A stretch of DNA of 64,000 bases from Pseudomonadota bacterium (GTDB taxonomy: Bacteria; Pseudomonadota; Alphaproteobacteria; Sphingomonadales; Sphingomonadaceae), in the NCBI GenBank assembly GCA_029779535.1, contig JAKPAG010000112.1:1-64000 (forward strand). Reading direction: 5' to 3'. A model generated the notes under the pieces. It was given only the letters and a program-made list of their open reading frames with translations. It searched no databases and had not been told where the DNA came from. The translations under genes were made by a program, and so were the position numbers. Below are positions 1-64,000 of the stretch, piece after piece (the first letter of the stretch is position 1; the number at the start of each line of letters is the position of its first letter).

Positions 1-3494
<3,494 letters not shown>

Positions 3495-3566
3495 TGGAAG
3501 CGGGCCGGTGCTGCGAAGCCCTTTGCGAAGGCAAAGGGCGCACCCGGCACCAACCCAACTCACAAA

Positions 3567-3602
3567 CAAAGGGCCGTCACGCCAAGGCGTAACGGCCCTT
3601 TG
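3567..3602. terminator. Intrinsic terminator, probably bidirectional
   Basis: Two 17-nt arms, CAAAGGGCCGTCACGCC and GGCGTAACGGCCCTTTG, pair at 16 of 17 positions around a 2-nt loop. An A-run sits on one side and a T-rich stretch (CTGTTTT) on the other. It lies between the end of the M20 peptidase and the end of the convergent small ORF, so it can serve both. Confidence 0.8.
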
Positions 3603-3650
3603 CTGTTTTGGGAGGTGCTGCCCCTGGCCCCACAGGCCGGGCCGCCGGGC

Positions 3651-3737
3651 TCAGGCGAGCGCGGCGGTGAACATCAGGCCGCTGATCCCAGCGGCGGCGA
3701 TGATCGGCAGCATGATCGAGACGATGTTGCTGCGCAT
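3651..3737 (-). CDS. 28-residue hydrophobic membrane peptide (not in the ORF track)
   Basis: A short minus-strand ORF that reads MRSNIVSIMLPIIAAAGISG then LMFTAALA and a TGA stop. After a basic N terminus almost the whole chain is one hydrophobic helix, so it would be a single-pass membrane miniprotein. Support comes from a good ribosome binding site (TTGGAGAACAAACATG, 7-nt gap), a plausible promoter upstream (TTGCAC, 18 nt, TAGTTA) in an unusually A+T-rich stretch, and a strong terminator just after its stop. I do not recognise the family. It could be a stress-induced small protein or a toxin-like peptide; no antitoxin gene is visible. Confidence 0.6.
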   Translation of the reverse strand: MRSNIVSIMLPIIAAAGISGLMFTAALA

Positions 3738-3963
3738 GTTTGTTCTCCAAGTGCGATTCGCGAAACGTTGTTCGCAGATGCAACATAACTATTCCGGTAG
3801 AGATTGCGAGTGCAAAGGTTTTCACAGCCATTGCGCTTTTCGCAACTGCAGCATGAGTGGATCGCGGGCCGCGCGATGACGCATGGGCTGGACAGGGGGC
3901 CTGTCGATCCGCAAGGATAGCCGCAAACAGACCAACCGCATTCTTGAGAGGAACGATCCATCC

Positions 3964-5505
3964 ATGTCCGGCGATCCATCGGCCCTGCTTGACCAGCCCT
4001 TCGGTTCCTTTTCCGCGCTGGTTTCGGCCTGGGGCGAATGCAATGGCGACCAGCCGGCGCTTTATGATGGCCAGACCACCCTGTCGTGGCGCGAAACGGC
4101 CGACCGGGTGGAACGGATCGCGGCGCGGCTCCAGGCCGATGGCTTGCAGCGCGGCCAGGCCGTGGCGATCCTCGGCACGTCCAGCGTCAGCTATGCGCTG
4201 GTCTATATGGCGGCTATCCGCGCCGGCGGCTGCGCCGCGCCGCTGACCACCAGCGCCAGCCCCGACCAGCTGCGCGGCATGGCGGCGGATTCGGGCGCGA
4301 TCCACCTCTTCATCGACCGTGCGAAGCTGACCGAACTGGGCGATTTCAAGCTGCCGATTTCCGGCCAGATCGTGCTGGACGAGGAACTGGACGCATTCAT
4401 GGCCGCCCCCGGCACCAAGGCGGCGGCCTTCGAGCCGGACGACAAGGACCCGTTCAACATCATCTATTCGTCGGGCACCACCGGCATTCCCAAGGGCATC
4501 GTTCACAGCCACGGGATGCGCTGGCGCCAGGTCACGTTCCGCGCCGCGCAGAACTATGGCCTGTCCAGCCGCGCGCTGCTGTCAACGCCGCTCTATTCCA
4601 ACACCACTCTGGTCACGTTCCTGCCGACGATGTTCTCGGGCGGCTATGTCTCGATCATGGGCAAGTTCGATGCGCAAAAGTGGCTTGAACGCGCGCAGGC
4701 GGAAAAGATCACCCACACCATGCTGGTCCCGGTGCAATACCGCCGCCTGATGCAGTTCCCGCAGTTCGATGACTATGACCTGTCATCGCTGCGCTACAAA
4801 TTCTGCACCTCGGCTCCGTTCCCGGCAGAGCTCAAGGCCGAAGTTCTGGCGCGGATGCCGGGCGGGCTGGTCGAATACTATGGCATGACCGAAGGCGGCG
4901 TTTCCTGCATCCTCATGGCGCACGAACACCCCGACAAGCTCCACACGGTGGGCCAGCCCGCCCCCGGCCACGGGCTGAAAGTGATCGACGAAAACCTGAA
5001 CGAGGTCGCGCCGGGCGTCGCGGGCGAACTGGTCGGGCGCAGCAACGTGATGATGCTGGGCTACAAGAACCAGCCCGAAAAGACCCGCGAAGGCTACTGG
5101 ATCGATCCGGCGGACGGCTCGGTCTGGCAGCGGATGGGCGATGTTGGCCGGATCGACGCGGAAGGCTTCGTCGAGCTGGTGGGGCGGACCAAGGACGTGA
5201 TCATTTCGGGCGGCTTCAACATCTTCCCGATCGACCTTGAAACCGAACTGGCCAAGGATGACCGCGTGGTCGAAGCCGCCGTGGTCGGCATTCCCAGCGA
5301 ACAGTGGGGCGAAACCCCGGTCGGCTTCGTGGTGCTGAAGCCGGGCGTTGGCGAAGATGCGCTCGAGGACATCCGCAGCATTGCCAACAGCCGCCTGGGC
5401 AAGACCCAGCGCGTTTCCGCGCTCTACGCGATCGAGGAAATGCCGCGCAGCCATATCGGCAAGCTGCTCAAGACCGACCTCAGGGAGATTGCACAGGCGA
5501 AATAG
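3964..5505 (+). CDS. Class I adenylate-forming acyl-CoA ligase
   Basis: AMP-dependent synthetase/ligase, 513 aa, which activates a carboxylic acid to acyl-AMP and then acyl-CoA. Signatures in order are the P-loop-like [11 protein letters not shown] (~170), YGMTEGG (~300), [16 protein letters not shown] (~400) and the C-terminal lysine motif [10 protein letters not shown]. An in-frame ATG at 3883 would add 27 residues but lacks a ribosome binding site. I chose 3964, preceded by a rather distant GAGAGG. It stands alone ahead of guaA, so the acid it activates cannot be inferred. In a sphingomonad a fatty or aromatic acid is likely. Confidence 0.87.
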
Positions 5506-5549
5506 CGCGCAATCTTGCCAGTTCGGCCTGTCGCCCCTATCGGCCAGAC

Positions 5550-7109
<1,560 letters not shown>

Positions 7110-7121
7110 GGCCGGCGCCGG

Positions 7122-7616
7122 TCAGAGGCTGACGAACTTCCCCGCCGCGCGGTCTTTGCGCACCTTCAGGCCGTCGAACACTTCGCCGCTCATCGCGATG
7201 TAGACGCCGGGCGCGGCGACTTGCGCTGTGGCGAAGGCCATGCCGAGGTTGAAGGGGGCGTCGGTTTCGGCAAAGCGCGCGGGGCTGAGCGCGCCGGTCA
7301 GGACCACGGTCTTGCCGGGAACAGCCGCGGCCAGCACTTTTGCCGTGTCGGTCATCGTGTCGGTGCCGTGGGTCACGACGATGCGGCTTTCGGGTGCCTC
7401 GCGCGCGGCGGCGGCGATCAGTTCGCGGTCGGCGTCGGTCAGGTCCAGGCTGTCCTTGCGCATCAGTTCCACCACCCGGAACGGCAGCGCGACGCGCGCT
7501 TCCTGCAGCAGCGCGGGGATGCCGCTTTCGACGATCTGGTATTCGCTCAGCGCGTCGAAATAGGCTTTGTCGATGGTGCCGCCGGTGGTCAGCACAAGGA
7601 TCGGTTGCTGCGTCAT
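7122..7616 (-). CDS. Single-domain asparaginase-like protein
   Basis: 164 aa corresponding to the N-terminal domain of L-asparaginase/glutaminase. Both catalytic threonine motifs are present, TTGGTIDK near residue 10 and VTHGTDTM near residue 84, the latter carrying the Thr-Asp pair. Full asparaginases are roughly 320-350 aa and have a second domain that completes the active site across the dimer; none is found here. The protein ends cleanly (KFVSL, then TGA) with no homologous sequence after it, so this looks like a genuine short family rather than a fresh truncation. It is convergent with guaA (12-nt gap) and divergent from the MFS gene. Activity is uncertain. Confidence 0.75.
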   Translation of the reverse strand: MTQQPILVLTTGGTIDKAYFDALSEYQIVESGIPALLQEARVALPFRVVELMRKDSLDLTDADRELIAAAAREAPESRIVVTHGTDTMTDTAKVLAAAVPGKTVVLTGALSPARFAETDAPFNLGMAFATAQVAAPGVYIAMSGEVFDGLKVRKDRAAGKFVSL

Positions 7617-7683
7617 GCGCGCCCCATAGCGCGCCGTGGGGGCATCGTGCTAGCCTGCGGGCAGGCAACGGGGGAGAACGGGC

Positions 7684-8925
7684 ATGGCGACTGTGGCAGA
7701 CGGGCCGCGCGCATCGGGAACGCGGCTGGCCTGGGTGGTCGGCCTGCTGGGGCTGTCGGTGCTGCTCAACTATGTCGATCGCGGCGCGATCGGGGTGGCC
7801 GCGCCGCTGATGAAGCAGGACCTGAACCTGTCCGCCACGGGCTTCGGCACGGCGGTTTCCGCGTTCTTCTGGGTCTATGCCCCGCTCTGCGCATTCGTGG
7901 GCTGGCTGTGCGACCGGTTCTGCGTTTACCGCATGTTCGCGTTTGGCATCGCGCTGTGGGCGCTGGCCACGCTGCTGACTGGCTGGGTTGGCGGTATTGC
8001 CTCGCTGATCGTGCTGCGGCTGGTGCTGGGGCTGGGCGAAAGCATTGCCTTTCCCGGCAGTTCCAAGATCTTTGCCGCCGAAGTACCGGCCGCGCATCGC
8101 GGCACGGCCAATGCCGTGGTGGCCGCCGCGCTGGCATTCGGCCCGGCGGTGGGCACGCTGACCGGGGGGATGATCCTGCAGGCGGCGGGGTGGCGGCCGA
8201 TCTTCTGGACCTTTGGCGCCATCACACTGCTGTGGCTGGTGCCCTGGCAGGTCACCAGCGCCCCCTTGCGCGCCAGAAGCGTGGCCACGCCCGTGACCGC
8301 GCCGGTCAACTTCGCCGCGCTGCTGAAAGTGCCGGCGCTGTGGCAGATGGGCGCGGCGCATTTCATGTCGAACTATGGCTTCTACTTCCTGCTGACCTGG
8401 CTGCCGCTGTACCTGGTCAAGACCGTGGGCTGGTCGATCCCCCAGATGACCTTGCTGACCACACTGGGCTTTGCCGTGCAGGGCGTGACCGCGCTGGTCA
8501 GCGGGCGCTGGTCCGACCGGGCGGTGGCCATGGGCGCGGCGGAAGGTCCGCTGCGCCGCCGCGCCATGATCTGGGCCCAGGCGCTGAGCGGCGGGGCGAT
8601 TGCGGCGCTGTGGTTTGCCGATGGGCTGCTCCAGGTCGGCCTGTGCCTGGTGATCGCGGGGATCGGTTCGGGCCTGCTTGCCACCAACCTCTATGCGGTC
8701 GGCCAGATGTTCTCCGGCCCGCGCGCCGCGGGCAGTTGGATCGGGGTGCAGAACGCCTGCGGCAACTGCGCCGGGATCATCGGCCCGGTGGTGACCGGGG
8801 TGATCGTCGACCGGCTCGGCAGCTATGGCTGGGCCTTTGCCCTGGCGGCCGGGGTTTCGCTGCTGGGGACCGTGTGGTGGTGGAAGATCGTGCCCGAGAT
8901 CAGGCAGGCTGATCTTTCCGCATGA
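7684..8925 (+). CDS. Major facilitator superfamily transporter
   Basis: 413 aa with about 12 hydrophobic segments. The first-helix signature LNYVDRGAIGVAAPL and the loop motif GWLCDRF resemble the anion:cation symporter branch (hexuronate, glucarate and aromatic-acid carriers). A second-half repeat is also present (SGRWSDRAV). A GGGGAG ribosome binding site lies 8 nt before the ATG. The gene stands alone between divergent and convergent neighbours, so no substrate can be assigned from context. Confidence 0.87.
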   Translation: MATVADGPRASGTRLAWVVGLLGLSVLLNYVDRGAIGVAAPLMKQDLNLSATGFGTAVSAFFWVYAPLCAFVGWLCDRFCVYRMFAFGIALWALATLLTGWVGGIASLIVLRLVLGLGESIAFPGSSKIFAAEVPAAHRGTANAVVAAALAFGPAVGTLTGGMILQAAGWRPIFWTFGAITLLWLVPWQVTSAPLRARSVATPVTAPVNFAALLKVPALWQMGAAHFMSNYGFYFLLTWLPLYLVKTVGWSIPQMTLLTTLGFAVQGVTALVSGRWSDRAVAMGAAEGPLRRRAMIWAQALSGGAIAALWFADGLLQVGLCLVIAGIGSGLLATNLYAVGQMFSGPRAAGSWIGVQNACGNCAGIIGPVVTGVIVDRLGSYGWAFALAAGVSLLGTVWWWKIVPEIRQADLSA

Positions 8926-8945
8926 CGGATTCCTGGTTGGGTGCG

Positions 8946-9017
8946 CCAATCGCATCCGCGATTGGCCTGGCCAGGCCAGGAAAAGCCGGATGGCCTTTCC
9001 GCACCGCCGTAAGGCGG
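8946..9017. terminator. Cluster of hairpins between convergent genes
   Basis: Three inverted repeats fill the short gap: CCAATCGC/GCGATTGG with a 4-nt loop (8946-8965), GGAAAAGCC/GGCCTTTCC with one mismatch (8979-9000) and CCGCC/GGCGG (9004-9017). There is no long T-run, so termination efficiency is uncertain, but the position between two 3' ends fits a shared terminator. Confidence 0.45.
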
Positions 9018-9021
9018 ACAA

Positions 9022-9660
9022 CTACGCCGCCAGCGCGGCGTCCTCGATCGCGTCGATCGCACTGTGCAGCCGGAGGGCGGCGTCGCCGGTCAGGGCGTGT
9101 TCGAACAGGGTCAGGTGGCGGCGCAGGGTGCGGCGAACCGTGCCCGAGCCTTCGCCGGTCGGTTCGCCCAGCTCGCGGTAGTGTTCCAGGCCATAGCGCA
9201 AGATGATCGTGGCGTTGATCGCCAGGTCGCGCAGCCGCTGGCGCGGCCAGTCGAGCAGGCCGGCATCGACCAGCGCGGCGAGGTGCGCTTCGAGCTGGCC
9301 GAAAGTGCGCTGCAGCCATTCCGGTGCGCGCTTGCCGACCACGTCGGCATGTTCGCCGTAACCGGCCTGATCGCGGTAGAGGAAACGGAAGCGGCGAAAT
9401 TCCGCCATCATCGCGCGCAGCAGTTCAACGTATGAAGCCAGCGGATCGGCGTCCGGGCGCATGTCCAGCCGCTGGTCGATCGCGGCGGCAAAGCGTTCGC
9501 CCAGCACTTCCAGCAAGGCGCGCTTGGTCTTGAAGTGATACCACAGGTTGCCTTCCGCCATGCCGAGGTGGGCGGCGAGCGCGGCGGTGGTCACCGCGCC
9601 ATAGCCCTGTTCGTTGAACAGCAGCCGCGCCCCTTCGACAATGCGGTCCCGGGTTTTCAT
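9022..9660 (-). CDS. TetR-family regulator of the adjacent P450
   Basis: 212 aa. The N-terminal helix-turn-helix is clear (TTAALAAHLGMAEGNLWYHFKTK, ~25-45, quoted in part), followed by a variable ligand domain. Its ATG overlaps the stop codon of the P450 gene (TGATG), so the two should be translationally coupled in one transcript. The 20-bp palindrome ahead of the P450 start is the natural candidate operator, which would make this an autoregulated ligand-responsive repressor. The ligand is probably the P450 substrate or a product; this is inference. Confidence 0.88.
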   Translation of the reverse strand: MKTRDRIVEGARLLFNEQGYGAVTTAALAAHLGMAEGNLWYHFKTKRALLEVLGERFAAAIDQRLDMRPDADPLASYVELLRAMMAEFRRFRFLYRDQAGYGEHADVVGKRAPEWLQRTFGQLEAHLAALVDAGLLDWPRQRLRDLAINATIILRYGLEHYRELGEPTGEGSGTVRRTLRRHLTLFEHALTGDAALRLHSAIDAIEDAALAA

Positions 9661-10904
9661 CAGTAGTGCGACAGTTCAACCATGACCTGCCTGTAGCCGT
9701 GGACGAAGCAGGTGGCGACCCGTTCCGGCTCGGCAATCACGTTGGCGCGCAGGCGGCGTTTGGCCATTTCTTCCAGCAGGGTGGTCAATTGCAGTTCGGC
9801 TACCCGCGCGCCGACGCAGCGGTGGATGCCATAGCCGAACGAAAGGTGGCGGCGGGCGTTCTCGCGGTCGACGATCACTTCGTCGGGGCGGTCGAATACG
9901 CTCTCGTCGCGGTTGGCGCTGATGTACCACAGCGCCACCTTGTCGCCCTTCTTCATCTGCGCGCCGTCCAGCTCGGTGTCTTCCATCACCGTGCGGCGCA
10001 TGTGCGCCAGCGGGGTCTGCCAGCGGATCAGTTCCTGCACGGCATTGGGGATCAACGCCGGGTCGGCTTCCAGCTTGGCGCGTTCCTGCGGGAACTGGCT
10101 CAGCCCCCAGGCGAAGGCCGACATCGAATTGCGGGTGGTGTCGTTGCCGCCGACGATCAGCAGGATCAGGTTGCCGATGAATTCTTCCTGGCTCATGTGG
10201 TTCATCGCATCGCTGCGCAGCATGACCGAAATCAGGTCCTTGCCTGGATTGGCGGCCTTGTGCTGCCACAGCTCGGCAAAGGCGGCGCCCATTTCGAACA
10301 GCGCGGCGTTACGCCTGGCCATGTCTTCGGGCGTTTTCATCAGTTCGACGTTGCCGCCCATGTCCGACCAGTAGGTCAGCTTGTGGCGCTGCTCCCACGG
10401 GAAGTCGAACAGCTTGGCCAGCATGCCCGTGGTCAATTCGATCGAGACGCGGTCGGTCCAGTTGAACGCTTCGCCGATCGGCAGGCTGTCGAGCACTTCG
10501 GCGGTGCGCTGCTGCACTTCGCGCTTCATCGCCGCCACTTCCGAAGGGCCAAAGCTGGGGGCGATGGTGCGGCGCTGCGCGGTGTGCTGCGGCGGGTCCA
10601 TCGCGATGAACATCGGCGTGCGCATTTCGTTTTCCATCGGTTCGCCCACCGAACCGGGCAGCGCGATCCCGCCATGTTCCCAGCTGGACGAAAAGATCTT
10701 GGGCAGCGCTTCGATATGGACGATCGGCTTGTGGGTGGTGACCGACCAATAGGGGCCAAACGCGCTGTCGGGCACATACTGGATCGGGCACCGCGCGCGC
10801 AGCTGGCGGAAGGGTTCCTGCCAGCCTTCGCCTTCGTAAAGTTCGGCGCGGCTGACATCGATCGGCGTCAGAGCGCCGCCGGGCACGGTGGTGGCAATGT
10901 TCAT
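9660..10904 (-). CDS. Cytochrome P450 monooxygenase (bacterial class I type)
   Basis: Heme-thiolate hydroxylase, 414 aa. I see the I-helix oxygen-activation motif GGNDTTRNS (~255), the K-helix region, and the heme-ligand loop FGYGIHRCVGAR with its cysteine (~360). The GGNDTTRN style is common in the CYP153/CYP108/CYP111 neighbourhood, whose known substrates are alkanes and terpenoids; I cannot assign a subfamily. The start at 10904 is preceded by GGGAGAGAG and fits better than the longer 426-aa ORF. No ferredoxin or reductase gene is nearby, so redox partners must come from elsewhere. It is cotranscribed with TetR. Confidence 0.93.
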   Translation of the reverse strand: MNIATTVPGGALTPIDVSRAELYEGEGWQEPFRQLRARCPIQYVPDSAFGPYWSVTTHKPIVHIEALPKIFSSSWEHGGIALPGSVGEPMENEMRTPMFIAMDPPQHTAQRRTIAPSFGPSEVAAMKREVQQRTAEVLDSLPIGEAFNWTDRVSIELTTGMLAKLFDFPWEQRHKLTYWSDMGGNVELMKTPEDMARRNAALFEMGAAFAELWQHKAANPGKDLISVMLRSDAMNHMSQEEFIGNLILLIVGGNDTTRNSMSAFAWGLSQFPQERAKLEADPALIPNAVQELIRWQTPLAHMRRTVMEDTELDGAQMKKGDKVALWYISANRDESVFDRPDEVIVDRENARRHLSFGYGIHRCVGARVAELQLTTLLEEMAKRRLRANVIAEPERVATCFVHGYRQVMVELSHY

Positions 10905-10940
10905 GGGCTCTCTCTCCCTTCGCGCTTTGGCGATTCCCAT

Positions 10941-10960
10941 TCTAGGGTATATACCCTAGA
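10941..10960. promoter_or_regulatory. Perfect 20-bp palindrome, probable TetR operator
   Basis: TCTAGGGTATATACCCTAGA is identical to its reverse complement across all 20 bases. It lies 37 bp before the P450 start codon, in the promoter position of the P450-tetR operon. Length, symmetry and location match TetR-family operators. I see no second copy in the window. Confidence 0.75.
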
Positions 10961-11069
10961 TCGGCCAATGCGCGGGAAGAGTCAAGCGCGCGGCGCCCCA
11001 TAGGCAAACCGCCGCCGGGACGCTGGGTCCGGGCGGCGGCCACTCGCTGTTCGGTGAGGGCGGGGCGGG

Positions 11070-11471
11070 TCAGTTGCCCTTGGTGACCTTCTTGTAAGGC
11101 ACGAAATCGCCCAGGTTGATGAACCCGGTGGTGATCCCGCTGGTGCGGCTGACCGTGTGCATGATGTCCAGCTTGCACAGCTGGCTGCCGGTGGTGTGGG
11201 TCACCAGGATGTCGTCGTCGTCCAGCCGGCTGGCGTTATCCGGGCGGTTGACCCACAGGGTCGAGCCGCTGCGGAACACCAGCGCGGTCTTGTCCAGCAC
11301 GGTCATGTCGCGGCTGTCCCAGCTGTTGATGCAGCTGGTCGGTTTCCCGGCTTCGCGCCCTTCGAGCATCTTGGCGAGGCGTTGTTCGGGGGTCAGCCTG
11401 GGCTTGGCCTGGGCCGAGGTGCCCGCCAGCACCATGGCCGTGACGGCAAGTGCGGTGGCGATCCTGCGCAT
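11070..11471 (-). CDS. Small secreted protein of unknown function
   Basis: 133 aa from the ATG at 11471, which has a strong AAGGAG ribosome binding site; the ORF-track start is further upstream. A signal peptide (MRRIATALAVTAMVLAGTSAQA) gives a ~110-residue exported protein. Two cysteines, in SCINSW and LCKLD, could form a disulfide. The middle segment (a cysteine, then TVLDKTALVFRSGSTLWVNR) looks like the small periplasmic DUF6491-type proteins, but this is resemblance from memory only. It sits between the P450 operon and tldD on the same strand. Confidence 0.7.
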   Translation of the reverse strand: MRRIATALAVTAMVLAGTSAQAKPRLTPEQRLAKMLEGREAGKPTSCINSWDSRDMTVLDKTALVFRSGSTLWVNRPDNASRLDDDDILVTHTTGSQLCKLDIMHTVSRTSGITTGFINLGDFVPYKKVTKGN

Positions 11472-11522
11472 GGATGTTCTCCTTCTCTGCTGACCAGCCA
11501 AGGCTAGCACGGTTTCCTGAAC

Positions 11523-12941
11523 CTAGGCTGTCCCGCCCACGGTCAACCCTTCAACCAGCAGGGTGGGCTGGCCAACCCCGGCGGGCACGCTCTGCCCGCC
11601 CTTGCCGCACACGCCGACGCCTTCGTCAAGCGCCATGTCGTTGCCGATGCCGGTAACGCGGGTCAGCACGGTTGGGCCATCGCCGATCAGCGTCGCGCCC
11701 TTGATCGGCGCGCCCAGCTTGCCATTCTCGATTCGATAGGCCTCGGTGCAGGAAAACACGAACTTGCCCGATACGATGTCAACCTGCCCGCCGCCAAAGC
11801 TCTTGGCGAAGATGCCGTGCTTCACCCGGCTCAGCAGTTCGGCCGGATCGTCATTCCCGCCCTTCATGAACGTGTTGGTCATGCGCGGCATGGGCGCATG
11901 GGCATAGCTTTCGCGCCGGCCGTTGCCGGTGGGGGCGACGCCCATCAGCCGCGCGTTGAGCCGGTCCTGCATGTAGCCCTTCAGAATCCCGTCCTCGATC
12001 AGCACGGTTTCGCTGGTGGGGGTGCCTTCATCGTCGATCGACAGCGAGCCGCGCCGCCCGGCAATCGAGCCATCGTCGACCACGGTCACGCCCGGCGCGC
12101 CCACGCGCTCGCCGATCCGGCCGGAAAAGGCGCTGGTGCCCTTGCGGTTGAAATCGCCTTCCAGCCCGTGGCCGACCGCTTCGTGCAGCAGCACGCCGGG
12201 CCAGCCGGGGCCAAGCAGCACGGTCATCTCGCCCGCCGGGGCGTCCACGCTCTCAAGGTTGGTCAGCGCCTGGGCCAGCGCCTCGTCGATCGCGCGGTTC
12301 CAGCTTTCGGGCTTCAGCAGGTCGTCATAGAGCCAGCGCCCGCCCATGCCGAAGCTGCCGGTTTCGCGCCGCCCGTTCGCTTCGGCGACGATCGAGACGT
12401 TGAGCCGGACCAGGGGGCGCACGTCAGTCGCCAGGAAGCCATCGGCGCGGACCACTTCTACCACCGACCACGATCCCGACAGGCTGGCCGAAACCTGCGC
12501 CACGCGCGGATCGCGGGCGCGGGCGGCCTGGTTGATCTCCTCCAGCAGCTTCACCTTGGTCGCAAACGGCACCAGGTCGAGCGGGGACTGGTCGGTATAG
12601 AGGTGGCGGTTGTTCTGGCGCGGGGGCGGGGCGGGCTGGCCCTTGGCCGGATCGAGCAGTTGCAGCGTTTCGCCGGCACGGCGGATCGCCGCCTCGCTGA
12701 TCTCGTTGGCATGGGCAAAGCCGGTCATCTCGCCGGACACGCCGCGCAGGCCGAACCCGGCATCGCGCGAATAGTCGGCCGTTTTCAGGCGGCCATCATC
12801 GAACACGAAGCTTTCACTGGCGATGAACTGCAGGAACAGTTCGCCATCGTCGCAGCGGGCCAGGGTGTCGCGGGTGACGGCCAGCGCGGCTTCGGGGGTC
12901 AGCTGGCGATAGAGCAGCGAGCGGGGATCGGCGGTGGTCAT
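11523..12941 (-). CDS. tldD: Metalloprotease TldD
   Basis: Subunit of the TldD/TldE zinc protease, which trims peptides and matures microcin-type products in the cytoplasm; 472 aa, normal length. The zinc motif HEAVGHGLEGD (~255) is intact. The C-terminal GVGVCGKGGQSVPAG carries the conserved cysteine ligand. The N-terminal segment also matches the family (ASESFVFDDGRLKTAD). The partner TldE (PmbA) is not in this window. The antisense ORF 11817..12977 is a shadow. Confidence 0.95.
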   Translation of the reverse strand: MTTADPRSLLYRQLTPEAALAVTRDTLARCDDGELFLQFIASESFVFDDGRLKTADYSRDAGFGLRGVSGEMTGFAHANEISEAAIRRAGETLQLLDPAKGQPAPPPRQNNRHLYTDQSPLDLVPFATKVKLLEEINQAARARDPRVAQVSASLSGSWSVVEVVRADGFLATDVRPLVRLNVSIVAEANGRRETGSFGMGGRWLYDDLLKPESWNRAIDEALAQALTNLESVDAPAGEMTVLLGPGWPGVLLHEAVGHGLEGDFNRKGTSAFSGRIGERVGAPGVTVVDDGSIAGRRGSLSIDDEGTPTSETVLIEDGILKGYMQDRLNARLMGVAPTGNGRRESYAHAPMPRMTNTFMKGGNDDPAELLSRVKHGIFAKSFGGGQVDIVSGKFVFSCTEAYRIENGKLGAPIKGATLIGDGPTVLTRVTGIGNDMALDEGVGVCGKGGQSVPAGVGQPTLLVEGLTVGGTA

Positions 12942-12993
12942 GCCACCGGATATAAGCGCTCTGGCCGCGATGGCTAGAGCGGGAGGGGCCGGA

Positions 12994-13191
12994 TCAGGCT
13001 GCCGCCTGATCCGCCGCGCCGCCCTTCAGCACGAAGCGCTTGTCGCAATAGCCGCAATCGACGTAGCCGCGCTCGTCGATTTCCAGATAGACGCGCGGGT
13101 GGCCCAGTGCCGCGCCGCCGCGGACATCGCTGGCGCCGTCGCAGGAAACGCGGGTGGAAGTGACGATCTGGGTTTCAGGCTGCGTGCTCAT
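12994..13191 (-). CDS. Zinc-finger domain protein (CHCC, NDUFS6-like)
   Basis: 65-aa cytoplasmic protein with the spaced Cys/His pattern [15 protein letters not shown] and CGYCDKRFV, the ligand set of the short bacterial zf-CHCC proteins related to the complex I subunit NDUFS6. In alphaproteobacteria these are small stand-alone genes. Its precise role is unknown to me. It lies 52 nt from tldD on the same strand. Confidence 0.85.
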
Positions 13192-13230
13192 GGACCGGGT
13201 CCATAGCAGCGGCGCAGCGGCAATGCCAGT

Positions 13231-13803
13231 CTACTGGTAATTGAGCGTGAGCGAGAAAGTGCCGGTATATGTGCCTGGCGCTTGCCGGGCACCGACCCGC
13301 AGTGTCGCGCCCACCGGAAATTGGAAAATCCCGCTGGTATTGGCAATGCGAAACGCCAGCGGTGCGGTGGAAAGCACGGCGGTAGGTGTGCTGCCGATCA
13401 CGAAAGTATCCATCGTCATCGTCTCGGTACCGCCGACCCGGGTCAGGGTGCGGCTGGTGGCGTTGACCGAAATGGAAACCTGCTGATTGAAGCTTCCCTT
13501 ACCAGCAAATGCCGCTGGTTGGGCAGGCAGCCCTGCGGCGAGAAGCACACCGCCGGTCTTGGTCCGCACGCCTGACGGCGACAAAACGACCGTACCGGCG
13601 GTATTTCCGGCTGCGATCCGCCCAAACACAAGATCGTCGACCTTGAAGAAACTGAGCTGAGAAACGATCACTGCTTCGGCGCGAGCCTGGACGGTCACCT
13701 TTTCCTTTGCCTGGACCGGCGCAGGCAACGCCAGCACGACCACCAACGCCGCGCCAACGGCGCGTCGCAAAGCAAGTTCGCGGCAGAGAGGCCCCCAATT
13801 CAT
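13231..13803 (-). CDS. DUF4402 surface/periplasmic protein
   Basis: About 190 aa from the ATG at 13803, which gives a clean signal peptide ending PAPVQA. An ATG at 13836 and a GTG at 13845 are also in frame, and no start has a good ribosome binding site. After cleavage the protein reads as an all-beta domain with the DUF4402 pattern: LSFFKVDDLVFGRI, a GTVVLSPSG strand, repeated ISVNATSRT-type strands and the ending GTYTGTFSLTLNYQ. These proteins resemble fimbrial/adhesin-like secreted folds. No chaperone-usher genes lie nearby. Confidence 0.85.
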   Translation of the reverse strand: MNWGPLCRELALRRAVGAALVVVLALPAPVQAKEKVTVQARAEAVIVSQLSFFKVDDLVFGRIAAGNTAGTVVLSPSGVRTKTGGVLLAAGLPAQPAAFAGKGSFNQQVSISVNATSRTLTRVGGTETMTMDTFVIGSTPTAVLSTAPLAFRIANTSGIFQFPVGATLRVGARQAPGTYTGTFSLTLNYQ

Positions 13804-13934
13804 TTTGCCCGCATAGCCCCGCGCACGTGAAGGCATGCTTCGCACGCATGGTTAACAGCGCGGTAGGGAATTGCCCGCATCGGGCCGATTCCGGGGGCTT
13901 TACGCCGCGCCAATAGTACCGCAAAGCAGCGCGC

Positions 13935-14885
13935 ATGAGCACGTCCGAACTGCCCCCCGCGATCCGCATCGACAACCTGGTGAAGCGCTATGCCCCGGCG
14001 GGCAAGGCGGAGGCCAAGCTGGCGCTGAAAGGCGTCAGTTTCGACGTGCCGCAGGGCGAGATCTTCGGGCTGCTCGGTCCCAACGGCGCGGGCAAATCGA
14101 CTCTGATCAACATCCTTGCCGGACTGGTCAACAAGACCAGCGGAACCGCGCAAATCTGGGGTTTTGACATCGATGCCGACCCGCGCAACGCCAAGCGTTC
14201 GATCGGGATCGTGCCGCAGGAGATCGTGTTCGATCCGTTCTTCACGCCGTTCGAAGTGCTGGAGAATCAGGCCGGGCTCTACGGCGTGCCCAAGGCCGCG
14301 CGGCGCAGCCTGGAACTGCTCGGGCAGGTCCACCTCTCGGACAAGGCCAATGCCTATGCCCGCACCCTGTCAGGCGGGATGAAGCGCCGCCTGCTGATCG
14401 CCAAGGCGATGGTCCACACCCCGCCGGTGCTGGTGCTGGACGAGCCGACCGCCGGGGTGGACGTGGAACTGCGCCGCCAGCTGTGGGAACTGGTCAGCGA
14501 GCTTAACCATCACGGGGTCACGGTGGTCCTGACCACCCATTACCTCGAAGAAGCCGAACAGCTGTGCAACCGCATCGCGATCATCAACCATGGTGAACTG
14601 ATCGCCAACAAGCCGACCCGCGAGTTGGTCGAAATGGCGCGCGAAAAGATCGTCGTCCTGACGCTCGACCGCGAAGTGACCGAGCTGCCCAGCCATCCCG
14701 CCTTCCTCAAGTGCGCGAAGGTTGGCGATCACGGCCTGGAGGTGACCTTCGACAAGGACCGCACCAACGCGGGCGAGATCCTCTCGCAGATCCAGGGCCA
14801 GGGCTTCGGCATCATCGACGTGACCACGCGCGAGGCGGACCTGGAGGACGTGTTCGTCCATCTCACCAGCAGCGCGGCGGCCTGA
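13935..14885 (+). CDS. ABC-2 type transporter ATP-binding protein
   Basis: 316 aa. Walker A GPNGAGKST (~52), Q-loop VPQEIVFD, ABC signature LSGGMKRR (~143) and Walker B VLVLDEPTAGVD are all intact, followed by a His switch (TTHYLEE) and a C-terminal domain. The family (YadG/CcmA-like) normally drives an ABC-2 permease encoded next door, but the next gene is nadB, so it must pair with a permease elsewhere. The start has no visible ribosome binding site. Confidence 0.9.
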   Translation: MSTSELPPAIRIDNLVKRYAPAGKAEAKLALKGVSFDVPQGEIFGLLGPNGAGKSTLINILAGLVNKTSGTAQIWGFDIDADPRNAKRSIGIVPQEIVFDPFFTPFEVLENQAGLYGVPKAARRSLELLGQVHLSDKANAYARTLSGGMKRRLLIAKAMVHTPPVLVLDEPTAGVDVELRRQLWELVSELNHHGVTVVLTTHYLEEAEQLCNRIAIINHGELIANKPTRELVEMAREKIVVLTLDREVTELPSHPAFLKCAKVGDHGLEVTFDKDRTNAGEILSQIQGQGFGIIDVTTREADLEDVFVHLTSSAAA

Positions 14886-14900
14886 CGCCAGGGAGGGCGC

Positions 14901-16478
14901 ATGACCCACGACGTCATTGTGGTTGGTTCGGGGGCGGCGGGTCTCACCGCGGCCCTGGCGCTGGCCGAACGGGTCAAGGTGCTGGTCCTGGCCAAGGGCG
15001 ATCTCACCGGCGGTTCGACCGCCTGGGCGCAGGGCGGGATCGCCGCCGTGCTGGATACCGGCGACACGTTCGAGGAACACATTCGCGACACCATGATCGC
15101 GGGCGGCGGCCTCAACCGGATCGAGACGGTCGAATTCGTGATCGAGCGCGCGCCCCACGCGATCGACCGGCTGGTCCGGCTGGGCGTGCCGTTCAACACC
15201 GAGGGCGAGCACCTGCACCTTACCCGCGAGGGCGGGCATTCGCACCGCCGCATCGTCCACGTCAACGACGCGACCGGCTGGGCGGTGCAATCGGCCCTGC
15301 TGAAGGCCGCGCAGGACCATCCCAACATCACCCTGCTGCCGGGCCGCGCCTGCATCGACCTGATCACCGGGCGGCACGAGGCGGAACGCTATTCAGGCTC
15401 GGGCCGGGTCTGGGGCGTCTATGCCCTGGACGAGGCGAGCGGCACGGTCGAGGCGCACACGGCGCGCGCCACCATCCTTGCCACCGGCGGGGCGGGGCGC
15501 GTCTACCAGTTCTCCACCGCGCCGCGCGGCGCGACCGGGGATGGCATCGCCATGGCCTGGCGCGCGGGCGCGCGGGTTTCCAACATGGAAATGATGCAGT
15601 TCCACCCGACCTGCCTCTACAACCTCGAGGTCAAGAACTTCCTGATCACCGAGGCGGTGCGCGGCGAGGGCGGGCATCTGCTCAACCCCAGGACCGGGCA
15701 CCGCTACATGCCCGACTATGACGAGCGCGCGGAACTGGCGCCCCGCGATGTCGTGGCAAGAGCCAACGACAGCGAGATCAAGCGCGACGGGCTCGATTAC
15801 GTCCACCTCGACATCAGCCACCAGCCCGCCGACTTCGTGAAGCAGCACTTCCCGACGATTTACGAAAAGCTGCTGGGCCTTGGCATCGACATGACCAGGC
15901 AGCCGATCCCGGTGGTCCCGGCGCAGCATTACACCTGCGGCGGGATCCTGATCGACCTCAATGGCCGGACCGACCTGCCCGGGCTTTATGCCGCGGGCGA
16001 ATGCACCGAAAGCGGGCTGCACGGGGCCAACCGCCTGGCCAGCAATTCCTTGCTCGAATGCTTCGTGTTCGGCGATGCGGCGGCGGCCGACATCCTGGCC
16101 CGGTGGGACAGCTTCGAGGCGCCGCCTGCCGTCCGTCCGTGGGACGAAAGCCGCGTCACCGACAGTGACGAGGAAGTGATCATCAAGCAGAACTGGACGG
16201 AAATCCGCCGGTTCATGTGGAACTATGTCGGCATCGTGCGGACCACCAAGCGGCTGGAACGCGCCATGCACCGCATCCAGATGCTGTCGGGCGAGGTCGA
16301 GGAATACTATGCCCACTTCCGCGTTTCGACCGACCTGATCGAACTGCGCAACCTGCTGCAATGCGCCGAACTGATCGTGCGTTCGGCCTTGGCCCGGCAT
16401 GAAAGCCGCGGGCTGCACTTCACGCTCGACTATCCCAAGACGCTGAAGGTGGCGCGCGACACGGTGCTGGTGCCCTAG
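14901..16478 (+). CDS. nadB: L-aspartate oxidase
   Basis: FAD enzyme that oxidises L-aspartate to iminoaspartate, the first step of de novo NAD synthesis; 525 aa, normal length. I see the dinucleotide-binding start VVGSGAAGLTAALAL, the FAD/substrate loop GGSTAWAQGGIAAV, MMQFHPTCLYN with the catalytic-region His, and GLHGANRLASNSLLE with a conserved Arg, then the helical C terminus. GGGAGG lies 6-7 nt before the ATG. nadA and nadC, often adjacent in other genomes, are not in this window. Confidence 0.96.
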   Translation: MTHDVIVVGSGAAGLTAALALAERVKVLVLAKGDLTGGSTAWAQGGIAAVLDTGDTFEEHIRDTMIAGGGLNRIETVEFVIERAPHAIDRLVRLGVPFNTEGEHLHLTREGGHSHRRIVHVNDATGWAVQSALLKAAQDHPNITLLPGRACIDLITGRHEAERYSGSGRVWGVYALDEASGTVEAHTARATILATGGAGRVYQFSTAPRGATGDGIAMAWRAGARVSNMEMMQFHPTCLYNLEVKNFLITEAVRGEGGHLLNPRTGHRYMPDYDERAELAPRDVVARANDSEIKRDGLDYVHLDISHQPADFVKQHFPTIYEKLLGLGIDMTRQPIPVVPAQHYTCGGILIDLNGRTDLPGLYAAGECTESGLHGANRLASNSLLECFVFGDAAAADILARWDSFEAPPAVRPWDESRVTDSDEEVIIKQNWTEIRRFMWNYVGIVRTTKRLERAMHRIQMLSGEVEEYYAHFRVSTDLIELRNLLQCAELIVRSALARHESRGLHFTLDYPKTLKVARDTVLVP

Positions 16479-16479
16479 G

Positions 16480-16506
16480 GTCCTGACCCCGGCGTCCTGA
16501 CCCGGC
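16480..16506. repeat. Imperfect 14-nt tandem duplication
   Basis: GTCCTGACCCCGGC is followed at once by GTCCTGACCCGGC directly after the nadB stop. It looks like slippage in noncoding DNA. Further along the nadB-ppk2 gap are two small hairpins, CCCGCC/GGCGGG (16554-16568) and CCCGG/CCGGG around TTTT (16601-16614), which could act as weak terminators. Confidence 0.6.
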
Positions 16507-16701
16507 GTTGCATTTTGCGCAACAGCGCGTGCAGCCTTCCCGTTTGACGCAGACCCGCCTTTGGCGGGACACTCCGGTCAATTCCCAGAGTCGGCTCCGC
16601 CCCGGTTTTCCGGGCTGCGGCGCTTACCAATCGGGAATGTTTGCCTGCCATGATGGCGTAATGGCCGGGTGCGGTGCGCCCGGCGCGAATGGAGTGACTG
16701 C

Positions 16702-17784
16702 ATGACTGCCAAGCGACCCGCCCGGACCCCTGTCGCCGCCAAGCCCGGCCTGCCGCCAGTGGTCGAGGAAAGCCTGGCCGACGAACGCGCCGAAGCCGCT
16801 TTCGAGGCCGAGGAGGCCGCGCTCGACGCGATCGCGGCGACCAGCGGCAGCGAAGGGATCGAGGCGATCATTTCCGGCGCATCGCCTGACGATGCCGCGC
16901 GGATGCGCCAGCACCTGGGGCTGCCCAAGCCTCCGGGCAAGCCGCGCCGCACCCGCGACGACCTGGCCGATGACTGGCGCAAGGGTGGTTACCCCTACAA
17001 GTTCAAGATGCTGCGCAAGGATTACGAGCGCGAGAAGTTCATCCTCCAGACCGAGCTGCTCAAATTGCAGCAATGGGCCAAGGATACCGGCCAGCGCGTG
17101 GTGATCCTGTTCGAAGGGCGCGACGCGGCCGGCAAGGGCGGGGCGATCAAGCGCTTCATGGAACACCTCAACCCGCGCGGCGCGCGCGTGGTCGCGCTCG
17201 AAAAGCCGAGCGAGGTGGAGCGCGGGCAGTGGTACTTCCAGCGCTATGTCGAACACCTGCCGACCAAGGGCGAAATCGTGCTGTTCGACCGCAGCTGGTA
17301 CAACCGCGCCGGGGTGGAACGGGTGATGGGGTTCTGCAGCGACGATGAATACAAGGAATTCCTGCGCCAGGCCCCTGAATTCGAACGCAACCTGGTGCGG
17401 TCGGGCATCCACCTGATCAAGTTCTGGTTCTCGGTCAGCCAGGCGGAACAGCGCCGCCGCTTCAAGGAACGCAAGGTCCACCCATTGAAGCAGTGGAAGC
17501 TTTCGCCGGTCGATCTCGCCTCCCTCGACAAGTGGGACGACTACACCCGCGCCAAGGAAGCGATGTTCTTCGCCACCGACACCGCCGACAGCCCGTGGAC
17601 CGTGATCAAGAGCGACGACAAGAAGCGGGCCCGGCTCAACGCCATGCGCTATGTCCTCCACTCGCTGCCCTACCAGGACAAGGACGTGAAGCGGATCGGC
17701 ATGGTCGATGACCTGATCGTGGGCCGCGCCAACATCATCCACGAACGCGGCGAACACGGCTGGCGCAGCGGCAAGGACGACTGA
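16702..17784 (+). CDS. ppk2: Polyphosphate kinase 2
   Basis: PPK2-family kinase that transfers phosphate between polyphosphate and nucleotides; 360 aa with one PPK2 domain. Walker A GRDAAGKGGAIKR (~143), Walker B DRSWYNRAGVE (~200) and the arginine/lysine lid FKERKVHPLKQWK are all present. The ~90-residue N-terminal extension is acidic and alanine-rich (SLADERAEAAFEAEEAALD). GGAG lies 7 nt before the chosen ATG. Context gives no clue to nucleotide preference. Confidence 0.92.
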   Translation: MTAKRPARTPVAAKPGLPPVVEESLADERAEAAFEAEEAALDAIAATSGSEGIEAIISGASPDDAARMRQHLGLPKPPGKPRRTRDDLADDWRKGGYPYKFKMLRKDYEREKFILQTELLKLQQWAKDTGQRVVILFEGRDAAGKGGAIKRFMEHLNPRGARVVALEKPSEVERGQWYFQRYVEHLPTKGEIVLFDRSWYNRAGVERVMGFCSDDEYKEFLRQAPEFERNLVRSGIHLIKFWFSVSQAEQRRRFKERKVHPLKQWKLSPVDLASLDKWDDYTRAKEAMFFATDTADSPWTVIKSDDKKRARLNAMRYVLHSLPYQDKDVKRIGMVDDLIVGRANIIHERGEHGWRSGKDD

Positions 17785-17818
17785 CCGGGGCCCTTGCGCC
17801 CCGCCCCGCCATGGCTAT

Positions 17819-17848
17819 CCTCCCGGACAAATCACAAACACCGGGAGG
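17819..17848 (+). promoter_or_regulatory. Hairpin that buries the Shine-Dalgarno of the next gene
   Basis: CCTCCCGG and CCGGGAGG form a perfect 8-bp stem around a 14-nt A/C-rich loop (ACAAATCACAAACA). The 3' arm contains the ribosome binding site GGGAGG, which ends 4 nt before the hydrolase ATG at 17853. In the folded form the site is fully paired, so the hairpin could gate translation. Confidence 0.6.
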
Positions 17849-17852
17849 AACC

Positions 17853-18737
17853 ATGCCGCAGATCCAGGCCAACGGCATCCAGATCGAATACGAAGCCCAC
17901 GGCAATCCCGCCGATCCGGCGCTGCTGCTGATCATGGGGCTGGGCGCGCAGCTGACGCTGTGGCCGATCGAACTGGTCGAGGCGCTGGTCGCGCGCGGCT
18001 ACTACGTGATCCGGCACGACAACCGCGACATCGGCCTCAGCCAGAAGTTTTCCGACCACGGCGTGCCCGATTTCCGCCGGGTCGCGCTGATGCGCCTGTT
18101 CGGCCTGCGCGCGCGGCTGCCCTATCGGCTGACCGATATGGCCGATGATGCGGTGGCACTGCTGGATGAACTGGGGATCGGACGCGCCCATGTGGTTGGC
18201 GGGTCGATGGGCGGGATGATCGCACAACTGGTGGCGGTCAACCACCCGCACAAGGTGCAGACGCTGACCTCGATCTTCTCGACCACCGGCAACCGCCGCC
18301 TGCCCGGGCCGCGCAAGGAAGCGATGCAGGCGCTGCTGGCGCGCGCGCCGGCCGATGCCAGCCTGGAACAGGTCATCCCGATCGGGATCAAGGTGGCCCG
18401 CGCCATCGGCAGCCCGGCCTATCCCACGCCCGAGGACCGGCTGCGCGAACGCATCGCCCGCGACTATCACCGCAGCTTCTTTCCCGAAGGCGCGGCGCGC
18501 CAGATCGCCGCGATCATGGACGATGGCGACCGGCGCAAGCGCCTGAAGCGCATCACCGCGCCGACCCTGGTGATCCACGGCGTCGACGATCCGCTGGTCC
18601 CGGTCGAAGGCGGGCGCGATACCGCCAAGGCCATCCCCGGTGCAAAGCTGCACGAAATCCCCGGCATGGGCCACGACCTGCCGCTGGAACTGGTGGACGA
18701 GATCGCCGACGCGATTGCCGGACACGCCCGGAGCTGA
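17853..18737 (+). CDS. Alpha/beta-fold hydrolase
   Basis: 294 aa cytoplasmic serine hydrolase. The nucleophile elbow is GGSMGGM (~118), the acid lies in HGVDDPLVP (~245) and the catalytic His in GMGHDLPLE (~270). The oxyanion region is LIMGLGAQLT. The style resembles esterases and lactonases of the 3-oxoadipate enol-lactonase type, but no substrate can be assigned. I chose 17853 over the ORF-track start because of the GGGAGGAA ribosome binding site, which sits inside a stable hairpin. Confidence 0.88.
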   Translation: MPQIQANGIQIEYEAHGNPADPALLLIMGLGAQLTLWPIELVEALVARGYYVIRHDNRDIGLSQKFSDHGVPDFRRVALMRLFGLRARLPYRLTDMADDAVALLDELGIGRAHVVGGSMGGMIAQLVAVNHPHKVQTLTSIFSTTGNRRLPGPRKEAMQALLARAPADASLEQVIPIGIKVARAIGSPAYPTPEDRLRERIARDYHRSFFPEGAARQIAAIMDDGDRRKRLKRITAPTLVIHGVDDPLVPVEGGRDTAKAIPGAKLHEIPGMGHDLPLELVDEIADAIAGHARS

Positions 18738-18761
18738 ACTGTCAGTGGAGCCAGGCTGGCC

Positions 18762-19010
18762 CTAGATGTGCCAGCCCAGGTGGCGCCCGGCATAGATCAG
18801 CGCCATCGCGCCCAGCACCGATGCCAGGCACCCGGCGCGGCTGACACCCTGGCCCTGGCCGCGCGTGGTCAGCAGGCTGGCCAGCAGCGATCCGCCCACC
18901 CCCAGCAGGATCGTCATGCCCCAGCCCAGCGGCACGTCGCCCGGGTAGAAGAAGCGGGCGAGCACCCCGACGAACAGGCCCGAGAACAGCGCACCGATCA
19001 GGTTGAGCAT
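18762..19010 (-). CDS. GlsB/YeaQ/YmgE-type small membrane protein
   Basis: 82 aa with three hydrophobic helices and the glycine-rich pattern LNLIGALFSGLFVGVLARF, then GMTILLGVGGSLLASLL and a last ALIYAGRHLGWHI helix. The YeaQ/GlsB family consists of stress-responsive inner-membrane proteins of unknown mechanism. I chose the ATG at 19010, which has GGAG upstream and starts at the first helix. It is convergent with the hydrolase. Confidence 0.8.
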   Translation of the reverse strand: MLNLIGALFSGLFVGVLARFFYPGDVPLGWGMTILLGVGGSLLASLLTTRGQGQGVSRAGCLASVLGAMALIYAGRHLGWHI

Positions 19011-19651
19011 TGCCGGCAATCTCCACGCAGGTTGGGGCAGGCAAGGTAAGGGGTGATTCCCGCCAGGCAAGAGCTACCACCGGTGGTGTATGCCTGGCCT
19101 GCCCCACCCCAAGCCGTTGCGCTTTCGGGGGTGATTTGCGCAACAAGATTGCCGGCTCCGATTCTAACCTTGTCAACGCCCCGGAACGCCTTTCCCCGGC
19201 CAAAAATTTTTTCACAGATTCACTTTGACTCTTGCGCGGATGACGAAGCGCCGGATTTCCACGCGTCGCTGCGACGCGGCATCGGCCGGGCAGCGCTTCG
19301 GGGCTGCCGGGCATGGTTATCCGAAGATTTACCCTCTTGCGCCGGACTCGGGTTCGGGCACTATGGATAGTGGTCCAGCATACGGGGGGACCTCTAGAGC
19401 TAGTTGGACGCTGATCGCGCGGTTCGCGCCGCGGTGGCGGATTCGGCCGGGATGCAAGCCCCCCGAAGTGACTGACCGGGGGATGGAATGGGGATAAGTT
19501 TTTCTCCTTTCGTTCCCCCCGTTTGCTAGGATGGGCGCTTGCCCGCCGATTCGAACGGAAGTGGAACATTTGGCGCCACGCGCCGACTTGCGGAACGCTG
19601 CGAAATATTGGGGGCTGACAGGTGGATTTCAGGAACGGAGACGAGCCGACG
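19011..19651 (+). promoter_or_regulatory. 641-bp nrdA upstream region with many inverted repeats
   Basis: No credible gene lies here. Inverted repeats are GTTGCGC/GCGCAAC (19116-19144), CGCGTCG/CGACGCG with a 3-nt loop (19262-19278), GGCAGC/GCTGCC (19289-19308), CACTAT-GG-ATAGTG (19359-19372) and GCGCG/CGCGC (19417-19429). ACGGGGGGA at 19382 can pair over 9 bp with TCCCCCCGT at 19514, or over 7 bp with CCCCCCG at 19459, which can itself pair with GGGGG at 19478. A T-run (GTTTTT) follows at 19498. A TTGAC-type promoter element sits near 19225. This looks like a folded 5' leader of nrdA or a separate small RNA. Confidence 0.5.
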
Positions 19652-21520
19652 ATGGCCGAGCTGGATATTGCGGCAAGTGATGCGGCGGCGGGTGATGCGG
19701 CTGGAAAGGGCCCGGCATTGAGCATGAGTGACAAGACGGATGCGGGCTCTGCGGGCCTGGTCGAGAAGCTGGGCGCGGATGCCCTGGCCGGCGCGCTGGG
19801 CGAAGTGGCCAAGGCGGCCGCCACGCCCAAGGCGGATTCCAAGGCGATCGCCGACCGGCGCTTCACCATCGTCACCGATCCGTCGCGCGATGCGCTGCTG
19901 ACCGATTTTGGCAAGGAAACGCTGGACGACCGCTACCTGCTGCCCGGCGAAAAGTACCAGGACCTGTTCGCCCGCGTGGCCGATGCCTATGCCGATGACC
20001 AGGACCACGCCCAGCGGCTGTATGACTACATTTCGAAGCTGTGGTTCATGCCGGCCACCCCGGTGCTGTCGAACGGCGGCACCAATCGCGGCCTGCCGAT
20101 CAGCTGCTACCTCAACTCGGTTGACGATAGCCTCGAAGGGATCGTCAACACCTGGAACGAGAACGTCTGGCTGGCTTCGCGCGGCGGCGGGATCGGCACC
20201 TATTGGGGCAACGTGCGCGGGATTGGCGAACCGGTTGGCCTGAACGGCAAGACCAGCGGGATCATCCCCTTCGTCCGCGTGATGGACAGCCTGACCCTGG
20301 CGATTTCGCAAGGGTCGCTGCGGCGCGGTTCGGCGGCTTGCTATCTCGACGTGTCGCACCCGGAAATCGAGGAGTTCCTCGAAATCCGGAAACCCTCGGG
20401 CGACTTCAACCGCAAGGCGCTCAACCTGCACCACGGCGTGCTGCTGACCGATGAATTCATGGAAGCGGTGCGCGACGGCGCCGATTTCAACCTGCGCAGC
20501 CCCAAGGACGGGTCGGTGCGCGGCACGGTCAACGCCCGCGCGCTGTTCCAGAAGCTGGTCGAAAACCGGCTGGCCACGGGCGAGCCCTACATTGTCTTCT
20601 CCGACACGGTGAACCGGATGATGCCCAAGCATCACCGCGACCTCGGGCTCAAGGTCTCGACCTCGAACCTCTGCTCGGAAATCACCCTGCCCACGGGCCG
20701 CGACCACCTGGGCAACGATCGCACCGCGGTGTGCTGCCTGTCCTCGCTCAACCTCGAAACCTGGGACGAGTGGAACAAGGACAAGCTGTTCGTCGAAGAC
20801 GTGCTGCGCTTCCTCGACAACGTCCTGCAGGACTATATCGACCGCGCGCCGGACGAGATGGCCCGCGCCAAGTATTCCGCCGCGCGCGAACGCTCGGTCG
20901 GGATGGGCGTGATGGGCTTCCACTCCTACCTGCAGCAAAAGGGCATCGCCTTTGAAAGCGCGATGGCCAAGGCGATCAACCTCAAGATGTTCAAGCACGT
21001 CGCCGCCAAGGCGGACGAGGCGTCGATCCTGCTCGCGCAGGAACGCGGCGCTTGCCCCGATGCGGCGGACATGGGCGTGATGCAGCGCTTCAGCTGCAAG
21101 ATGGCGATCGCGCCGACCGCGTCGATCAGCATCATCTGCGGCGGCACCAGCGCCTGCATCGAACCGATCCCGGCCAACATCTACACCCACAAGACCCTGT
21201 CGGGCAGCTTCGTGGTCAAGAACCCCTACCTGCAGAAGCTGTTGGCGGAAAAGAGCAAGGATTCGACCAACGTCTGGAACTCGATCCTCGAGCACGGCGG
21301 TTCGGTCCAGCACCTCGATTTCCTGTCCCCTGAGGAAAAGGCGGTCTACAAGACCAGCTTCGAAATCGACCAGCGCTGGCTGCTTGAATTCGCGGCTGAC
21401 CGCACGCCCTATATCGACCAGGCCCAGTCGCTGAACCTCTACATCCCGGCGGACGTGGAGAAGTGGGACCTGATGATGCTGCACTTCCAGGCCTGGGAAA
21501 AGGGCATCAAGAGCCTCTAG
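19652..21520 (+). CDS. nrdA: Ribonucleotide reductase class Ia alpha subunit, ended early by in-frame TAG
   Basis: Catalytic subunit of the aerobic reductase that makes dNTP precursors. Present are the substrate-site segments (TPVLSNGG, SCYLNSVDD), the active-site loop NLCSEITLP with its cysteine and glutamate, and PTASISIICG. The frame stops at TAG (21518-21520) after KGIKSL; the same frame then continues YLRSKSVQ... to EECLACQ. In the family this place reads LYYLRS, so TAG replaces the first of the two radical-relay tyrosines (E. coli Y730) and removes the C-terminal Cys pair. I chose the ATG at 19652; an in-frame GTG lies at 19622. As written the product should be inactive, so a sequencing error or fresh mutation is likely. 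Confidence 0.9.
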   Translation: MAELDIAASDAAAGDAAGKGPALSMSDKTDAGSAGLVEKLGADALAGALGEVAKAAATPKADSKAIADRRFTIVTDPSRDALLTDFGKETLDDRYLLPGEKYQDLFARVADAYADDQDHAQRLYDYISKLWFMPATPVLSNGGTNRGLPISCYLNSVDDSLEGIVNTWNENVWLASRGGGIGTYWGNVRGIGEPVGLNGKTSGIIPFVRVMDSLTLAISQGSLRRGSAACYLDVSHPEIEEFLEIRKPSGDFNRKALNLHHGVLLTDEFMEAVRDGADFNLRSPKDGSVRGTVNARALFQKLVENRLATGEPYIVFSDTVNRMMPKHHRDLGLKVSTSNLCSEITLPTGRDHLGNDRTAVCCLSSLNLETWDEWNKDKLFVEDVLRFLDNVLQDYIDRAPDEMARAKYSAARERSVGMGVMGFHSYLQQKGIAFESAMAKAINLKMFKHVAAKADEASILLAQERGACPDAADMGVMQRFSCKMAIAPTASISIICGGTSACIEPIPANIYTHKTLSGSFVVKNPYLQKLLAEKSKDSTNVWNSILEHGGSVQHLDFLSPEEKAVYKTSFEIDQRWLLEFAADRTPYIDQAQSLNLYIPADVEKWDLMMLHFQAWEKGIKSL

Positions 21521-21655
21521 TACCTGCGCTCGAAGTCGGTCCAGCGCGCCGGGTTCGCCGGCGGGGTAGAGGCGGACAACACGGCCAATGCCCCGGTGAT
21601 GGAACTCAGCGCCGGCGGCCAGACCGACTACGAGGAATGCCTCGCCTGCCAGTAA
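21521..21655 (+). pseudogene. nrdA: Detached C-terminal tail of nrdA after the TAG
   Basis: Forty-four codons in the same frame directly follow the amber codon and end at TAA. They encode the second relay tyrosine (YLRSKSVQRAGF), a flexible linker and the terminal EECLACQ, whose CxxC relays electrons from thioredoxin to the active site. Sense coding is fully preserved after the TAG, so the nonsense change is recent, a sequencing error, or read through. Confidence 0.9.
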
Positions 21656-21688
21656 GGCGGCGGGCTTTCCTCTGGATCGGAGCGAGAT

Positions 21689-22096
21689 ATGTCCTATCGG
21701 GATCAGCTTCAGGGCAACACCGGCTGTTCGCTGGTCGGCGGCGCGATCGGCCTGATCGTCCTTCTGGCGTTCTTCGTGGGCTGGCCGCAGTACCGTGTCT
21801 ATCAGCAGCGGCTGGCGGGCGAAGCCGCGCTGGCCGAAGCGCAAAGTTCGCGGCAAGTCGCGATTCTCGAGGCCCGGGCCAAGAAGGAAAGCGCGATCAG
21901 CCTAGCCGAAGCCGAAGTGATCCGCGCCGAAGGGGCTGCCAAGGCGAACAAGATCCTGCAGGATTCGCTTGGCGGGCCCGAAGGCTATCTGCGTTATCTG
22001 CAAATCCAGGCGCTGGAAGATACCAAGGCGCAACTGATCTATGTGCCGACCGAAGGTGGTCTCCCCGTAACCGAAGCCAAACGGCTGGGGGACTGA
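21689..22096 (+). CDS. Membrane-anchored coiled-coil protein resembling an SPFH C-terminal tail
   Basis: 135 aa. One N-terminal membrane helix (VGGAIGLIVLLAFFVG, ~15-32) is followed by a long alanine/glutamate-rich helix (LAEAEVIRAEGAAKANKIL), then the segment LRYLQIQALEDTKAQLIYVPTE. That last part looks like the C-terminal tail of prohibitin/HflK-type (SPFH) proteins, but the SPFH domain itself is missing. It lies between nrdA and nrdB on the same strand; whether it has a role with the reductase is unknown. Confidence 0.75.
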   Translation: MSYRDQLQGNTGCSLVGGAIGLIVLLAFFVGWPQYRVYQQRLAGEAALAEAQSSRQVAILEARAKKESAISLAEAEVIRAEGAAKANKILQDSLGGPEGYLRYLQIQALEDTKAQLIYVPTEGGLPVTEAKRLGD

Positions 22097-22204
22097 GCGC
22101 GATGCGAACGGGTGTTACAATTGGCGACGAAATGCGGCTTGCCGCAAGCGCACCTGCTGCCCTTGGGAGGGGCTCCATCCTCATCTCCCAGGGAGTAATC
22201 TGTT

Positions 22205-22591
22205 ATGCGTAAATGGCACCGCTGGCTTTCCGTCCTGTTCGGCGTGGTCCTGCTGTGGGTCGCGGTCACCGGGCTGCTCAGCCAGGTCCCGCTGGTGGGC
22301 GAAGTGCTGGGCGTCAAGGAAGAGCGTCCCGCTGCCGCGGCTGCCGTTCCCGCCGGGTTCAAGTGCCCCGAAACCATGATCTGCCGGCCAAAGCCGCCCC
22401 AGGGCGGCTATCCGCTTGGCCTGATCCACCACCTCCATTCGGGGGAAACCTTTGGCGCGTTCGGCACGGTGATCTTCACCTTGGCCGGGTTCGCCATGGT
22501 CTTCTTCAGCTTCTCCGGCCTGTGGCTCTATTTCGCCATGTGGTCCAACCGCAAGAACCGCGGGGCCAGCCCCCGGTGGTTCTGGAAATGA
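22205..22591 (+). CDS. PepSY-TM-like small membrane protein
   Basis: 128 aa with a helix at the N terminus (WLSVLFGVVLLWVAVTGLL), a short periplasmic loop containing two cysteines (KCPETMICRP) and a second helix (VIFTLAGFAMVFFSFSGLWLY) ending in basic residues. The RKWHRWLSVLFG start and FSGLWLY motif match PepSY-associated membrane segments, here without a PepSY domain. The ribosome binding site GGGAG lies next to a possible stem TGGGAG/CTCCCA. It is cotranscribed between nrdA and nrdB. Confidence 0.75.
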   Translation: MRKWHRWLSVLFGVVLLWVAVTGLLSQVPLVGEVLGVKEERPAAAAAVPAGFKCPETMICRPKPPQGGYPLGLIHHLHSGETFGAFGTVIFTLAGFAMVFFSFSGLWLYFAMWSNRKNRGASPRWFWK

Positions 22592-22685
22592 GCGCTACGC
22601 GCGCCAACCCATCCCGTGTTTCCCGCGCCATCATGGCGCGGGAAGCCGCCCTTTAGATCAACGCTGTCCGCCAGGAGTCCGTCCG

Positions 22686-23744
22686 ATGCCCCTTCTCGAA
22701 GCCCGCAAGACCTACAAGCCCTTCGAATATCCCTGGGCCTACGACTTCTGGAAGCGCCAGCAGCAGGTCCACTGGATGCCCGAGGAAGTTCCCCTGGGCG
22801 AGGACTGCCGCGACTGGATGCAGAAGATCAGCGAAAGCGAACGCAACCTGCTGACGCAGATCTTCCGCTTCTTCACCCAGGCCGACGTGGAAGTGCAGGA
22901 CTGCTACCACGAAAAGTACGGCCGCGTGTTCAAGCCGACCGAAGTGAAGATGATGCTGGCCGCATTCTCCAACATGGAGACGATCCACATCGCGGCCTAC
23001 AGCCATCTGCTCGACACCATCGGTATGCCCGAAACCGAATACTCGATGTTCCTCGAGTATGACGAAATGCGTGCCAAGCACGATTACCTGCAGCAGTTCG
23101 GCGTCGACAATGACGAGGACATCGCCCGCACGCTCGCCATGTTCGGCGGCTTTACCGAAGGGCTGCAGCTGTTCGCCAGCTTCGCCATGCTGATGAACTT
23201 CCCGCGCTTCAACAAGATGAAGGGCATGGGCCAGATCGTCACCTGGTCGATCCGCGACGAATCGCTGCACTGCGAAGGGATCACCCGCCTGTTCCACGCC
23301 TTCGTGGCCGAACGCGGCTGCCTGACCAAGGCGGTCAAGGAAGACATCATCGACTGCTGCCAGAAGACCGTGCGGCTGGAAGACGCCTTCATCGACCTGG
23401 CGTTCGAACAGGGCCCGGTGCCCGGCATGAGCGCGAAGGAAATCAAGCGCTACATCCGCTACATTGCCGACTGGCGCTTGTCGCAGCTGGGCCTGCCCGC
23501 GATCTACATGATCGAGGACCACCCGCTGCCCTGGCTCGCCCCGCTGCTCAACGGGGTGGAACACGCCAACTTCTTCGAAACCCGCGCCACCGAATATTCG
23601 AAGGGCGCGACCAAGGGCAGCTGGCAGGACGTCTGGTCCAGCTTCGACAGCCGCCGCAAGGCCAAGGGCGAACCGGCCAACGAAGCCGGCAACGCGGGGC
23701 AAGAGCCGGACATGTTCGGCGCGGCCGGAGTGGCGGCGGAGTAA
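22686..23744 (+). CDS. nrdB: Ribonucleotide reductase class Ia beta subunit
   Basis: Diiron-tyrosyl-radical subunit that generates and stores the radical used by NrdA; 352 aa. Metal ligands appear in order: Asp/Glu in FTQADVEVQD, the ExxH in FSNMETIHIAAYSHLLDTIG with the radical tyrosine a few residues later, and the second ExxH in IRDESLHCEG. The C terminus (EPDMFGAAGVAAE) is the acidic tail expected to dock onto alpha. GGAG precedes the start. Two small membrane-protein genes separate it from nrdA. Confidence 0.96.
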   Translation: MPLLEARKTYKPFEYPWAYDFWKRQQQVHWMPEEVPLGEDCRDWMQKISESERNLLTQIFRFFTQADVEVQDCYHEKYGRVFKPTEVKMMLAAFSNMETIHIAAYSHLLDTIGMPETEYSMFLEYDEMRAKHDYLQQFGVDNDEDIARTLAMFGGFTEGLQLFASFAMLMNFPRFNKMKGMGQIVTWSIRDESLHCEGITRLFHAFVAERGCLTKAVKEDIIDCCQKTVRLEDAFIDLAFEQGPVPGMSAKEIKRYIRYIADWRLSQLGLPAIYMIEDHPLPWLAPLLNGVEHANFFETRATEYSKGATKGSWQDVWSSFDSRRKAKGEPANEAGNAGQEPDMFGAAGVAAE

Positions 23745-23780
23745 GGCGATTGGTAACGGCGGCCTGGTAACGCGCCGCCG

Positions 23781-24065
23781 ATGCCTTTCTTGACCGACCA
23801 CCTGATCGAGGCGCTGAGCGCCATCAACTTCGCGGCCTTTGCGGCTTTCGGCCTCGACAAGGCGCGGGCCGAGCGCGGGGGATGGCGCATTCGGGAATCG
23901 ACCCTGCTGTGGCTTGCCTTCCTGGGCGGTTCGCCCGGGGCCTGGGCAGGCCGCCGCCTGTTCCGGCACAAGACGCGCAAGCAGCCGTTCAACCGCTGGC
24001 TGCTGGGCGTGACCACGGCGCAACTGGCCGGGCTGGGCCTGTGGCTGGGCTGGAGCATGGCATAG
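23781..24065 (+). CDS. DUF1294 membrane protein
   Basis: 94 aa with three hydrophobic stretches and the hallmark pattern FAAFGLDKARAERGGWRI...LGGSPGAWAGRRLFRHKTRKQPF (quoted in pieces), typical of the DUF1294 family. Function is unknown; in other bacteria the domain can be fused to a cold-shock domain, which is absent here. It follows nrdB by 36 nt and may share its transcript. Confidence 0.88.
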   Translation: MPFLTDHLIEALSAINFAAFAAFGLDKARAERGGWRIRESTLLWLAFLGGSPGAWAGRRLFRHKTRKQPFNRWLLGVTTAQLAGLGLWLGWSMA

Positions 24066-24076
24066 GGCGCGCTGAC

Positions 24077-24110
24077 GGAAACGGGGCCGGGCCGGAAACG
24101 GGGCCGGGCC
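24077..24110. repeat. Perfect 17-nt tandem duplication
   Basis: GGAAACGGGGCCGGGCC occurs twice in a row without a mismatch, followed by GAAA, the start of a third copy. It lies in the gap between the DUF1294 gene and a lipoprotein gene. Replication slippage is the simplest origin. Confidence 0.85.
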
Positions 24111-24203
24111 GAAAGCGACGCGCGACTTGATCCAGGTCAGTGCGTGCGCGGGCGGGCGGGGCATGATACATTGCGTTGCTACCCCTGTGAAAGGAGCCAT
24201 GTC

Positions 24204-24443
24204 ATGATCCGTTCCCGCCGTCCCGCCGCCGCTGCGCTGCTGGGTCTTGCCGTGCTGGCGCTGGGCGCCTGTTCGGGCAAGAAGGCCGAAGAGCAGACCG
24301 CCTCTGCCGAACCGACTGCCGCGTCGAGCGAGTGGGTTGCCGAAAATCCGACCGAGCCGGCCGTGCCGGTCGACCTGCCCAAGACGCCGATGACCAGCGC
24401 TCCGGCGACGCCCGCCGCGTCCCCCAGCCCGGCGGCGCAATAA
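24204..24443 (+). CDS. Small proline/alanine-rich lipoprotein
   Basis: 79 aa. A type II signal with lipobox LALGACSG predicts a lipid-anchored cysteine near residue 21. The mature part is low-complexity (SAEPTAASSEW, then many Pro/Ala/Ser) with no recognisable domain. AAGGAG lies 7 nt before the ATG at 24204. A second ATG at 24199 would read Met-Ser-stop and can be ignored. I do not recognise a family. Confidence 0.72.
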   Translation: MIRSRRPAAAALLGLAVLALGACSGKKAEEQTASAEPTAASSEWVAENPTEPAVPVDLPKTPMTSAPATPAASPSPAAQ

Positions 24444-24590
24444 GGGTCAAACCCCGGCTCGGCGTTGCCGGGCCGGGGGCTGGTCCGGGCGATGACGGCG
24501 CCCCGCGGCGCGCTGCTGGACAGCGCCGCCGCCTTGCGCCAGACAGGGCGCGGACGCGCTGCCCGATCAACCGACCAAGGATCCATCGCC

Positions 24591-25154
24591 ATGAATCTGC
24601 GCCTGTTTTCGCTCCGCCGCGCCGCTCCGCTTGCCCTGGCCCTGGTGCTGGGCGGCTGCTGGGAATCGACTGCGCCGCTGATGCCCGCCTCGGTCCAGGA
24701 CCCGTCGCCGATCCGCGGCAAATACGCCTCGGTCCCCAGCGATCCGGCCAAGCCCGCCAGCTGGTACCGCGCCGACGTGCAGGGCAAGTCGGTCAAGCTC
24801 TATTCGCGTCTGTCCAAGGATGGCGAGCCGGAGAACTGGAGCTTTGACCGGACCATGACCTTCGATGCCATCGCCAGGGACGTCTACCTGGTCCAGTCGG
24901 TCGCCAAGGACGAGAAGACGATCAATTACCTGCTGATGCGCGTGCGCGACAAGGGCCGCGAACTGGTGGTGGTCACCCCGTCGTGCAACGAGGCGCAGGC
25001 CCGCGCCTATGGGGCGACGCTGCGCTCGAACAACTGCGCGTTCGACAAGTACGATACCCTGGCCAAGGCCGCGCGGCGGGCCTATGCCACGGTCGAGGGC
25101 GGGGATGCGGCATCGGTGTCCTATGCCACCGATACCTACACCCAGGCGAAATAG
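24591..25154 (+). CDS. Lipoprotein of unknown function
   Basis: 187 aa. The signal sequence ends in the lipobox LVLGGCWE. The mature region (WYRADVQGKSVKLYSRLSK, then FDAIARDVYLVQSVAKDEKTINYLLMRV) is soluble, probably periplasmic, with a cysteine pair (SCNEA, NNCAF) that could form a disulfide. I do not recognise the family. A hairpin without a T-run (CCCGGC/GCCGGG) lies in the 147-nt gap before it. It is convergent with the following gene group. Confidence 0.75.
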   Translation: MNLRLFSLRRAAPLALALVLGGCWESTAPLMPASVQDPSPIRGKYASVPSDPAKPASWYRADVQGKSVKLYSRLSKDGEPENWSFDRTMTFDAIARDVYLVQSVAKDEKTINYLLMRVRDKGRELVVVTPSCNEAQARAYGATLRSNNCAFDKYDTLAKAARRAYATVEGGDAASVSYATDTYTQAK

Positions 25155-25163
25155 CGCGGGGGG

Positions 25164-25505
25164 TCAGCCCGGCGCGCGGCGCCCCAGCAGCACGCGCCGC
25201 AGATCGCCTTTCTCCAGGTGCAGCAGCACCAGCAGGTAAGCCATCAGGAATGCGCCGCCGAGGAAGAAGGCGCAGGTCGCCAGCGCCCAGCCCGCCGCGT
25301 TCCAGCCATTGCGCCACCCGGTCCACAGCGCGGACAGGGCCAGCATTGTCAGGAAATCGGCGTTGAACTGGCCCGGCCAGTGCCCATCGGCGATAGCGCC
25401 GAAGAACACCGGCAGCAGGTTCAGCCCGTCGCGGCCGATGACGAAGGCGGTAAAGGCGATCAGCGCCGTCCAGGCCAGGATCAGGTAGAGCCGCAGCGCG
25501 GTCAT
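25164..25505 (-). CDS. Small multi-pass membrane protein of unknown function
   Basis: 113 aa from the ATG at 25505. Hydrophobic stretches are LRLYLILAWTALIAFTAFVIG, FLTMLALSALWTGW and ALATCAFFLGGAFLMAYLLVLL, ending in a basic tail. No family is certain; it has the look of small DUF2834-like membrane proteins. It follows the HapK-like gene by 4 nt, so the two are probably cotranscribed. Confidence 0.65.
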   Translation of the reverse strand: MTALRLYLILAWTALIAFTAFVIGRDGLNLLPVFFGAIADGHWPGQFNADFLTMLALSALWTGWRNGWNAAGWALATCAFFLGGAFLMAYLLVLLHLEKGDLRRVLLGRRAPG

Positions 25506-25509
25506 GCCG

Positions 25510-25821
25510 TTACAGCTTGTCCGCCAGCAGGAATTCCGGCGCGTCGGCAAAGCCCATGAACTGCCCCATGATCCCCTGCACCGTATCGCCGGGCATGTCA
25601 GTGCCGGTGAAAGCGTCCAGATCGGCAATGTCGAACACTTCGACATAGTCCGCCGTGGGCGCCCCTTCGCCCAGCAGCAGGCCGGTCACGCGGTAGGTAT
25701 CGAAGGCCGCCACGCTGGTCAGTCCGCGCATGACCGGCTGATCGGTGGTCTTGACCCAGGTTTCGAAATCCTCGCGGGTGATGCCGGGCTTCAACTTGTA
25801 CTTGAGGATGATGGTGGCCAT
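25510..25821 (-). CDS. REDY/HapK-like dimeric alpha-beta barrel protein
   Basis: 103 aa, start ATG at 25821. The pattern ILKYKLKPGITREDFETWV, with the closing IMGQFMGFADAPEFLLADKL, matches a small ferredoxin-like-fold family often named REDY-like HapK in sphingomonads. Related folds (EthD, stress-responsive A/B barrels) bind or cyclise small hydrophobic molecules. No catalytic residue set is known to me. It is first in a two-gene unit with the membrane protein at 25164. Confidence 0.7.
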   Translation of the reverse strand: MATIILKYKLKPGITREDFETWVKTTDQPVMRGLTSVAAFDTYRVTGLLLGEGAPTADYVEVFDIADLDAFTGTDMPGDTVQGIMGQFMGFADAPEFLLADKL

Positions 25822-25894
25822 TGCAGCAGGTCCCTCCGGGGCGCGCGCCCCGGGGCGAGACTGCCGCGAAAGCCGCCCCTTGGCAAGGACGGGG

Positions 25895-26242
25895 CTATTT
25901 GCCCGCGAACAGGAAGCCCACCGCCGCCATGATGCAGGCAAAGGCCGCCAGGTGCCGCCAGGTCAGCGCCTCGCCCAGCACCACGACCATGAAGATGCCG
26001 AACACCACCAGCGCGATCGCTTCCTGCGCGATCTTGAGCTGGCCCGCGCTCCACCCGTTGGCATAGCCGATGCGGTTGGCCGGCACGGCCAGGCAATATT
26101 CGATCAGCGCCAGCCCCCAGCTGACCGCGATCACCATGGCCAGCGGGCGCGCCTCGGCCACTTTCGGCCCGCCTTGCAGGTGCCAGTACCACGCCGTGGT
26201 CATGAACAGGTTGGACAGGATCAGCAGGACCAGCGTTTGCAT
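25895..26242 (-). CDS. DMT-family (DUF486) membrane protein
   Basis: 115 aa with four hydrophobic helices. It matches the DUF486 half-size drug/metabolite transporter-like family: LSNLFMTTAWYWHL, AVSWGLALIEYCLAVPANRIGY (quoted in part), LKIAQEAIALVVFGIF and a last FACIMAAVGFLFAGK helix. The half size suggests it works as a dimer. The substrate is unknown. Confidence 0.85.
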   Translation of the reverse strand: MQTLVLLILSNLFMTTAWYWHLQGGPKVAEARPLAMVIAVSWGLALIEYCLAVPANRIGYANGWSAGQLKIAQEAIALVVFGIFMVVVLGEALTWRHLAAFACIMAAVGFLFAGK

Positions 26243-26260
26243 GGCCCGCCTCCTAGCGCT

Positions 26261-26653
26261 TCAGCCGGGCGGGAGCCAGTCCATCTGCCTGGCCACCAGC
26301 ACGCCCAGCATGAGGATCAGCACGCCGTAGACGAAGGCCCACAGCCACGGGCGCGGCACCCGCGCCAGGTCGGGGCGGCCATGGGGATAGGCGAGCTGGA
26401 CCCAGCTGCCGACCGGCGGGTATGGCGCGCCGGAATAGACCTGGTCGGTCACCTCGTGCGTGCCGTCTTCGGCCGTAAAGCGATAGATCGGCGCATAGGA
26501 GCGCGGGTTGTCATGCATCGCGCAGCGGTGACCGATCACCTGGCCGGGCACACTGCGCGTCATCCCGCGCAGGCGCGCCAGATCGCCGCGCGCGACCAGC
26601 CACAGGCACAGCGCGATGAACCCCGTTGCAACCCGCAGGATCGCCGTTTCCAT
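26261..26653 (-). CDS. DUF3592 membrane protein
   Basis: 130 aa. Two membrane helices, one near each end, flank a beta-rich external region with the DUF3592 pattern PGQVIGHRC, YAPIYRFTAEDG and GAPYPPVGSWVQLAYPHGRPD. Function is unknown. It lies between wecC (14-nt gap) and the DMT gene on the same strand, so it may be the tail of the wecBC transcript. Confidence 0.8.
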   Translation of the reverse strand: METAILRVATGFIALCLWLVARGDLARLRGMTRSVPGQVIGHRCAMHDNPRSYAPIYRFTAEDGTHEVTDQVYSGAPYPPVGSWVQLAYPHGRPDLARVPRPWLWAFVYGVLILMLGVLVARQMDWLPPG

Positions 26654-26666
26654 CCGTGCCGGGCTG

Positions 26667-27968
26667 TCAGTTGACGAGTTTCAGCTTGCCCGCGCCGTGC
26701 GGCTCGGCCTTGGGCTGGTCCAGCCAGATCCCGCGCGTGTCATAGACCACGTGGCGCTGCCGTTCGGCCAGCGGGACGGCCTTGAACTGGTCGTGATCGA
26801 CCAGCACGATCAGCAGCCGGGCCTGTTCCAGCGCGGTGTCGATGTCGATCAGCTCGGCCTGGGTGCCGGCGAATTCCTTCGGCAACTCGCTGGCATAGGG
26901 TTCGACCACCTTGATGCGGGCACCATACTTGCGCGCCAGGGTGACCGCAACCAGCCGGGCCGGGCTTTCGCGGAAATCGTCGATGTTGGCCTTGAACGCC
27001 AGGCCCAGGCAGGCGACCTGCGCCCCCGGATTGGCTTCGATCAGGGCTTCGGCGTGCTGGATCACGTGGTGGATCTTGCCGTCGTTGACGCCGCGTGCGG
27101 TGCGGATCAGCGGGGTGTGTTCGGGCGCGCCGTGGACGATGAACCACGGGTCAACCGCGATGCAGTGCCCGCCCACGCCCGGCCCGGGGGTGAGGATGTT
27201 GACGCGCGGGTGGCGGTTGGCCAGCCGGATCACTTCCCACACGTCCAGCCCCATCTGGTCGGCGACGATGCTGAGTTCGTTGGCAAAGGCGATGTTGACG
27301 TCGCGGTAGGCGTTTTCGACCAGCTTGGTCATTTCCGCACTGCGGCTGTCGGTGACCACGCAGGTCCCGCGCACGAACAGCTTGTAGAAGCTTAGCGCCT
27401 TTCGGGCGCAGCGCGGGGTGATCCCGCCGATCGAACGGTCGTTGCCGGCCAGTTCTTCCAGGATCTTGCCCGGCAGCACGCGTTCCGGGCAATAGGCGAT
27501 CGACAGGTCCGGCGTTTCGCTGGTCAGGCCGGGGCACTTCAGGTCCGGGCGCAGGCGGGCGATCAGGTCGCGCAGCTGTTCGGTGGTGCCGACGGGCGAC
27601 GTCGATTCAAGGATCACCGTGTCGCCGCTTTTCAGCACCTTGGCCACGGCTTCGCCGGCGGCCAGGACATAGGAAATGTCGGGCGCGTGGTTGGCGTCGA
27701 ACGGGGTCGGCACCGCGATCACGAAGACGTCGCTGGGGGCGACCTCGGTCGATGCTTTCAGCAGTCCGCGCGCGACGACGCCGTGAACCAGGCCGTCAAG
27801 GTCCACTTCCTCGATGTGGATCTCGCCGCGATTGATCGTGTCGACGACGTGGGGCGAAACGTCCACCCCGTGCACCTTGCAGCCCGAGCGCGCGACAATC
27901 GCCGCGGTGGGCAGGCCGATATAGCCCAGGCCGACAACACAAACGCTAGGCTTGACGTCCGATTTCAT
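26667..27968 (-). CDS. wecC: UDP-N-acetyl-D-mannosamine dehydrogenase
   Basis: NAD-dependent four-electron oxidation of UDP-ManNAc to UDP-ManNAcA for surface polysaccharides; 433 aa. I see the Rossmann start VCVVGLGYIGLPTAA, the UDP-sugar DH helix SRSAEMTKLVENAYRDVNIAFANE (quoted in pieces), the catalytic-cysteine loop GPGVGGHCIAVDPWF and the C-terminal nucleotide-binding domain (LGLAFKANIDDFRESP). I chose the ATG at 27968, which overlaps wecB by 23 nt, implying coupled translation. The assignment rests partly on the wecB partner; a related UDP-sugar dehydrogenase is possible. Confidence 0.9.
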   Translation of the reverse strand: MKSDVKPSVCVVGLGYIGLPTAAIVARSGCKVHGVDVSPHVVDTINRGEIHIEEVDLDGLVHGVVARGLLKASTEVAPSDVFVIAVPTPFDANHAPDISYVLAAGEAVAKVLKSGDTVILESTSPVGTTEQLRDLIARLRPDLKCPGLTSETPDLSIAYCPERVLPGKILEELAGNDRSIGGITPRCARKALSFYKLFVRGTCVVTDSRSAEMTKLVENAYRDVNIAFANELSIVADQMGLDVWEVIRLANRHPRVNILTPGPGVGGHCIAVDPWFIVHGAPEHTPLIRTARGVNDGKIHHVIQHAEALIEANPGAQVACLGLAFKANIDDFRESPARLVAVTLARKYGARIKVVEPYASELPKEFAGTQAELIDIDTALEQARLLIVLVDHDQFKAVPLAERQRHVVYDTRGIWLDQPKAEPHGAGKLKLVN

Positions 27969-29085
27969 TCCCAAGTCGCTCCACGATGCGGCGCGCAGCG
28001 TGCCCGTCCCCGAAAGGATTGTGCGCCTGCGCCATCTTTGCGTAGGCGGCCTTATCGTCGAGCAAGGTGAAGATTTCGGTAACGATAGTAGCGGTTTCGG
28101 TGCCGACCAGCCTGGCCGTGCCGGCGCTCACGCCTTCGGGGCGTTCGGTGGTTTCGCGCATCACCAGGACCGGCTTGCCCAGCGCCGGGGCTTCTTCCTG
28201 CACCCCGCCGCTGTCGGTCAGCATGATATCGGCGATGGAGAGCAGGCGGGCGAAGTGCGGGTAATCGAGCGGGTCGATCAGCGCCACGTTGTCCAGCCCG
28301 GCCAGCGCCGTGTTCATCACGGCACGGACGTTGGGGTTGAGGTGGACGGGGAAGATCACGGCCACGTCGGGCCGCGCCGCAATCTGGCGGATCGCTTCGG
28401 CAATCGCTTCCATCCCGCCGCCGAAGTTTTCGCGGCGGTGGGTCGTGACGCCGATGATCCGTTTGCCGGCAAAGCGCGCTTCCAGCTCGGCCAGGCCGCC
28501 CGCCAGCGCGGGGTTGGCCTTGATCCGGTCCGTGACCCAGTGCAACGCATCGATCACCGTGTTGCCGGTAACCAGCACGCGTTCGGCCGGCACGTTCTCG
28601 CGCAGCAGGGCCGCTTCGCTCACTTCGGTCGGGGCGAAGTGCAGGCTAGCGATTGAACCGATGATCTTGCGGTTCACCTCCTCGGGCCAGGGGTGATAGA
28701 TGTTGCCGCTGCGCAGGCCCGCTTCGACATGGTCGACCGGCACCTTGCGGTAATAGGCGGCCAGGGCCCCGGCCATGGCGGTGGCGGTATCACCCTGGAC
28801 CATCACCCGGTCGGGCTTGACCTGGTCCATCACCTTGCCAAGGTCAGTCAGCAGCGCGGCGGTCAGTCCGTCGAGCGTCTGCTCGGGCTTCATCAGGTCA
28901 AGGTCGTGGTCGGGCACCAGCCCGGCGATGGCCAGCACCTGGTCGAGCATCTGGCGGTGCTGCGCCGATACGCAGACCACCGGGGTAAAGCGCGGGTCGG
29001 CCTGGAGCGCGGCGACCACGGGAAACAGCTTGATCGCTTCGGGCCGGGTGCCGAACACGACCATGATTTTCTGGGGCTTGTCCAT
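27946..29085 (-). CDS. wecB: UDP-N-acetylglucosamine 2-epimerase (non-hydrolysing)
   Basis: Interconverts UDP-GlcNAc and UDP-ManNAc; 379 aa, GT-B fold. Signatures are FGTRPEAIKLFPV at the N terminus, VQGDTATAMAGAL, HVEAGLRSGN, TTHRRENFG, and the UDP-binding LTDSGGVQEEAPALGKPV with VMRETTERPEG. The ATG at 29085 gives the usual start. It is upstream of and overlaps wecC, forming the two-step route to UDP-ManNAcA. It is divergent from the epimerase at 29166 across 80 bp. Confidence 0.95.
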   Translation of the reverse strand: MDKPQKIMVVFGTRPEAIKLFPVVAALQADPRFTPVVCVSAQHRQMLDQVLAIAGLVPDHDLDLMKPEQTLDGLTAALLTDLGKVMDQVKPDRVMVQGDTATAMAGALAAYYRKVPVDHVEAGLRSGNIYHPWPEEVNRKIIGSIASLHFAPTEVSEAALLRENVPAERVLVTGNTVIDALHWVTDRIKANPALAGGLAELEARFAGKRIIGVTTHRRENFGGGMEAIAEAIRQIAARPDVAVIFPVHLNPNVRAVMNTALAGLDNVALIDPLDYPHFARLLSIADIMLTDSGGVQEEAPALGKPVLVMRETTERPEGVSAGTARLVGTETATIVTEIFTLLDDKAAYAKMAQAHNPFGDGHAARRIVERLGNEIGRQA

Positions 29086-29165
29086 GGGAAAAGGCCCTAC
29101 CAGCCATGGGTTAACCATGAAATAAGAGCCGCGAGGTATCGCACGGCGCGATCACAGGAGTTTCC

Positions 29166-30164
29166 ATGCGCATTCTGGTTACCGGCGTTGCCGGGTTCAT
29201 CGGTTCCACCCTGTCGCACCGCCTGCTGGAACGCGGCGACGAAGTGGTGGGGATCGACAATCTCAACGACTATTACCAGGTCAGCCTGAAGCAGGACCGG
29301 CTGGGCCGGCTGGTCGCGGCGCATGGCGGGCGGTTTGCCTTTCACCAGGTCGATTTTGCCGATCTCGCCGCGCTGAACCGGGCGCTGGAGGCAGAGCGGA
29401 TCGACCGCGTCGTCCACCTGGGGGCTCAGGCCGGGGTGCGCTATTCGATCGAAAACCCGCACGCCTATGTCCAGTCGAACCTGGTCGGCCACGTCAACCT
29501 GCTCGAACTGGCGCGGCACCGGGGGCTCGATCACATGGTCTATGCCAGCTCCAGCTCGGTCTATGGTGGCAACACCAAGCTGCCCTTCGCGGTCGAGGAC
29601 CGCTGCGACCACCCCGTCTCGCTCTATGCCGCGACCAAGAAGGCGGACGAGCTGATGAGCGAGACCTACGCCCATCTCTACCGCCTGCCGCTGACGGGGC
29701 TGCGCTTCTTCACGGTCTATGGGCCGTGGGGGCGGCCCGACATGATGATGTGGATCTTCACCAAGGCGATCCTGGCAGGCAAACCGATCCCGGTGTTCAA
29801 CAACGGCGAGATGTTCCGCGACTTCACCTATATCGACGATATCGTCGCGGGCGTGATCGCCTGCCTCGACAATCCGCCGCCGGACGATGGGCAGGTGAAG
29901 GCCGGCGGCTCGGTCAAGCCGCACCGGCTCTACAATATCGGCAACAACCGCAGCGAACACCTGATGAAGGTCGTCGGCCTGCTCGAGGAAGCCTGCGGGC
30001 GCAAGGCCGAGATCGACTTCCAGCCGATCCAGCCGGGCGACGTCCCCGCGACCTATGCCGACATCACCGCGATCCAGTCCGATCTGGGCTATGCCCCCAC
30101 CACCAGCATCGACGTGGGTGTCCCCAACTTTGTGCGCTGGTACAAGGACTATCACGGGATCTGA
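29166..30164 (+). CDS. UDP-glucuronate 4-epimerase-like SDR
   Basis: 332 aa extended short-chain dehydrogenase. NAD motif TGVAGFIGS at the N terminus, [17 protein letters not shown], the serine region [16 protein letters not shown] and the catalytic YAATK. The DNLNDYY signature and [13 protein letters not shown] are characteristic of UDP-glucuronate 4-epimerases (LpsL/RkpI/Cap1J type), which supply UDP-galacturonate. CAGGAG precedes the ATG. The divergent wecBC pair suggests a shared acidic polysaccharide; no glycosyltransferase lies here. Confidence 0.87.
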
Positions 30165-30202
30165 CCCTTGCCGCGCGGGGCGGCATGGGCAATCAACCGT
30201 TC

Positions 30203-30757
30203 ATGCCGATTCTTTCCGACAAGTGGATCCGTAACGAAGCCCGCCATTCGGGCATGATCGAACCCTTCGTGGAGCGCCAGCAGCGCGACGGGTGCATCTC
30301 TTACGGGCTGTCCAGCTATGGCTATGACGCGCGCGTGGCGGACGAGTTCAAGATCTTCACCAACGTCCATTCGGCGGTGGTCGATCCCAAGAACTTCGAT
30401 GCCAACAGCTTCGTCGACATCAAGAGCGACGTCTGCGTCATCCCGCCCAACAGCTTCGTGCTGGCCCGCACGGTCGAATACTTCCGCATCCCGCGCGACG
30501 TGCTGGTGATCTGCCTGGGCAAGAGCACCTATGCCCGCTGCGGGATCATCGTCAACGTGACGCCCCTGGAACCCGAATGGGAAGGCCACGTCACGCTGGA
30601 ATTCTCCAACACCACCCCGCTGCCCGCGAAGATCTATGCAAACGAGGGCGCTTGCCAGTTCCTGTTCCTGCAGGGGAACGAGCCGTGCGAGGTCAGCTAT
30701 GGCGACCGCAGCGGCAAGTACATGGGCCAGCGCGGGGTAACCCTGCCCAAGCTGTAA
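30203..30757 (+). CDS. dcd: dCTP deaminase
   Basis: Deaminates dCTP to dUTP, feeding dTMP synthesis; 184 aa, homotrimeric dUTPase-like fold. The start [10 protein letters not shown] and the active-site segment [23 protein letters not shown] are standard, with the C-terminal [14 protein letters not shown] closing the active site. The upstream in-frame ATG (30185) lacks the family start. It lies 38 nt after the epimerase. Confidence 0.96.
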
Positions 30758-30767
30758 GGACCGGCCG

Positions 30768-31940
30768 ATGGAAGCCCCCCTGTTCGACCAATGGCGCGCG
30801 CGTTCGCCCTTCTATGACGAAAGCCACGAGGCGGTGTGCGACACGGTCCGCCGCTTTGTGGCACAGCATATCACCCCGCATGTCGATGAATGGGAGGCCG
30901 CTGGCGAGCTGCCGCGCGAGCTGCACCGCAAGGCGGCGCAGGCGGGCGTGCTGGCGCTCAACTATCCCGAGGAATTCGGCGGCACCGGCACGGCGTTCAA
31001 CCTGCTGCACGGCCTGGTCCAGACCGAGGAACTGGCCCGCCCCGGCGCGGGCGGGATCTGCGCTTCGCTGATGACCCACGGGATCGGTCTGCCACCGATC
31101 CTGGCGATGGGCAGCGAGGACATGAAGCGCCGGATCGCGCCGGCGGTGCTGGCCGGCGAAAAACTCATCTGCCTTGGCATCACCGAACCGGGCGGCGGAT
31201 CGGACGTTGCCCAGCTGAAGACCCGGGCAGAGCGCAAGGGCGCCAGCTACGTGGTCAACGGCGCGAAGACGCTGATCACCTCGGGCGTGCGGGCGGATTA
31301 CATCACCCTGGCGGTGCGCACCGGCGGGCCGGGCTTTGGCGGCATCTCGCTGCTGCTGGTCGACCTGGGCAGTCCCGGCGTGTCGCGCACGCCGCTGGCC
31401 AAGATGGGCTGGCACGCCAGTGATACCGCGACGATCCATTTCGACGATGTCGAAGTGCCGGTGGACAACCTGATCGGCCCTGAAAACGGCGGCTTTGCGG
31501 GCATCATGCGCAATTTCAACGGCGAGCGGCTGGGGATGAGCCAGCAGGCCGCCGCCTTTGCCCGGATCTGCTTCGAGGATGCGCTTGATTGGGCGCGGCA
31601 TCGCGAAACCTTCGGCCAGCCGCTGATCCGCAACCAGGTGATCCGCCACAAGCTGGCTGACATGCTGCGCCGGATCAATGCCACCCAGGCCTGGATCGAC
31701 CAGGCGGCCTGGGCCGTGCTGAACGACAAGGCCTTCCCCGGCGATTTCGCGCTGCTCAAGGTGCAGGCCACCCAGACCATGGAATTCTGCGCGCGCGAAG
31801 CCTGCCAGATCCTTGGCGGGGCCAGCTTTGTGCGGGGCAGCCGGATCGAGCGGATCTACCGCGAAGTGCGGGTCATGGCGATCGGCGGCGGCAGCGAGGA
31901 AATCATGTTCGACCTGGCCAGCCGGCAATACCGGTTCTGA
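30768..31940 (+). CDS. Acyl-CoA dehydrogenase
   Basis: FAD flavoenzyme that introduces the alpha-beta double bond in an acyl-CoA; 390 aa. Motifs in order are the N-terminal helical domain, LGITEPGGGSDVAQLKT (FAD/substrate strand), GAKTLITSGVRADY, GWHASDTATIHFDDVEVP, FGQPLIRNQVIRH and the C-terminal YREVRVMAIGGGSEEIM. A catalytic glutamate is likely in the last segment (IERIYREV). It starts 10 nt after dcd, but functionally it opens the catabolic region. Confidence 0.93.
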   Translation: MEAPLFDQWRARSPFYDESHEAVCDTVRRFVAQHITPHVDEWEAAGELPRELHRKAAQAGVLALNYPEEFGGTGTAFNLLHGLVQTEELARPGAGGICASLMTHGIGLPPILAMGSEDMKRRIAPAVLAGEKLICLGITEPGGGSDVAQLKTRAERKGASYVVNGAKTLITSGVRADYITLAVRTGGPGFGGISLLLVDLGSPGVSRTPLAKMGWHASDTATIHFDDVEVPVDNLIGPENGGFAGIMRNFNGERLGMSQQAAAFARICFEDALDWARHRETFGQPLIRNQVIRHKLADMLRRINATQAWIDQAAWAVLNDKAFPGDFALLKVQATQTMEFCAREACQILGGASFVRGSRIERIYREVRVMAIGGGSEEIMFDLASRQYRF

Positions 31941-31975
31941 TCGCCGCGCCTGCCGTAACGTCAACCAAAACCCGT

Positions 31976-32011
31976 TTGACATTGCCACCGATCTGTGCAG
32001 TTCTTCGCACA
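31976..32011 (+). promoter_or_regulatory. Possible promoter with an overlapping inverted repeat
   Basis: A consensus -35 TTGACA (31976-31981) lies 17 nt ahead of a poor -10 (AGTTCT). The inverted repeat TGTGC-8-GCACA (31994-32011) covers the -10, where a repressor would sit. It would drive the unit starting at 32047. Confidence 0.4.
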
Positions 32012-32046
32012 ATCGCACCCGGGATTCGGGGCAATGGAGAGCGTGC

Positions 32047-33222
32047 ATGACCGCCAAGGCTGATCGTCCGTTCGATATCGTCGTCTATGGCGCCACCGGC
32101 TATACCGGGCGCCTGGTGGCCGAATACCTGGCCCACCACTACCAGGGCAAAGGCCCGAAATGGGCCATGGCCGGGCGCAGCGCGGCGAAGCTGGCGCAGG
32201 TGCGCGATCTGATCGGCGCACCCGCGGATACGCCGCTGGTGGTGGCCAATTCCGACGATCCCGCCAGCATGAAGGCGCTGGCGCAAAGCACCCGCGTGGT
32301 GGTGACCACGGTCGGGCCCTACCAGCTGTATGGCGAACCGCTGCTGGCCGCCTGCGTCGCCGCCGGGACCGACTATGCCGACCTGTGCGGCGAGCCGGTG
32401 TGGATGCGCCAGATGGCCGACAAGTATCACGCCCAGGCCCAGGCCAGCGGCGCGCGGATCGCCTTTTCCAGCGGGTTCGATTCGATCCCGTTCGACCTTG
32501 GCGTGCTGATGCTCCAGAACGAGGCGAAAGCCCGCTTCGGCGCGCCCGCGCCGCGCGTGAAGGGCCGCGTTCGTGCAATGCAGGGCAAGTTCTCGGGCGG
32601 GACGGCAGCCAGCCTGACCGCCACCATGGCCGCGCTGGGCAAGGATCCCACGCTCGTCCCGATTATGGTCAGCCCCTTCGGCCTGACCCCCGGTTTCGAA
32701 GGACCGGCCCAGCCGCGCGGCGACGTGCCCGAATATGACGAGGCGCTGGGATCGTGGTGCGCGCCGTTCATCATGGCGGTGATCAACACCAAGAACGTCC
32801 ACCGCACCAACCTGCTGCTCGGCCACCCTTACGGCGCGGACTTCGTCTATGACGAAATGGTCCTGACCGGCCCGGGCGAGCAGGGCGAGGCGATTGCCAA
32901 ACACGTTGCTTCCACCCCGATGATCGGGACCGAGAACGACCCCAAGCCGGGCGAAGGCCCGACCAAGGAAGAACGCGATACCGGCCATTACGACGTGCTG
33001 TTCCTGGGTGAATACCCCGATGGCCGCACGATCCGTTACGGGGTGAAGGGGCGCTACGATCCGGGCTATGGCTCGACCAGCCGGATGCTCGCCGAAACCG
33101 GCATCGCGCTGCTGTCGTGCGCTGCGGGCGGGGCGATCGCCACGCCGGGCGCGCTGCTCGGCGAAGCGCTGGTCCAGCGCCTGCGCGATCATGCCGAAAT
33201 CACCTTTGCGGTGGAGGACTGA
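32047..33222 (+). CDS. Saccharopine dehydrogenase-like oxidoreductase
   Basis: 391 aa. The N-terminal Rossmann motif VVYGATGYTGRLVAEYL and the GPYQLYGEPLLAAC segment place it in the saccharopine-reductase-like NAD(P) family that includes trans-acting enoyl reductases of mycobacterial lipid synthesis and human SCCPDH. True lysine-pathway function is unlikely given the context of an acyl-CoA dehydrogenase, SnoaL protein and transporters. I chose the ATG at 32047 rather than the merged longer ORF. Confidence 0.82.
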   Translation: MTAKADRPFDIVVYGATGYTGRLVAEYLAHHYQGKGPKWAMAGRSAAKLAQVRDLIGAPADTPLVVANSDDPASMKALAQSTRVVVTTVGPYQLYGEPLLAACVAAGTDYADLCGEPVWMRQMADKYHAQAQASGARIAFSSGFDSIPFDLGVLMLQNEAKARFGAPAPRVKGRVRAMQGKFSGGTAASLTATMAALGKDPTLVPIMVSPFGLTPGFEGPAQPRGDVPEYDEALGSWCAPFIMAVINTKNVHRTNLLLGHPYGADFVYDEMVLTGPGEQGEAIAKHVASTPMIGTENDPKPGEGPTKEERDTGHYDVLFLGEYPDGRTIRYGVKGRYDPGYGSTSRMLAETGIALLSCAAGGAIATPGALLGEALVQRLRDHAEITFAVED

Positions 33223-33225
33223 GCC

Positions 33226-33600
33226 ATGGCCGATCCGGCAGACGTGGTGCGCCAGTTCATCGCCGCCTGGTCGCGGCTGGACGTGGATGAACTGGTCGGC
33301 TGGTTCACCCGGGACGGGATCTATCACAACATGCCGATCGCCCCGGTGCAGGGCCAGGCCGCGCTGCGTGCGTTCATTGCCGGCTTTGCGGGCGGCTGGG
33401 CGGCCACGCAGTGGGACGTGGTGAACCTGGCCGTCAGCGGCAACACGGTCTTTGCCGAACGGGTCGATCGCACGACCACCAAGGACGGCAAGCAGGTGGA
33501 CCTGCCCTGCTGCGGCGTGTTCGAAGTGCGCGACGGCCGCATCGCCGCCTGGCGCGATTATTTCGACATGAACGCCTATATGGCGGGACTGGCAGGCTGA
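33226..33600 (+). CDS. SnoaL/limonene-epoxide-hydrolase-fold protein
   Basis: 124 aa alpha+beta barrel. The pattern VRQFIAAWSRLDVDELVGWF, GIYHNMPIAPVQG, AERVDRTTTKDGKQVDLP and GVFEVRDGRIAAWRDYFD matches the limonene-1,2-epoxide hydrolase branch of the NTF2-like fold, including the Asp/Arg-type active-site positions. It starts 3 nt after the previous stop. An epoxide or keto-lactone hydrolase role is plausible but unproven. Confidence 0.85.
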   Translation: MADPADVVRQFIAAWSRLDVDELVGWFTRDGIYHNMPIAPVQGQAALRAFIAGFAGGWAATQWDVVNLAVSGNTVFAERVDRTTTKDGKQVDLPCCGVFEVRDGRIAAWRDYFDMNAYMAGLAG

Positions 33601-33604
33601 CCCG

Positions 33605-34834
33605 ATGAACCGCCCGGCGCCCGCCATGCCGGGCGAATTTCGCGATGGCTGGCGGATCGTGCTGGGCTGTTCGGTCGCGGCGGCGACCGGGGTGGTGCTG
33701 TTGTTCTTCACTTTCAGCATGTTCCTGCTGCCCTTGGCAGCTGACCTGGGTGTGACGCGCGGCGAACTGGGCGCGATCCAGGCCCTGATCGTCACTGCCG
33801 CAATCGGTTCGCCCGTGGTCGGGCGGCTGACCGACGTGTTCGGGTTCCGCCCGGTCTATTTCACCTGCCTCGCCATGGTGGTGCTGATCGAGGTGCTGGT
33901 GGCGCTGCTGGCCACAAGCCTGTGGCATATCGCGCTGGCGATTGCGGCAATCGGCTTTTTCGGCGTCGGATCGACCGCCGTGGTGCTGACCCGGCCGGTC
34001 AACGCCCATTTCCGCGAACATCGCGGCAAGGCGCTGGGGCTGGTCGCGGTCGGCGCCTCGATCACCACCATGATGGTGCCGCCGCTGCTCCAGGCGGTGA
34101 TGGACACATACGGCTGGCGCGGGGGGTTCCTGACGCTCGCGGCGATTTCCGCTTTCGTCGGCGCGCCGGTGGTGGCGTTGCTGCTGCCCGGCGGCGGGCG
34201 CGCCGGCAGCGGGATCGGCCGCAAGGCCGCCGCGGCAGAGGCGAGCGACTGGACCTTTCTGCGCGAGCGCGATTTCTGGCTGCTGACCCTGGCATTGATC
34301 ACCATGAGCCTGGCCACCGCCGGGGCGATCAGCCAGCTTTCGCCGATGATCCAGGAAGAAGGCGTTGGCCCGGCCACCGGGGCGCTTGCGCTGTCGCTGT
34401 TCGCCATGGGCCAGTTCGTCGGCCGGCTGGGCGGCGGCTGGCTGCTTGACCGGTTCGAGCCGCGCCGGGTGGCCTTCCTGCTCACCTTGCTGCCGGCCGC
34501 CGGTTTCCTGATCCTGTTCGCCACGGCGGGCGCGGTGCCGGCCGCGCTGCTGGCGGCGGCGATCATCGGGCTGCAACAGGGCGCGGAGCTCGACATTTTC
34601 GCCTATTTCGTCGCCCGGCGGTTCGATGTGGCGCGCTATGGCACGATCTATGGCGCGCTGGTCGGGCTGGGCTGGATCGGCAATGCCGGCGGGATCGTCG
34701 GGATCGGCGTGCTGCACGACGCGACTGGCAGCTATACCACGGCGCAGGCGCTGGGCATTGCCGCGCTGGCGCTGTCGGCGCTGCTGGTGCTGCCGGTGCG
34801 CCTGCCGCCGCTGGCCGGGGCGGACCCGGCATGA
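33605..34834 (+). CDS. MFS transporter, first of a tandem pair
   Basis: 409 aa, 12 helices predicted. Start GEFRDGWRIVLGCSVAAATG, loop motif GRLTDVFGFRPVYF and C-half GRLGGGWLLDRFEPRRV. The overall style is that of the oxalate/formate and monocarboxylate carriers. Its product is closely similar along its whole length to the next gene, a tandem duplication. It overlaps that gene by 4 nt (ATGA). The likely substrate is a carboxylate, by family only. Confidence 0.9.
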   Translation: MNRPAPAMPGEFRDGWRIVLGCSVAAATGVVLLFFTFSMFLLPLAADLGVTRGELGAIQALIVTAAIGSPVVGRLTDVFGFRPVYFTCLAMVVLIEVLVALLATSLWHIALAIAAIGFFGVGSTAVVLTRPVNAHFREHRGKALGLVAVGASITTMMVPPLLQAVMDTYGWRGGFLTLAAISAFVGAPVVALLLPGGGRAGSGIGRKAAAAEASDWTFLRERDFWLLTLALITMSLATAGAISQLSPMIQEEGVGPATGALALSLFAMGQFVGRLGGGWLLDRFEPRRVAFLLTLLPAAGFLILFATAGAVPAALLAAAIIGLQQGAELDIFAYFVARRFDVARYGTIYGALVGLGWIGNAGGIVGIGVLHDATGSYTTAQALGIAALALSALLVLPVRLPPLAGADPA

Positions 34835-36114
34835 CCGCACCCGCCGCCGCGCCGCCCGGCGAATGGACCGGCGGCTGGCGGATCGTGCTGGCCTGCGCGG
34901 TGGCCAATGGCACCGGCATATCGCTGCTGTTCTACTGCTTTTCGATGTTCCTGATCCCGATGTCGCAGGAACTGGGGCTGACCCGCGCGGATACCGGCTG
35001 GGTCCAGTCGCTGATCATCACTGCCGTGCTGGGCGCGCCGCTGATCGGGCGGCTGACCGACCGGCTGGGCTTTCGCCCGGTGTTCACCGCCTGCACGCTG
35101 ATCCTGGGTGCGGTGGGCCTCGCTCAGGGGCTGTGGGTCAGCGGGCTGCTCTCGCTCGCGCTGACCGTGGCACTCAGCGGCTTTCTGGGCAGCGGCAGTT
35201 CGTCGATCACGTTGACCCAGCCGATCAATGCGCATTTCCGCCACTATCGCGGCCGCGCGCTGGGGCTGGTCGGGATCGGCGTGTCGCTGACCACGATCCT
35301 GGTCCCGCCGCCGCTGCAGGCGCTGATTGCCGAACAGGGCTGGCGTTCGGGGTTTATCGCCCTGGCCGGGCTGGGCGTGCTGATCGGCCTGCCGGCGGTG
35401 CTGCTGCTGATGCCGCGCCTGCCCACGCCGCCGCGAGTGACGCGCGGTCCCGCCGGGCTGACGGGAGACTGGTCGTTCCTGAAGGAACGGGATTTCTGGC
35501 TGCTGTCGCTTGCCAACATGGCCGCCGCAATCGCCACCAACGGCGCGATCAGCCAACTGGCGCCGATGATCGTCGAACATGGCCTGTCGCCCGCCACGGC
35601 GGCGCTGGGGCTGTCCTCGTTCGCGGCGGGGCAGTTCATCGGCAAGCTGGGCGGGGGCTGGCTGCTCGACCGGTTCGAACCGCGCCGGGTGGCGGTGCTG
35701 ATGACCTTGATCCCGGGCTGCGGGTTCCTGCTGCTGTGGCAGGCCCATGCCGGCCTGGCCGCCGGGGTGCTGATCGCCTCGGGCATGATCGGCGCGCTGA
35801 GCGGGGCGGACATCGACATCTACGCCTATTTCACCGCGCGGCGGTTTGGCCTGGCGCGCTATGGCACGGTGTTCGGCGCGCTGCATGGGCTGGGCTGGCT
35901 GGGCACGGCCAGCGGGATCGTGCTGTTCAGCGCCATCGCCCATGCCACCGGCAGCTATGGCCTGGCGCAGCTTTTGTCGTGCGCGCTGCTGGTGGTCGCG
36001 GCGCTGTTCCTGCTGCCGGTCCGCCTGCCACCGCTAGGCGAGGAGGCCGCCGGCGGCCCAGGCGGCGGCGCTGCGGGCGCGCTCGTCGGGCACGCCAAGC
36101 CCGGCGAGGCCTAG
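34831..36114 (+). CDS. MFS transporter, second of a tandem pair
   Basis: 427 aa, paralogue of the preceding protein: GEWTGGWRIVLACAVANGTG, GRLTDRLGFRPVF, GKLGGGWLLDRFEPRRV. The shared core ends at LPVRLPPL; after that this copy carries a further glycine/alanine-rich tail of about 21 residues that is encoded on the opposite strand of the end of the convergent tetR gene. The two genes therefore overlap by 81 nt at their 3' ends. The two carriers could act as separate transporters of related acids. Confidence 0.9.
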   Translation: MTAPAAAPPGEWTGGWRIVLACAVANGTGISLLFYCFSMFLIPMSQELGLTRADTGWVQSLIITAVLGAPLIGRLTDRLGFRPVFTACTLILGAVGLAQGLWVSGLLSLALTVALSGFLGSGSSSITLTQPINAHFRHYRGRALGLVGIGVSLTTILVPPPLQALIAEQGWRSGFIALAGLGVLIGLPAVLLLMPRLPTPPRVTRGPAGLTGDWSFLKERDFWLLSLANMAAAIATNGAISQLAPMIVEHGLSPATAALGLSSFAAGQFIGKLGGGWLLDRFEPRRVAVLMTLIPGCGFLLLWQAHAGLAAGVLIASGMIGALSGADIDIYAYFTARRFGLARYGTVFGALHGLGWLGTASGIVLFSAIAHATGSYGLAQLLSCALLVVAALFLLPVRLPPLGEEAAGGPGGGAAGALVGHAKPGEA

Positions 36115-36669
36115 GACCAGCAGGTCCTCGAGCCGGGGCGCCAGCGTGGCCGCGCTCGGCTGCCGATCCAGCACGTCAAGCATCGCCACCTGGCAAAGTG
36201 CCAGCCAATAGCGCACCCCGCCACGCGCCGCCTCTTCGCGGGCCAGGCCGGCGGCGATGATCCCGGCAATGTCGGCGCGGATCCCGGCGTTCAGCGCATG
36301 GTCCGCCCCGGTCGCCGCTTCCAGCCCGCGCAGCATGACGATCGCGTGGCTGCGTTCCTCCAGCGCAAAGCGCACCGCCTCGCGCATGCCTCCCGCCAGC
36401 CGCAGCACCGGGTCGCTCACGTCCGCATTGGCCGCACCGACCCGCTCCTCCAGCCGCAGCCGCACCGCCTCGCCCAGCGCCTTGGCAAAGCCTGGCTTGT
36501 CGGTGAAGTGGTTGAAGAAGCTGCCCTTGGCAACCCCGGCGCGGGCCACGATGTCGTCGATCGCGATGGCGTCGATCGGGCGCTCGGCCAGCAGCTCGAA
36601 CCCGGCTGCCAGCAGTGCGGCGCGGGTGCGCGCGGCGCGGGGGCTGGTCGGGGTGGGCAGGCTGGCCAT
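36034..36669 (-). CDS. TetR-family regulator of the divergent aromatic operon
   Basis: 211 aa. The N-terminal HTH is DDIVARAGVAKGSFFNHFTDK (~37-57, quoted in part). The remainder is a ligand-binding helical domain. The 102-bp gap to the divergent VOC gene holds two copies of a palindrome that overlap the likely promoters of both genes, so it probably represses itself and the aromatic cassette until a pathway metabolite binds. Its 3' end overlaps the convergent MFS gene by 81 nt. Confidence 0.9.
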   Translation of the reverse strand: MASLPTPTSPRAARTRAALLAAGFELLAERPIDAIAIDDIVARAGVAKGSFFNHFTDKPGFAKALGEAVRLRLEERVGAANADVSDPVLRLAGGMREAVRFALEERSHAIVMLRGLEAATGADHALNAGIRADIAGIIAAGLAREEAARGGVRYWLALCQVAMLDVLDRQPSAATLAPRLEDLLVLGLAGLGVPDERARSAAAWAAGGLLA

Positions 36670-36687
36670 GGCCTCTCAATAGCGCAC

Positions 36688-36729
36688 TTGACTATATGGT
36701 CAACTGGGGTAACTTGACCAAATAGTCAA
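36688..36729. promoter_or_regulatory. Pair of TetR operator copies
   Basis: TTGACTATATGGTCAA (36688-36703) and TTGACCAAATAGTCAA (36714-36729) are each near-perfect dyads with TTGAC/GTCAA arms. The second is the first in inverted orientation with one base changed. Centres are 26 bp apart. On the minus strand the first copy contains a good -10 (TATAGT) for tetR. Confidence 0.8.
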
Positions 36730-36771
36730 ATTCGAATCGGCCGGAACAGGGCGAAGCGGGAGAGCACCGGG

Positions 36772-37791
36772 ATGAGCGTGATCTGCGTCGAGGATATCGC
36801 CCATGTGCGCTACTCAGCACCCGATCTGCCCGCGATGTGCAGTTTTCTGCACGACTTCGGCCTCGCTTGCTTCGAACAGGCCGGACGGCTCTATGCGCGC
36901 GGCACCGATGGCCGCTCCTTCGTTCATGTGACCGAGCCGGGACCGGCCAGATTCCTCGCTTTGGGCCTGCGCGCCGAAACGGTTGCCGATCTCGAAAAGC
37001 TCGCCGCACATGAGGGGGTGGCGGTCGAAGACCTTGCTGAACCCGGCGGCGGCAAGATCGTTCGCCTGACCGATCCCGACGGCTACAGTGTTGAAGTGGT
37101 CGCTGGCCAGGCCAAGGGCGAAGCGGCGCTGCCCCCGGCCGATCCGCCCCGCAATACCGTGGCCGCCAAGCCCCGCCAGCGAGCCACCGTGCGGCTCGAT
37201 CCGGCCCCGGCCCAGGTCTGGCGGATCGGCCACGCGGTGTTGAAAGTGCGCGATTTCCGCCGCTCTGAGCAGTGGTACAAGGAGCGCTTCGGCTTCCTCA
37301 CCTCGGACGAGGTCGAGGCCGCGCCGGACGTCCCGCTCGGCGCCTTCATGCGCTGCAACCGGGGCGACAAGCTGGCCGATCACCACACCCTGTTCCTCGC
37401 CCAGCTGCCGGGCGAACTGGGCATCCTCCACGCCGCTTTCGAAGTCGCCAACCTCGATGACCTGATGCTCGGCCACCAGCACCTCAAGGCGCAAAAGCGC
37501 CAGCCCGCCTGGGGCGTAGGCCGCCACATCATGGGCAGCCAGGTGTTCGATTACTGGAAGGACCCGTTCGGCAACGAGCTGGAGCACTGGACCGATGGCG
37601 ACCTGTTCACCGCCGCCGATCCGCCGCAGAAAATGCCGCTCAGCGCGCTGCTCGCCGTGCAATGGGGCGCCCCCAACCCGATGTTCGCGGGCAAGCTGCC
37701 GCCGCCACAGGGCCTCGTCTCGTTCTTCCTCGCTCTCAACCTGCGCATCAAGCGACTGCTGCGCCGCAAACCCAAGGAGTCCGCCGCATGA
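36772..37791 (+). CDS. Two-domain VOC extradiol-type dioxygenase
   Basis: 339 aa made of two vicinal-oxygen-chelate modules. The second (from ~150) has the candidate iron ligands His in RIGHAVLKVRD, His in GILHAAFEV and Glu in NELEHWTDG, as in type I extradiol ring-cleavage dioxygenases. The first module has diverged. Its stop overlaps the next ATG by 4 nt. With the hydroxylase and FAH hydrolase downstream it would open a catecholic ring by meta cleavage; the exact substrate is inference. Confidence 0.85.
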   Translation: MSVICVEDIAHVRYSAPDLPAMCSFLHDFGLACFEQAGRLYARGTDGRSFVHVTEPGPARFLALGLRAETVADLEKLAAHEGVAVEDLAEPGGGKIVRLTDPDGYSVEVVAGQAKGEAALPPADPPRNTVAAKPRQRATVRLDPAPAQVWRIGHAVLKVRDFRRSEQWYKERFGFLTSDEVEAAPDVPLGAFMRCNRGDKLADHHTLFLAQLPGELGILHAAFEVANLDDLMLGHQHLKAQKRQPAWGVGRHIMGSQVFDYWKDPFGNELEHWTDGDLFTAADPPQKMPLSALLAVQWGAPNPMFAGKLPPPQGLVSFFLALNLRIKRLLRRKPKESAA

Positions 37792-38627
37792 AGCTTTGCA
37801 CCTATACCCTGGATGGCCAGACCCGCACCGGCATTGTCGTGGACGGCCAGGTGATCGACAGCGGCGTGCCGGGCACGATGATCGACCTGATCTCGAACCG
37901 GGATGCGCTGAAACCCCAGCTTGAAGCCCGCGCCGCGGCGGGGGGCGGCGTGCCGCTCGCTTCAGTCAAGCTGGAGGCACCGGTGATGCGCCCCGGCAAG
38001 ATCTTCGCGATCGGGCTGAACTACGCCGACCACATCGAGGAATCGAAGATGGGCACGCCCGAACGGCAGGTGTGGTTCACCAAGGCGCAGACCAGCGTCA
38101 ACGGTCCCTACGATCCGATCCTGATCGCCAAGGGCACCATGACCAACGATTACGAGGCCGAACTGGTCGCCGTGATCGGCAAGCGCGCCAAGCATGTCAG
38201 CGCGGCCGATGCTCCGAACTATGTCGCGGGTTACTGCGTCGGCAACGATGCCACCGAACGCCTGACCCAGCACGCCACCCCGCAGTGGTCGCTGGGCAAG
38301 AGCTTCGACACCCACGCCCCGATGGGCCCCTGGCTGACCACCGCGGACGAGATCGGCGATCCGCACCGCCTGGGCATCCGCTGCTTCGTCAACGGCGAGA
38401 AGCGGCAGGATTCGAACACGAAGCACCTGGTGTTCAACCTGTGGCAGCAGATCGAGCACCTTTCTGCCGCGATGACGCTCGAGCCAGGCGACGTGATCTT
38501 CACCGGCACCCCGGGCGGGGTCGGCGCGGCGATGGACCCGCGCCGGTTCCTCCAGCCCGGTGATGTCGTGCGGATCGAGATCGACGAGCTCGGCCATATC
38601 GAAGGCACCATGCAGGCCGAGGCGTGA
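37788..38627 (+). CDS. Fumarylacetoacetate hydrolase-family protein
   Basis: 279 aa. The metal and active-site pattern is clear: GKIFAIGLNYADHIEE, the DYEAELVAVIG metal ligands, GYCVGNDATER, and TGTPGGVGAAM with the closing PGDVVRIEIDELGHIE. Family members hydrolyse or decarboxylate acylpyruvates and meta-cleavage products (HpcE/FahA type). Being translationally coupled to the dioxygenase, it probably acts on the ring-opened product. Confidence 0.92.
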   Translation: MKLCTYTLDGQTRTGIVVDGQVIDSGVPGTMIDLISNRDALKPQLEARAAAGGGVPLASVKLEAPVMRPGKIFAIGLNYADHIEESKMGTPERQVWFTKAQTSVNGPYDPILIAKGTMTNDYEAELVAVIGKRAKHVSAADAPNYVAGYCVGNDATERLTQHATPQWSLGKSFDTHAPMGPWLTTADEIGDPHRLGIRCFVNGEKRQDSNTKHLVFNLWQQIEHLSAAMTLEPGDVIFTGTPGGVGAAMDPRRFLQPGDVVRIEIDELGHIEGTMQAEA

Positions 38628-38630
38628 GCC

Positions 38631-40070
38631 ATGCGGGAGCATGACTGCGACGTCCTGCTCGTCGGCGGCGGCCCGACCGGCGTAACCCTGGCGCTGCTCC
38701 TGGCCCGGCGCGGGGTGAAGGTGATCGTGTTGGAGAAGGATGCGGACATCTATCCACTGCCCCGCGCCGCCCACCTCGATCACGAAATCATCCGCATCCT
38801 CCAGGAATGCGGCGTCGCGGACGAAGTGATGGCGACCAGCCGCCACACCGCGCGATATGATTTCCTGACCGCCGAAGGCCAGATCCTGCTGCGCTTCGAA
38901 GGCACCGACCGGATCGGACCGGGCGGCTGGCCGAGCGCCAACATGATCCACCAGCCCAGCGTCGAAGCCGCCCTGCGCCACGAGCTGGCAAGCTTCGTCA
39001 ACGCGCAGCTGCTCAGCCGCTGCGAATGCCTTTCGTTTACCGAGGATGCGCAGGGAGTAACCGTGCGCCTGGCGGCACCGGACGGCGAGCGCACCATCCA
39101 CGCCCGCTATCTCGTCGGCGCCGACGGCGCGCGCAGCCCGGTGCGTCATGCCGCCGGTATCGCGATGGACGATCTTGGCTTTGAGGAGCCGTGGCTGGTG
39201 ATCGACACCCAGGTGCTCGATTACGGCCGCCTGCCCGATTGCAACCTGCAGATCTGCGATCCGGCACGGCCGACCACCTGCGTGCTGATGGGCGAAGGCC
39301 GGCATCGCTGGGAGTTCATGATCCTGCCGGGCGAGGATGCCGATCAGCTCGGCTCGGACGAATCGATCGCGCGGCTGCTGGAGCCGTGGGACGTCGCAGG
39401 CGCGGTCACGCTTGAGCGCAAGGCCGTCTACACCTTCCGCGCCCGCATTGCCCGCTATTGGCGCAAGGGCCGGGTGCTGCTGGCCGGCGATGCCGCGCAC
39501 CAGACCCCGCCCTTCGCCGGGCAGGGCATGGGCTCGGGCCTGCGCGATGCGGCGAACATCGCCTGGAAGCTGGACGCAGTGCTGCGGCACGGTGCCGGCG
39601 ATGCTCTGCTCGACACCTACCAGACCGAGCGCGAGCCCAACCTGCGGGCGATGATCCAGATGGCGGTGATGATGGGCGAGACGGTCTGCATCACCGATCC
39701 CGCCGCCGCCGCCGCCCGCGACGCCCAGATGCTGGCCGCGCGAGCCGCCGGCCACTCACCCGACGGCGCGGTCGAATATCCGCCGATTTCGAGCGGCCTG
39801 ATCCTGGCCGGCAGCGCGGGCGCGGGCAGCTACTTCCCCCAACCCGTGACAGACGCCGTGCGGCTGGATGACGTGCTGGGCAGCGGCCACTGGCTAATCA
39901 CCCGCGCATCGCTTGACCAACCGAACCTCGCCCCGTTCCGCCCCGCGCTGACCCAATGGCTCGAAGCTCACCACGCTCCAGCCGTCCTGGTCCGCCCCGA
40001 CCGCTACGTGTTCGGCACGGGCCAGCCCGATGAACTCGAAGCGGCGTGGATTGCGGGATGGAGCGGGTGA
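38631..40070 (+). CDS. FAD-dependent aromatic hydroxylase (MhpA-like)
   Basis: 479 aa class A flavoprotein monooxygenase. FAD motif VLLVGGGPTGVTLALLLARRG, the DG motif LVGADGARSPVR (~160) and the GD motif GRVLLAGDAAHQTPPFAGQGMGSG (~285, quoted in part). The style is that of 3-(3-hydroxyphenyl)propionate/resorcinol hydroxylases, which make the diol for ring cleavage. It is third in the cassette. Its last four codons (TGG AGC GGG TGA) lie inside the complement of the tRNA-Gly gene, so the C terminus is set by tRNA sequence. Confidence 0.93.
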   Translation: MREHDCDVLLVGGGPTGVTLALLLARRGVKVIVLEKDADIYPLPRAAHLDHEIIRILQECGVADEVMATSRHTARYDFLTAEGQILLRFEGTDRIGPGGWPSANMIHQPSVEAALRHELASFVNAQLLSRCECLSFTEDAQGVTVRLAAPDGERTIHARYLVGADGARSPVRHAAGIAMDDLGFEEPWLVIDTQVLDYGRLPDCNLQICDPARPTTCVLMGEGRHRWEFMILPGEDADQLGSDESIARLLEPWDVAGAVTLERKAVYTFRARIARYWRKGRVLLAGDAAHQTPPFAGQGMGSGLRDAANIAWKLDAVLRHGAGDALLDTYQTEREPNLRAMIQMAVMMGETVCITDPAAAAARDAQMLAARAAGHSPDGAVEYPPISSGLILAGSAGAGSYFPQPVTDAVRLDDVLGSGHWLITRASLDQPNLAPFRPALTQWLEAHHAPAVLVRPDRYVFGTGQPDELEAAWIAGWSG

Positions 40071-40132
40071 AGGGAATCGAACCCTCGTCGTAAGCTTGGG
40101 AAGCTTCTGCTCTACCATTGAGCTACACCCGC
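40059..40132 (-). tRNA. tRNA-Gly (anticodon CCC)
   Basis: On the minus strand the cloverleaf reads GCGGGTG acceptor, D arm GCTC-AATGGTA-GAGC, anticodon loop TTCCCAA, T arm AGGG-TTCGATT-CCCT, then CACCCGC, T and an encoded CCA. Anticodon CCC is at the usual place (positions 34-36). The anticodon stem GAAGC/GCTTA has one non-pair at its outer end. The 3' end overlaps the last 12 nt of the hydroxylase gene. Confidence 0.95.
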
Positions 40133-40209
40133 TCGGGCGCAAAGGCCCTTGCCATGGCGGGACTTGGCGGTCAACTGGCCTGTGAACGAACAAGACAGGC
40201 GAGGATGGC

Positions 40210-41007
40210 ATGACCGAACAGGTGATCACGATCGAGAACAGGGGCGCGGTGGAGGTGGTGAGCCTGAACCGGGCGAATCGGCTCAACGCGATGAACGAGC
40301 CCCTGATCCGCGCGCTGCTGGACTATTTCATGGGATTGCAGGACCGGCTGGACGTTCGCGTCGTGGTGCTGCGGGCCGAGGGGCGGGCGTTTTGCGCCGG
40401 GCTGGACCTGACCGGCTGGCAGCGCGACGAAGACAGCGGCCCGGTGCAGCAGGGCTGGCGCACCCAGCGGATGATCGCGGCGGTGATGCAGGCCATGCGC
40501 AAATGCCCGCAGCCGGTAATCGCCTGCGCTCAAGGGCCGGCCTGCGGTGGCGGCTTCTCGCTGCTGCTGGCAAGCGACGTGCGCTATGCCGCGCCCGACA
40601 TCCGCATGAACGCGGCTTACATCAAGATTGGCCTCGGCGGCTGCGACATGGGGGCGAGCTACTTCCTGCCGCGCCTGGTCGGCAGTTCGGTGGCGAGCGA
40701 ATATCTGCTGACCGGCAAGTTCATGACCGCGGACAAGGCGCTGGCCTGCGGGCTGGTCAGCGATGTCGTCCCGCAGGAGGAGCTGCTGGGCAAGGCGCTG
40801 GCCTTGGCCGACGAGATGCTGCTGACCTCGCCGATGGGGCTGCGGCTGACCAAGGATGCGCTGAACCTGAACATCGACGCGGCGTCGATGGAACATGCCT
40901 TTGGCCTGGAAGACCGGCAGCAGATCATGCTCAGCCAGACGGCGGATTCGGTCGAGGCGCGCACCGCCTTCTTCGAAAAGCGCGCGCCGAACTGGGAGAA
41001 CCACTGA
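40210..41007 (+). CDS. Enoyl-CoA hydratase/isomerase family protein
   Basis: 265 aa crotonase. CoA-binding and oxyanion-hole segments are AFCAGLDLTGW (~62) and CAQGPACGGGFSLLL (~108). The position of the second hydratase glutamate is kept (SEYLLTG), but the first lies in NAAYIKIGLGG without a Glu, so isomerase, hydrolase or other crotonase chemistry is as likely as hydration. The next crotonase starts 2 nt after its stop. Confidence 0.9.
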   Translation: MTEQVITIENRGAVEVVSLNRANRLNAMNEPLIRALLDYFMGLQDRLDVRVVVLRAEGRAFCAGLDLTGWQRDEDSGPVQQGWRTQRMIAAVMQAMRKCPQPVIACAQGPACGGGFSLLLASDVRYAAPDIRMNAAYIKIGLGGCDMGASYFLPRLVGSSVASEYLLTGKFMTADKALACGLVSDVVPQEELLGKALALADEMLLTSPMGLRLTKDALNLNIDAASMEHAFGLEDRQQIMLSQTADSVEARTAFFEKRAPNWENH

Positions 41008-41008
41008 C

Positions 41009-41740
41009 ATGGCCGGGCTGGTGCTGTTCGAGCGGCAGGGCGCCGTCGCGCTGCTGACGCTCAATCGGCCGGAGAAGCGCAACGCGCTCAACCTGGCGCT
41101 GTGGGGTGAACTGGAAGCGCATCTCGGCGCGATCGAGGCGCTCGGCGAGGAGCTTGGCGTGGTGGTGCTGCGCGCCAACGGGCCGGTGTTCTGCGCCGGT
41201 AACGACCTGAAGGAGCGCGGGGCCAAGCCACCGCGCGCCAACTACCAGTCGAGCATTGTCAGGCGGCTGGCCGAGTTGCCGCAGCCGGTGGTGGTCGCGG
41301 TGCAGGGCGGGTGCTTTACCGGCGGGCTGGAGCTGGCGCTGGCCGGCGACATCATCCTGGCGGGCGAGGGCGCCTCGTTTGCCGACACCCACGGCAAGTT
41401 TGCGCTGGTCCCGATCTGGGGGATGAGCCAGCGCCTGCCGCGCCGGGTGGGCGAGTGGAAGGCCCGCGAGATGAGCTTTACCGGACTGCCGGTCAGCGGT
41501 GCAGAAGCCGCGCGGATTGGCCTGGCGAACCACTGCGTGCCCGATGCCGAGCTGGCAGCACGGACGCTGCAGATTGCCGAGGCGATCGCCGGACAGAGCC
41601 GCCATTCGGTGCTGGCCTACAAGCGGCTTTACCGCGCGCAGGCCGACCTGCCGCTGGAAGCCGGGCTGGCTTACGAGATCGTCAACACCGCAGGCGTCGG
41701 GCCGGACTTTGCCCAGCGGGTGGGCGGCCAGTTCGGCTGA
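41009..41740 (+). CDS. Enoyl-CoA hydratase/isomerase family protein
   Basis: 243 aa crotonase. PVFCAGNDLKERG (~63), the oxyanion-hole GGCFTGGLELALAGD (~98) and SFADTHGKFALVPIWGMSQRLPR (quoted in part). A glutamate at KAREMSFTG matches the second catalytic position. The ADTHGKF...WGMSQ signature recurs in the crotonase at 43211, so these two are closer to each other than to the first. It is cotranscribed with 40210 and convergent with the ALDH. Confidence 0.9.
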   Translation: MAGLVLFERQGAVALLTLNRPEKRNALNLALWGELEAHLGAIEALGEELGVVVLRANGPVFCAGNDLKERGAKPPRANYQSSIVRRLAELPQPVVVAVQGGCFTGGLELALAGDIILAGEGASFADTHGKFALVPIWGMSQRLPRRVGEWKAREMSFTGLPVSGAEAARIGLANHCVPDAELAARTLQIAEAIAGQSRHSVLAYKRLYRAQADLPLEAGLAYEIVNTAGVGPDFAQRVGGQFG

Positions 41741-41752
41741 GCCAAAGGGCCG

Positions 41753-43102
41753 CTATTGGTGGCGGTAGACGGCCCGTTCGTGGCTGAACGCCTTGAACCC
41801 GAAATAGCCGTGATAGCTGCCCAGCCCGCTCTGGTTGACGCCGCCGAACGGCAGGTTGTTTTCCAGGTAGTGCGAGAACACCCCGTTGATCGTCACCCCG
41901 CCGGACGAGGTGCGTTGCAGCACCCGTTCGATCGCCTCGTTGTCGTTGCTGTAGATGTAGAGCGCCAGCGGCTTGTCGCGCGCGGCGACATAGTCGATCA
42001 CCTGGTCGAGCGTGTCATAGGTCATCACCGGCAGCAGCGGGGCAAAGATCTCTTCCTGCAGGATTTTCATCTGCGGGGTCACGCCGGTCAGCATGGTCGG
42101 GTGCACGGTGAGGTCATCCGCTTCGAAAATGCCGCCGGCGGCCACCGTCGCCCCTTGGGCAACGGCATCGTCGAACAGCCCCTTGACTCGGTTGAAATTG
42201 GCCTGGTTGACGATCTGGGCGATCCCCTCCTTCCGGATCACGCCGTTCTCGTCATGGAGGTTGCGGGCGACATTGGCCTTGAAGCCTTCGACCAGGCGGG
42301 CCTGCTGGTCTTCGGGCACGAAGACATAGTCCGGGCAGATGCAGGCCTGGCCGCCGTTGAACTGCTTGGCATTGGCGAGATCGGCGGCGATCTTGTCGAT
42401 ATCGGCGCCGCGATCAATGATCACCGGGCTTTTTCCGCCCAGTTCGAGCGTGACGCTGGCGAGGTGCCTTGCCGCGGCGGCCATCACGATCCGGCCGACC
42501 CGGGTGCTGCCGGTGAAGAAGATGTGGTTGAACGGCAGGTCAAGCAGCGCGGTGGCGACGCTGACATCACCTTCGAACAGGGCCACGTCGCTTTCGTCGA
42601 ACGCCTCGCGGATGATGCTGGCGGCGACGCTGGCCGTGGCCGGGCACAGGTCGGTCAGCTTGACCATGCAGCAGTTGCCCGCCGCCACCGCCGCCGCGAC
42701 CGGGCCGAGCGTCAGGCCGAGCGGGAAGTTCCACGGCCCCAGGATCAGGCAGACGCCGCGCGCTTCATGAATGATCTGCGCCCGGTCGTTCGGGTTGAGC
42801 GAGGGGGTAACCTCGGTCGGGGCCATCCAGGCATCGAGATTGTCGATGTTGCGCTGGATGTTGGCGGTGATGTTCAGCACCTCGGTCACCCGGATTTCGC
42901 CTTCGGGCTTGCGGGTGTCTTCCAGCACGGCCGCGACGATCGCATCGGCGTGCGCTTCCACCGCGGCCTTGAGCCGGGCGAGCTTGGCCTTGCGCTCCGC
43001 CGCTCCGGATGCCTTGACCTGCCATTGATGGGCCTGCTGCAAGGCAAAGACGCGGGCAATGTCCGCCGTCACATCGGCGGCCTGGGTGGGCGCGGTGGTC
43101 AT
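41753..43102 (-). CDS. Coniferyl-aldehyde-type aldehyde dehydrogenase
   Basis: 449 aa class 3-like ALDH. GPWNFPLGLTLGP (~120), the glutamate motif VTLELGGKSPVI (~215) and the catalytic-cysteine loop NGGQACICPDYVF (~245), with the C-terminal NNLPFGGVNQSGLGSYHG. The short N terminus and PWNFPL motif fit coniferyl aldehyde dehydrogenases (CalB), which also accept other hydrophobic aldehydes. It lies 108 nt from the next upstream gene, in an A+T-rich gap that probably holds its own promoter. Confidence 0.93.
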   Translation of the reverse strand: MTTAPTQAADVTADIARVFALQQAHQWQVKASGAAERKAKLARLKAAVEAHADAIVAAVLEDTRKPEGEIRVTEVLNITANIQRNIDNLDAWMAPTEVTPSLNPNDRAQIIHEARGVCLILGPWNFPLGLTLGPVAAAVAAGNCCMVKLTDLCPATASVAASIIREAFDESDVALFEGDVSVATALLDLPFNHIFFTGSTRVGRIVMAAAARHLASVTLELGGKSPVIIDRGADIDKIAADLANAKQFNGGQACICPDYVFVPEDQQARLVEGFKANVARNLHDENGVIRKEGIAQIVNQANFNRVKGLFDDAVAQGATVAAGGIFEADDLTVHPTMLTGVTPQMKILQEEIFAPLLPVMTYDTLDQVIDYVAARDKPLALYIYSNDNEAIERVLQRTSSGGVTINGVFSHYLENNLPFGGVNQSGLGSYHGYFGFKAFSHERAVYRHQ

Positions 43103-43210
43103 CTCGGGTCTCCCTGCCGGTGGTTCGGGCCGGTCGTGCGGCCGGTCAGCGGCAGGGATTGACCCAAGAGCGCGGCATGGTCAATTGGTAAGTATCACTG
43201 ACAATATTTT

Positions 43211-43984
43211 TCAGCCCTGCTGGGTCCGGCCGCGTTCCATCACCGCCAGGCGCCGGGCCTCGACCTCGCCCTTGTCGACCTGAGCGTTGGCGGAGGAGCT
43301 GCGCGCGTGTTCCAGCGCCATCGCCTCGCCGAAGGGCAGGGCAAAGCCATCGTCGATCAGCGCCTTGTAGGCCTGGACCATGCCGGGGTCGGCAGTGGCC
43401 ATGTCGGCGGCCAGCTGCTTGCACACGGCCAGCAGGTCGTGTGCCGGGACCACCCGGTTGACCAGCCCCCAGGCGCAGGCGGTCTGTGCATCCAGGAAGT
43501 TGCCCGAGAGCGACAGTTCCTTGGCACGGCTGATCCCGATCAGGCGCGACAGCTTCTGCGACAGGCCCCAGCCCGGCATGATCCCGACCCGCGCATGGGT
43601 ATCGGCAAAGCGGGCGTTCTCGGATGCGATCAGCACGTCGCAGGCCAGCGCCACTTCGAACCCGCCGGTAATCGCGACGCCGTTGATCGCGCCGATCACC
43701 GGCTTGGCGCAGAGCTCGATCGCCTTGACCGGGTTGGCCAGGGCTTCCTCGGCATTGGCCGCGCCCAGTCCTTCGACCCCCAGTTCCTTGAGGTCGAGCC
43801 CGGCGGTGAAGGCACGCGTGCCCGCCCCGGTCAGCACCACGGCGCGCACTGCGGGATCGGCATTGACCGCCTCCATCGCCGCTGCCAGTTCGGCCCGCAG
43901 GCCGCGCGAGAGGGCGTTCATCGCCTCGGGGCGGTTCATCGTTACCACGGCGACGGCCCCGTCGCGTTCCACGGTTACCAGCAT
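43211..43984 (-). CDS. Enoyl-CoA hydratase
   Basis: 257 aa crotonase. MNRPEAMNALSRGLR, GTRAFTAGLDLKELG (~57), GAINGVAITGGFEVALACD (~98) and ARFADTHARVGIMPGWGLSQ with the second-site glutamate in AKELSLSG. Canonical length. It is last in the minus-strand operon 46473 to 43211 (NMO, SDR, MBL, this gene; gaps of 10 nt or overlaps). Confidence 0.92.
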   Translation of the reverse strand: MLVTVERDGAVAVVTMNRPEAMNALSRGLRAELAAAMEAVNADPAVRAVVLTGAGTRAFTAGLDLKELGVEGLGAANAEEALANPVKAIELCAKPVIGAINGVAITGGFEVALACDVLIASENARFADTHARVGIMPGWGLSQKLSRLIGISRAKELSLSGNFLDAQTACAWGLVNRVVPAHDLLAVCKQLAADMATADPGMVQAYKALIDDGFALPFGEAMALEHARSSSANAQVDKGEVEARRLAVMERGRTQQG

Positions 43985-43994
43985 ATGTCAGTCC

Positions 43995-44750
43995 TCATTC
44001 GAAAGGGATATTCTCGGTGATCGTTGCCCACTGTTTGCCATCGTGGCCGTACAGGATGCGCGTGCCGCCGGCGCGGGCTTTGGCAAGCCGTTCCAGGGTC
44101 AGCAGGCCCTGTTCGGTATCGGCCGTGGCGCGGGGCAGGACCATCACGTCCAGGTTGCGTTCGGTATAACAGCAGTCGCCCGCCAGCAGCACTTCGCCCT
44201 TGGCCAGCCGCACGATCACGCTCTGGTGGCCGTGGGTGTGGCCCCAGGTCGGGACGATCCGCACGGTGCCATCGCCGAACAGGTCGTGTTCGCCGTCGAT
44301 CAGCCTGACCGGCTGGCCGGTGTCATAGTCCAGCGCCTCGTACAGCCCCGGCTCCGGCGCGGCTTGCGCGGTGTCCCATTCGCGGCGCTGGATGATGACG
44401 CTGGCATTGGGTAGCAGCGCATTGCCGCCGCAATGGTCGATGTGGAGGTGCGAATTGACGATCCAGTCGATGCTGGCGGGATCGACCTCGATCGCTTTCA
44501 GCCGGCTGGTAATGTCCATCCCTTCGAACCATTGCAGCCCGAACTTGTTGGCGGGCAGGGCATCTGCCAGTTCCCGGCGATAGCGCACCCCCATGCCGGT
44601 ATCGAACAGCACGCGGCCTTTGGGGTGGCTGATCAGGTAGCTGGGGACGGGTCCGCGCAGGTAGTCACCCTCGTCGCCTTCGACGAAGTAACCGGGGCGG
44701 CACTGGAACCACCCGCAGTTGAAGGCATAGAGGGTGACCCCTTTGCTCAC
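43995..44750 (-). CDS. MBL-fold hydrolase, AHL-lactonase-like
   Basis: 251 aa. The metallo-beta-lactamase motif SHLHIDHCGGN (~100) gives HxHxDH. Further ligands are in GHTHGHQS, AGDCCYTE and LYGHDGKQW. N-terminal PVPSYLISHPKGRVLFDTG is typical of AttM/AiiA-type N-acyl-homoserine lactonases. In this catabolic operon it may instead open a lactone intermediate; quorum quenching is the alternative. Its start overlaps the SDR stop by 4 nt. Confidence 0.88.
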   Translation of the reverse strand: MSKGVTLYAFNCGWFQCRPGYFVEGDEGDYLRGPVPSYLISHPKGRVLFDTGMGVRYRRELADALPANKFGLQWFEGMDITSRLKAIEVDPASIDWIVNSHLHIDHCGGNALLPNASVIIQRREWDTAQAAPEPGLYEALDYDTGQPVRLIDGEHDLFGDGTVRIVPTWGHTHGHQSVIVRLAKGEVLLAGDCCYTERNLDVMVLPRATADTEQGLLTLERLAKARAGGTRILYGHDGKQWATITENIPFE

Positions 44751-45541
44751 TTGCGCAGCCGCACGGTCGAGCTTTGCCCGTCATCGACGCGGATCACCGC
44801 GCCGGTCACGCATTCGCTGGCCGGGGATACCAGATAGAGCAGCGTGGTGTCGAGCTGCGCGGGCTCGCACACGCGCTCGCGCGGGAGGCGCGGAGCGGGG
44901 TTGCCGCCCATCCGTTCGAACATGCCGTCGGTCATCTCGCTGGCGAACATGCCGGGCGCGATGGCGTTGACGTTGATCTGGTAAGGCGACCAATCCATCG
45001 CCAGCGTCTCGGTCATCCGGGCCACGGCGGTCTTGGTGGTGGCATAGAGCGCCGCGCCGCCGCCGAAGTATTCCAGGTGCGCGACCGAACTGATGTTGAC
45101 GATCCGCCCCGGCTTGCCCGCCGCGATCAGCCGCCGCGCAACTTCGCAGGCCAGGATCCACGGGCCGCGCAGGTTGACCCCCAGAACCTGGTCGATCAGC
45201 TCGATGCTCATCTTGTGGGCGCGCTGGGCGTCGGGCATCCCGGCGTTGTTGACCAGGATGTCGACCGTGCCGAAGCGCTCCTCGGCGGCGGCGACGGCGG
45301 CGATCATCGAATCCGCGTCGGTCGCGTCCATCCGCACCGCCATGGCCTGCCCGCCGTCCGCTACGATGTCGGTCGCCAGCGCCTCGAGCCGGTCAAGCCG
45401 GCGCGCGGCCACCACCACCCTGGCGCCCTGCGAGGCAAGCACGCGGGCAAAGCGGTCGCCCAGCCCGGACGAGGCGCCGGTGACGAGGGCCACGCGGCCG
45501 CTGAGATCGTTCGAATTGTAGGGCAGGGGGAACTGGCTCAT
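44747..45541 (-). CDS. Short-chain dehydrogenase/reductase
   Basis: 264 aa from the ATG at 45541, which overlaps the preceding stop (TGATG). NAD(P) motif TGASSGLGDRFARVL, NNAG at ~95 (ILVNNAGMPDA), catalytic Ser in ISSVAHLEYF and YATTK (~165). The NINAIAPGMF-type motif appears as NVNAIAPGMFASEM. The substrate is unknown; it is presumably a hydroxyacyl or alicyclic alcohol step of the surrounding pathway. Confidence 0.93.
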   Translation of the reverse strand: MSQFPLPYNSNDLSGRVALVTGASSGLGDRFARVLASQGARVVVAARRLDRLEALATDIVADGGQAMAVRMDATDADSMIAAVAAAEERFGTVDILVNNAGMPDAQRAHKMSIELIDQVLGVNLRGPWILACEVARRLIAAGKPGRIVNISSVAHLEYFGGGAALYATTKTAVARMTETLAMDWSPYQINVNAIAPGMFASEMTDGMFERMGGNPAPRLPRERVCEPAQLDTTLLYLVSPASECVTGAVIRVDDGQSSTVRLRK

Positions 45542-46473
45542 CACTTGCTCCATTGTGTTTCGATGGCGGCCAGGCGGTCGCGCCATGTGCTATGCGGCGC
45601 GAGTGCCGCGAATTGCCGGGTGAGGCGGGCGACGAGTTCGGCGACCGGTTCGACCCGTTCGATCAGGCCAACGCTTTGCCCCGCGCTGAAGGTGTCGCGC
45701 CAGGCGCGCACGCCTTCGGGCATCGGCACCTTGCCGCCGGCGATCTGCGCCGGATCGAGGCCGACCTGTTCCAGCGAATCGCGAATCCAGTTGGCAGGCA
45801 CGCCGTTCATCGCCGAGGAGGTGACGATCCGGTCGATCCCCGCCTGCGCGATCATCGCGCGGTGGCCTTCGACCACGCCGCTTTCCGGCGTGGCGATGAA
45901 GCGCGTGCCCATGCAGGCAATATCGCCGCCCAGCGCCAGCGCGCCGACCATGCCCGCGGCATCTGCGATCCCGCCCGCAACGATCAGCAGCCCGTCGTAG
46001 ATCCGCCGTACCGCCGGAACGAAAGCGAAAGGCGTGAGGAACCCGGTATGCCCGCCCGCGCCCGAACAGGTCACCATCAGTCCGTCGACCCCGGCCTCCA
46101 GCGCCTTTTCCGCGTGGCGCATGGTGGTGACATCCTGCACCACCCGGCCACCCCAGCCGTGGACCCGTTCGACCAGGCGCGATGGATCGCCCAGGCTGGA
46201 CAGGACCAGCGGCACCCGGTGCGCTTCGAGCAGGGCAAGCTTGGCTTCGCCTTCCGGTTCGGCCGCGATGCGGCTGGGCAGGTTGACGATCGGCGGGGCG
46301 CCGTCCGCCTCGGCCAGCGCGGCCAGATAGCGCTCGAACTCGTCCATCGGGGTCAGGGTGCCGCCCTGCCAGCCGGCGACCACTCCGGCGCGGACGCAGG
46401 CGGTGGCCAGCGGCACGGACGATGCAAAGCTCATCGGTGCGCACATCAGCGGCAGTGCCAGCTTTTCGAACAT
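45541..46473 (-). CDS. Nitronate monooxygenase-family FMN protein
   Basis: 310 aa TIM-barrel FMN enzyme. LPLMCAPMSFASS at the N terminus, TCSGAGGHTGFLTPFAF around residue 130 and the phosphate-binding LLIVAGGIADAAGM and LGGDIACMGTRFIAT. This fold includes nitronate monooxygenases and enoyl-CoA-like reductases (FabK). In a crotonase-rich operon a role on enoyl thioesters is as plausible as nitroalkane oxidation. It is first gene of the operon, behind the palindrome at 46505. Confidence 0.9.
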   Translation of the reverse strand: MFEKLALPLMCAPMSFASSVPLATACVRAGVVAGWQGGTLTPMDEFERYLAALAEADGAPPIVNLPSRIAAEPEGEAKLALLEAHRVPLVLSSLGDPSRLVERVHGWGGRVVQDVTTMRHAEKALEAGVDGLMVTCSGAGGHTGFLTPFAFVPAVRRIYDGLLIVAGGIADAAGMVGALALGGDIACMGTRFIATPESGVVEGHRAMIAQAGIDRIVTSSAMNGVPANWIRDSLEQVGLDPAQIAGGKVPMPEGVRAWRDTFSAGQSVGLIERVEPVAELVARLTRQFAALAPHSTWRDRLAAIETQWSK

Positions 46474-46504
46474 TGACCCAGGCTCTCCCTGCCCTGTGCG
46501 TGAA

Positions 46505-46524
46505 ATTCAATCGCGCGATTAAAT
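46505..46524. promoter_or_regulatory. Palindromic operator shared with the FMO promoter
   Basis: ATTCAATCGCGCGATTAAAT is a 20-bp dyad with one mismatched pair; its core AATCGCGCGATT is perfect. It lies 32 bp before the nitronate-monooxygenase-like gene on the minus strand. A copy with one core change occurs at 48885 before the flavin monooxygenase. Confidence 0.7.
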
Positions 46525-46561
46525 TGCACAGTGCATGGGCCGGGGCGGCGTGGCAAGCCCC

Positions 46562-47173
46562 TCAGGCGGCTTCGGCGGCCTCCACCACGTCGCGCAGGCG
46601 GTCCTTGCCGAACCACAGTTCGTCGCCCAGGAAAAAGCTGGGGATGCCGAAGACGCCCCGCGCCACGGCGCGTTCAGTGTTGGCGACCAGCTCGCCCTTG
46701 ACAGCGCCATCGGCGGCCAGTTCGGCCAGCTGCTCGGCGGGCAGCCCGGCATCGGTCAGCGCGCGTTCCCACACGTCCGGCAGGTCAAGCTTGAGGCCCT
46801 GTTCCCACATGCCCGCAAACATCGCCTCGTCATAGGCGGCCTCGCAGCCCAGCCGGCGGGCGGCCAGCGCGCCGCGCATCATCAGCAGGGTGTTGACCGG
46901 GAAGTGCGGGTTCATCACGAACCTGTCAATCTGATGCGCTGTCATGAAGCGCCGCATTTCCAGCCGGTCATAGGCGACTTTCGCGCCGATATGGCCATAG
47001 GACTGCATCGGGCTCTGGTTACCGATCGCCTTGAACACCCCGCCCAGCAGAACCGGTTCATAGCGGAAGGAAACGGTGCCCTTTGCCGCGATTGCCGGCA
47101 GGGCGCGGTGGACCAGGTAGGCATTGGGGCTGCCGAAATCGAACAGGAACTCTATCTCGCGCGGCACTACCAT
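46562..47173 (-). CDS. DsbA-fold isomerase (HCCA isomerase-like)
   Basis: 203 aa thioredoxin-fold protein. The ATG at 47173 gives the family start FLFDFGSPNAYLVHRAL, with Ser in place of the CxxC cysteine, as in 2-hydroxychromene-2-carboxylate isomerases and kappa-class GSTs. The C-terminal GVFGIPSFFLGDELWFGKDRL is standard. It overlaps the upstream SDR stop by 7 nt. A glutathione-dependent cis-trans isomerisation is the expected chemistry; the substrate is unknown. Confidence 0.9.
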   Translation of the reverse strand: MVVPREIEFLFDFGSPNAYLVHRALPAIAAKGTVSFRYEPVLLGGVFKAIGNQSPMQSYGHIGAKVAYDRLEMRRFMTAHQIDRFVMNPHFPVNTLLMMRGALAARRLGCEAAYDEAMFAGMWEQGLKLDLPDVWERALTDAGLPAEQLAELAADGAVKGELVANTERAVARGVFGIPSFFLGDELWFGKDRLRDVVEAAEAA

Positions 47174-47877
47174 TTCTCCCCGTATGGCCGGATTTCCTGC
47201 TCGAACGTCCAGGCCGATTTGGGCTGGTTGTAAAGCGACCAATAGGCGTCCGCCACGGCTTCGGGCGGCATCAGCGCGTCCTCGGGAATGTCGGCGCCGC
47301 CGCTGCGTTCGGTCAGGCGCTCACGCACCCAGGCGGTGTCCACCCCGGCGTCGATCACCAGATGGGCCACGTGCAGCCCCTGCGGCCACAGCTCGCGCGC
47401 GGCGCTTTGCGCCATGGCCCGCAGGCCCGCCTTGGCGGCGGCAAAAGCGGCATAGCCCGGATTGCCGCGCAGCCCGGCGGTGGCTCCGGTGACGAAGATC
47501 TTGCCGGCGGCGCGCGGCGTCATGATGCTGGCCGCCTCACGCACGGTGACGAAGCCGGCAAAGCAGGCCATTTCCCAGACCTTGCGGAACACCCGGTCGC
47601 TTGTCTCGCGCAGCGGGAACTGGACGTTGGCGCCGACGTTGAACACCACCAGCGCTAGCGGGGCAATCGCCTCCGCCTCGGCCAGGAAGGCGGCAACATC
47701 CTCTGGCTCGCGCGCGTCGAGCGAACGGCCGGTGACTGCGCCGCCCAGCAGCGGGGCGAGCTTGTCACCATTGCGGCGCCCGGCGTGGACCGCAAAGCCC
47801 TCTGCCGCAAACCGCCGCACGATCGCCGCGCCGATGTAGTCGCCCGCGCCGACCACGGCGACGGAGTGGCTCGGCAT
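47167..47877 (-). CDS. SDR-family oxidoreductase
   Basis: 236 aa. The ORF track fuses it with the shadow of the previous gene; the real start is the ATG at 47877 (SVAVVGAGDYIGAAIVRRF), 2 nt after the thioesterase stop. The nucleotide motif is GAGDYIG instead of TGxxxGIG, and the catalytic YxxxK is replaced (AGYAAFAAAKAG reads PGYAAFAAAK). FVTGATAGLRG holds the serine-region strand. It belongs to the classical SDRs but with a divergent active site; function is uncertain. Confidence 0.85.
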   Translation of the reverse strand: MPSHSVAVVGAGDYIGAAIVRRFAAEGFAVHAGRRNGDKLAPLLGGAVTGRSLDAREPEDVAAFLAEAEAIAPLALVVFNVGANVQFPLRETSDRVFRKVWEMACFAGFVTVREAASIMTPRAAGKIFVTGATAGLRGNPGYAAFAAAKAGLRAMAQSAARELWPQGLHVAHLVIDAGVDTAWVRERLTERSGGADIPEDALMPPEAVADAYWSLYNQPKSAWTFEQEIRPYGEKW

Positions 47878-47879
47878 GT

Positions 47880-48326
47880 TCACTTGCGCTCCACCGGAAT
47901 GACGGCAACGGTGAAGCGCGAAATGCACACCAGCTTGCCGGCCTCGTCCTCGATCCGGATGGTCCAGACCTGCGTGGTCCGACCCAGCGCTTCGGGCCGG
48001 GCCGTGGCATAGACCCAGCCTGCATAGGCCGGGCGGATATGGTTGGCGTTGATTTCCATGCCGACGCCGACGAAGCGCGCCGGATCGACGCACCAGCCCG
48101 CCGCGACCGAACCGACCGTTTCCGCCAGGGCCACCGATGCACCGCCGTGCAGCCGCTTGAACGGCTGCTGCGTCCGCTCGTTCACCGGCATGCGGGCCTT
48201 GATCCAGTTGTCGCCGCATTCGACGAACTCGATCCCCAGCCAGCTGTTCATCGAGCCTTCGCCGCCACGGGTCATGGCGGCAAGGTCAGGGTGCTTTCCG
48301 CCCCACCAGATCATTTGGTTGCTCAT
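47880..48326 (-). CDS. PaaI-type hotdog thioesterase
   Basis: 148 aa acyl-CoA thioesterase. The hotdog pattern WIKARMPVNERTQQPFKRLHGGASVALAETVGSVAA (quoted here in the key part LHGGASVALAE) carries the Glu/Asn region of PaaI/YbgC-like enzymes. It releases free acids from dead-end CoA esters. It is the first gene of the 48326-46562 operon with the SDR and the isomerase. Confidence 0.88.
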   Translation of the reverse strand: MSNQMIWWGGKHPDLAAMTRGGEGSMNSWLGIEFVECGDNWIKARMPVNERTQQPFKRLHGGASVALAETVGSVAAGWCVDPARFVGVGMEINANHIRPAYAGWVYATARPEALGRTTQVWTIRIEDEAGKLVCISRFTVAVIPVERK

Positions 48327-48369
48327 TGCAACTTAATAGGCGCAATTCGGCCGGGCTGTAAAGTCAGGC

Positions 48370-48771
48370 TCAGTGGAACCGCGCCGCGGCCGGCACGACC
48401 AGCGCCAGGCCCAGCGCCACGGTGGTCATCGCCCAGCCGCGGTGCATGTGGCTGAGACTGCGCAGCCAGAACTGGGTGTAGATATCGACGAAGCCCAGGA
48501 TCGCCAGCGCCTCGATCATCATCAGCCCGCCCATCGCGCGCAGCACGCAGGCCAGAAGGTCGCTCGGCACCCAGGGGTTAGCCATATAGACCAGCCCGCC
48601 GATCAGCAGTTCCAGCATGCCGCAGACGAACTGCAGCGCGGGGCTTTTCTCGACCTCTTCGATCATGATCCGCCAGGCGCCCGGCTTGCGCAGCGCGCCA
48701 ATGCCCGCGAACATCGCGGTCAGGCCAAGCAGCAGCGCCGACCAGGCGGTCGGGTCAACAGTGTTCGTCAT
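48370..48771 (-). CDS. Four-helix membrane protein of unknown function
   Basis: 133 aa from the ATG at 48771 (GGAGGAA upstream, somewhat distant). Hydrophobic stretches are SALLLGLTAMFAGIGAL, LQFVCGMLELLIGGLVYM, VLRAMGGLMMIEALAILGFV and WAMTTVALGLALVVPAA. It has the size of DoxX-like or DUF4345-like membrane proteins, but I cannot place it. It is divergent from the FMO gene and likely shares the 48772-48949 control region. Confidence 0.7.
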   Translation of the reverse strand: MTNTVDPTAWSALLLGLTAMFAGIGALRKPGAWRIMIEEVEKSPALQFVCGMLELLIGGLVYMANPWVPSDLLACVLRAMGGLMMIEALAILGFVDIYTQFWLRSLSHMHRGWAMTTVALGLALVVPAAARFH

Positions 48772-48854
48772 GCTCTTTCGTTCCTCCAGCCCAAGGGTTC
48801 TCCCCGGAGGTATTATGCTTTGCTTGTCCGCACGATGCGCGGGCCGGGGCGACT

Positions 48855-48905
48855 TGTCCAGCATCGTCTTGGGCACTGGACATTAATCGCGCGCTTAAAC
48901 ATACT
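48855..48905 (+). promoter_or_regulatory. FMO operon promoter with two dyad sites
   Basis: TGTCCAG (48855-48861) and CTGGACA (48876-48882) form a perfect 7-bp inverted repeat with centres 21 bp apart. A promoter is visible: -35 TGGACA (48877-48882), 17-nt spacer, -10 CATACT (48900-48905). The palindrome AATCGCGCGCTT (48885-48896), one base from the core at 46509, fills the spacer, the classic place for repressor binding. Confidence 0.6.
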
Positions 48906-48949
48906 CCGCGCCAAGGCCGGGCAAAACGGCCGTGTGGAGAGAGCGCGAA

Positions 48950-50311
48950 ATGGCATTGCCGAAAGTCTGCATCATCGGTGCGGGATGCTCCGGGTTCACC
49001 ACGGCCAAGCGGCTGAAGGATTACGGCATCCCCTTCGACATCTACGAAGCGTCGGACGACATCGGCGGAACCTGGTACTACAACAACCCGAACGGCATGT
49101 CGGCCTGCTACCAGAGCCTGCACATCGACACCTCGAAGTGGCGGCTGGCCTTCGAGGACTATCCGGTGCCGGCCGAATGGCCCGACTATCCGCACCATTC
49201 GCAGCTGCTCAAATACTTCCACGATTATGTCGATCACTTCGGCCTGCGCCCCTTCATCCGCTTCAACACCCGGGTCGAGGACGCGAGCCGCAAGCCCGGC
49301 GGGGGCTGGCGCATCACGCTGTCCACTGGTGAGGTGAAGGACTATGACGCGCTTGCCGTGGCCAACGGCCACCACTGGGCGGCGCGAATTCCCGAATATC
49401 CCGGGCATTTCGACGGCACGCAGATCCATTCACACCAGTACCGTACCCCGTTCGAGCCGGTGAACTGCATCGGCAAGCGGGTGCTGGTGGTGGGCATGGG
49501 CAACAGCGCGATGGACATCGCCAGCGAGCTGTCACAGCGCCCGATGGCGCAGCGCCTGTTCGTTTCCACCCGGCGCGGTGTGTGGATCTTCCCCAAGTAT
49601 TACCAGGGGCAGCCGCTCGACAAGAACCCGGCGCCGGCCTGGCTGCCCAAGGGGCTGAAGCAGTGGTTGGGCGGACGCATGGTCAAGAAGCTGGTCGGCA
49701 AGATGAGCGACTATGGCCTGCCGGAACCCGAAATCGGTCCGTTCGAAAGCCACGGCACCGTTTCGGGCGAATTCCTGCTGCGGGCCGGATCGGGCGACCT
49801 GACCATGAAGGGCGGGGTGGAAAGGCTTGACGGCGACGGCGTGGTATTTGCCGATGGCAGCCGCGAGCAGATCGACGTGATCGTCTGGGCCACCGGCTAT
49901 GATATCCGCTTCCCCTTCTTCAAGGACCCGGCCTTTACGGCGGACGCCGACAATCGCCCGCCGCCGCTGTACAAGCGGATCATGAAGCCCGGGGTGCCGG
50001 ACCTGTTCTACATGGGCCTGGCCCAGCCGCTGCCCACCCTGGTCAACTTTGCCGAACAGCAGAGCAAGCTGGTCGCCGCCTATCTGGCGGGGCAATATTT
50101 GCCGCCCGAACCGGCTGAAATGGAACGGATCATCCAGGCGGACGAGCAGTACTACACCGGTCAGTATTACCAGGCGCGGCGGCACACGATCCAGCTCGAC
50201 TTCGATCATTATGTCCGGGCGCTGCACAAGGAACTGGCCAAGGGCGCCGCGCGCGCCCGGGCAAAGGGCAACGCGCTGCCGGTCAGGCCGCGCGAACTGG
50301 AGGATGCCTGA
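48950..50311 (+). CDS. Class B flavin-containing monooxygenase
   Basis: 453 aa FAD/NADPH monooxygenase. FAD motif VCIIGAGCSGFTTAK at the N terminus, GGTWYYN (~42), the FMO fingerprint FxGxxxHxxxY as FDGTQIHSHQYR (~160) and NADPH motif VLVVGMGNSAMDIA (~185), with the closing VIVWATGYDIRFPFF. The fingerprint lacks the WP/WD of Baeyer-Villiger enzymes, so N/S-oxygenation or an unusual ketone oxidation is expected. It starts the FMO-P450-crotonase operon (GGAGAGAG ribosome binding site). Confidence 0.93.
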   Translation: MALPKVCIIGAGCSGFTTAKRLKDYGIPFDIYEASDDIGGTWYYNNPNGMSACYQSLHIDTSKWRLAFEDYPVPAEWPDYPHHSQLLKYFHDYVDHFGLRPFIRFNTRVEDASRKPGGGWRITLSTGEVKDYDALAVANGHHWAARIPEYPGHFDGTQIHSHQYRTPFEPVNCIGKRVLVVGMGNSAMDIASELSQRPMAQRLFVSTRRGVWIFPKYYQGQPLDKNPAPAWLPKGLKQWLGGRMVKKLVGKMSDYGLPEPEIGPFESHGTVSGEFLLRAGSGDLTMKGGVERLDGDGVVFADGSREQIDVIVWATGYDIRFPFFKDPAFTADADNRPPPLYKRIMKPGVPDLFYMGLAQPLPTLVNFAEQQSKLVAAYLAGQYLPPEPAEMERIIQADEQYYTGQYYQARRHTIQLDFDHYVRALHKELAKGAARARAKGNALPVRPRELEDA

Positions 50312-50313
50312 CC

Positions 50314-51525
50314 ATGGCAAGCCGTGCACTCAACCCCGTCGATGTCAGCGACAGCGCCTTCTATACGGAGGATACCTGGCGTGAACCCTTTGCCCGCCTG
50401 CGGGCCGAGGCGCCGGTCAGCTGGCGCGAAGACAGTGCCTATGGCCCTTACTGGTCGGTCGCCTCGCACGAGCTGATCCAGCAGGTTGAGCTTGATCCGG
50501 CGACCTACTCCTCGCAGCTCGGCAACATCACGATTGCCGAAGGCGTCGCGGGCGGGGAGTTTCCGAACTTCATCGCGATGGACCCGCCGCGCCACACCGA
50601 GCAGCGCCGCGTGGTTGCCGCCGCTTTCACGCCCAGCCAGATGCTGCACCGCGAACGCCAGGTGCGCGAGCGGACGAAGGAACTGCTCGATGCCTTGCCG
50701 GTGGGTGAAACCATCGACTGGGTCAACCAGGTCGCCGTGCCGCTGACCATCGGCATGCTGGCGATCGTGCTCGACTTTCCGTGGGAGGAACGCGATTCCC
50801 TGCGCAAGTGGTCGGACATGGCCAGCAATGTCTCGCCCGAGGTGATGACCGAGCAGTATGCGCAGGACTTCTTTGCGGAAATGGGCGTCATGCTGGCCCG
50901 GTTCGACCAGCTGCTGGAACAGCGCCGCGCCCAGCCCCCGGCGGATGACCTGCTTAGCCGGATGATCCATTCCGAAGCGATGGGCAACCTGACCCCGCTG
51001 GAACGGATCGCCAATATCGCGCTGCTGATCGTGGGCGGCAACGATACCACCCGCAATTCGATGAGCGGGCTGGTCGAGGCGCTGCACAAGTATCCCGACC
51101 AGCTGGACCGGCTGCGCGCCGACAAGGCGCTGATTCCCAATGCCGCGCAGGAAATCGTCCGCTGGCAAAGCCCGGTCACCCACATGCGCCGCACGCTGAC
51201 CCGCGATGCGGAACTGGGCGGGCAAAGCCTGAAGGCGGGCGAGAAGATCGTGCTGTGGTACATCTCGGCCAACCGCGACGAAGCCGTGTTCAAGGACGCC
51301 GAACGCTATGACGTGGGCCGCGAAAACGCCCGCCGCCACCTTGGCTTCGGCCACGGCATTCACCGCTGCGTGGGCGCGCGGCTGGCCGAAATCCAGCTCG
51401 ACACCCTGATCGAGGAAATGATCGATCGGCGCTGGCGGATCGTGCCGGAGGGCGCGCCAACCCGCCTGGCCAGTCCGTTCCTGCACGGCTTCACTGCCAT
51501 GCCGGTCAGCATCGCGGTTGACTGA
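50314..51525 (+). CDS. Cytochrome P450 monooxygenase
   Basis: 403 aa. I-helix GGNDTTRNSMSG (~248), ExxR region, heme loop FGHGIHRCVGAR (~350). It is clearly homologous to the P450 at 9660 (same GGNDTTRNS and HRCVGAR motifs), so the two belong to one broader CYP group (CYP153/108/111-like style). It starts 2 nt after the FMO stop and ends 1 nt before the crotonase, so the three products likely act on one substrate. No ferredoxin is nearby. Confidence 0.94.
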   Translation: MASRALNPVDVSDSAFYTEDTWREPFARLRAEAPVSWREDSAYGPYWSVASHELIQQVELDPATYSSQLGNITIAEGVAGGEFPNFIAMDPPRHTEQRRVVAAAFTPSQMLHRERQVRERTKELLDALPVGETIDWVNQVAVPLTIGMLAIVLDFPWEERDSLRKWSDMASNVSPEVMTEQYAQDFFAEMGVMLARFDQLLEQRRAQPPADDLLSRMIHSEAMGNLTPLERIANIALLIVGGNDTTRNSMSGLVEALHKYPDQLDRLRADKALIPNAAQEIVRWQSPVTHMRRTLTRDAELGGQSLKAGEKIVLWYISANRDEAVFKDAERYDVGRENARRHLGFGHGIHRCVGARLAEIQLDTLIEEMIDRRWRIVPEGAPTRLASPFLHGFTAMPVSIAVD

Positions 51526-51526
51526 G

Positions 51527-52384
51527 ATGGGCTACCAGACCCTGCTGGTGGAACGCGAAGGGCCGATCCTTTGGGTCCGCCTGAACCGTCCCGCAGTGCT
51601 CAACGCCTATACCAGCGAACTCGGCGCCGAACTGGCCCGCGCCTTTGCCGAGGCCGATGACGACGATGCGGTGCGAGTGGTGGTGCTGGGCCATACCGGC
51701 CGGGTGTTCTGCGCCGGGGCGGATGTCTCGGCCGGAGCCGGGGCCTTCGATACCGAAAACGGCGAGGGCGCGAAGAACTTTGGCGGAGGCGACGGCGCGC
51801 GCGGCAACAGCAATTTCATCCAGGCGATGATGGATTGCCGCAAACCCTCGATAGTCGCTTTCAATGGATCGGCTGCCGGGGTGGGGCTGACGCTGACCCT
51901 GCCCTGCGACATTCGCATCGCGGCGGAAAACGCCAAATTCGGCTGCGTGTTCACCCGGCGCGGACTGGTGCCCGAAGCCGGTTCTGCCTGGTTCCTGCCG
52001 CAACTGGTCGGCCTGTCGACCGCGCTGAAATGGTGCCTGACCGGGGCGTTGGTCCCCGCGGACGAAGCGCTGGACGCCGGGCTGCTCAGCGAAGTGGTCC
52101 CGGCGGGTGAAGCGGAAACCCGCGCGCGCGAACTGGCGCTGGAAATTGCCGCCAACTGTTCGCCCGTGGCGCTGGCGCTGACCCGGCGGATGCTGTGGCG
52201 CTTTTCCGCCCAGTCCGGCCCGGAAGGCGCGCTGGCGGTCGATGCGGCGCTCAACATCGCGCTGGGGGCCAAGGCGGACGTGCACGAAGGGGTGGCCGCC
52301 TTTCTTGAAAAGCGCACGCCGGACTTCCCCTTGCGGGTCAGCGCCGACATGCCGGACACGCCGTGGTGGCCGAACGCCAGCTAA
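51527..52384 (+). CDS. Enoyl-CoA hydratase/isomerase family protein
   Basis: 285 aa crotonase. LNRPAVLNAYTSELG, GRVFCAGADVSAGA (~63), AFNGSAAGVGLTLTLPCD (~110) and FTRRGLVPEAGSAWFLPQLVG. The two usual hydratase glutamates do not line up (TRRGL and LKWCLTG at those places), while PEAGS offers another. The acid/base set therefore differs from a standard hydratase. An insert of ~20 Gly/Asn-rich residues lies at 80-95. It is third in the FMO operon and convergent with mipA (4-nt overlap). Confidence 0.88.
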   Translation: MGYQTLLVEREGPILWVRLNRPAVLNAYTSELGAELARAFAEADDDDAVRVVVLGHTGRVFCAGADVSAGAGAFDTENGEGAKNFGGGDGARGNSNFIQAMMDCRKPSIVAFNGSAAGVGLTLTLPCDIRIAAENAKFGCVFTRRGLVPEAGSAWFLPQLVGLSTALKWCLTGALVPADEALDAGLLSEVVPAGEAETRARELALEIAANCSPVALALTRRMLWRFSAQSGPEGALAVDAALNIALGAKADVHEGVAAFLEKRTPDFPLRVSADMPDTPWWPNAS

Positions 52385-53247
52385 AGGCTGTAGGACAGCC
52401 CCGCCACGGCAAAGAGCTGGCTCTTGCTGCCGGCGGTGCCGACCAGCGGGCTGCGCGCGAAATCGCCCTGCAGGCGCTTGTAATTGGTCAGCATGAACAG
52501 ACCCCAGCCCTTGCGCGGTTCGCCCGACAGGTCGTGGGTATAGAGCAGCGATCCGCCCACGCTTTTCAGCCCTCCGCCCGTAGGCGTGTAGGCAGGCAGT
52601 GGCATGCCGGGCGCAACGCCATAGTAATAGCGGGCAAAACCCTTGCCGACGATATCCGCCGACACGCCCAGCCGTGCAAAGCCGCGCTGCGATACTGGCG
52701 AATTGAGCGACAGCGCCGGGGTGATTACGTGGCTGCGGTGGGCGCCGGCCACATCGCGCAGCAGGGTCACGTCGAAGTTCAGGCTGGCGGGCGGGATCAG
52801 CACGCCGCGCCGGCTGATCCCGGCAGTCAGCCCAAGTTCCACGGCCGCCTTGCGCGTGCCCAGCGCGGCGACGCGCGGATCGTCGACATCGCCGTTGCGA
52901 TCGAGCCGCAGCTGCGCGACCGGGCCCAGCACCAGCCGGGTCTTCGCCCCCGGCCGATCGGCAATCACGTCGGTATAGAGGTTGAGCCCGCGCATCTGGA
53001 ACTCGATCCCCGAAACGCGCCCTTGCAGGATGCCGCCGGGCTGGAGGCGGTAATCGTTCGACCCTTCATAGTCTGGCGCCGCGCCGAGGCCGAAGCCGAT
53101 GGTCAGCCGGTCGCCGCCGTCATCACGCAGGCCGGCGGGCGGACCGGCGCGTTCGGGCGCTTGGGCCTGGGCCGGGCTGGCGGCCAGTGCAACCGCCAGT
53201 GCGACAGCGGGCAGGGCGGAAGCTGGCAGGACGCGGGAGCTGGGCAT
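52381..53247 (-). CDS. MipA/OmpV-family outer-membrane protein
   Basis: 288 aa from the ATG at 53247. A signal peptide (VALAVALAASPAQA) is followed by an N-terminal beta hairpin pattern typical of MipA/OmpV: LTIGFGLGAAPDYEGSNDYR, PGGILQGRVSGIEFQMRG (quoted in part), and a terminal strand ending FAVAGLSYSL with an aromatic-poor but hydrophobic C terminus. MipA-type barrels scaffold murein enzymes or serve as small outer-membrane channels. Confidence 0.87.
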   Translation of the reverse strand: MPSSRVLPASALPAVALAVALAASPAQAQAPERAGPPAGLRDDGGDRLTIGFGLGAAPDYEGSNDYRLQPGGILQGRVSGIEFQMRGLNLYTDVIADRPGAKTRLVLGPVAQLRLDRNGDVDDPRVAALGTRKAAVELGLTAGISRRGVLIPPASLNFDVTLLRDVAGAHRSHVITPALSLNSPVSQRGFARLGVSADIVGKGFARYYYGVAPGMPLPAYTPTGGGLKSVGGSLLYTHDLSGEPRKGWGLFMLTNYKRLQGDFARSPLVGTAGSKSQLFAVAGLSYSL

Positions 53248-53339
53248 GAAATGGCCTTTCAAATCAATCCCCCGAGCAGGAATATCGGCGCGCGGGGGAG
53301 GCGCACAAGTGTACCTAGGGGCAAGGAGCAGGATCGGGC

Positions 53340-54323
53340 ATGACCTACACACTCTACGGGGCGCTCGGTTCGCCCTATTCGATGAAGCTGCGCGCGGTGC
53401 TGCGCTACCGCCGGCTGGTCTACATCTGGCAGGATGGTGCCGCCGCGCGCGAAGCGCTGGCCCAGGTGCGCGCGCCGGTGATCCCGGTGCTGCGCTATCC
53501 CGATGGGCATTACGACAACGATTCGACCCCGGTGATCTATGACCTTGAGGCGCGCCATGCGCAGCGGCGGATCGTGCCCGACGATCCGGCCCAGGCCTTC
53601 ATCGCCCACCTGCTCGAGGATTTCGCCGACGAATGGCTGACCAAGGCGATGTTCGGCTATCGCTGGCTGGAGGAAGTCGACCAGGTGCAAATGAGCCGCT
53701 GGCTGGCCTTCGACAACCTGAAAGGCGGCGGGCTGGCGAACAGCCAGGCCTTTGCCGAGCAGTTCCGCGCGCGCCAAGTGTCACGCATGGCGCTGGTCGG
53801 TTGCACGCGCGAGAATTTCCCGCTGATCGAGACGAGCACCCGCGCGGTGCTGGCCGCGCTGGAAGCCCACGTGGTCAACCGCCACTGCCTGTTCGGCACG
53901 CGGCCCAGCCTGGCCGAATTCGGGATTTACGGCCAGCTGTCGCAGCTCGGCACCGACCCCACCCCGCAGGCGATGATGCGGGCGGACTATCCCTATACCT
54001 ACCGCTGGCTGGCCCATATTGACGACATGAGCGGGGTGGAGGGCGAATGGGAACCGGGCTTTGCCCCGGTCGTGGCGGAGCTGGTCCGGATTGCGGGCGA
54101 AGTCTATGTCCCGTTCCTGCGCGCGAACGAGGCCGCGGCCGAAGCCGGGGCCGAGACGTTCCGGATGGAAGCCATGGGGCTGCCCTATGAACAGGGGGTG
54201 TTCAAGTACCAGCTGAAATGCCTGCGCGAGCTACGCAGCCGCTATGCCGCGCTGGACGGCGCGGCGCGCGCTGCGGTGGACGGCGTGCTGGGGCCAGCCT
54301 GGCTGGCGCTGCTGGCCCCGTGA
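53340..54323 (+). CDS. Glutathione S-transferase-like protein, long form
   Basis: 327 aa; ordinary GSTs are nearer 200-230. The N-terminal thioredoxin domain (YTLYGALGSPYSMKLRAVLRY) has Ser/Tyr in the active-site region and the cis-Pro glutathione motif DSTPVIYDLE (~65). The C-terminal helical domain (FGTRPSLAEFGIYGQLSQLG) is followed by an extra ~90 residues. Conjugation or reductive chemistry with glutathione is expected. It is divergent from mipA. Confidence 0.85.
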   Translation: MTYTLYGALGSPYSMKLRAVLRYRRLVYIWQDGAAAREALAQVRAPVIPVLRYPDGHYDNDSTPVIYDLEARHAQRRIVPDDPAQAFIAHLLEDFADEWLTKAMFGYRWLEEVDQVQMSRWLAFDNLKGGGLANSQAFAEQFRARQVSRMALVGCTRENFPLIETSTRAVLAALEAHVVNRHCLFGTRPSLAEFGIYGQLSQLGTDPTPQAMMRADYPYTYRWLAHIDDMSGVEGEWEPGFAPVVAELVRIAGEVYVPFLRANEAAAEAGAETFRMEAMGLPYEQGVFKYQLKCLRELRSRYAALDGAARAAVDGVLGPAWLALLAP

Positions 54324-54326
54324 CGC

Positions 54327-56144
54327 TTACTTCGATGCCTTGATCCAGGCGTCGATCTTGCTTTCCAGCACGGACAGCGGCAGCGCGCCGGTGCCCAGCA
54401 CCTGGTTGTGGAATTCGCGGATGTCGAATTTCGCGCCCAGCGCCTTTTCGGCCTTGGCCCGCAGCCGCTGGATGGTCAGTGCCCCGACCTTGTAGGCCAG
54501 CGCCTGGCTGGGAATGGCGATATAGCGTTCGACCTCGGCGGTAGCGTCGGTCTTGCCCATGCTGGAATTGGCCAGCATGTAGGCAATGCCCTGGTCGCGG
54601 GTCCAACCCTTCCAGTGGATCCCGGTATCGACCACCAGCCGCATCGCGCGCAGCATTTCATCGTCCAGCGTACCCATGCGTGACCACGGGTCCTTGTAGA
54701 ACCCCATCTCGTTGCCAAGCGTTTCGGCATAGAGCGCCCAGCCTTCGACATAGGCGGTGTTGCCGCCAAACCGCATGAAGGCGGGCAGTGCCTCGTTTTC
54801 CTGGGCCAGGCTGATCTGGAAATGGTGCCCCGGCGCGCCTTCGTGCAGATACAGCGTCACTTCGCCCGGGGTGGTGCGGCTCGGCAGGTCATAGGCATTG
54901 AAATAGAATGTGCCCGGGCGGCTGCCGTCCGCCGTGCCCTGCTGGTACGAGCCGCCGGCTTCGAACTTCTCGCGGAATTCCTCGTAGGGGCTGATCTTCA
55001 GCGGAGCCTTGGGCAGCACCTTGAACAGGGTGCCAACCTTGGCGTCGACCTGCTTGCCGATGTCGTAATAACGCTGGGTCAGTTCCTCGCGGCTCTTGCG
55101 CTTGAACTGCGGGTCGGTGCGGATGAACTGGAAGAACTCCGGCAGGGTGCCCTTGAAGCCGACCTCTGCCTTGACCTTCTCCATCTCGCCCAGGATTCGC
55201 TTGACCTCGCCAAGCCCCAGCTTGTGCAGGTAGTCGGGCTTCAGCGGCAGGGTCGTGGTGCTTTCGATCTGTTGCAGGTACAGCGCCTTGCCGCCCTTCA
55301 TCTGCGCCAGGCCAAAGGTGTCGCGCGCCTTGGGCAGGTACTGGTCGCGCAGATAATCGCGCAGCCGCTGGTTGGCGGGATAGATCTGTCCGGCTACCAC
55401 CTCGCGGTAGCGCGCGGTCAGGCGGTCCTTGTCGGCCTGGCTGAATTCCGCTGGCAGGTTCTTGATCGGCTCCCAGTAGGGGCTGTCCTCGGGCGCCAGC
55501 TTGAGCTGGGTGTCGAGCTGTTCGATGACGTTGCGGATCGTCATCTTCGTTTCGACCACCCCGCTTGCTTCGCCTTCCTTGAACTTGGCGATCGACCGGT
55601 CGATCAGCTTCACATAGTCGGCGTGCCGCTTGAGGTTGTTCTCGTAGTCCTCGACCGTCTTGAACGGGATCCCGGTGTTGCCGCTGGCCAGCGTCGGGTA
55701 GAACGTGTGAAAGCCGAAGAAGTGGTTGATCGGGCGCACTTCGGTCAACGCAAGGATCTGCGGGGTCAGCCCCTTCAGCGTTTCATGCCGGTCGCGCTTG
55801 AACACGTCATAGGCGATCTGGTCGGTCGGATTGAGGCTTGCGCGGTTGATCCGGCCCAGTTCGGTCAGCTCGTCCTGCGCGGCCTTGCGCTCGGCATCGT
55901 TGTATTCGGGCGTCAGGTAATCGCCCAGCCGGTCGGCATAGCGCATGTCGCCGCGGAACAGCGCGGACAGCGGGTTGCGCTTCAGGCTGGCTTCGTCCGA
56001 AGCGGCGAACAGCGCGAACAGGCGGTCGTGTTCGCTCTGAATGGTAGCGACAGGAGGGGCGGCCTCGGCCAGCGCGGGGGCGGCGTTGAGGCCAGCGGTG
56101 CCGGCCAGCAGCGCGGCGGCGAAAAACGAGCGAAGCGTGGTCAT
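54327..56144 (-). CDS. DUF885 zinc carboxypeptidase-like protein, secreted
   Basis: 605 aa from the ATG at 56144. The signal peptide ends near PALAEA, so it is exported. The gluzincin-type motif HEGAPGHHFQ (~395), with a downstream glutamate in YVEGWALYAETLG, matches the DUF885 metallopeptidases. The N-terminal two thirds is helical. It likely digests peptides in the periplasm. A promoter region with the inverted repeat TGTATT-8-AATACA lies just upstream. Confidence 0.92.
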   Translation of the reverse strand: MTTLRSFFAAALLAGTAGLNAAPALAEAAPPVATIQSEHDRLFALFAASDEASLKRNPLSALFRGDMRYADRLGDYLTPEYNDAERKAAQDELTELGRINRASLNPTDQIAYDVFKRDRHETLKGLTPQILALTEVRPINHFFGFHTFYPTLASGNTGIPFKTVEDYENNLKRHADYVKLIDRSIAKFKEGEASGVVETKMTIRNVIEQLDTQLKLAPEDSPYWEPIKNLPAEFSQADKDRLTARYREVVAGQIYPANQRLRDYLRDQYLPKARDTFGLAQMKGGKALYLQQIESTTTLPLKPDYLHKLGLGEVKRILGEMEKVKAEVGFKGTLPEFFQFIRTDPQFKRKSREELTQRYYDIGKQVDAKVGTLFKVLPKAPLKISPYEEFREKFEAGGSYQQGTADGSRPGTFYFNAYDLPSRTTPGEVTLYLHEGAPGHHFQISLAQENEALPAFMRFGGNTAYVEGWALYAETLGNEMGFYKDPWSRMGTLDDEMLRAMRLVVDTGIHWKGWTRDQGIAYMLANSSMGKTDATAEVERYIAIPSQALAYKVGALTIQRLRAKAEKALGAKFDIREFHNQVLGTGALPLSVLESKIDAWIKASK

Positions 56145-56510
56145 CGGGCGGGTTCCTTCAGGGCGCGAGCAGTCAAGCTGTATTGATGATATAATACACC
56201 AACCAGATCCGCTCAAGCCCTTGATTTTACCGCGTCCGGGGCCAAGCCCCGCTCGACCAACGGCGCGCGGGCTTCGACCGGCGGGGCGCGATCAGGGCGG
56301 CAGCCCCGGGGGAACTTTCCCGGCGGGGACATCGTCGAGGCCGCTGGCCCCGCCGCGTACTTTCCAGGCGGACGTCCTTCGGCGTTCCCCCGGATTTTTA
56401 TGTGGCATGTCCGGTGGTTCATCCCGGCGCAATGCTTGAAGCGCGAAGGGTTAACGGGCAAAAGGAGCGTATTCGCCGGGGCGGACCGTCCCGGCCAAGG
56501 GAGCTTGAGA
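56145..56510. promoter_or_regulatory. 366-bp divergent intergenic region
   Basis: No gene is seen. Near the DUF885 start is TGTATT-GATGATAT-AATACA (56179-56198), an inverted repeat of the size of GntR/MarR-type operators. On the minus strand TTGAGC, 17 nt and TATATC give a possible promoter. The rest is G+C-rich. The ORF-track start at 56400 for the following gene lacks a ribosome binding site. Confidence 0.45.
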
Positions 56511-57941
56511 ATGATGATGCGGGGCAAGATGATTCGGGCATGGAGCGCAGGGCTGGTCGGCATGGCCACGCTGCTGGCCGCCGGCACCCCGGCCAGCGGC
56601 GCGCAGGCTCCGGCCCAGCCGGGCAAGGCGCCTGAAAGCATCCTGCCGGTGCCACAGGCCAGCCCGACGCCTGCGCCTGCGCCTGGTCCGGTCCCCGCCC
56701 CGGCCGCCAGCCCCGTGCCGGCGGTGCCGGGCGCCCCCGTGGTCGCGCCGCCTGCCGCGCCTGTGCTCGATCCAGTGATGAACTGGACCCTGGCCGATGC
56801 CCAGGCCCTGCTGGGCGTGATCACGGCAGTGGACGAAGAGGGCCTGATTCCGGCGGACTACCAGCCCGATGCGCTGCGCGCCGCGATTGCGGCGGGGGCG
56901 GGCGCGGCGCTTGACGCCCAGGCTAGCCGGTCCTTTACCTGGCTGGTCGAAGACATGCGCGATGGCCGCACCCGCATGGATTCGCGCCAACAGTGGTTCG
57001 TGGTCGATCCGGACGTGGACCTGAACCCGACCGCCCAGGTGATGACCCAGGCGCTCGCCAGCCACGACATCGCCGGCGCGATTGCGGCGCTGGCGCCGAC
57101 CCATCCCGATTACCGCGCGCTCAAGGCCGCGCTGGCCGCCACGCTCAAGGCGGACAAGACCGCCCGCAACCTGATCCGCGTCAACCTCGATCGCTGGCGC
57201 TGGCTGCCGCGCGACATGGGCAAGTACTACCTGCTGACCAACCTGCCCGAATTCCAGCTGCGCCTGACGGTCGATAACTCGATCATCCGGTCCTACCGCA
57301 CGGTCATCGGCAGGCCGGGCAAGACCCAGACCCCGAACCTGGCCGAGCAGGTCGAAGCCGTGGTGTTCAACCCGACCTGGACCGTGCCGCAGTCGATCGT
57401 GAAGGGCGAAGGCCTGGGCGCGCGGTTGCTGGCCAATCCGGCGTCGGCCGTGCGGCAGGGGTACAAGGTGACCAAGGCCAAGGACGGCACGATCAACGTG
57501 GTGCAGCAGCCGGGCGACAACAATTCGCTCGGGCGGATGAAGATCGACATGCCGAACGAACATGCGATCTACCTGCACGACACCCCGTCCAAGGCGCTGT
57601 TCAACACGCCGGTGCGCGCCTACAGCCATGGCTGCGTGCGAACCGAACGCGCGGTGGAACTGGGCATGACCATGGCCATCCTGGGGGCGGGGATCACGCC
57701 GGAGCAGGCCGCCAACATCAGCTTGTCGGGCAAGTATACCCGCGTCTTGATGACCAAGACTTTCCCGGTCTACCTGACCTATTTCACCATGGCGACGGAC
57801 ATCTCGGGCAAGCTGGGCAAGTTTGCCGATGTCTACGGCCGCGACGTGCCGGTGCTGGCCAGTTTTGCGGCGCCGCGCGCGCCGTGGGACGGCAAGCGCA
57901 AGAGCAGCGAAGCGGTGGTGAAGCTGGACAACCCGCTTTAG
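56511..57941 (+). CDS. L,D-transpeptidase (YcbB-like)
   Basis: 476 aa periplasmic enzyme that forms 3-3 cross-links in peptidoglycan. Signal peptide (AGLVGMATLLAAGTPASGAQA), a proline/alanine linker (~35-85), a helical domain, then the YkuD catalytic domain with YLHDTPSKALF and the cysteine motif YSHGCVRTE (~385). The insert before the catalytic motif is that of YcbB-type enzymes. Three adjacent ATGs (56511, 56514, 56517) are possible; GGGAG is upstream. The 3' end overlaps the convergent gene by 4 nt. Confidence 0.93.
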   Translation: MMMRGKMIRAWSAGLVGMATLLAAGTPASGAQAPAQPGKAPESILPVPQASPTPAPAPGPVPAPAASPVPAVPGAPVVAPPAAPVLDPVMNWTLADAQALLGVITAVDEEGLIPADYQPDALRAAIAAGAGAALDAQASRSFTWLVEDMRDGRTRMDSRQQWFVVDPDVDLNPTAQVMTQALASHDIAGAIAALAPTHPDYRALKAALAATLKADKTARNLIRVNLDRWRWLPRDMGKYYLLTNLPEFQLRLTVDNSIIRSYRTVIGRPGKTQTPNLAEQVEAVVFNPTWTVPQSIVKGEGLGARLLANPASAVRQGYKVTKAKDGTINVVQQPGDNNSLGRMKIDMPNEHAIYLHDTPSKALFNTPVRAYSHGCVRTERAVELGMTMAILGAGITPEQAANISLSGKYTRVLMTKTFPVYLTYFTMATDISGKLGKFADVYGRDVPVLASFAAPRAPWDGKRKSSEAVVKLDNPL

Positions 57942-58339
57942 CCGGCGGGCCGCCCCAGGCATTCCAGCAGGTGCACGATCTCGCCGGGGCGCAGGGTGGT
58001 TTCGCCTCGGCGCCAGGCGCGGATGATGCGGAAATCGCCGCGGTTCTCGATGGCCACCGTGGTGTGGCGCGCGGTGTTGACCAGTTCCCTGGGGGCCGGG
58101 CCGAACAGCGGGCGCCCGGGTTCCGTCAGAACCAGCCCGTCCTGACGTGGATCAAGCAGGCAGGCGCGCAGATCGGCCTCGGGTCGATAGGAGTGATCGC
58201 GCAGCAGCAGGCGTTGCTCGGCCCGGTCACGGCGCTGGGCATCCTGGCCGATTGCCACCAGCAGCGCCATCAGCGCGGTCATCACGACGATCATGCCGCC
58301 CAGGACCAGCCGCCGGGCCAGCATCGCCGGTTGGCTCAA
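57938..58339 (-). CDS. Single-pass membrane protein of unknown function
   Basis: 133 aa. An N-terminal membrane anchor (LVLGGMIVVMTALMALLVAIG) is followed by a soluble, probably periplasmic part (LRACLLDPRQDGLVLTEPG, then FRIIRAWRRGETTLRPGE). I recognise no family. Its start overlaps the stop of the upstream L,D-transpeptidase-like gene by 4 nt, so they form one operon, and it may assist that enzyme. Confidence 0.68.
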   Translation of the reverse strand: MSQPAMLARRLVLGGMIVVMTALMALLVAIGQDAQRRDRAEQRLLLRDHSYRPEADLRACLLDPRQDGLVLTEPGRPLFGPAPRELVNTARHTTVAIENRGDFRIIRAWRRGETTLRPGEIVHLLECLGRPAG

Positions 58340-59049
58340 GCCAGGTCGATCCGGTCAGCGTAGAGCAGGCGCCCGCCCGAAAGGTGCCACAGGGCTTCGT
58401 TGAACTGGTCGGGCGACATGGCAAAGCAGCCTTCGCTGCGCCCCAGCTTGCCGAACCGGGCGATGTGGCTGGGCGCCGCATAGGCGGCCGGATGCATCAC
58501 GATCGCCCGGTCAAGTGCCAGTGAGTTATCCGGGTCCAGCCCTTCAAGCCGGATCGAGGTGCCGTACTTGCCCTTGTACCATTCGCAGGTGAGATAGGCC
58601 CCCCGCGAGGTCGCCTCTGATCCCGGCACGTTGGAAAAGGCCTGCAGGAAGCCGCTGTGCGCCGGATCCGAGCCGCGCCCGTGGGCGACCAGGAAGCTGC
58701 GGATCTGCCCGGATTCCAGATTGACGAAGTGGAACCGCGGCAGGGTGCTGGGCCGGGCAAAATCGGCAATACCGACAATGTCGTGCCGCCACACGGTATT
58801 GCCCGCGCGGCCCAGTTCACGCTTGGCGATTTCAACCAGCTTGCGGTCATAGGCGGGGTTGGGCACCACTGCCGTGGGCAGGGCCGGTTCCACCGGGGCC
58901 GGCGGCAGCGGCGCATCGCCGGTCAGCCCGAAGGCATTGTCGAAATCGTCGTTCAGCGATTGAGCCAGGGCGCGTGCCGGCAGCGCGAGCATCGCGCCCG
59001 CGGCCAATCCGCCCTTGATCAGATCACGCCTGTTCACGCCCGACTTCAT
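58336..59049 (-). CDS. Tat-exported murein L,D-transpeptidase-like protein
   Basis: 237 aa from the ATG at 59049. The N terminus NRRDLIKGGLAAGAMLALPA is a twin-arginine signal. The catalytic region carries AHGRGSDPAHSGF, TSRGAYLTCEWYKGKYGTS (quoted in part) and GRSEGCFAM, matching the family annotated as murein L,D-transpeptidase catalytic domain protein (YkuD-related, Ser-x-Gly-Cys). A Tat signal in this family is somewhat unusual. It lies opposite another LDT at 56511. Confidence 0.87.
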   Translation of the reverse strand: MKSGVNRRDLIKGGLAAGAMLALPARALAQSLNDDFDNAFGLTGDAPLPPAPVEPALPTAVVPNPAYDRKLVEIAKRELGRAGNTVWRHDIVGIADFARPSTLPRFHFVNLESGQIRSFLVAHGRGSDPAHSGFLQAFSNVPGSEATSRGAYLTCEWYKGKYGTSIRLEGLDPDNSLALDRAIVMHPAAYAAPSHIARFGKLGRSEGCFAMSPDQFNEALWHLSGGRLLYADRIDLA

Positions 59050-59103
59050 ATCACCCTGTGGATAAAGCATCCGTGAACGAATCGCCAAGAGGGAATCGGC
59101 CGA

Positions 59104-59589
59104 TCAGCGCGCAGCCGCGCCAAGTTGCCGCAAGGCGTCGCCATCGACCCGCATCACGGTCCATTCGTCCATCGCCCGCGCGCCCAGCGACCTGTAGAAC
59201 CCGATCGCCGGTTCGTTCCAGTCGAGCACCGACCATTCCAGCCGGGCGCAGTCGCGTTCCACCGCCAGCGCGGCAAGGTGGGACAGCAATGCCTTGCCCA
59301 GGCCGCTGCCGCGCGCCTCGGGTCGGACGAACAGGTCCTCCAGATAGATCCCGGGCTTGCCCTCGAAGGTCGAGAAGTTGTGAAAGAACAGCGCAAAGCC
59401 CTGCGCCGCGCCGTCAATCTCGCCAATCACCACTTCGGCATAGGGACGCGGCCCGAACAGCTTGGCGCGCAGCGTGGCTTCATCGAACCGCACTTCGTGC
59501 AGCAGCTTTTCATAGTCCGCCAGCGCGCGGATCAGGTCCGCGATCAGCGGCAGGTCGGCCGCAGTCGCCGGGCGAATGGTCAGGGTCAT
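59104..59589 (-). CDS. GNAT-family N-acetyltransferase
   Basis: 161 aa. The acetyl-CoA motif EDLFVRPEARGSGLGKALLSHL (quoted in part, ~85-105) and the closing LDWNEPAIGFYRSLGA are those of the diamine/thialysine acetyltransferase-like GNATs. Its ATG overlaps the EamA stop by 4 nt, so the two genes are cotranscribed. An amine or small-molecule substrate is likely. Confidence 0.9.
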   Translation of the reverse strand: MTLTIRPATAADLPLIADLIRALADYEKLLHEVRFDEATLRAKLFGPRPYAEVVIGEIDGAAQGFALFFHNFSTFEGKPGIYLEDLFVRPEARGSGLGKALLSHLAALAVERDCARLEWSVLDWNEPAIGFYRSLGARAMDEWTVMRVDGDALRQLGAAAR

Positions 59590-60485
59590 CGCTTCATCCT
59601 CTTGGTCAATTGCGGCCACATCACGCCCAGCGCCAGTCCGGCCATAACCAGCAGGAATGCCAGGATCTTCCAAGGCGGCAGGTCTTCGCGCAGCAGCAGA
59701 GCCGATGCGCCCATGCCGAACACTGGCACCAGCAGCGCCAGCGGGGCGACGCTGGCGGCGGGGTGGCGGTGCAGCAGCCAGCCCCAGGCGCCATAGCCGA
59801 ACATGGTGTTGCCAACCGATTGCCACAGCACGGCGGCCCAGGTCTTGGCATCGGCGGCTTCAACCCCGGTGCGGATCGCCGGCCAGCCTTCGCTCAGCAC
59901 GGCCAGGCCGAGCAGCGGCGGCACCGCGAACAGGCTGGACCACACGACATAGGCCAGCATGTTGACCGGCCCCGCCGCGCGGCTGGTCATGTTGCCCAGC
60001 GCCCAGCACAGCGCCGCCAGCACCACCAGGCCCAGACCCAGCGGGGTGGCGGTGGCATCGGTGTGCACCGCGATCACGGCCAGCCCGGCCACGGCCAGGC
60101 CCAGTGCGGCCAGTTGCCAGCGGGCCAGCCGCTCGCCCGTGAGTCGCATCGACAGGCCGATCGTGAAGAAGACCTGGACCTGCACCACCAGCGAGGCGAG
60201 GCCCGGCGTGATGTCGGCCCGCATCGCGGTGAACAGCAGCCCGAACTGTCCGGCCCCGATCAGCACGCCATAGGTGGCCAGGTTCCGCCAGGGCACCTGC
60301 GGGCGCTTCAGCACCAGGGCGAGCGGGAAGAAGGCAAAGGCAAAGCGCAAGGTGGCCAGCGTGAGCGGCGGCAGGTGCGCCAGGGCCAGCTTGATCACCA
60401 CGAAATTGGTGCCCCACACCGCCATGACGGCCAGCGCCAGCAGCAGGTGCAGCGGCGGCAGGGCATGATGGGCGGGGCGATTCAT
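59586..60485 (-). CDS. EamA-family (DMT) transporter
   Basis: 299 aa with ten hydrophobic helices and two EamA repeats (VWGTNFVVIKLAL near the N terminus, then ALCWALGNMTSRAA around 160). This family exports metabolites or amino-acid-like compounds. It is operonic with the GNAT, which could acetylate the exported compound. Substrate unknown. Confidence 0.9.
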   Translation of the reverse strand: MNRPAHHALPPLHLLLALAVMAVWGTNFVVIKLALAHLPPLTLATLRFAFAFFPLALVLKRPQVPWRNLATYGVLIGAGQFGLLFTAMRADITPGLASLVVQVQVFFTIGLSMRLTGERLARWQLAALGLAVAGLAVIAVHTDATATPLGLGLVVLAALCWALGNMTSRAAGPVNMLAYVVWSSLFAVPPLLGLAVLSEGWPAIRTGVEAADAKTWAAVLWQSVGNTMFGYGAWGWLLHRHPAASVAPLALLVPVFGMGASALLLREDLPPWKILAFLLVMAGLALGVMWPQLTKRMKR

Positions 60486-60516
60486 CGCCCGTCCCTAGCG
60501 GTTACAGGCGCGCCTG

Positions 60517-61038
60517 TCAGCGGGGCTGGATCAGCATCCGGTCACCCTGCAGAGTGACGTGGCCCATGCGCCGCAGCACGTTCTGGCCCAGCAGGTCCAC
60601 CCCCAGGCCCTGGACCACCACGGCTTCGACATTGCGCAATTCGCTGTCGCCCAGCCGCAAGGTATCGATCATCACCGGTGCGCCATAGCCGGTGCCGGAG
60701 GCGGTCTGCATGATCGGCTGGAACGCATCGGCGGCGGGGGCGATGCCGATCGCCTCGGCGCTGTCCTCGGTCAGGGCGACGATATCCGCCCCGGTATCGA
60801 CCAGGAACCGCACCGGCTGGCCGTTGACTTCGGCGGCAAGGTGGAACTGGCCGCTGCTGCCGCGCTTCAGCACCAATGCGCCCTCGGGCGCGGGGGATGG
60901 GCTGGCCTCGGCCTGTGCCGGCGCGGTGCTTGCGGCCTTCGGAGAGGCCGTGCCGGCCGGGGCCGCTCGCCCGATCAGGCCGGCTGCGCCCAGCATCAGA
61001 AGGGTTGCGCCAAAGGCAATGGCAAGCAGGCGGTACAT
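60517..61038 (-). CDS. Retropepsin-like aspartic protease, membrane-anchored
   Basis: 173 aa. An N-terminal membrane helix or signal (FGATLLMLGAAGLIG) and a Pro/Ala linker lead to a single-lobe pepsin fold with FLVDTGADIVALT (~80, catalytic Asp), a flap region and the LLGQNVLRRMGHVTL closing strand. It matches the TIGR02281-type clan AA proteases of alphaproteobacteria (PerP-like). It acts as a dimer at the periplasmic face; targets unknown. Confidence 0.88.
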   Translation of the reverse strand: MYRLLAIAFGATLLMLGAAGLIGRAAPAGTASPKAASTAPAQAEASPSPAPEGALVLKRGSSGQFHLAAEVNGQPVRFLVDTGADIVALTEDSAEAIGIAPAADAFQPIMQTASGTGYGAPVMIDTLRLGDSELRNVEAVVVQGLGVDLLGQNVLRRMGHVTLQGDRMLIQPR

Positions 61039-61082
61039 GCCGCCGGTCCTACGCCCAAGGTCTTACCGTTTCGCCAATGGCG

Positions 61083-62192
61083 CTATTGCCTGGTGGCGGC
61101 TTCCAGTTCGGCGGCCTTGGCTTCGACCAGCGCGACGATGTGATCGAGCATTTCCTCGCTCTGCACGTGGTGGTCGGTCACGCCCGAGAGGTAGACCATG
61201 TGCTTGCCGTTGCCGCCCCCGGTCAGGCCGATGTCGGTCTCGCGCGCCTCGCCCGGGCCATTGACCACGCAGCCCAGCACCGACAGCGACAGCGGCGTCT
61301 TGATGTGGCTGAGGCGTTGTTCCAGCGCCTCGACCGTGCGGATCACGTCAAAGCCCTGGCGCGCGCAGCTGGGGCACGAGACGATCCGCACCCCGCGGGT
61401 GCGCAGGCCCAGCGCCTTGAGGATCTCGAAGCCGATCCGCACTTCCTCTTCAGGTTCGGCCGAAAGCGAGACGCGGATCGTATCGCCGATCCCCGCCCAC
61501 AGCAGATTGCCGATGCCGATCGCGCTTTTCACCGTGCCGCCGATCAGGCCGCCGGCTTCGGTGATGCCCAGGTGCAGCGGGCAATCGACCGCTTCGGCCA
61601 GGCCCATGTAGGCGCTGACCGCCAGGAACACGTCGCTGGCCTTCACCGCCACCTTGTATTCGTGGAAATCATGGTCCTGCAGCAGCTTGATATGATCTAG
61701 CGCGCTTTCGACCAGGGCTTCCGGGCAAGGCTCGCCGTACTTTTCCAGCAGGTCCTTTTCCAGGCTGCCGGCGTTGACGCCGATGCGGATCGCGCAGCCA
61801 TTGGCCTTGGCGGCGCGGACCACTTCGGCGACGCGGTCGCTGGAACCGATGTTGCCGGGATTGATCCGCAGGCAGGCCGCGCCCGCATCGGCGGCTTCCA
61901 GCGCGCGCTTGTAGTGGAAATGGATATCCGCGATCAGCGGGACGTGCGCGGCCTTGGCGATCTGGCGAAAGGCGCGGGTGCTGTCCTCGTCCGGGCAGGA
62001 CACGCGGATCAGGTCGGCCCCGGCATCCTCGCAGCGGCGGATCTGGTCGATCGTTGCCACCGGATCGCTGGTCAGGGTGTTGGTCATGGTCTGCACGGTG
62101 ATCGGCGCATCGCCGCCCACCGGCACGTTACCGACCATGATCTGACGCGATGTGCGGCGCGTGATGTCGCGCCAGGGCCTGATGGATGACAT
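61083..62192 (-). CDS. ispG: 4-hydroxy-3-methylbut-2-enyl-diphosphate synthase
   Basis: [4Fe-4S] enzyme of the MEP isoprenoid pathway that converts MEcPP to HMBPP; 369 aa. TIM-barrel segments are [32 protein letters not shown] and [10 protein letters not shown]. The C-terminal domain has the cluster ligands SCPSCARQG and [11 protein letters not shown]. It begins just upstream of the GNAT stop region on the same strand and is read in the standard form from the ATG at 62192. Confidence 0.97.
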
Positions 62193-62210
62193 GGCGCGCG
62201 ATATAGGGGC

Positions 62211-62753
62211 TTAGAGCATCCGTGCGAAGAGGAATTCCGGATCGATGTGATCGCCCACCCGGAAGGTGATGTCCGCGACCTTGCCGAACCCATAGCGGCG
62301 GTAGAAGCGGTGCGCCCCGTCGTTGTAGGCATAGACGGAGATCTGCGCCTCGTCCGCGCCGTGCGCTGCGAACTGCTCCATCGCCCAGTCCATCAGCGCC
62401 TTGCCGATCCCGCCCCCGGTGGCGTCGGCGGCGGTGTAGAGCTGCTTGAGCTCCATCACCCTGGTCCCGCGCGCGTGCTCGGGAAAGCCGCAGGTCAGCC
62501 CGATCTTGCAATAGCCGACCAGCTTGCCATCGCGCTCGGCCAGGCGGTAGACCCGCGCGGGATTGGCCAGTTCCGCGGCGATTGCCGCTTCGGACAGGCT
62601 TTCGGCCAGGAACGCGTCAAGGTTGGCCTGGCTGTAGAGGTGCCCGAACTTGGCAACGAAGCTGTCGGTCGCCAGGCGCGACAGGGCGGTAATGTCTGCT
62701 TCGCAGGCCTGGCGCAGGATCAGGTTGGCGTTAGCGATCGCGGGTTTCGTCAT
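62211..62753 (-). CDS. GNAT-family N-acetyltransferase
   Basis: 180 aa. The acetyl-CoA pyrophosphate loop lies in ELKQLYTAADATGGGIGKALMDW (quoted in part, ~95-115), with the closing NDGAHRFYRRYGF. ITALSRLATDSFVAKFGHLYS at the N terminus is typical of stand-alone GNATs of the spermidine/ribosomal-type superfamily. It sits 18 nt ahead of ispG on the same strand. Substrate unknown. Confidence 0.9.
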   Translation of the reverse strand: MTKPAIANANLILRQACEADITALSRLATDSFVAKFGHLYSQANLDAFLAESLSEAAIAAELANPARVYRLAERDGKLVGYCKIGLTCGFPEHARGTRVMELKQLYTAADATGGGIGKALMDWAMEQFAAHGADEAQISVYAYNDGAHRFYRRYGFGKVADITFRVGDHIDPEFLFARML

Positions 62754-62778
62754 CGCGCGGTCATGCTATGCGGGGGCG

Positions 62779-63819
62779 ATGAAGACAAGCACTCCCGTTC
62801 GCTTTCTGGGCATTGGCGCGCTGGCCATGGCCCTGCTGACGCAACCCGCCATGGCCAAGACCAAGCGTGCGCCCCGCGCCGCGCCGGGCTGGTCGCTGGT
62901 GATCCACGGCGGCGCCGGCACGATGAGCCGCGACAAGATGACGCCCGAGCGCGAGGCGGAATACCGTGCCGCGCTGGCCGCTGCGCTGGAAGCGGGCAGC
63001 AAGGTGCTGCGCGAAGGCGGGTCGAGCCTCGACGCGGTGACTGCGGCGGTGCGGGTGATGGAAGACGATCCCCACTTCAACGCCGGGCGGGGCGCGGTGT
63101 TCACGTGGGAAGGGCGCAACGAGCTGGACGCCGCGATCATGGACGGGCGGACCCGCGCCGCCGGATCGGTTGCCGGGGTGACCCACACGAAGAACCCGGT
63201 GCTGCTGGCCCGCGCGGTGATGGAGCGCAGCGCGCACGTGATGCTGGCCGGTGCCGGGGCAGAGGAATTCGGCCGCCAGCAGGGGATCGAACAGGTCGAT
63301 CCGGCCTGGTTCGCCACGCCCGAGCGGCAGCGCCAGCTTGAGGAGCTGAAGGCCAACCAGAAACTGTCGTGGTTCGATGTCGATCGCAAGTTCGGCACGG
63401 TTGGTGCGGTGGCGCGCGACAAGGCCGGGCACCTTGCCGCAGCGACTTCGACCGGCGGGATCACCGGCAAGCGCTGGGGCCGGATCGGCGATGCCCCGGT
63501 GATCGGGGCGGGGACCTATGCCGATGACCGGGCCTGCGCGGTTTCGGCCACCGGGGCGGGCGAATACTTCATCCGCGCCGGGGTGGCGCACGAGATCTGC
63601 GCCCGGCTGCGCTTTCGCGGCGAAAGCGGGCAGGCGGCGGCTGACAAGGTGATTGCCGAAGTGGGCAAGCTGGGTGGCGATGGCGGCGTGATCGTGCTGA
63701 CCCCGCGCGGCGAAGGGGTGTTCAGCTTCAACACCAGCGGCATGTACCGCGCCCGCGCGAACAGCCGGGGCGTCAGCGAAGTGGCGATTTTCAAGGACGA
63801 CGCGGCAAAGCGGAAGTAG
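62779..63819 (+). CDS. Isoaspartyl peptidase/L-asparaginase (Ntn-hydrolase)
   Basis: 346 aa from the ATG at 62779, with a signal peptide (LAMALLTQPAMAK), so secreted or periplasmic. The Ntn-hydrolase frame is complete: VIHGGAGTMS, FNAGRGAVFTWEG, AAIMDGRT and the autocleavage threonine in DRKFGTVGAVARD (~210), then TSTGGITGKRWGRIGDAPVIGAG (quoted in part). It self-cleaves into two subunits and hydrolyses isoaspartyl dipeptides or asparagine. This gene is unrelated to the asparaginase-like protein at 7122. Confidence 0.93.
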   Translation: MKTSTPVRFLGIGALAMALLTQPAMAKTKRAPRAAPGWSLVIHGGAGTMSRDKMTPEREAEYRAALAAALEAGSKVLREGGSSLDAVTAAVRVMEDDPHFNAGRGAVFTWEGRNELDAAIMDGRTRAAGSVAGVTHTKNPVLLARAVMERSAHVMLAGAGAEEFGRQQGIEQVDPAWFATPERQRQLEELKANQKLSWFDVDRKFGTVGAVARDKAGHLAAATSTGGITGKRWGRIGDAPVIGAGTYADDRACAVSATGAGEYFIRAGVAHEICARLRFRGESGQAAADKVIAEVGKLGGDGGVIVLTPRGEGVFSFNTSGMYRARANSRGVSEVAIFKDDAAKRK

Positions 63820-63826
63820 CCGCGCC

Positions 63827-64000
63827 TCAGCCGAACTTGTCGGCCTTGCGCCGGCCCATGCGCATCCCGCTTTCCAGCCGCGCGCGCAGCTGGGTGTAGT
63901 AAGCCTCCAGGAAGGCTCGTTCATCGCCTGCGCCGGGCTGCCAGCCGATCTTGCGGCAGATTGCTTCGTGGACCTTGGCCAGCGCTTCGGGGCGGTTCTC
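63827..64000 (-). CDS. C-terminal fragment of an unidentified protein
   Basis: The minus frame is open from the right edge through 57 codons to a TGA at 63827. It reads ENRPEALAKVHEAICRKIGW, then DERAFLEAYYTQLRARLESG, ending RRKADKFG. The sequence is charged and probably helical. The start lies outside the window and I do not recognise the family. It is convergent with the isoaspartyl peptidase (7-nt gap). Confidence 0.6.
   Translation of the reverse strand, partial: ENRPEALAKVHEAICRKIGWQPGAGDERAFLEAYYTQLRARLESGMRMGRRKADKFG

Follow-up and report, generated by a model that had tools for sequence, protein, structure and literature searches.

The analysed window, a stretch of 64,000 nucleotides, contains nrdA (19622-21520, plus strand), which encodes the large subunit of a class Ia ribonucleotide reductase (RNR), and, downstream of it, nrdB (22686-23744). 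The gene nrdA begins with a GTG codon at 19622, which is conserved among the relatives (context GTGGATTTCAG), and is preceded by an intergenic stretch of ~550 bp, bounded on the other side by a minus-strand ORF ending at 19070. Ribonucleotide reductase supplies the building blocks of DNA; of two known repressors, NrdR senses nucleotide supply and LexA senses DNA damage; nrdR, lexA, recA and gcrA are all present in the source genome. The nrdA upstream regions compared come from 109 genus, 13 family and 27 order genomes, and the genus-level relatives belong to a single GTDB genus whose closest named records are mostly Novosphingobium. Removal of the Novosphingobium-titled records gave a set of 50 loci, which belong mostly to other sphingomonad genera and include some MAGs that may fall within the Novosphingobium genus.

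Two putative NrdR boxes lie in the intergenic stretch. Box 1 (19358-19373, unstranded) contains the palindrome CACTATGGATAGTG at 19359-19372, which agrees with the NrdR box consensus; the box was found in 97 of the 109 genus regions, against 0.1 in shuffles, and is the sole CACTATNNNTNGTG match in the whole genome. Since the palindrome is kept as a sequence in the relatives, where it is invariant (CACTATnnnTnGTG), it behaves as a DNA operator would. The sequence-only reading of this DNA had listed CACTATGGATAGTG as a small hairpin: the letters are there, but they correspond to box 1 of the operator. Box 2 (19391-19406, unstranded) has the core CTAGAGCTAG at 19394-19403, which reads CTAGACCTAG in relatives; among them it stands 32-34 bp downstream of box 1. 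In the source genome the two boxes are 33 bp apart, centre to centre, with a 17-bp spacer, and box pairs with 31-34 bp spacing occur in 94 of the 109 Novosphingobium nrdA upstream regions (0.05 from shuffles). NrdR proteins accept spacers of 14-17 bp (PMC12051234), and the 17 bp found here fall within the ~14-17 bp of the helix-phased pair of boxes required at an NrdR-controlled promoter. The nrdR gene of this genome (TIGR00244, above cut-off) is in keeping with membership of the NrdR regulon.

A CC-N-CTTG block, ~95-100% conserved in 101 Novosphingobium loci, sits at a fixed distance from box 1, 20-26 bp upstream of it. This conservation makes plausible a promoter, P1 (19336-19364, plus strand), with its -10 element inside NrdR box 1: -35 CTTGCG at 19336-19341, a 17-nt spacer and -10 CACTAT at 19359-19364, with transcription predicted to start at ~19371. 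As in the NrdR regulon of Escherichia coli (nrdAB and nrdHIEF) and the RNR operons of Listeria and Streptococcus (PMC12051234, PMC12176259), there are two 16-bp palindromic boxes one spacer apart, which overlap and adjoin the downstream side of the promoter of an RNR gene, and nrdR is present. Unlike in those systems, the core of box 2 is CTAGAGCTAG and not the AT-rich consensus, and the boxes are followed by a LexA box as well as a long leader with hairpins. Another strongly conserved block, TTCACAGATTCACTTTGACTCTTGCG ... CACGCGTCGC, lies at 19205-19275, 80-150 bp upstream of P1; its CGCGTCGC is found in 98 of 101 genus loci. The block shows no arm covariation and might be a further promoter, a site for a protein or a control region of the divergent gene. 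In one group of relatives (L012, L016, L024, L025) a DnaA-box-like sequence, TTGTCCACAATT, recurs upstream of the nrdA P1.

Downstream of the NrdR boxes, a perfect LexA box of the alphaproteobacterial type, GAACGGAAGTGGAAC (GAACN7GAAC), is located at 19553-19567 (unstranded). Perfect boxes occur in 53 of 109 regions of the genus, 10 of 13 of the family and 11 of 27 of the order (shuffles give 2.1, 0.35 and 0.35), and in 44 of the 50 loci left once the Novosphingobium-titled records are set aside; 56 of the 109 genus regions show none. Boxes of the same type are found at lexA (two) and recA (one) of this genome. The nrdA locus therefore shows both marks of the alphaproteobacterial LexA regulon, a conserved GTTCN7GTTC at the promoter and a LexA that uses the same box type. 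A degenerate LexA-like box, TTTCTCCTTTCGTTC, lies at 19501-19515 (plus strand) beside the GTTTTT run, and this site is a perfect GTTCN7GTTC in several relatives, such as L012, L016 and L024. The motif TGNTA precedes the LexA box, in most cases by 28-30 bp (31 of 44 and 26 of 34 loci; background 4%), and this near-fixed distance predicts a second promoter, P2, with the extended -10 element TGCTAGGAT at 19524-19532 (plus strand), no convincing -35 element and a start at ~19539. As in the LexA/SOS regulon of alphaproteobacteria (GTTCN7GTTC; PMC12700426, Caulobacter), a perfect direct-repeat box stands at a promoter; unlike in that regulon, the box here comes after the predicted start, at a gene that NrdR is predicted to control as well. 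Neither the Caulobacter LexA paper (PMC12700426) nor a Dinoroseobacter paper mentions nrdA, and no description of LexA control of nrdA in sphingomonads was found in the literature searched, whose coverage was incomplete.

The LexA box is adjoined by a GANTC (CcrM-type) site at 19548-19552 (unstranded), in the context CGATTCG. In the alignment of the relatives (A1) the GA and the TC are invariant and the middle base is variable, and a GANTC is located at the LexA box or beside it in 40 of 44 and 31 of 34 loci, against a background of ~20%. The locus thus has the features expected of a GcrA/CcrM promoter, since the GANTC of the promoter is conserved and the genome carries gcrA. The extended motif of such promoters is YGAKTCG/K (PMC7987155); CGATTCG fits it, whereas GACTC and GAATC, which some clades have, do not conform to YGAKTC.

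The sequence-only reading had likened the region 19330-19540 to a riboswitch or attenuator, in which helices between G-tracts and C-tracts exclude each other. All of its elements are present where it placed them: ACGGGGGGA (19382-19390), which can form 9 bp with TCCCCCCGT (19514-19522), CCCCCCG (19459-19465), GGGGG (19478-19482) and GTTTTT (at 19499). Folded on its own, this sequence gains little over shuffled DNA (z -1.61, with 10 of 200 shuffles doing equally well), and the pairing probabilities predicted for the mRNA leader are ~0.65 for 19382/19459, ~0.01 for 19382/19514 and ~0 for 19459/19478. Among 27 close relatives, 68.2% of cells are paired at the 19382/19514 helix (shuffles: 64.4%) and 64.6% at the 19382/19459 helix (shuffles: 59.9%); neither shows a gain in pairs changed on both sides, and RNAalifold on the alignment of these 27 relatives finds little structure. 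The mutually exclusive helices are thus not kept: they pair at near-shuffle levels and are not compensated. Absence of compensatory changes, which that reading had named as grounds for dropping its proposal, applies to the G/C helices and does not extend to the whole leader. Nor does the T-run follow a terminator stem, because GTTTTT lies inside a conserved hairpin (H-A, below). An attenuator with an intrinsic terminator was rejected: a single weak pattern match was found where 0.8 are expected, and the T-run is within H-A. An Rfam scan at gathering and loose thresholds gave no relevant match (the best, a chance match, has an E of 0.22, far below the gathering score), which agrees with the earlier failure to recognise a known class. 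The region resembles the cobalamin-class riboswitch leaders of RNR genes in that a structured leader precedes an RNR gene, and differs from them in that no Rfam class of any kind matches and a conserved unpaired core, as ligand-binding riboswitches have, was not found in the leader of the relatives. A G/C-tract switch is therefore very unlikely, even though this one sequence can form all three pairings and one of them reaches a substantial predicted probability, since conservation in the relatives stands against it.

The leader does appear structured, at other pairings. When pairs were counted in fixed columns of alignment A2, covariation was not significant, which we think is due to stem registers that shift among species. 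As counts of this kind presumably miss shifting registers, an arm-swap test was used, which compares the folding energy of the true 5' and 3' arms with that of chimeras carrying 3' arms from other species, each chimera being refolded; covariance models R1 and R2 were also built and were set aside, because realignment to a model leans toward its own structure. Applied to ~100 relatives, the test reveals co-varying arms (z -5 to -8) in four to five short hairpins, all downstream of the NrdR promoter; these values are to be read as ranks, because the sequences are related and z and p overstate their independence. Hairpin H-C (GCGCG-GTT-CGCGC, 19417-19429, plus strand) corresponds in relatives to the core of a stem that is longer and irregular. 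It had been picked out from the sequence as a small hairpin, and the relatives do keep a hairpin there with compensating changes (z -8.1, at position +30 from box 2; G.U 67 vs A.C 39); its pairing probability in the source genome alone is only ~0.15. Hairpin H-A (19478-19518, plus strand) consists of an inner stem, GGGGA-TAAGTTTT-TCTCC (19490-19507), and an extension of 19478-19488 with 19508-19518. Its inner arms give z -6.4 at the LexA-like half-site and -4.2 to -6.5 across several redundancy cut-offs, and the signal persists among very different sequences (z -4.2, n=21; z -2.9, n=10); the covariation extends outward (outer 3' arm swap, z -7.4), and the inner stem has a pairing probability of 0.98-0.99. 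Hairpin H-B (GGGC-GCTT-GCCC, 19533-19544, plus strand) gives z -7.5 at position -9 from the GANTC site. Directly after the LexA box lies H-D (GGCGC-CAC-GCGCC, 19572-19584, plus strand), with z -5.4 at GANTC +31 and a pairing probability of ~0.95; when the test was confined to 44 loci from records not titled Novosphingobium, the hairpin after the LexA box reached z -7.0, with one further peak of -3.4. Hairpin H-E (19590-19601, plus strand; z -7.4 at position -30 from the start codon) is weak in the source genome and may overlap H-D in some relatives. No arm-swap peak below -3 is seen in the 300 bp preceding NrdR box 1 or at the coding start of nrdA. Loop lengths and stem sequences of these hairpins vary freely among relatives, and G.U exceeds A.C in the leader stems (221:116) and not in control stretches (150:144), which points to selection on the sense-strand RNA. 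Judged by comparison among relatives, the nrdA leader is a conserved structured RNA absent from Rfam, although not through the G/C pairings first named.

The nrdB leader, used as a control with ~28 sequences, shows two weaker arm-swap peaks (z -3.7 and -3.4), so nrdA may not be the only gene with such hairpins. They could be real but generic RNA structures that regulate no particular gene, many sphingomonad leaders keeping hairpins free of sequence constraint, for instance as protection from RNase E or Rho. We give this somewhat less than an even chance: the nrdB peaks and the lack of loop conservation favour it, whereas the nrdA leader has four to five peaks, H-C alone still gives z -4.7 to -7.2 at 28 sequences, and nrdB is the sole comparison leader. 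Such an explanation bears on the hairpins alone and does not conflict with the NrdR and LexA operators. In the source genome a hairpin, TTCCCGCGCC-ATCAT-GGCGCGGGAA, is located before nrdB at 22620-22644, at the position of a weaker covariation peak in relatives.

It is quite unlikely that the inverted repeats matter as DNA only, through operator symmetry or template-switch mutation that matches the arms, with no role in RNA. H-A does overlap LexA-like half-sites, and template switching can make matching arms without selection; the free variation of loop lengths and stem sequences, the preference for G.U over A.C in the leader stems and the flat profile of the adjoining 300 bp of intergenic DNA all argue against it. 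As to the operators, the LexA boxes might be chance matches, with NrdR alone controlling nrdA. The genome does contain 102 copies of GTTCN7GTTC, compared with 63 of a reversed control pattern, but the box is conserved across genera at a comparable position and is linked to a -10 element, which makes coincidence highly improbable.

The control region of nrdA is thus probably an NrdR-repressed promoter with a hairpin-rich leader, followed by a LexA-controlled promoter that would skip most of that leader. The operators, the conserved -10 element and the covarying hairpins on which this builds all emerge from sequence comparison. Judging from the operator sequences, NrdR would bind both boxes when dATP is abundant and shut P1. 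The RNA from P1 would carry a leader of ~250 nt with H-C, H-A, H-B and H-D/H-E. LexA on 19553-19567, just downstream of the P2 start, would block P2; upon DNA damage P2 would be released, giving an RNA that would lack H-C and H-A. A transcription start downstream of 19520, which the sequence-only reading had held would count against its leader, may hold in part, as the start predicted for P2 from the conserved -10 element lies beyond that position. We infer that the hairpins most likely act on elongation or on the stability or processing of the mRNA, and H-A may be long enough for processing by RNase III. The GANTC beside the LexA box may add a cell-cycle (CcrM/GcrA) input. That the hairpin array of the P1 transcript is an undescribed cis-regulatory RNA, and that the internal LexA-controlled start lets damaged cells escape an RNA brake, is a tentative and rather doubtful extension; if true, a single nrdA leader would combine nucleotide sensing with DNA damage and with control at the RNA level. 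Each operator type is already known; the literature searched describes neither their combination at nrdA across Sphingomonadaceae nor the unlisted leader RNA. Joint control by NrdR and LexA operators, conserved across Sphingomonadaceae, offers a testable case of raising dNTP supply during DNA damage, and the conserved, unlisted hairpin leader poses a second question, at the RNA level.

Two minor observations concern GANTC sites. Six of them lie within the ~390 bp of 19160-19548, and the whole 64-kb window holds 66; in the genus regions their density averages 6.8 per kb, against 4.1 in shuffles. In a group of Erythrobacter and Porphyrobacter (L206, L217, L218, L224, L227, L235 and L237), several loci have a GANTC inside the LexA box (GAACAGAATCAGAAC), and the leader is rearranged around the box with this internal GANTC.
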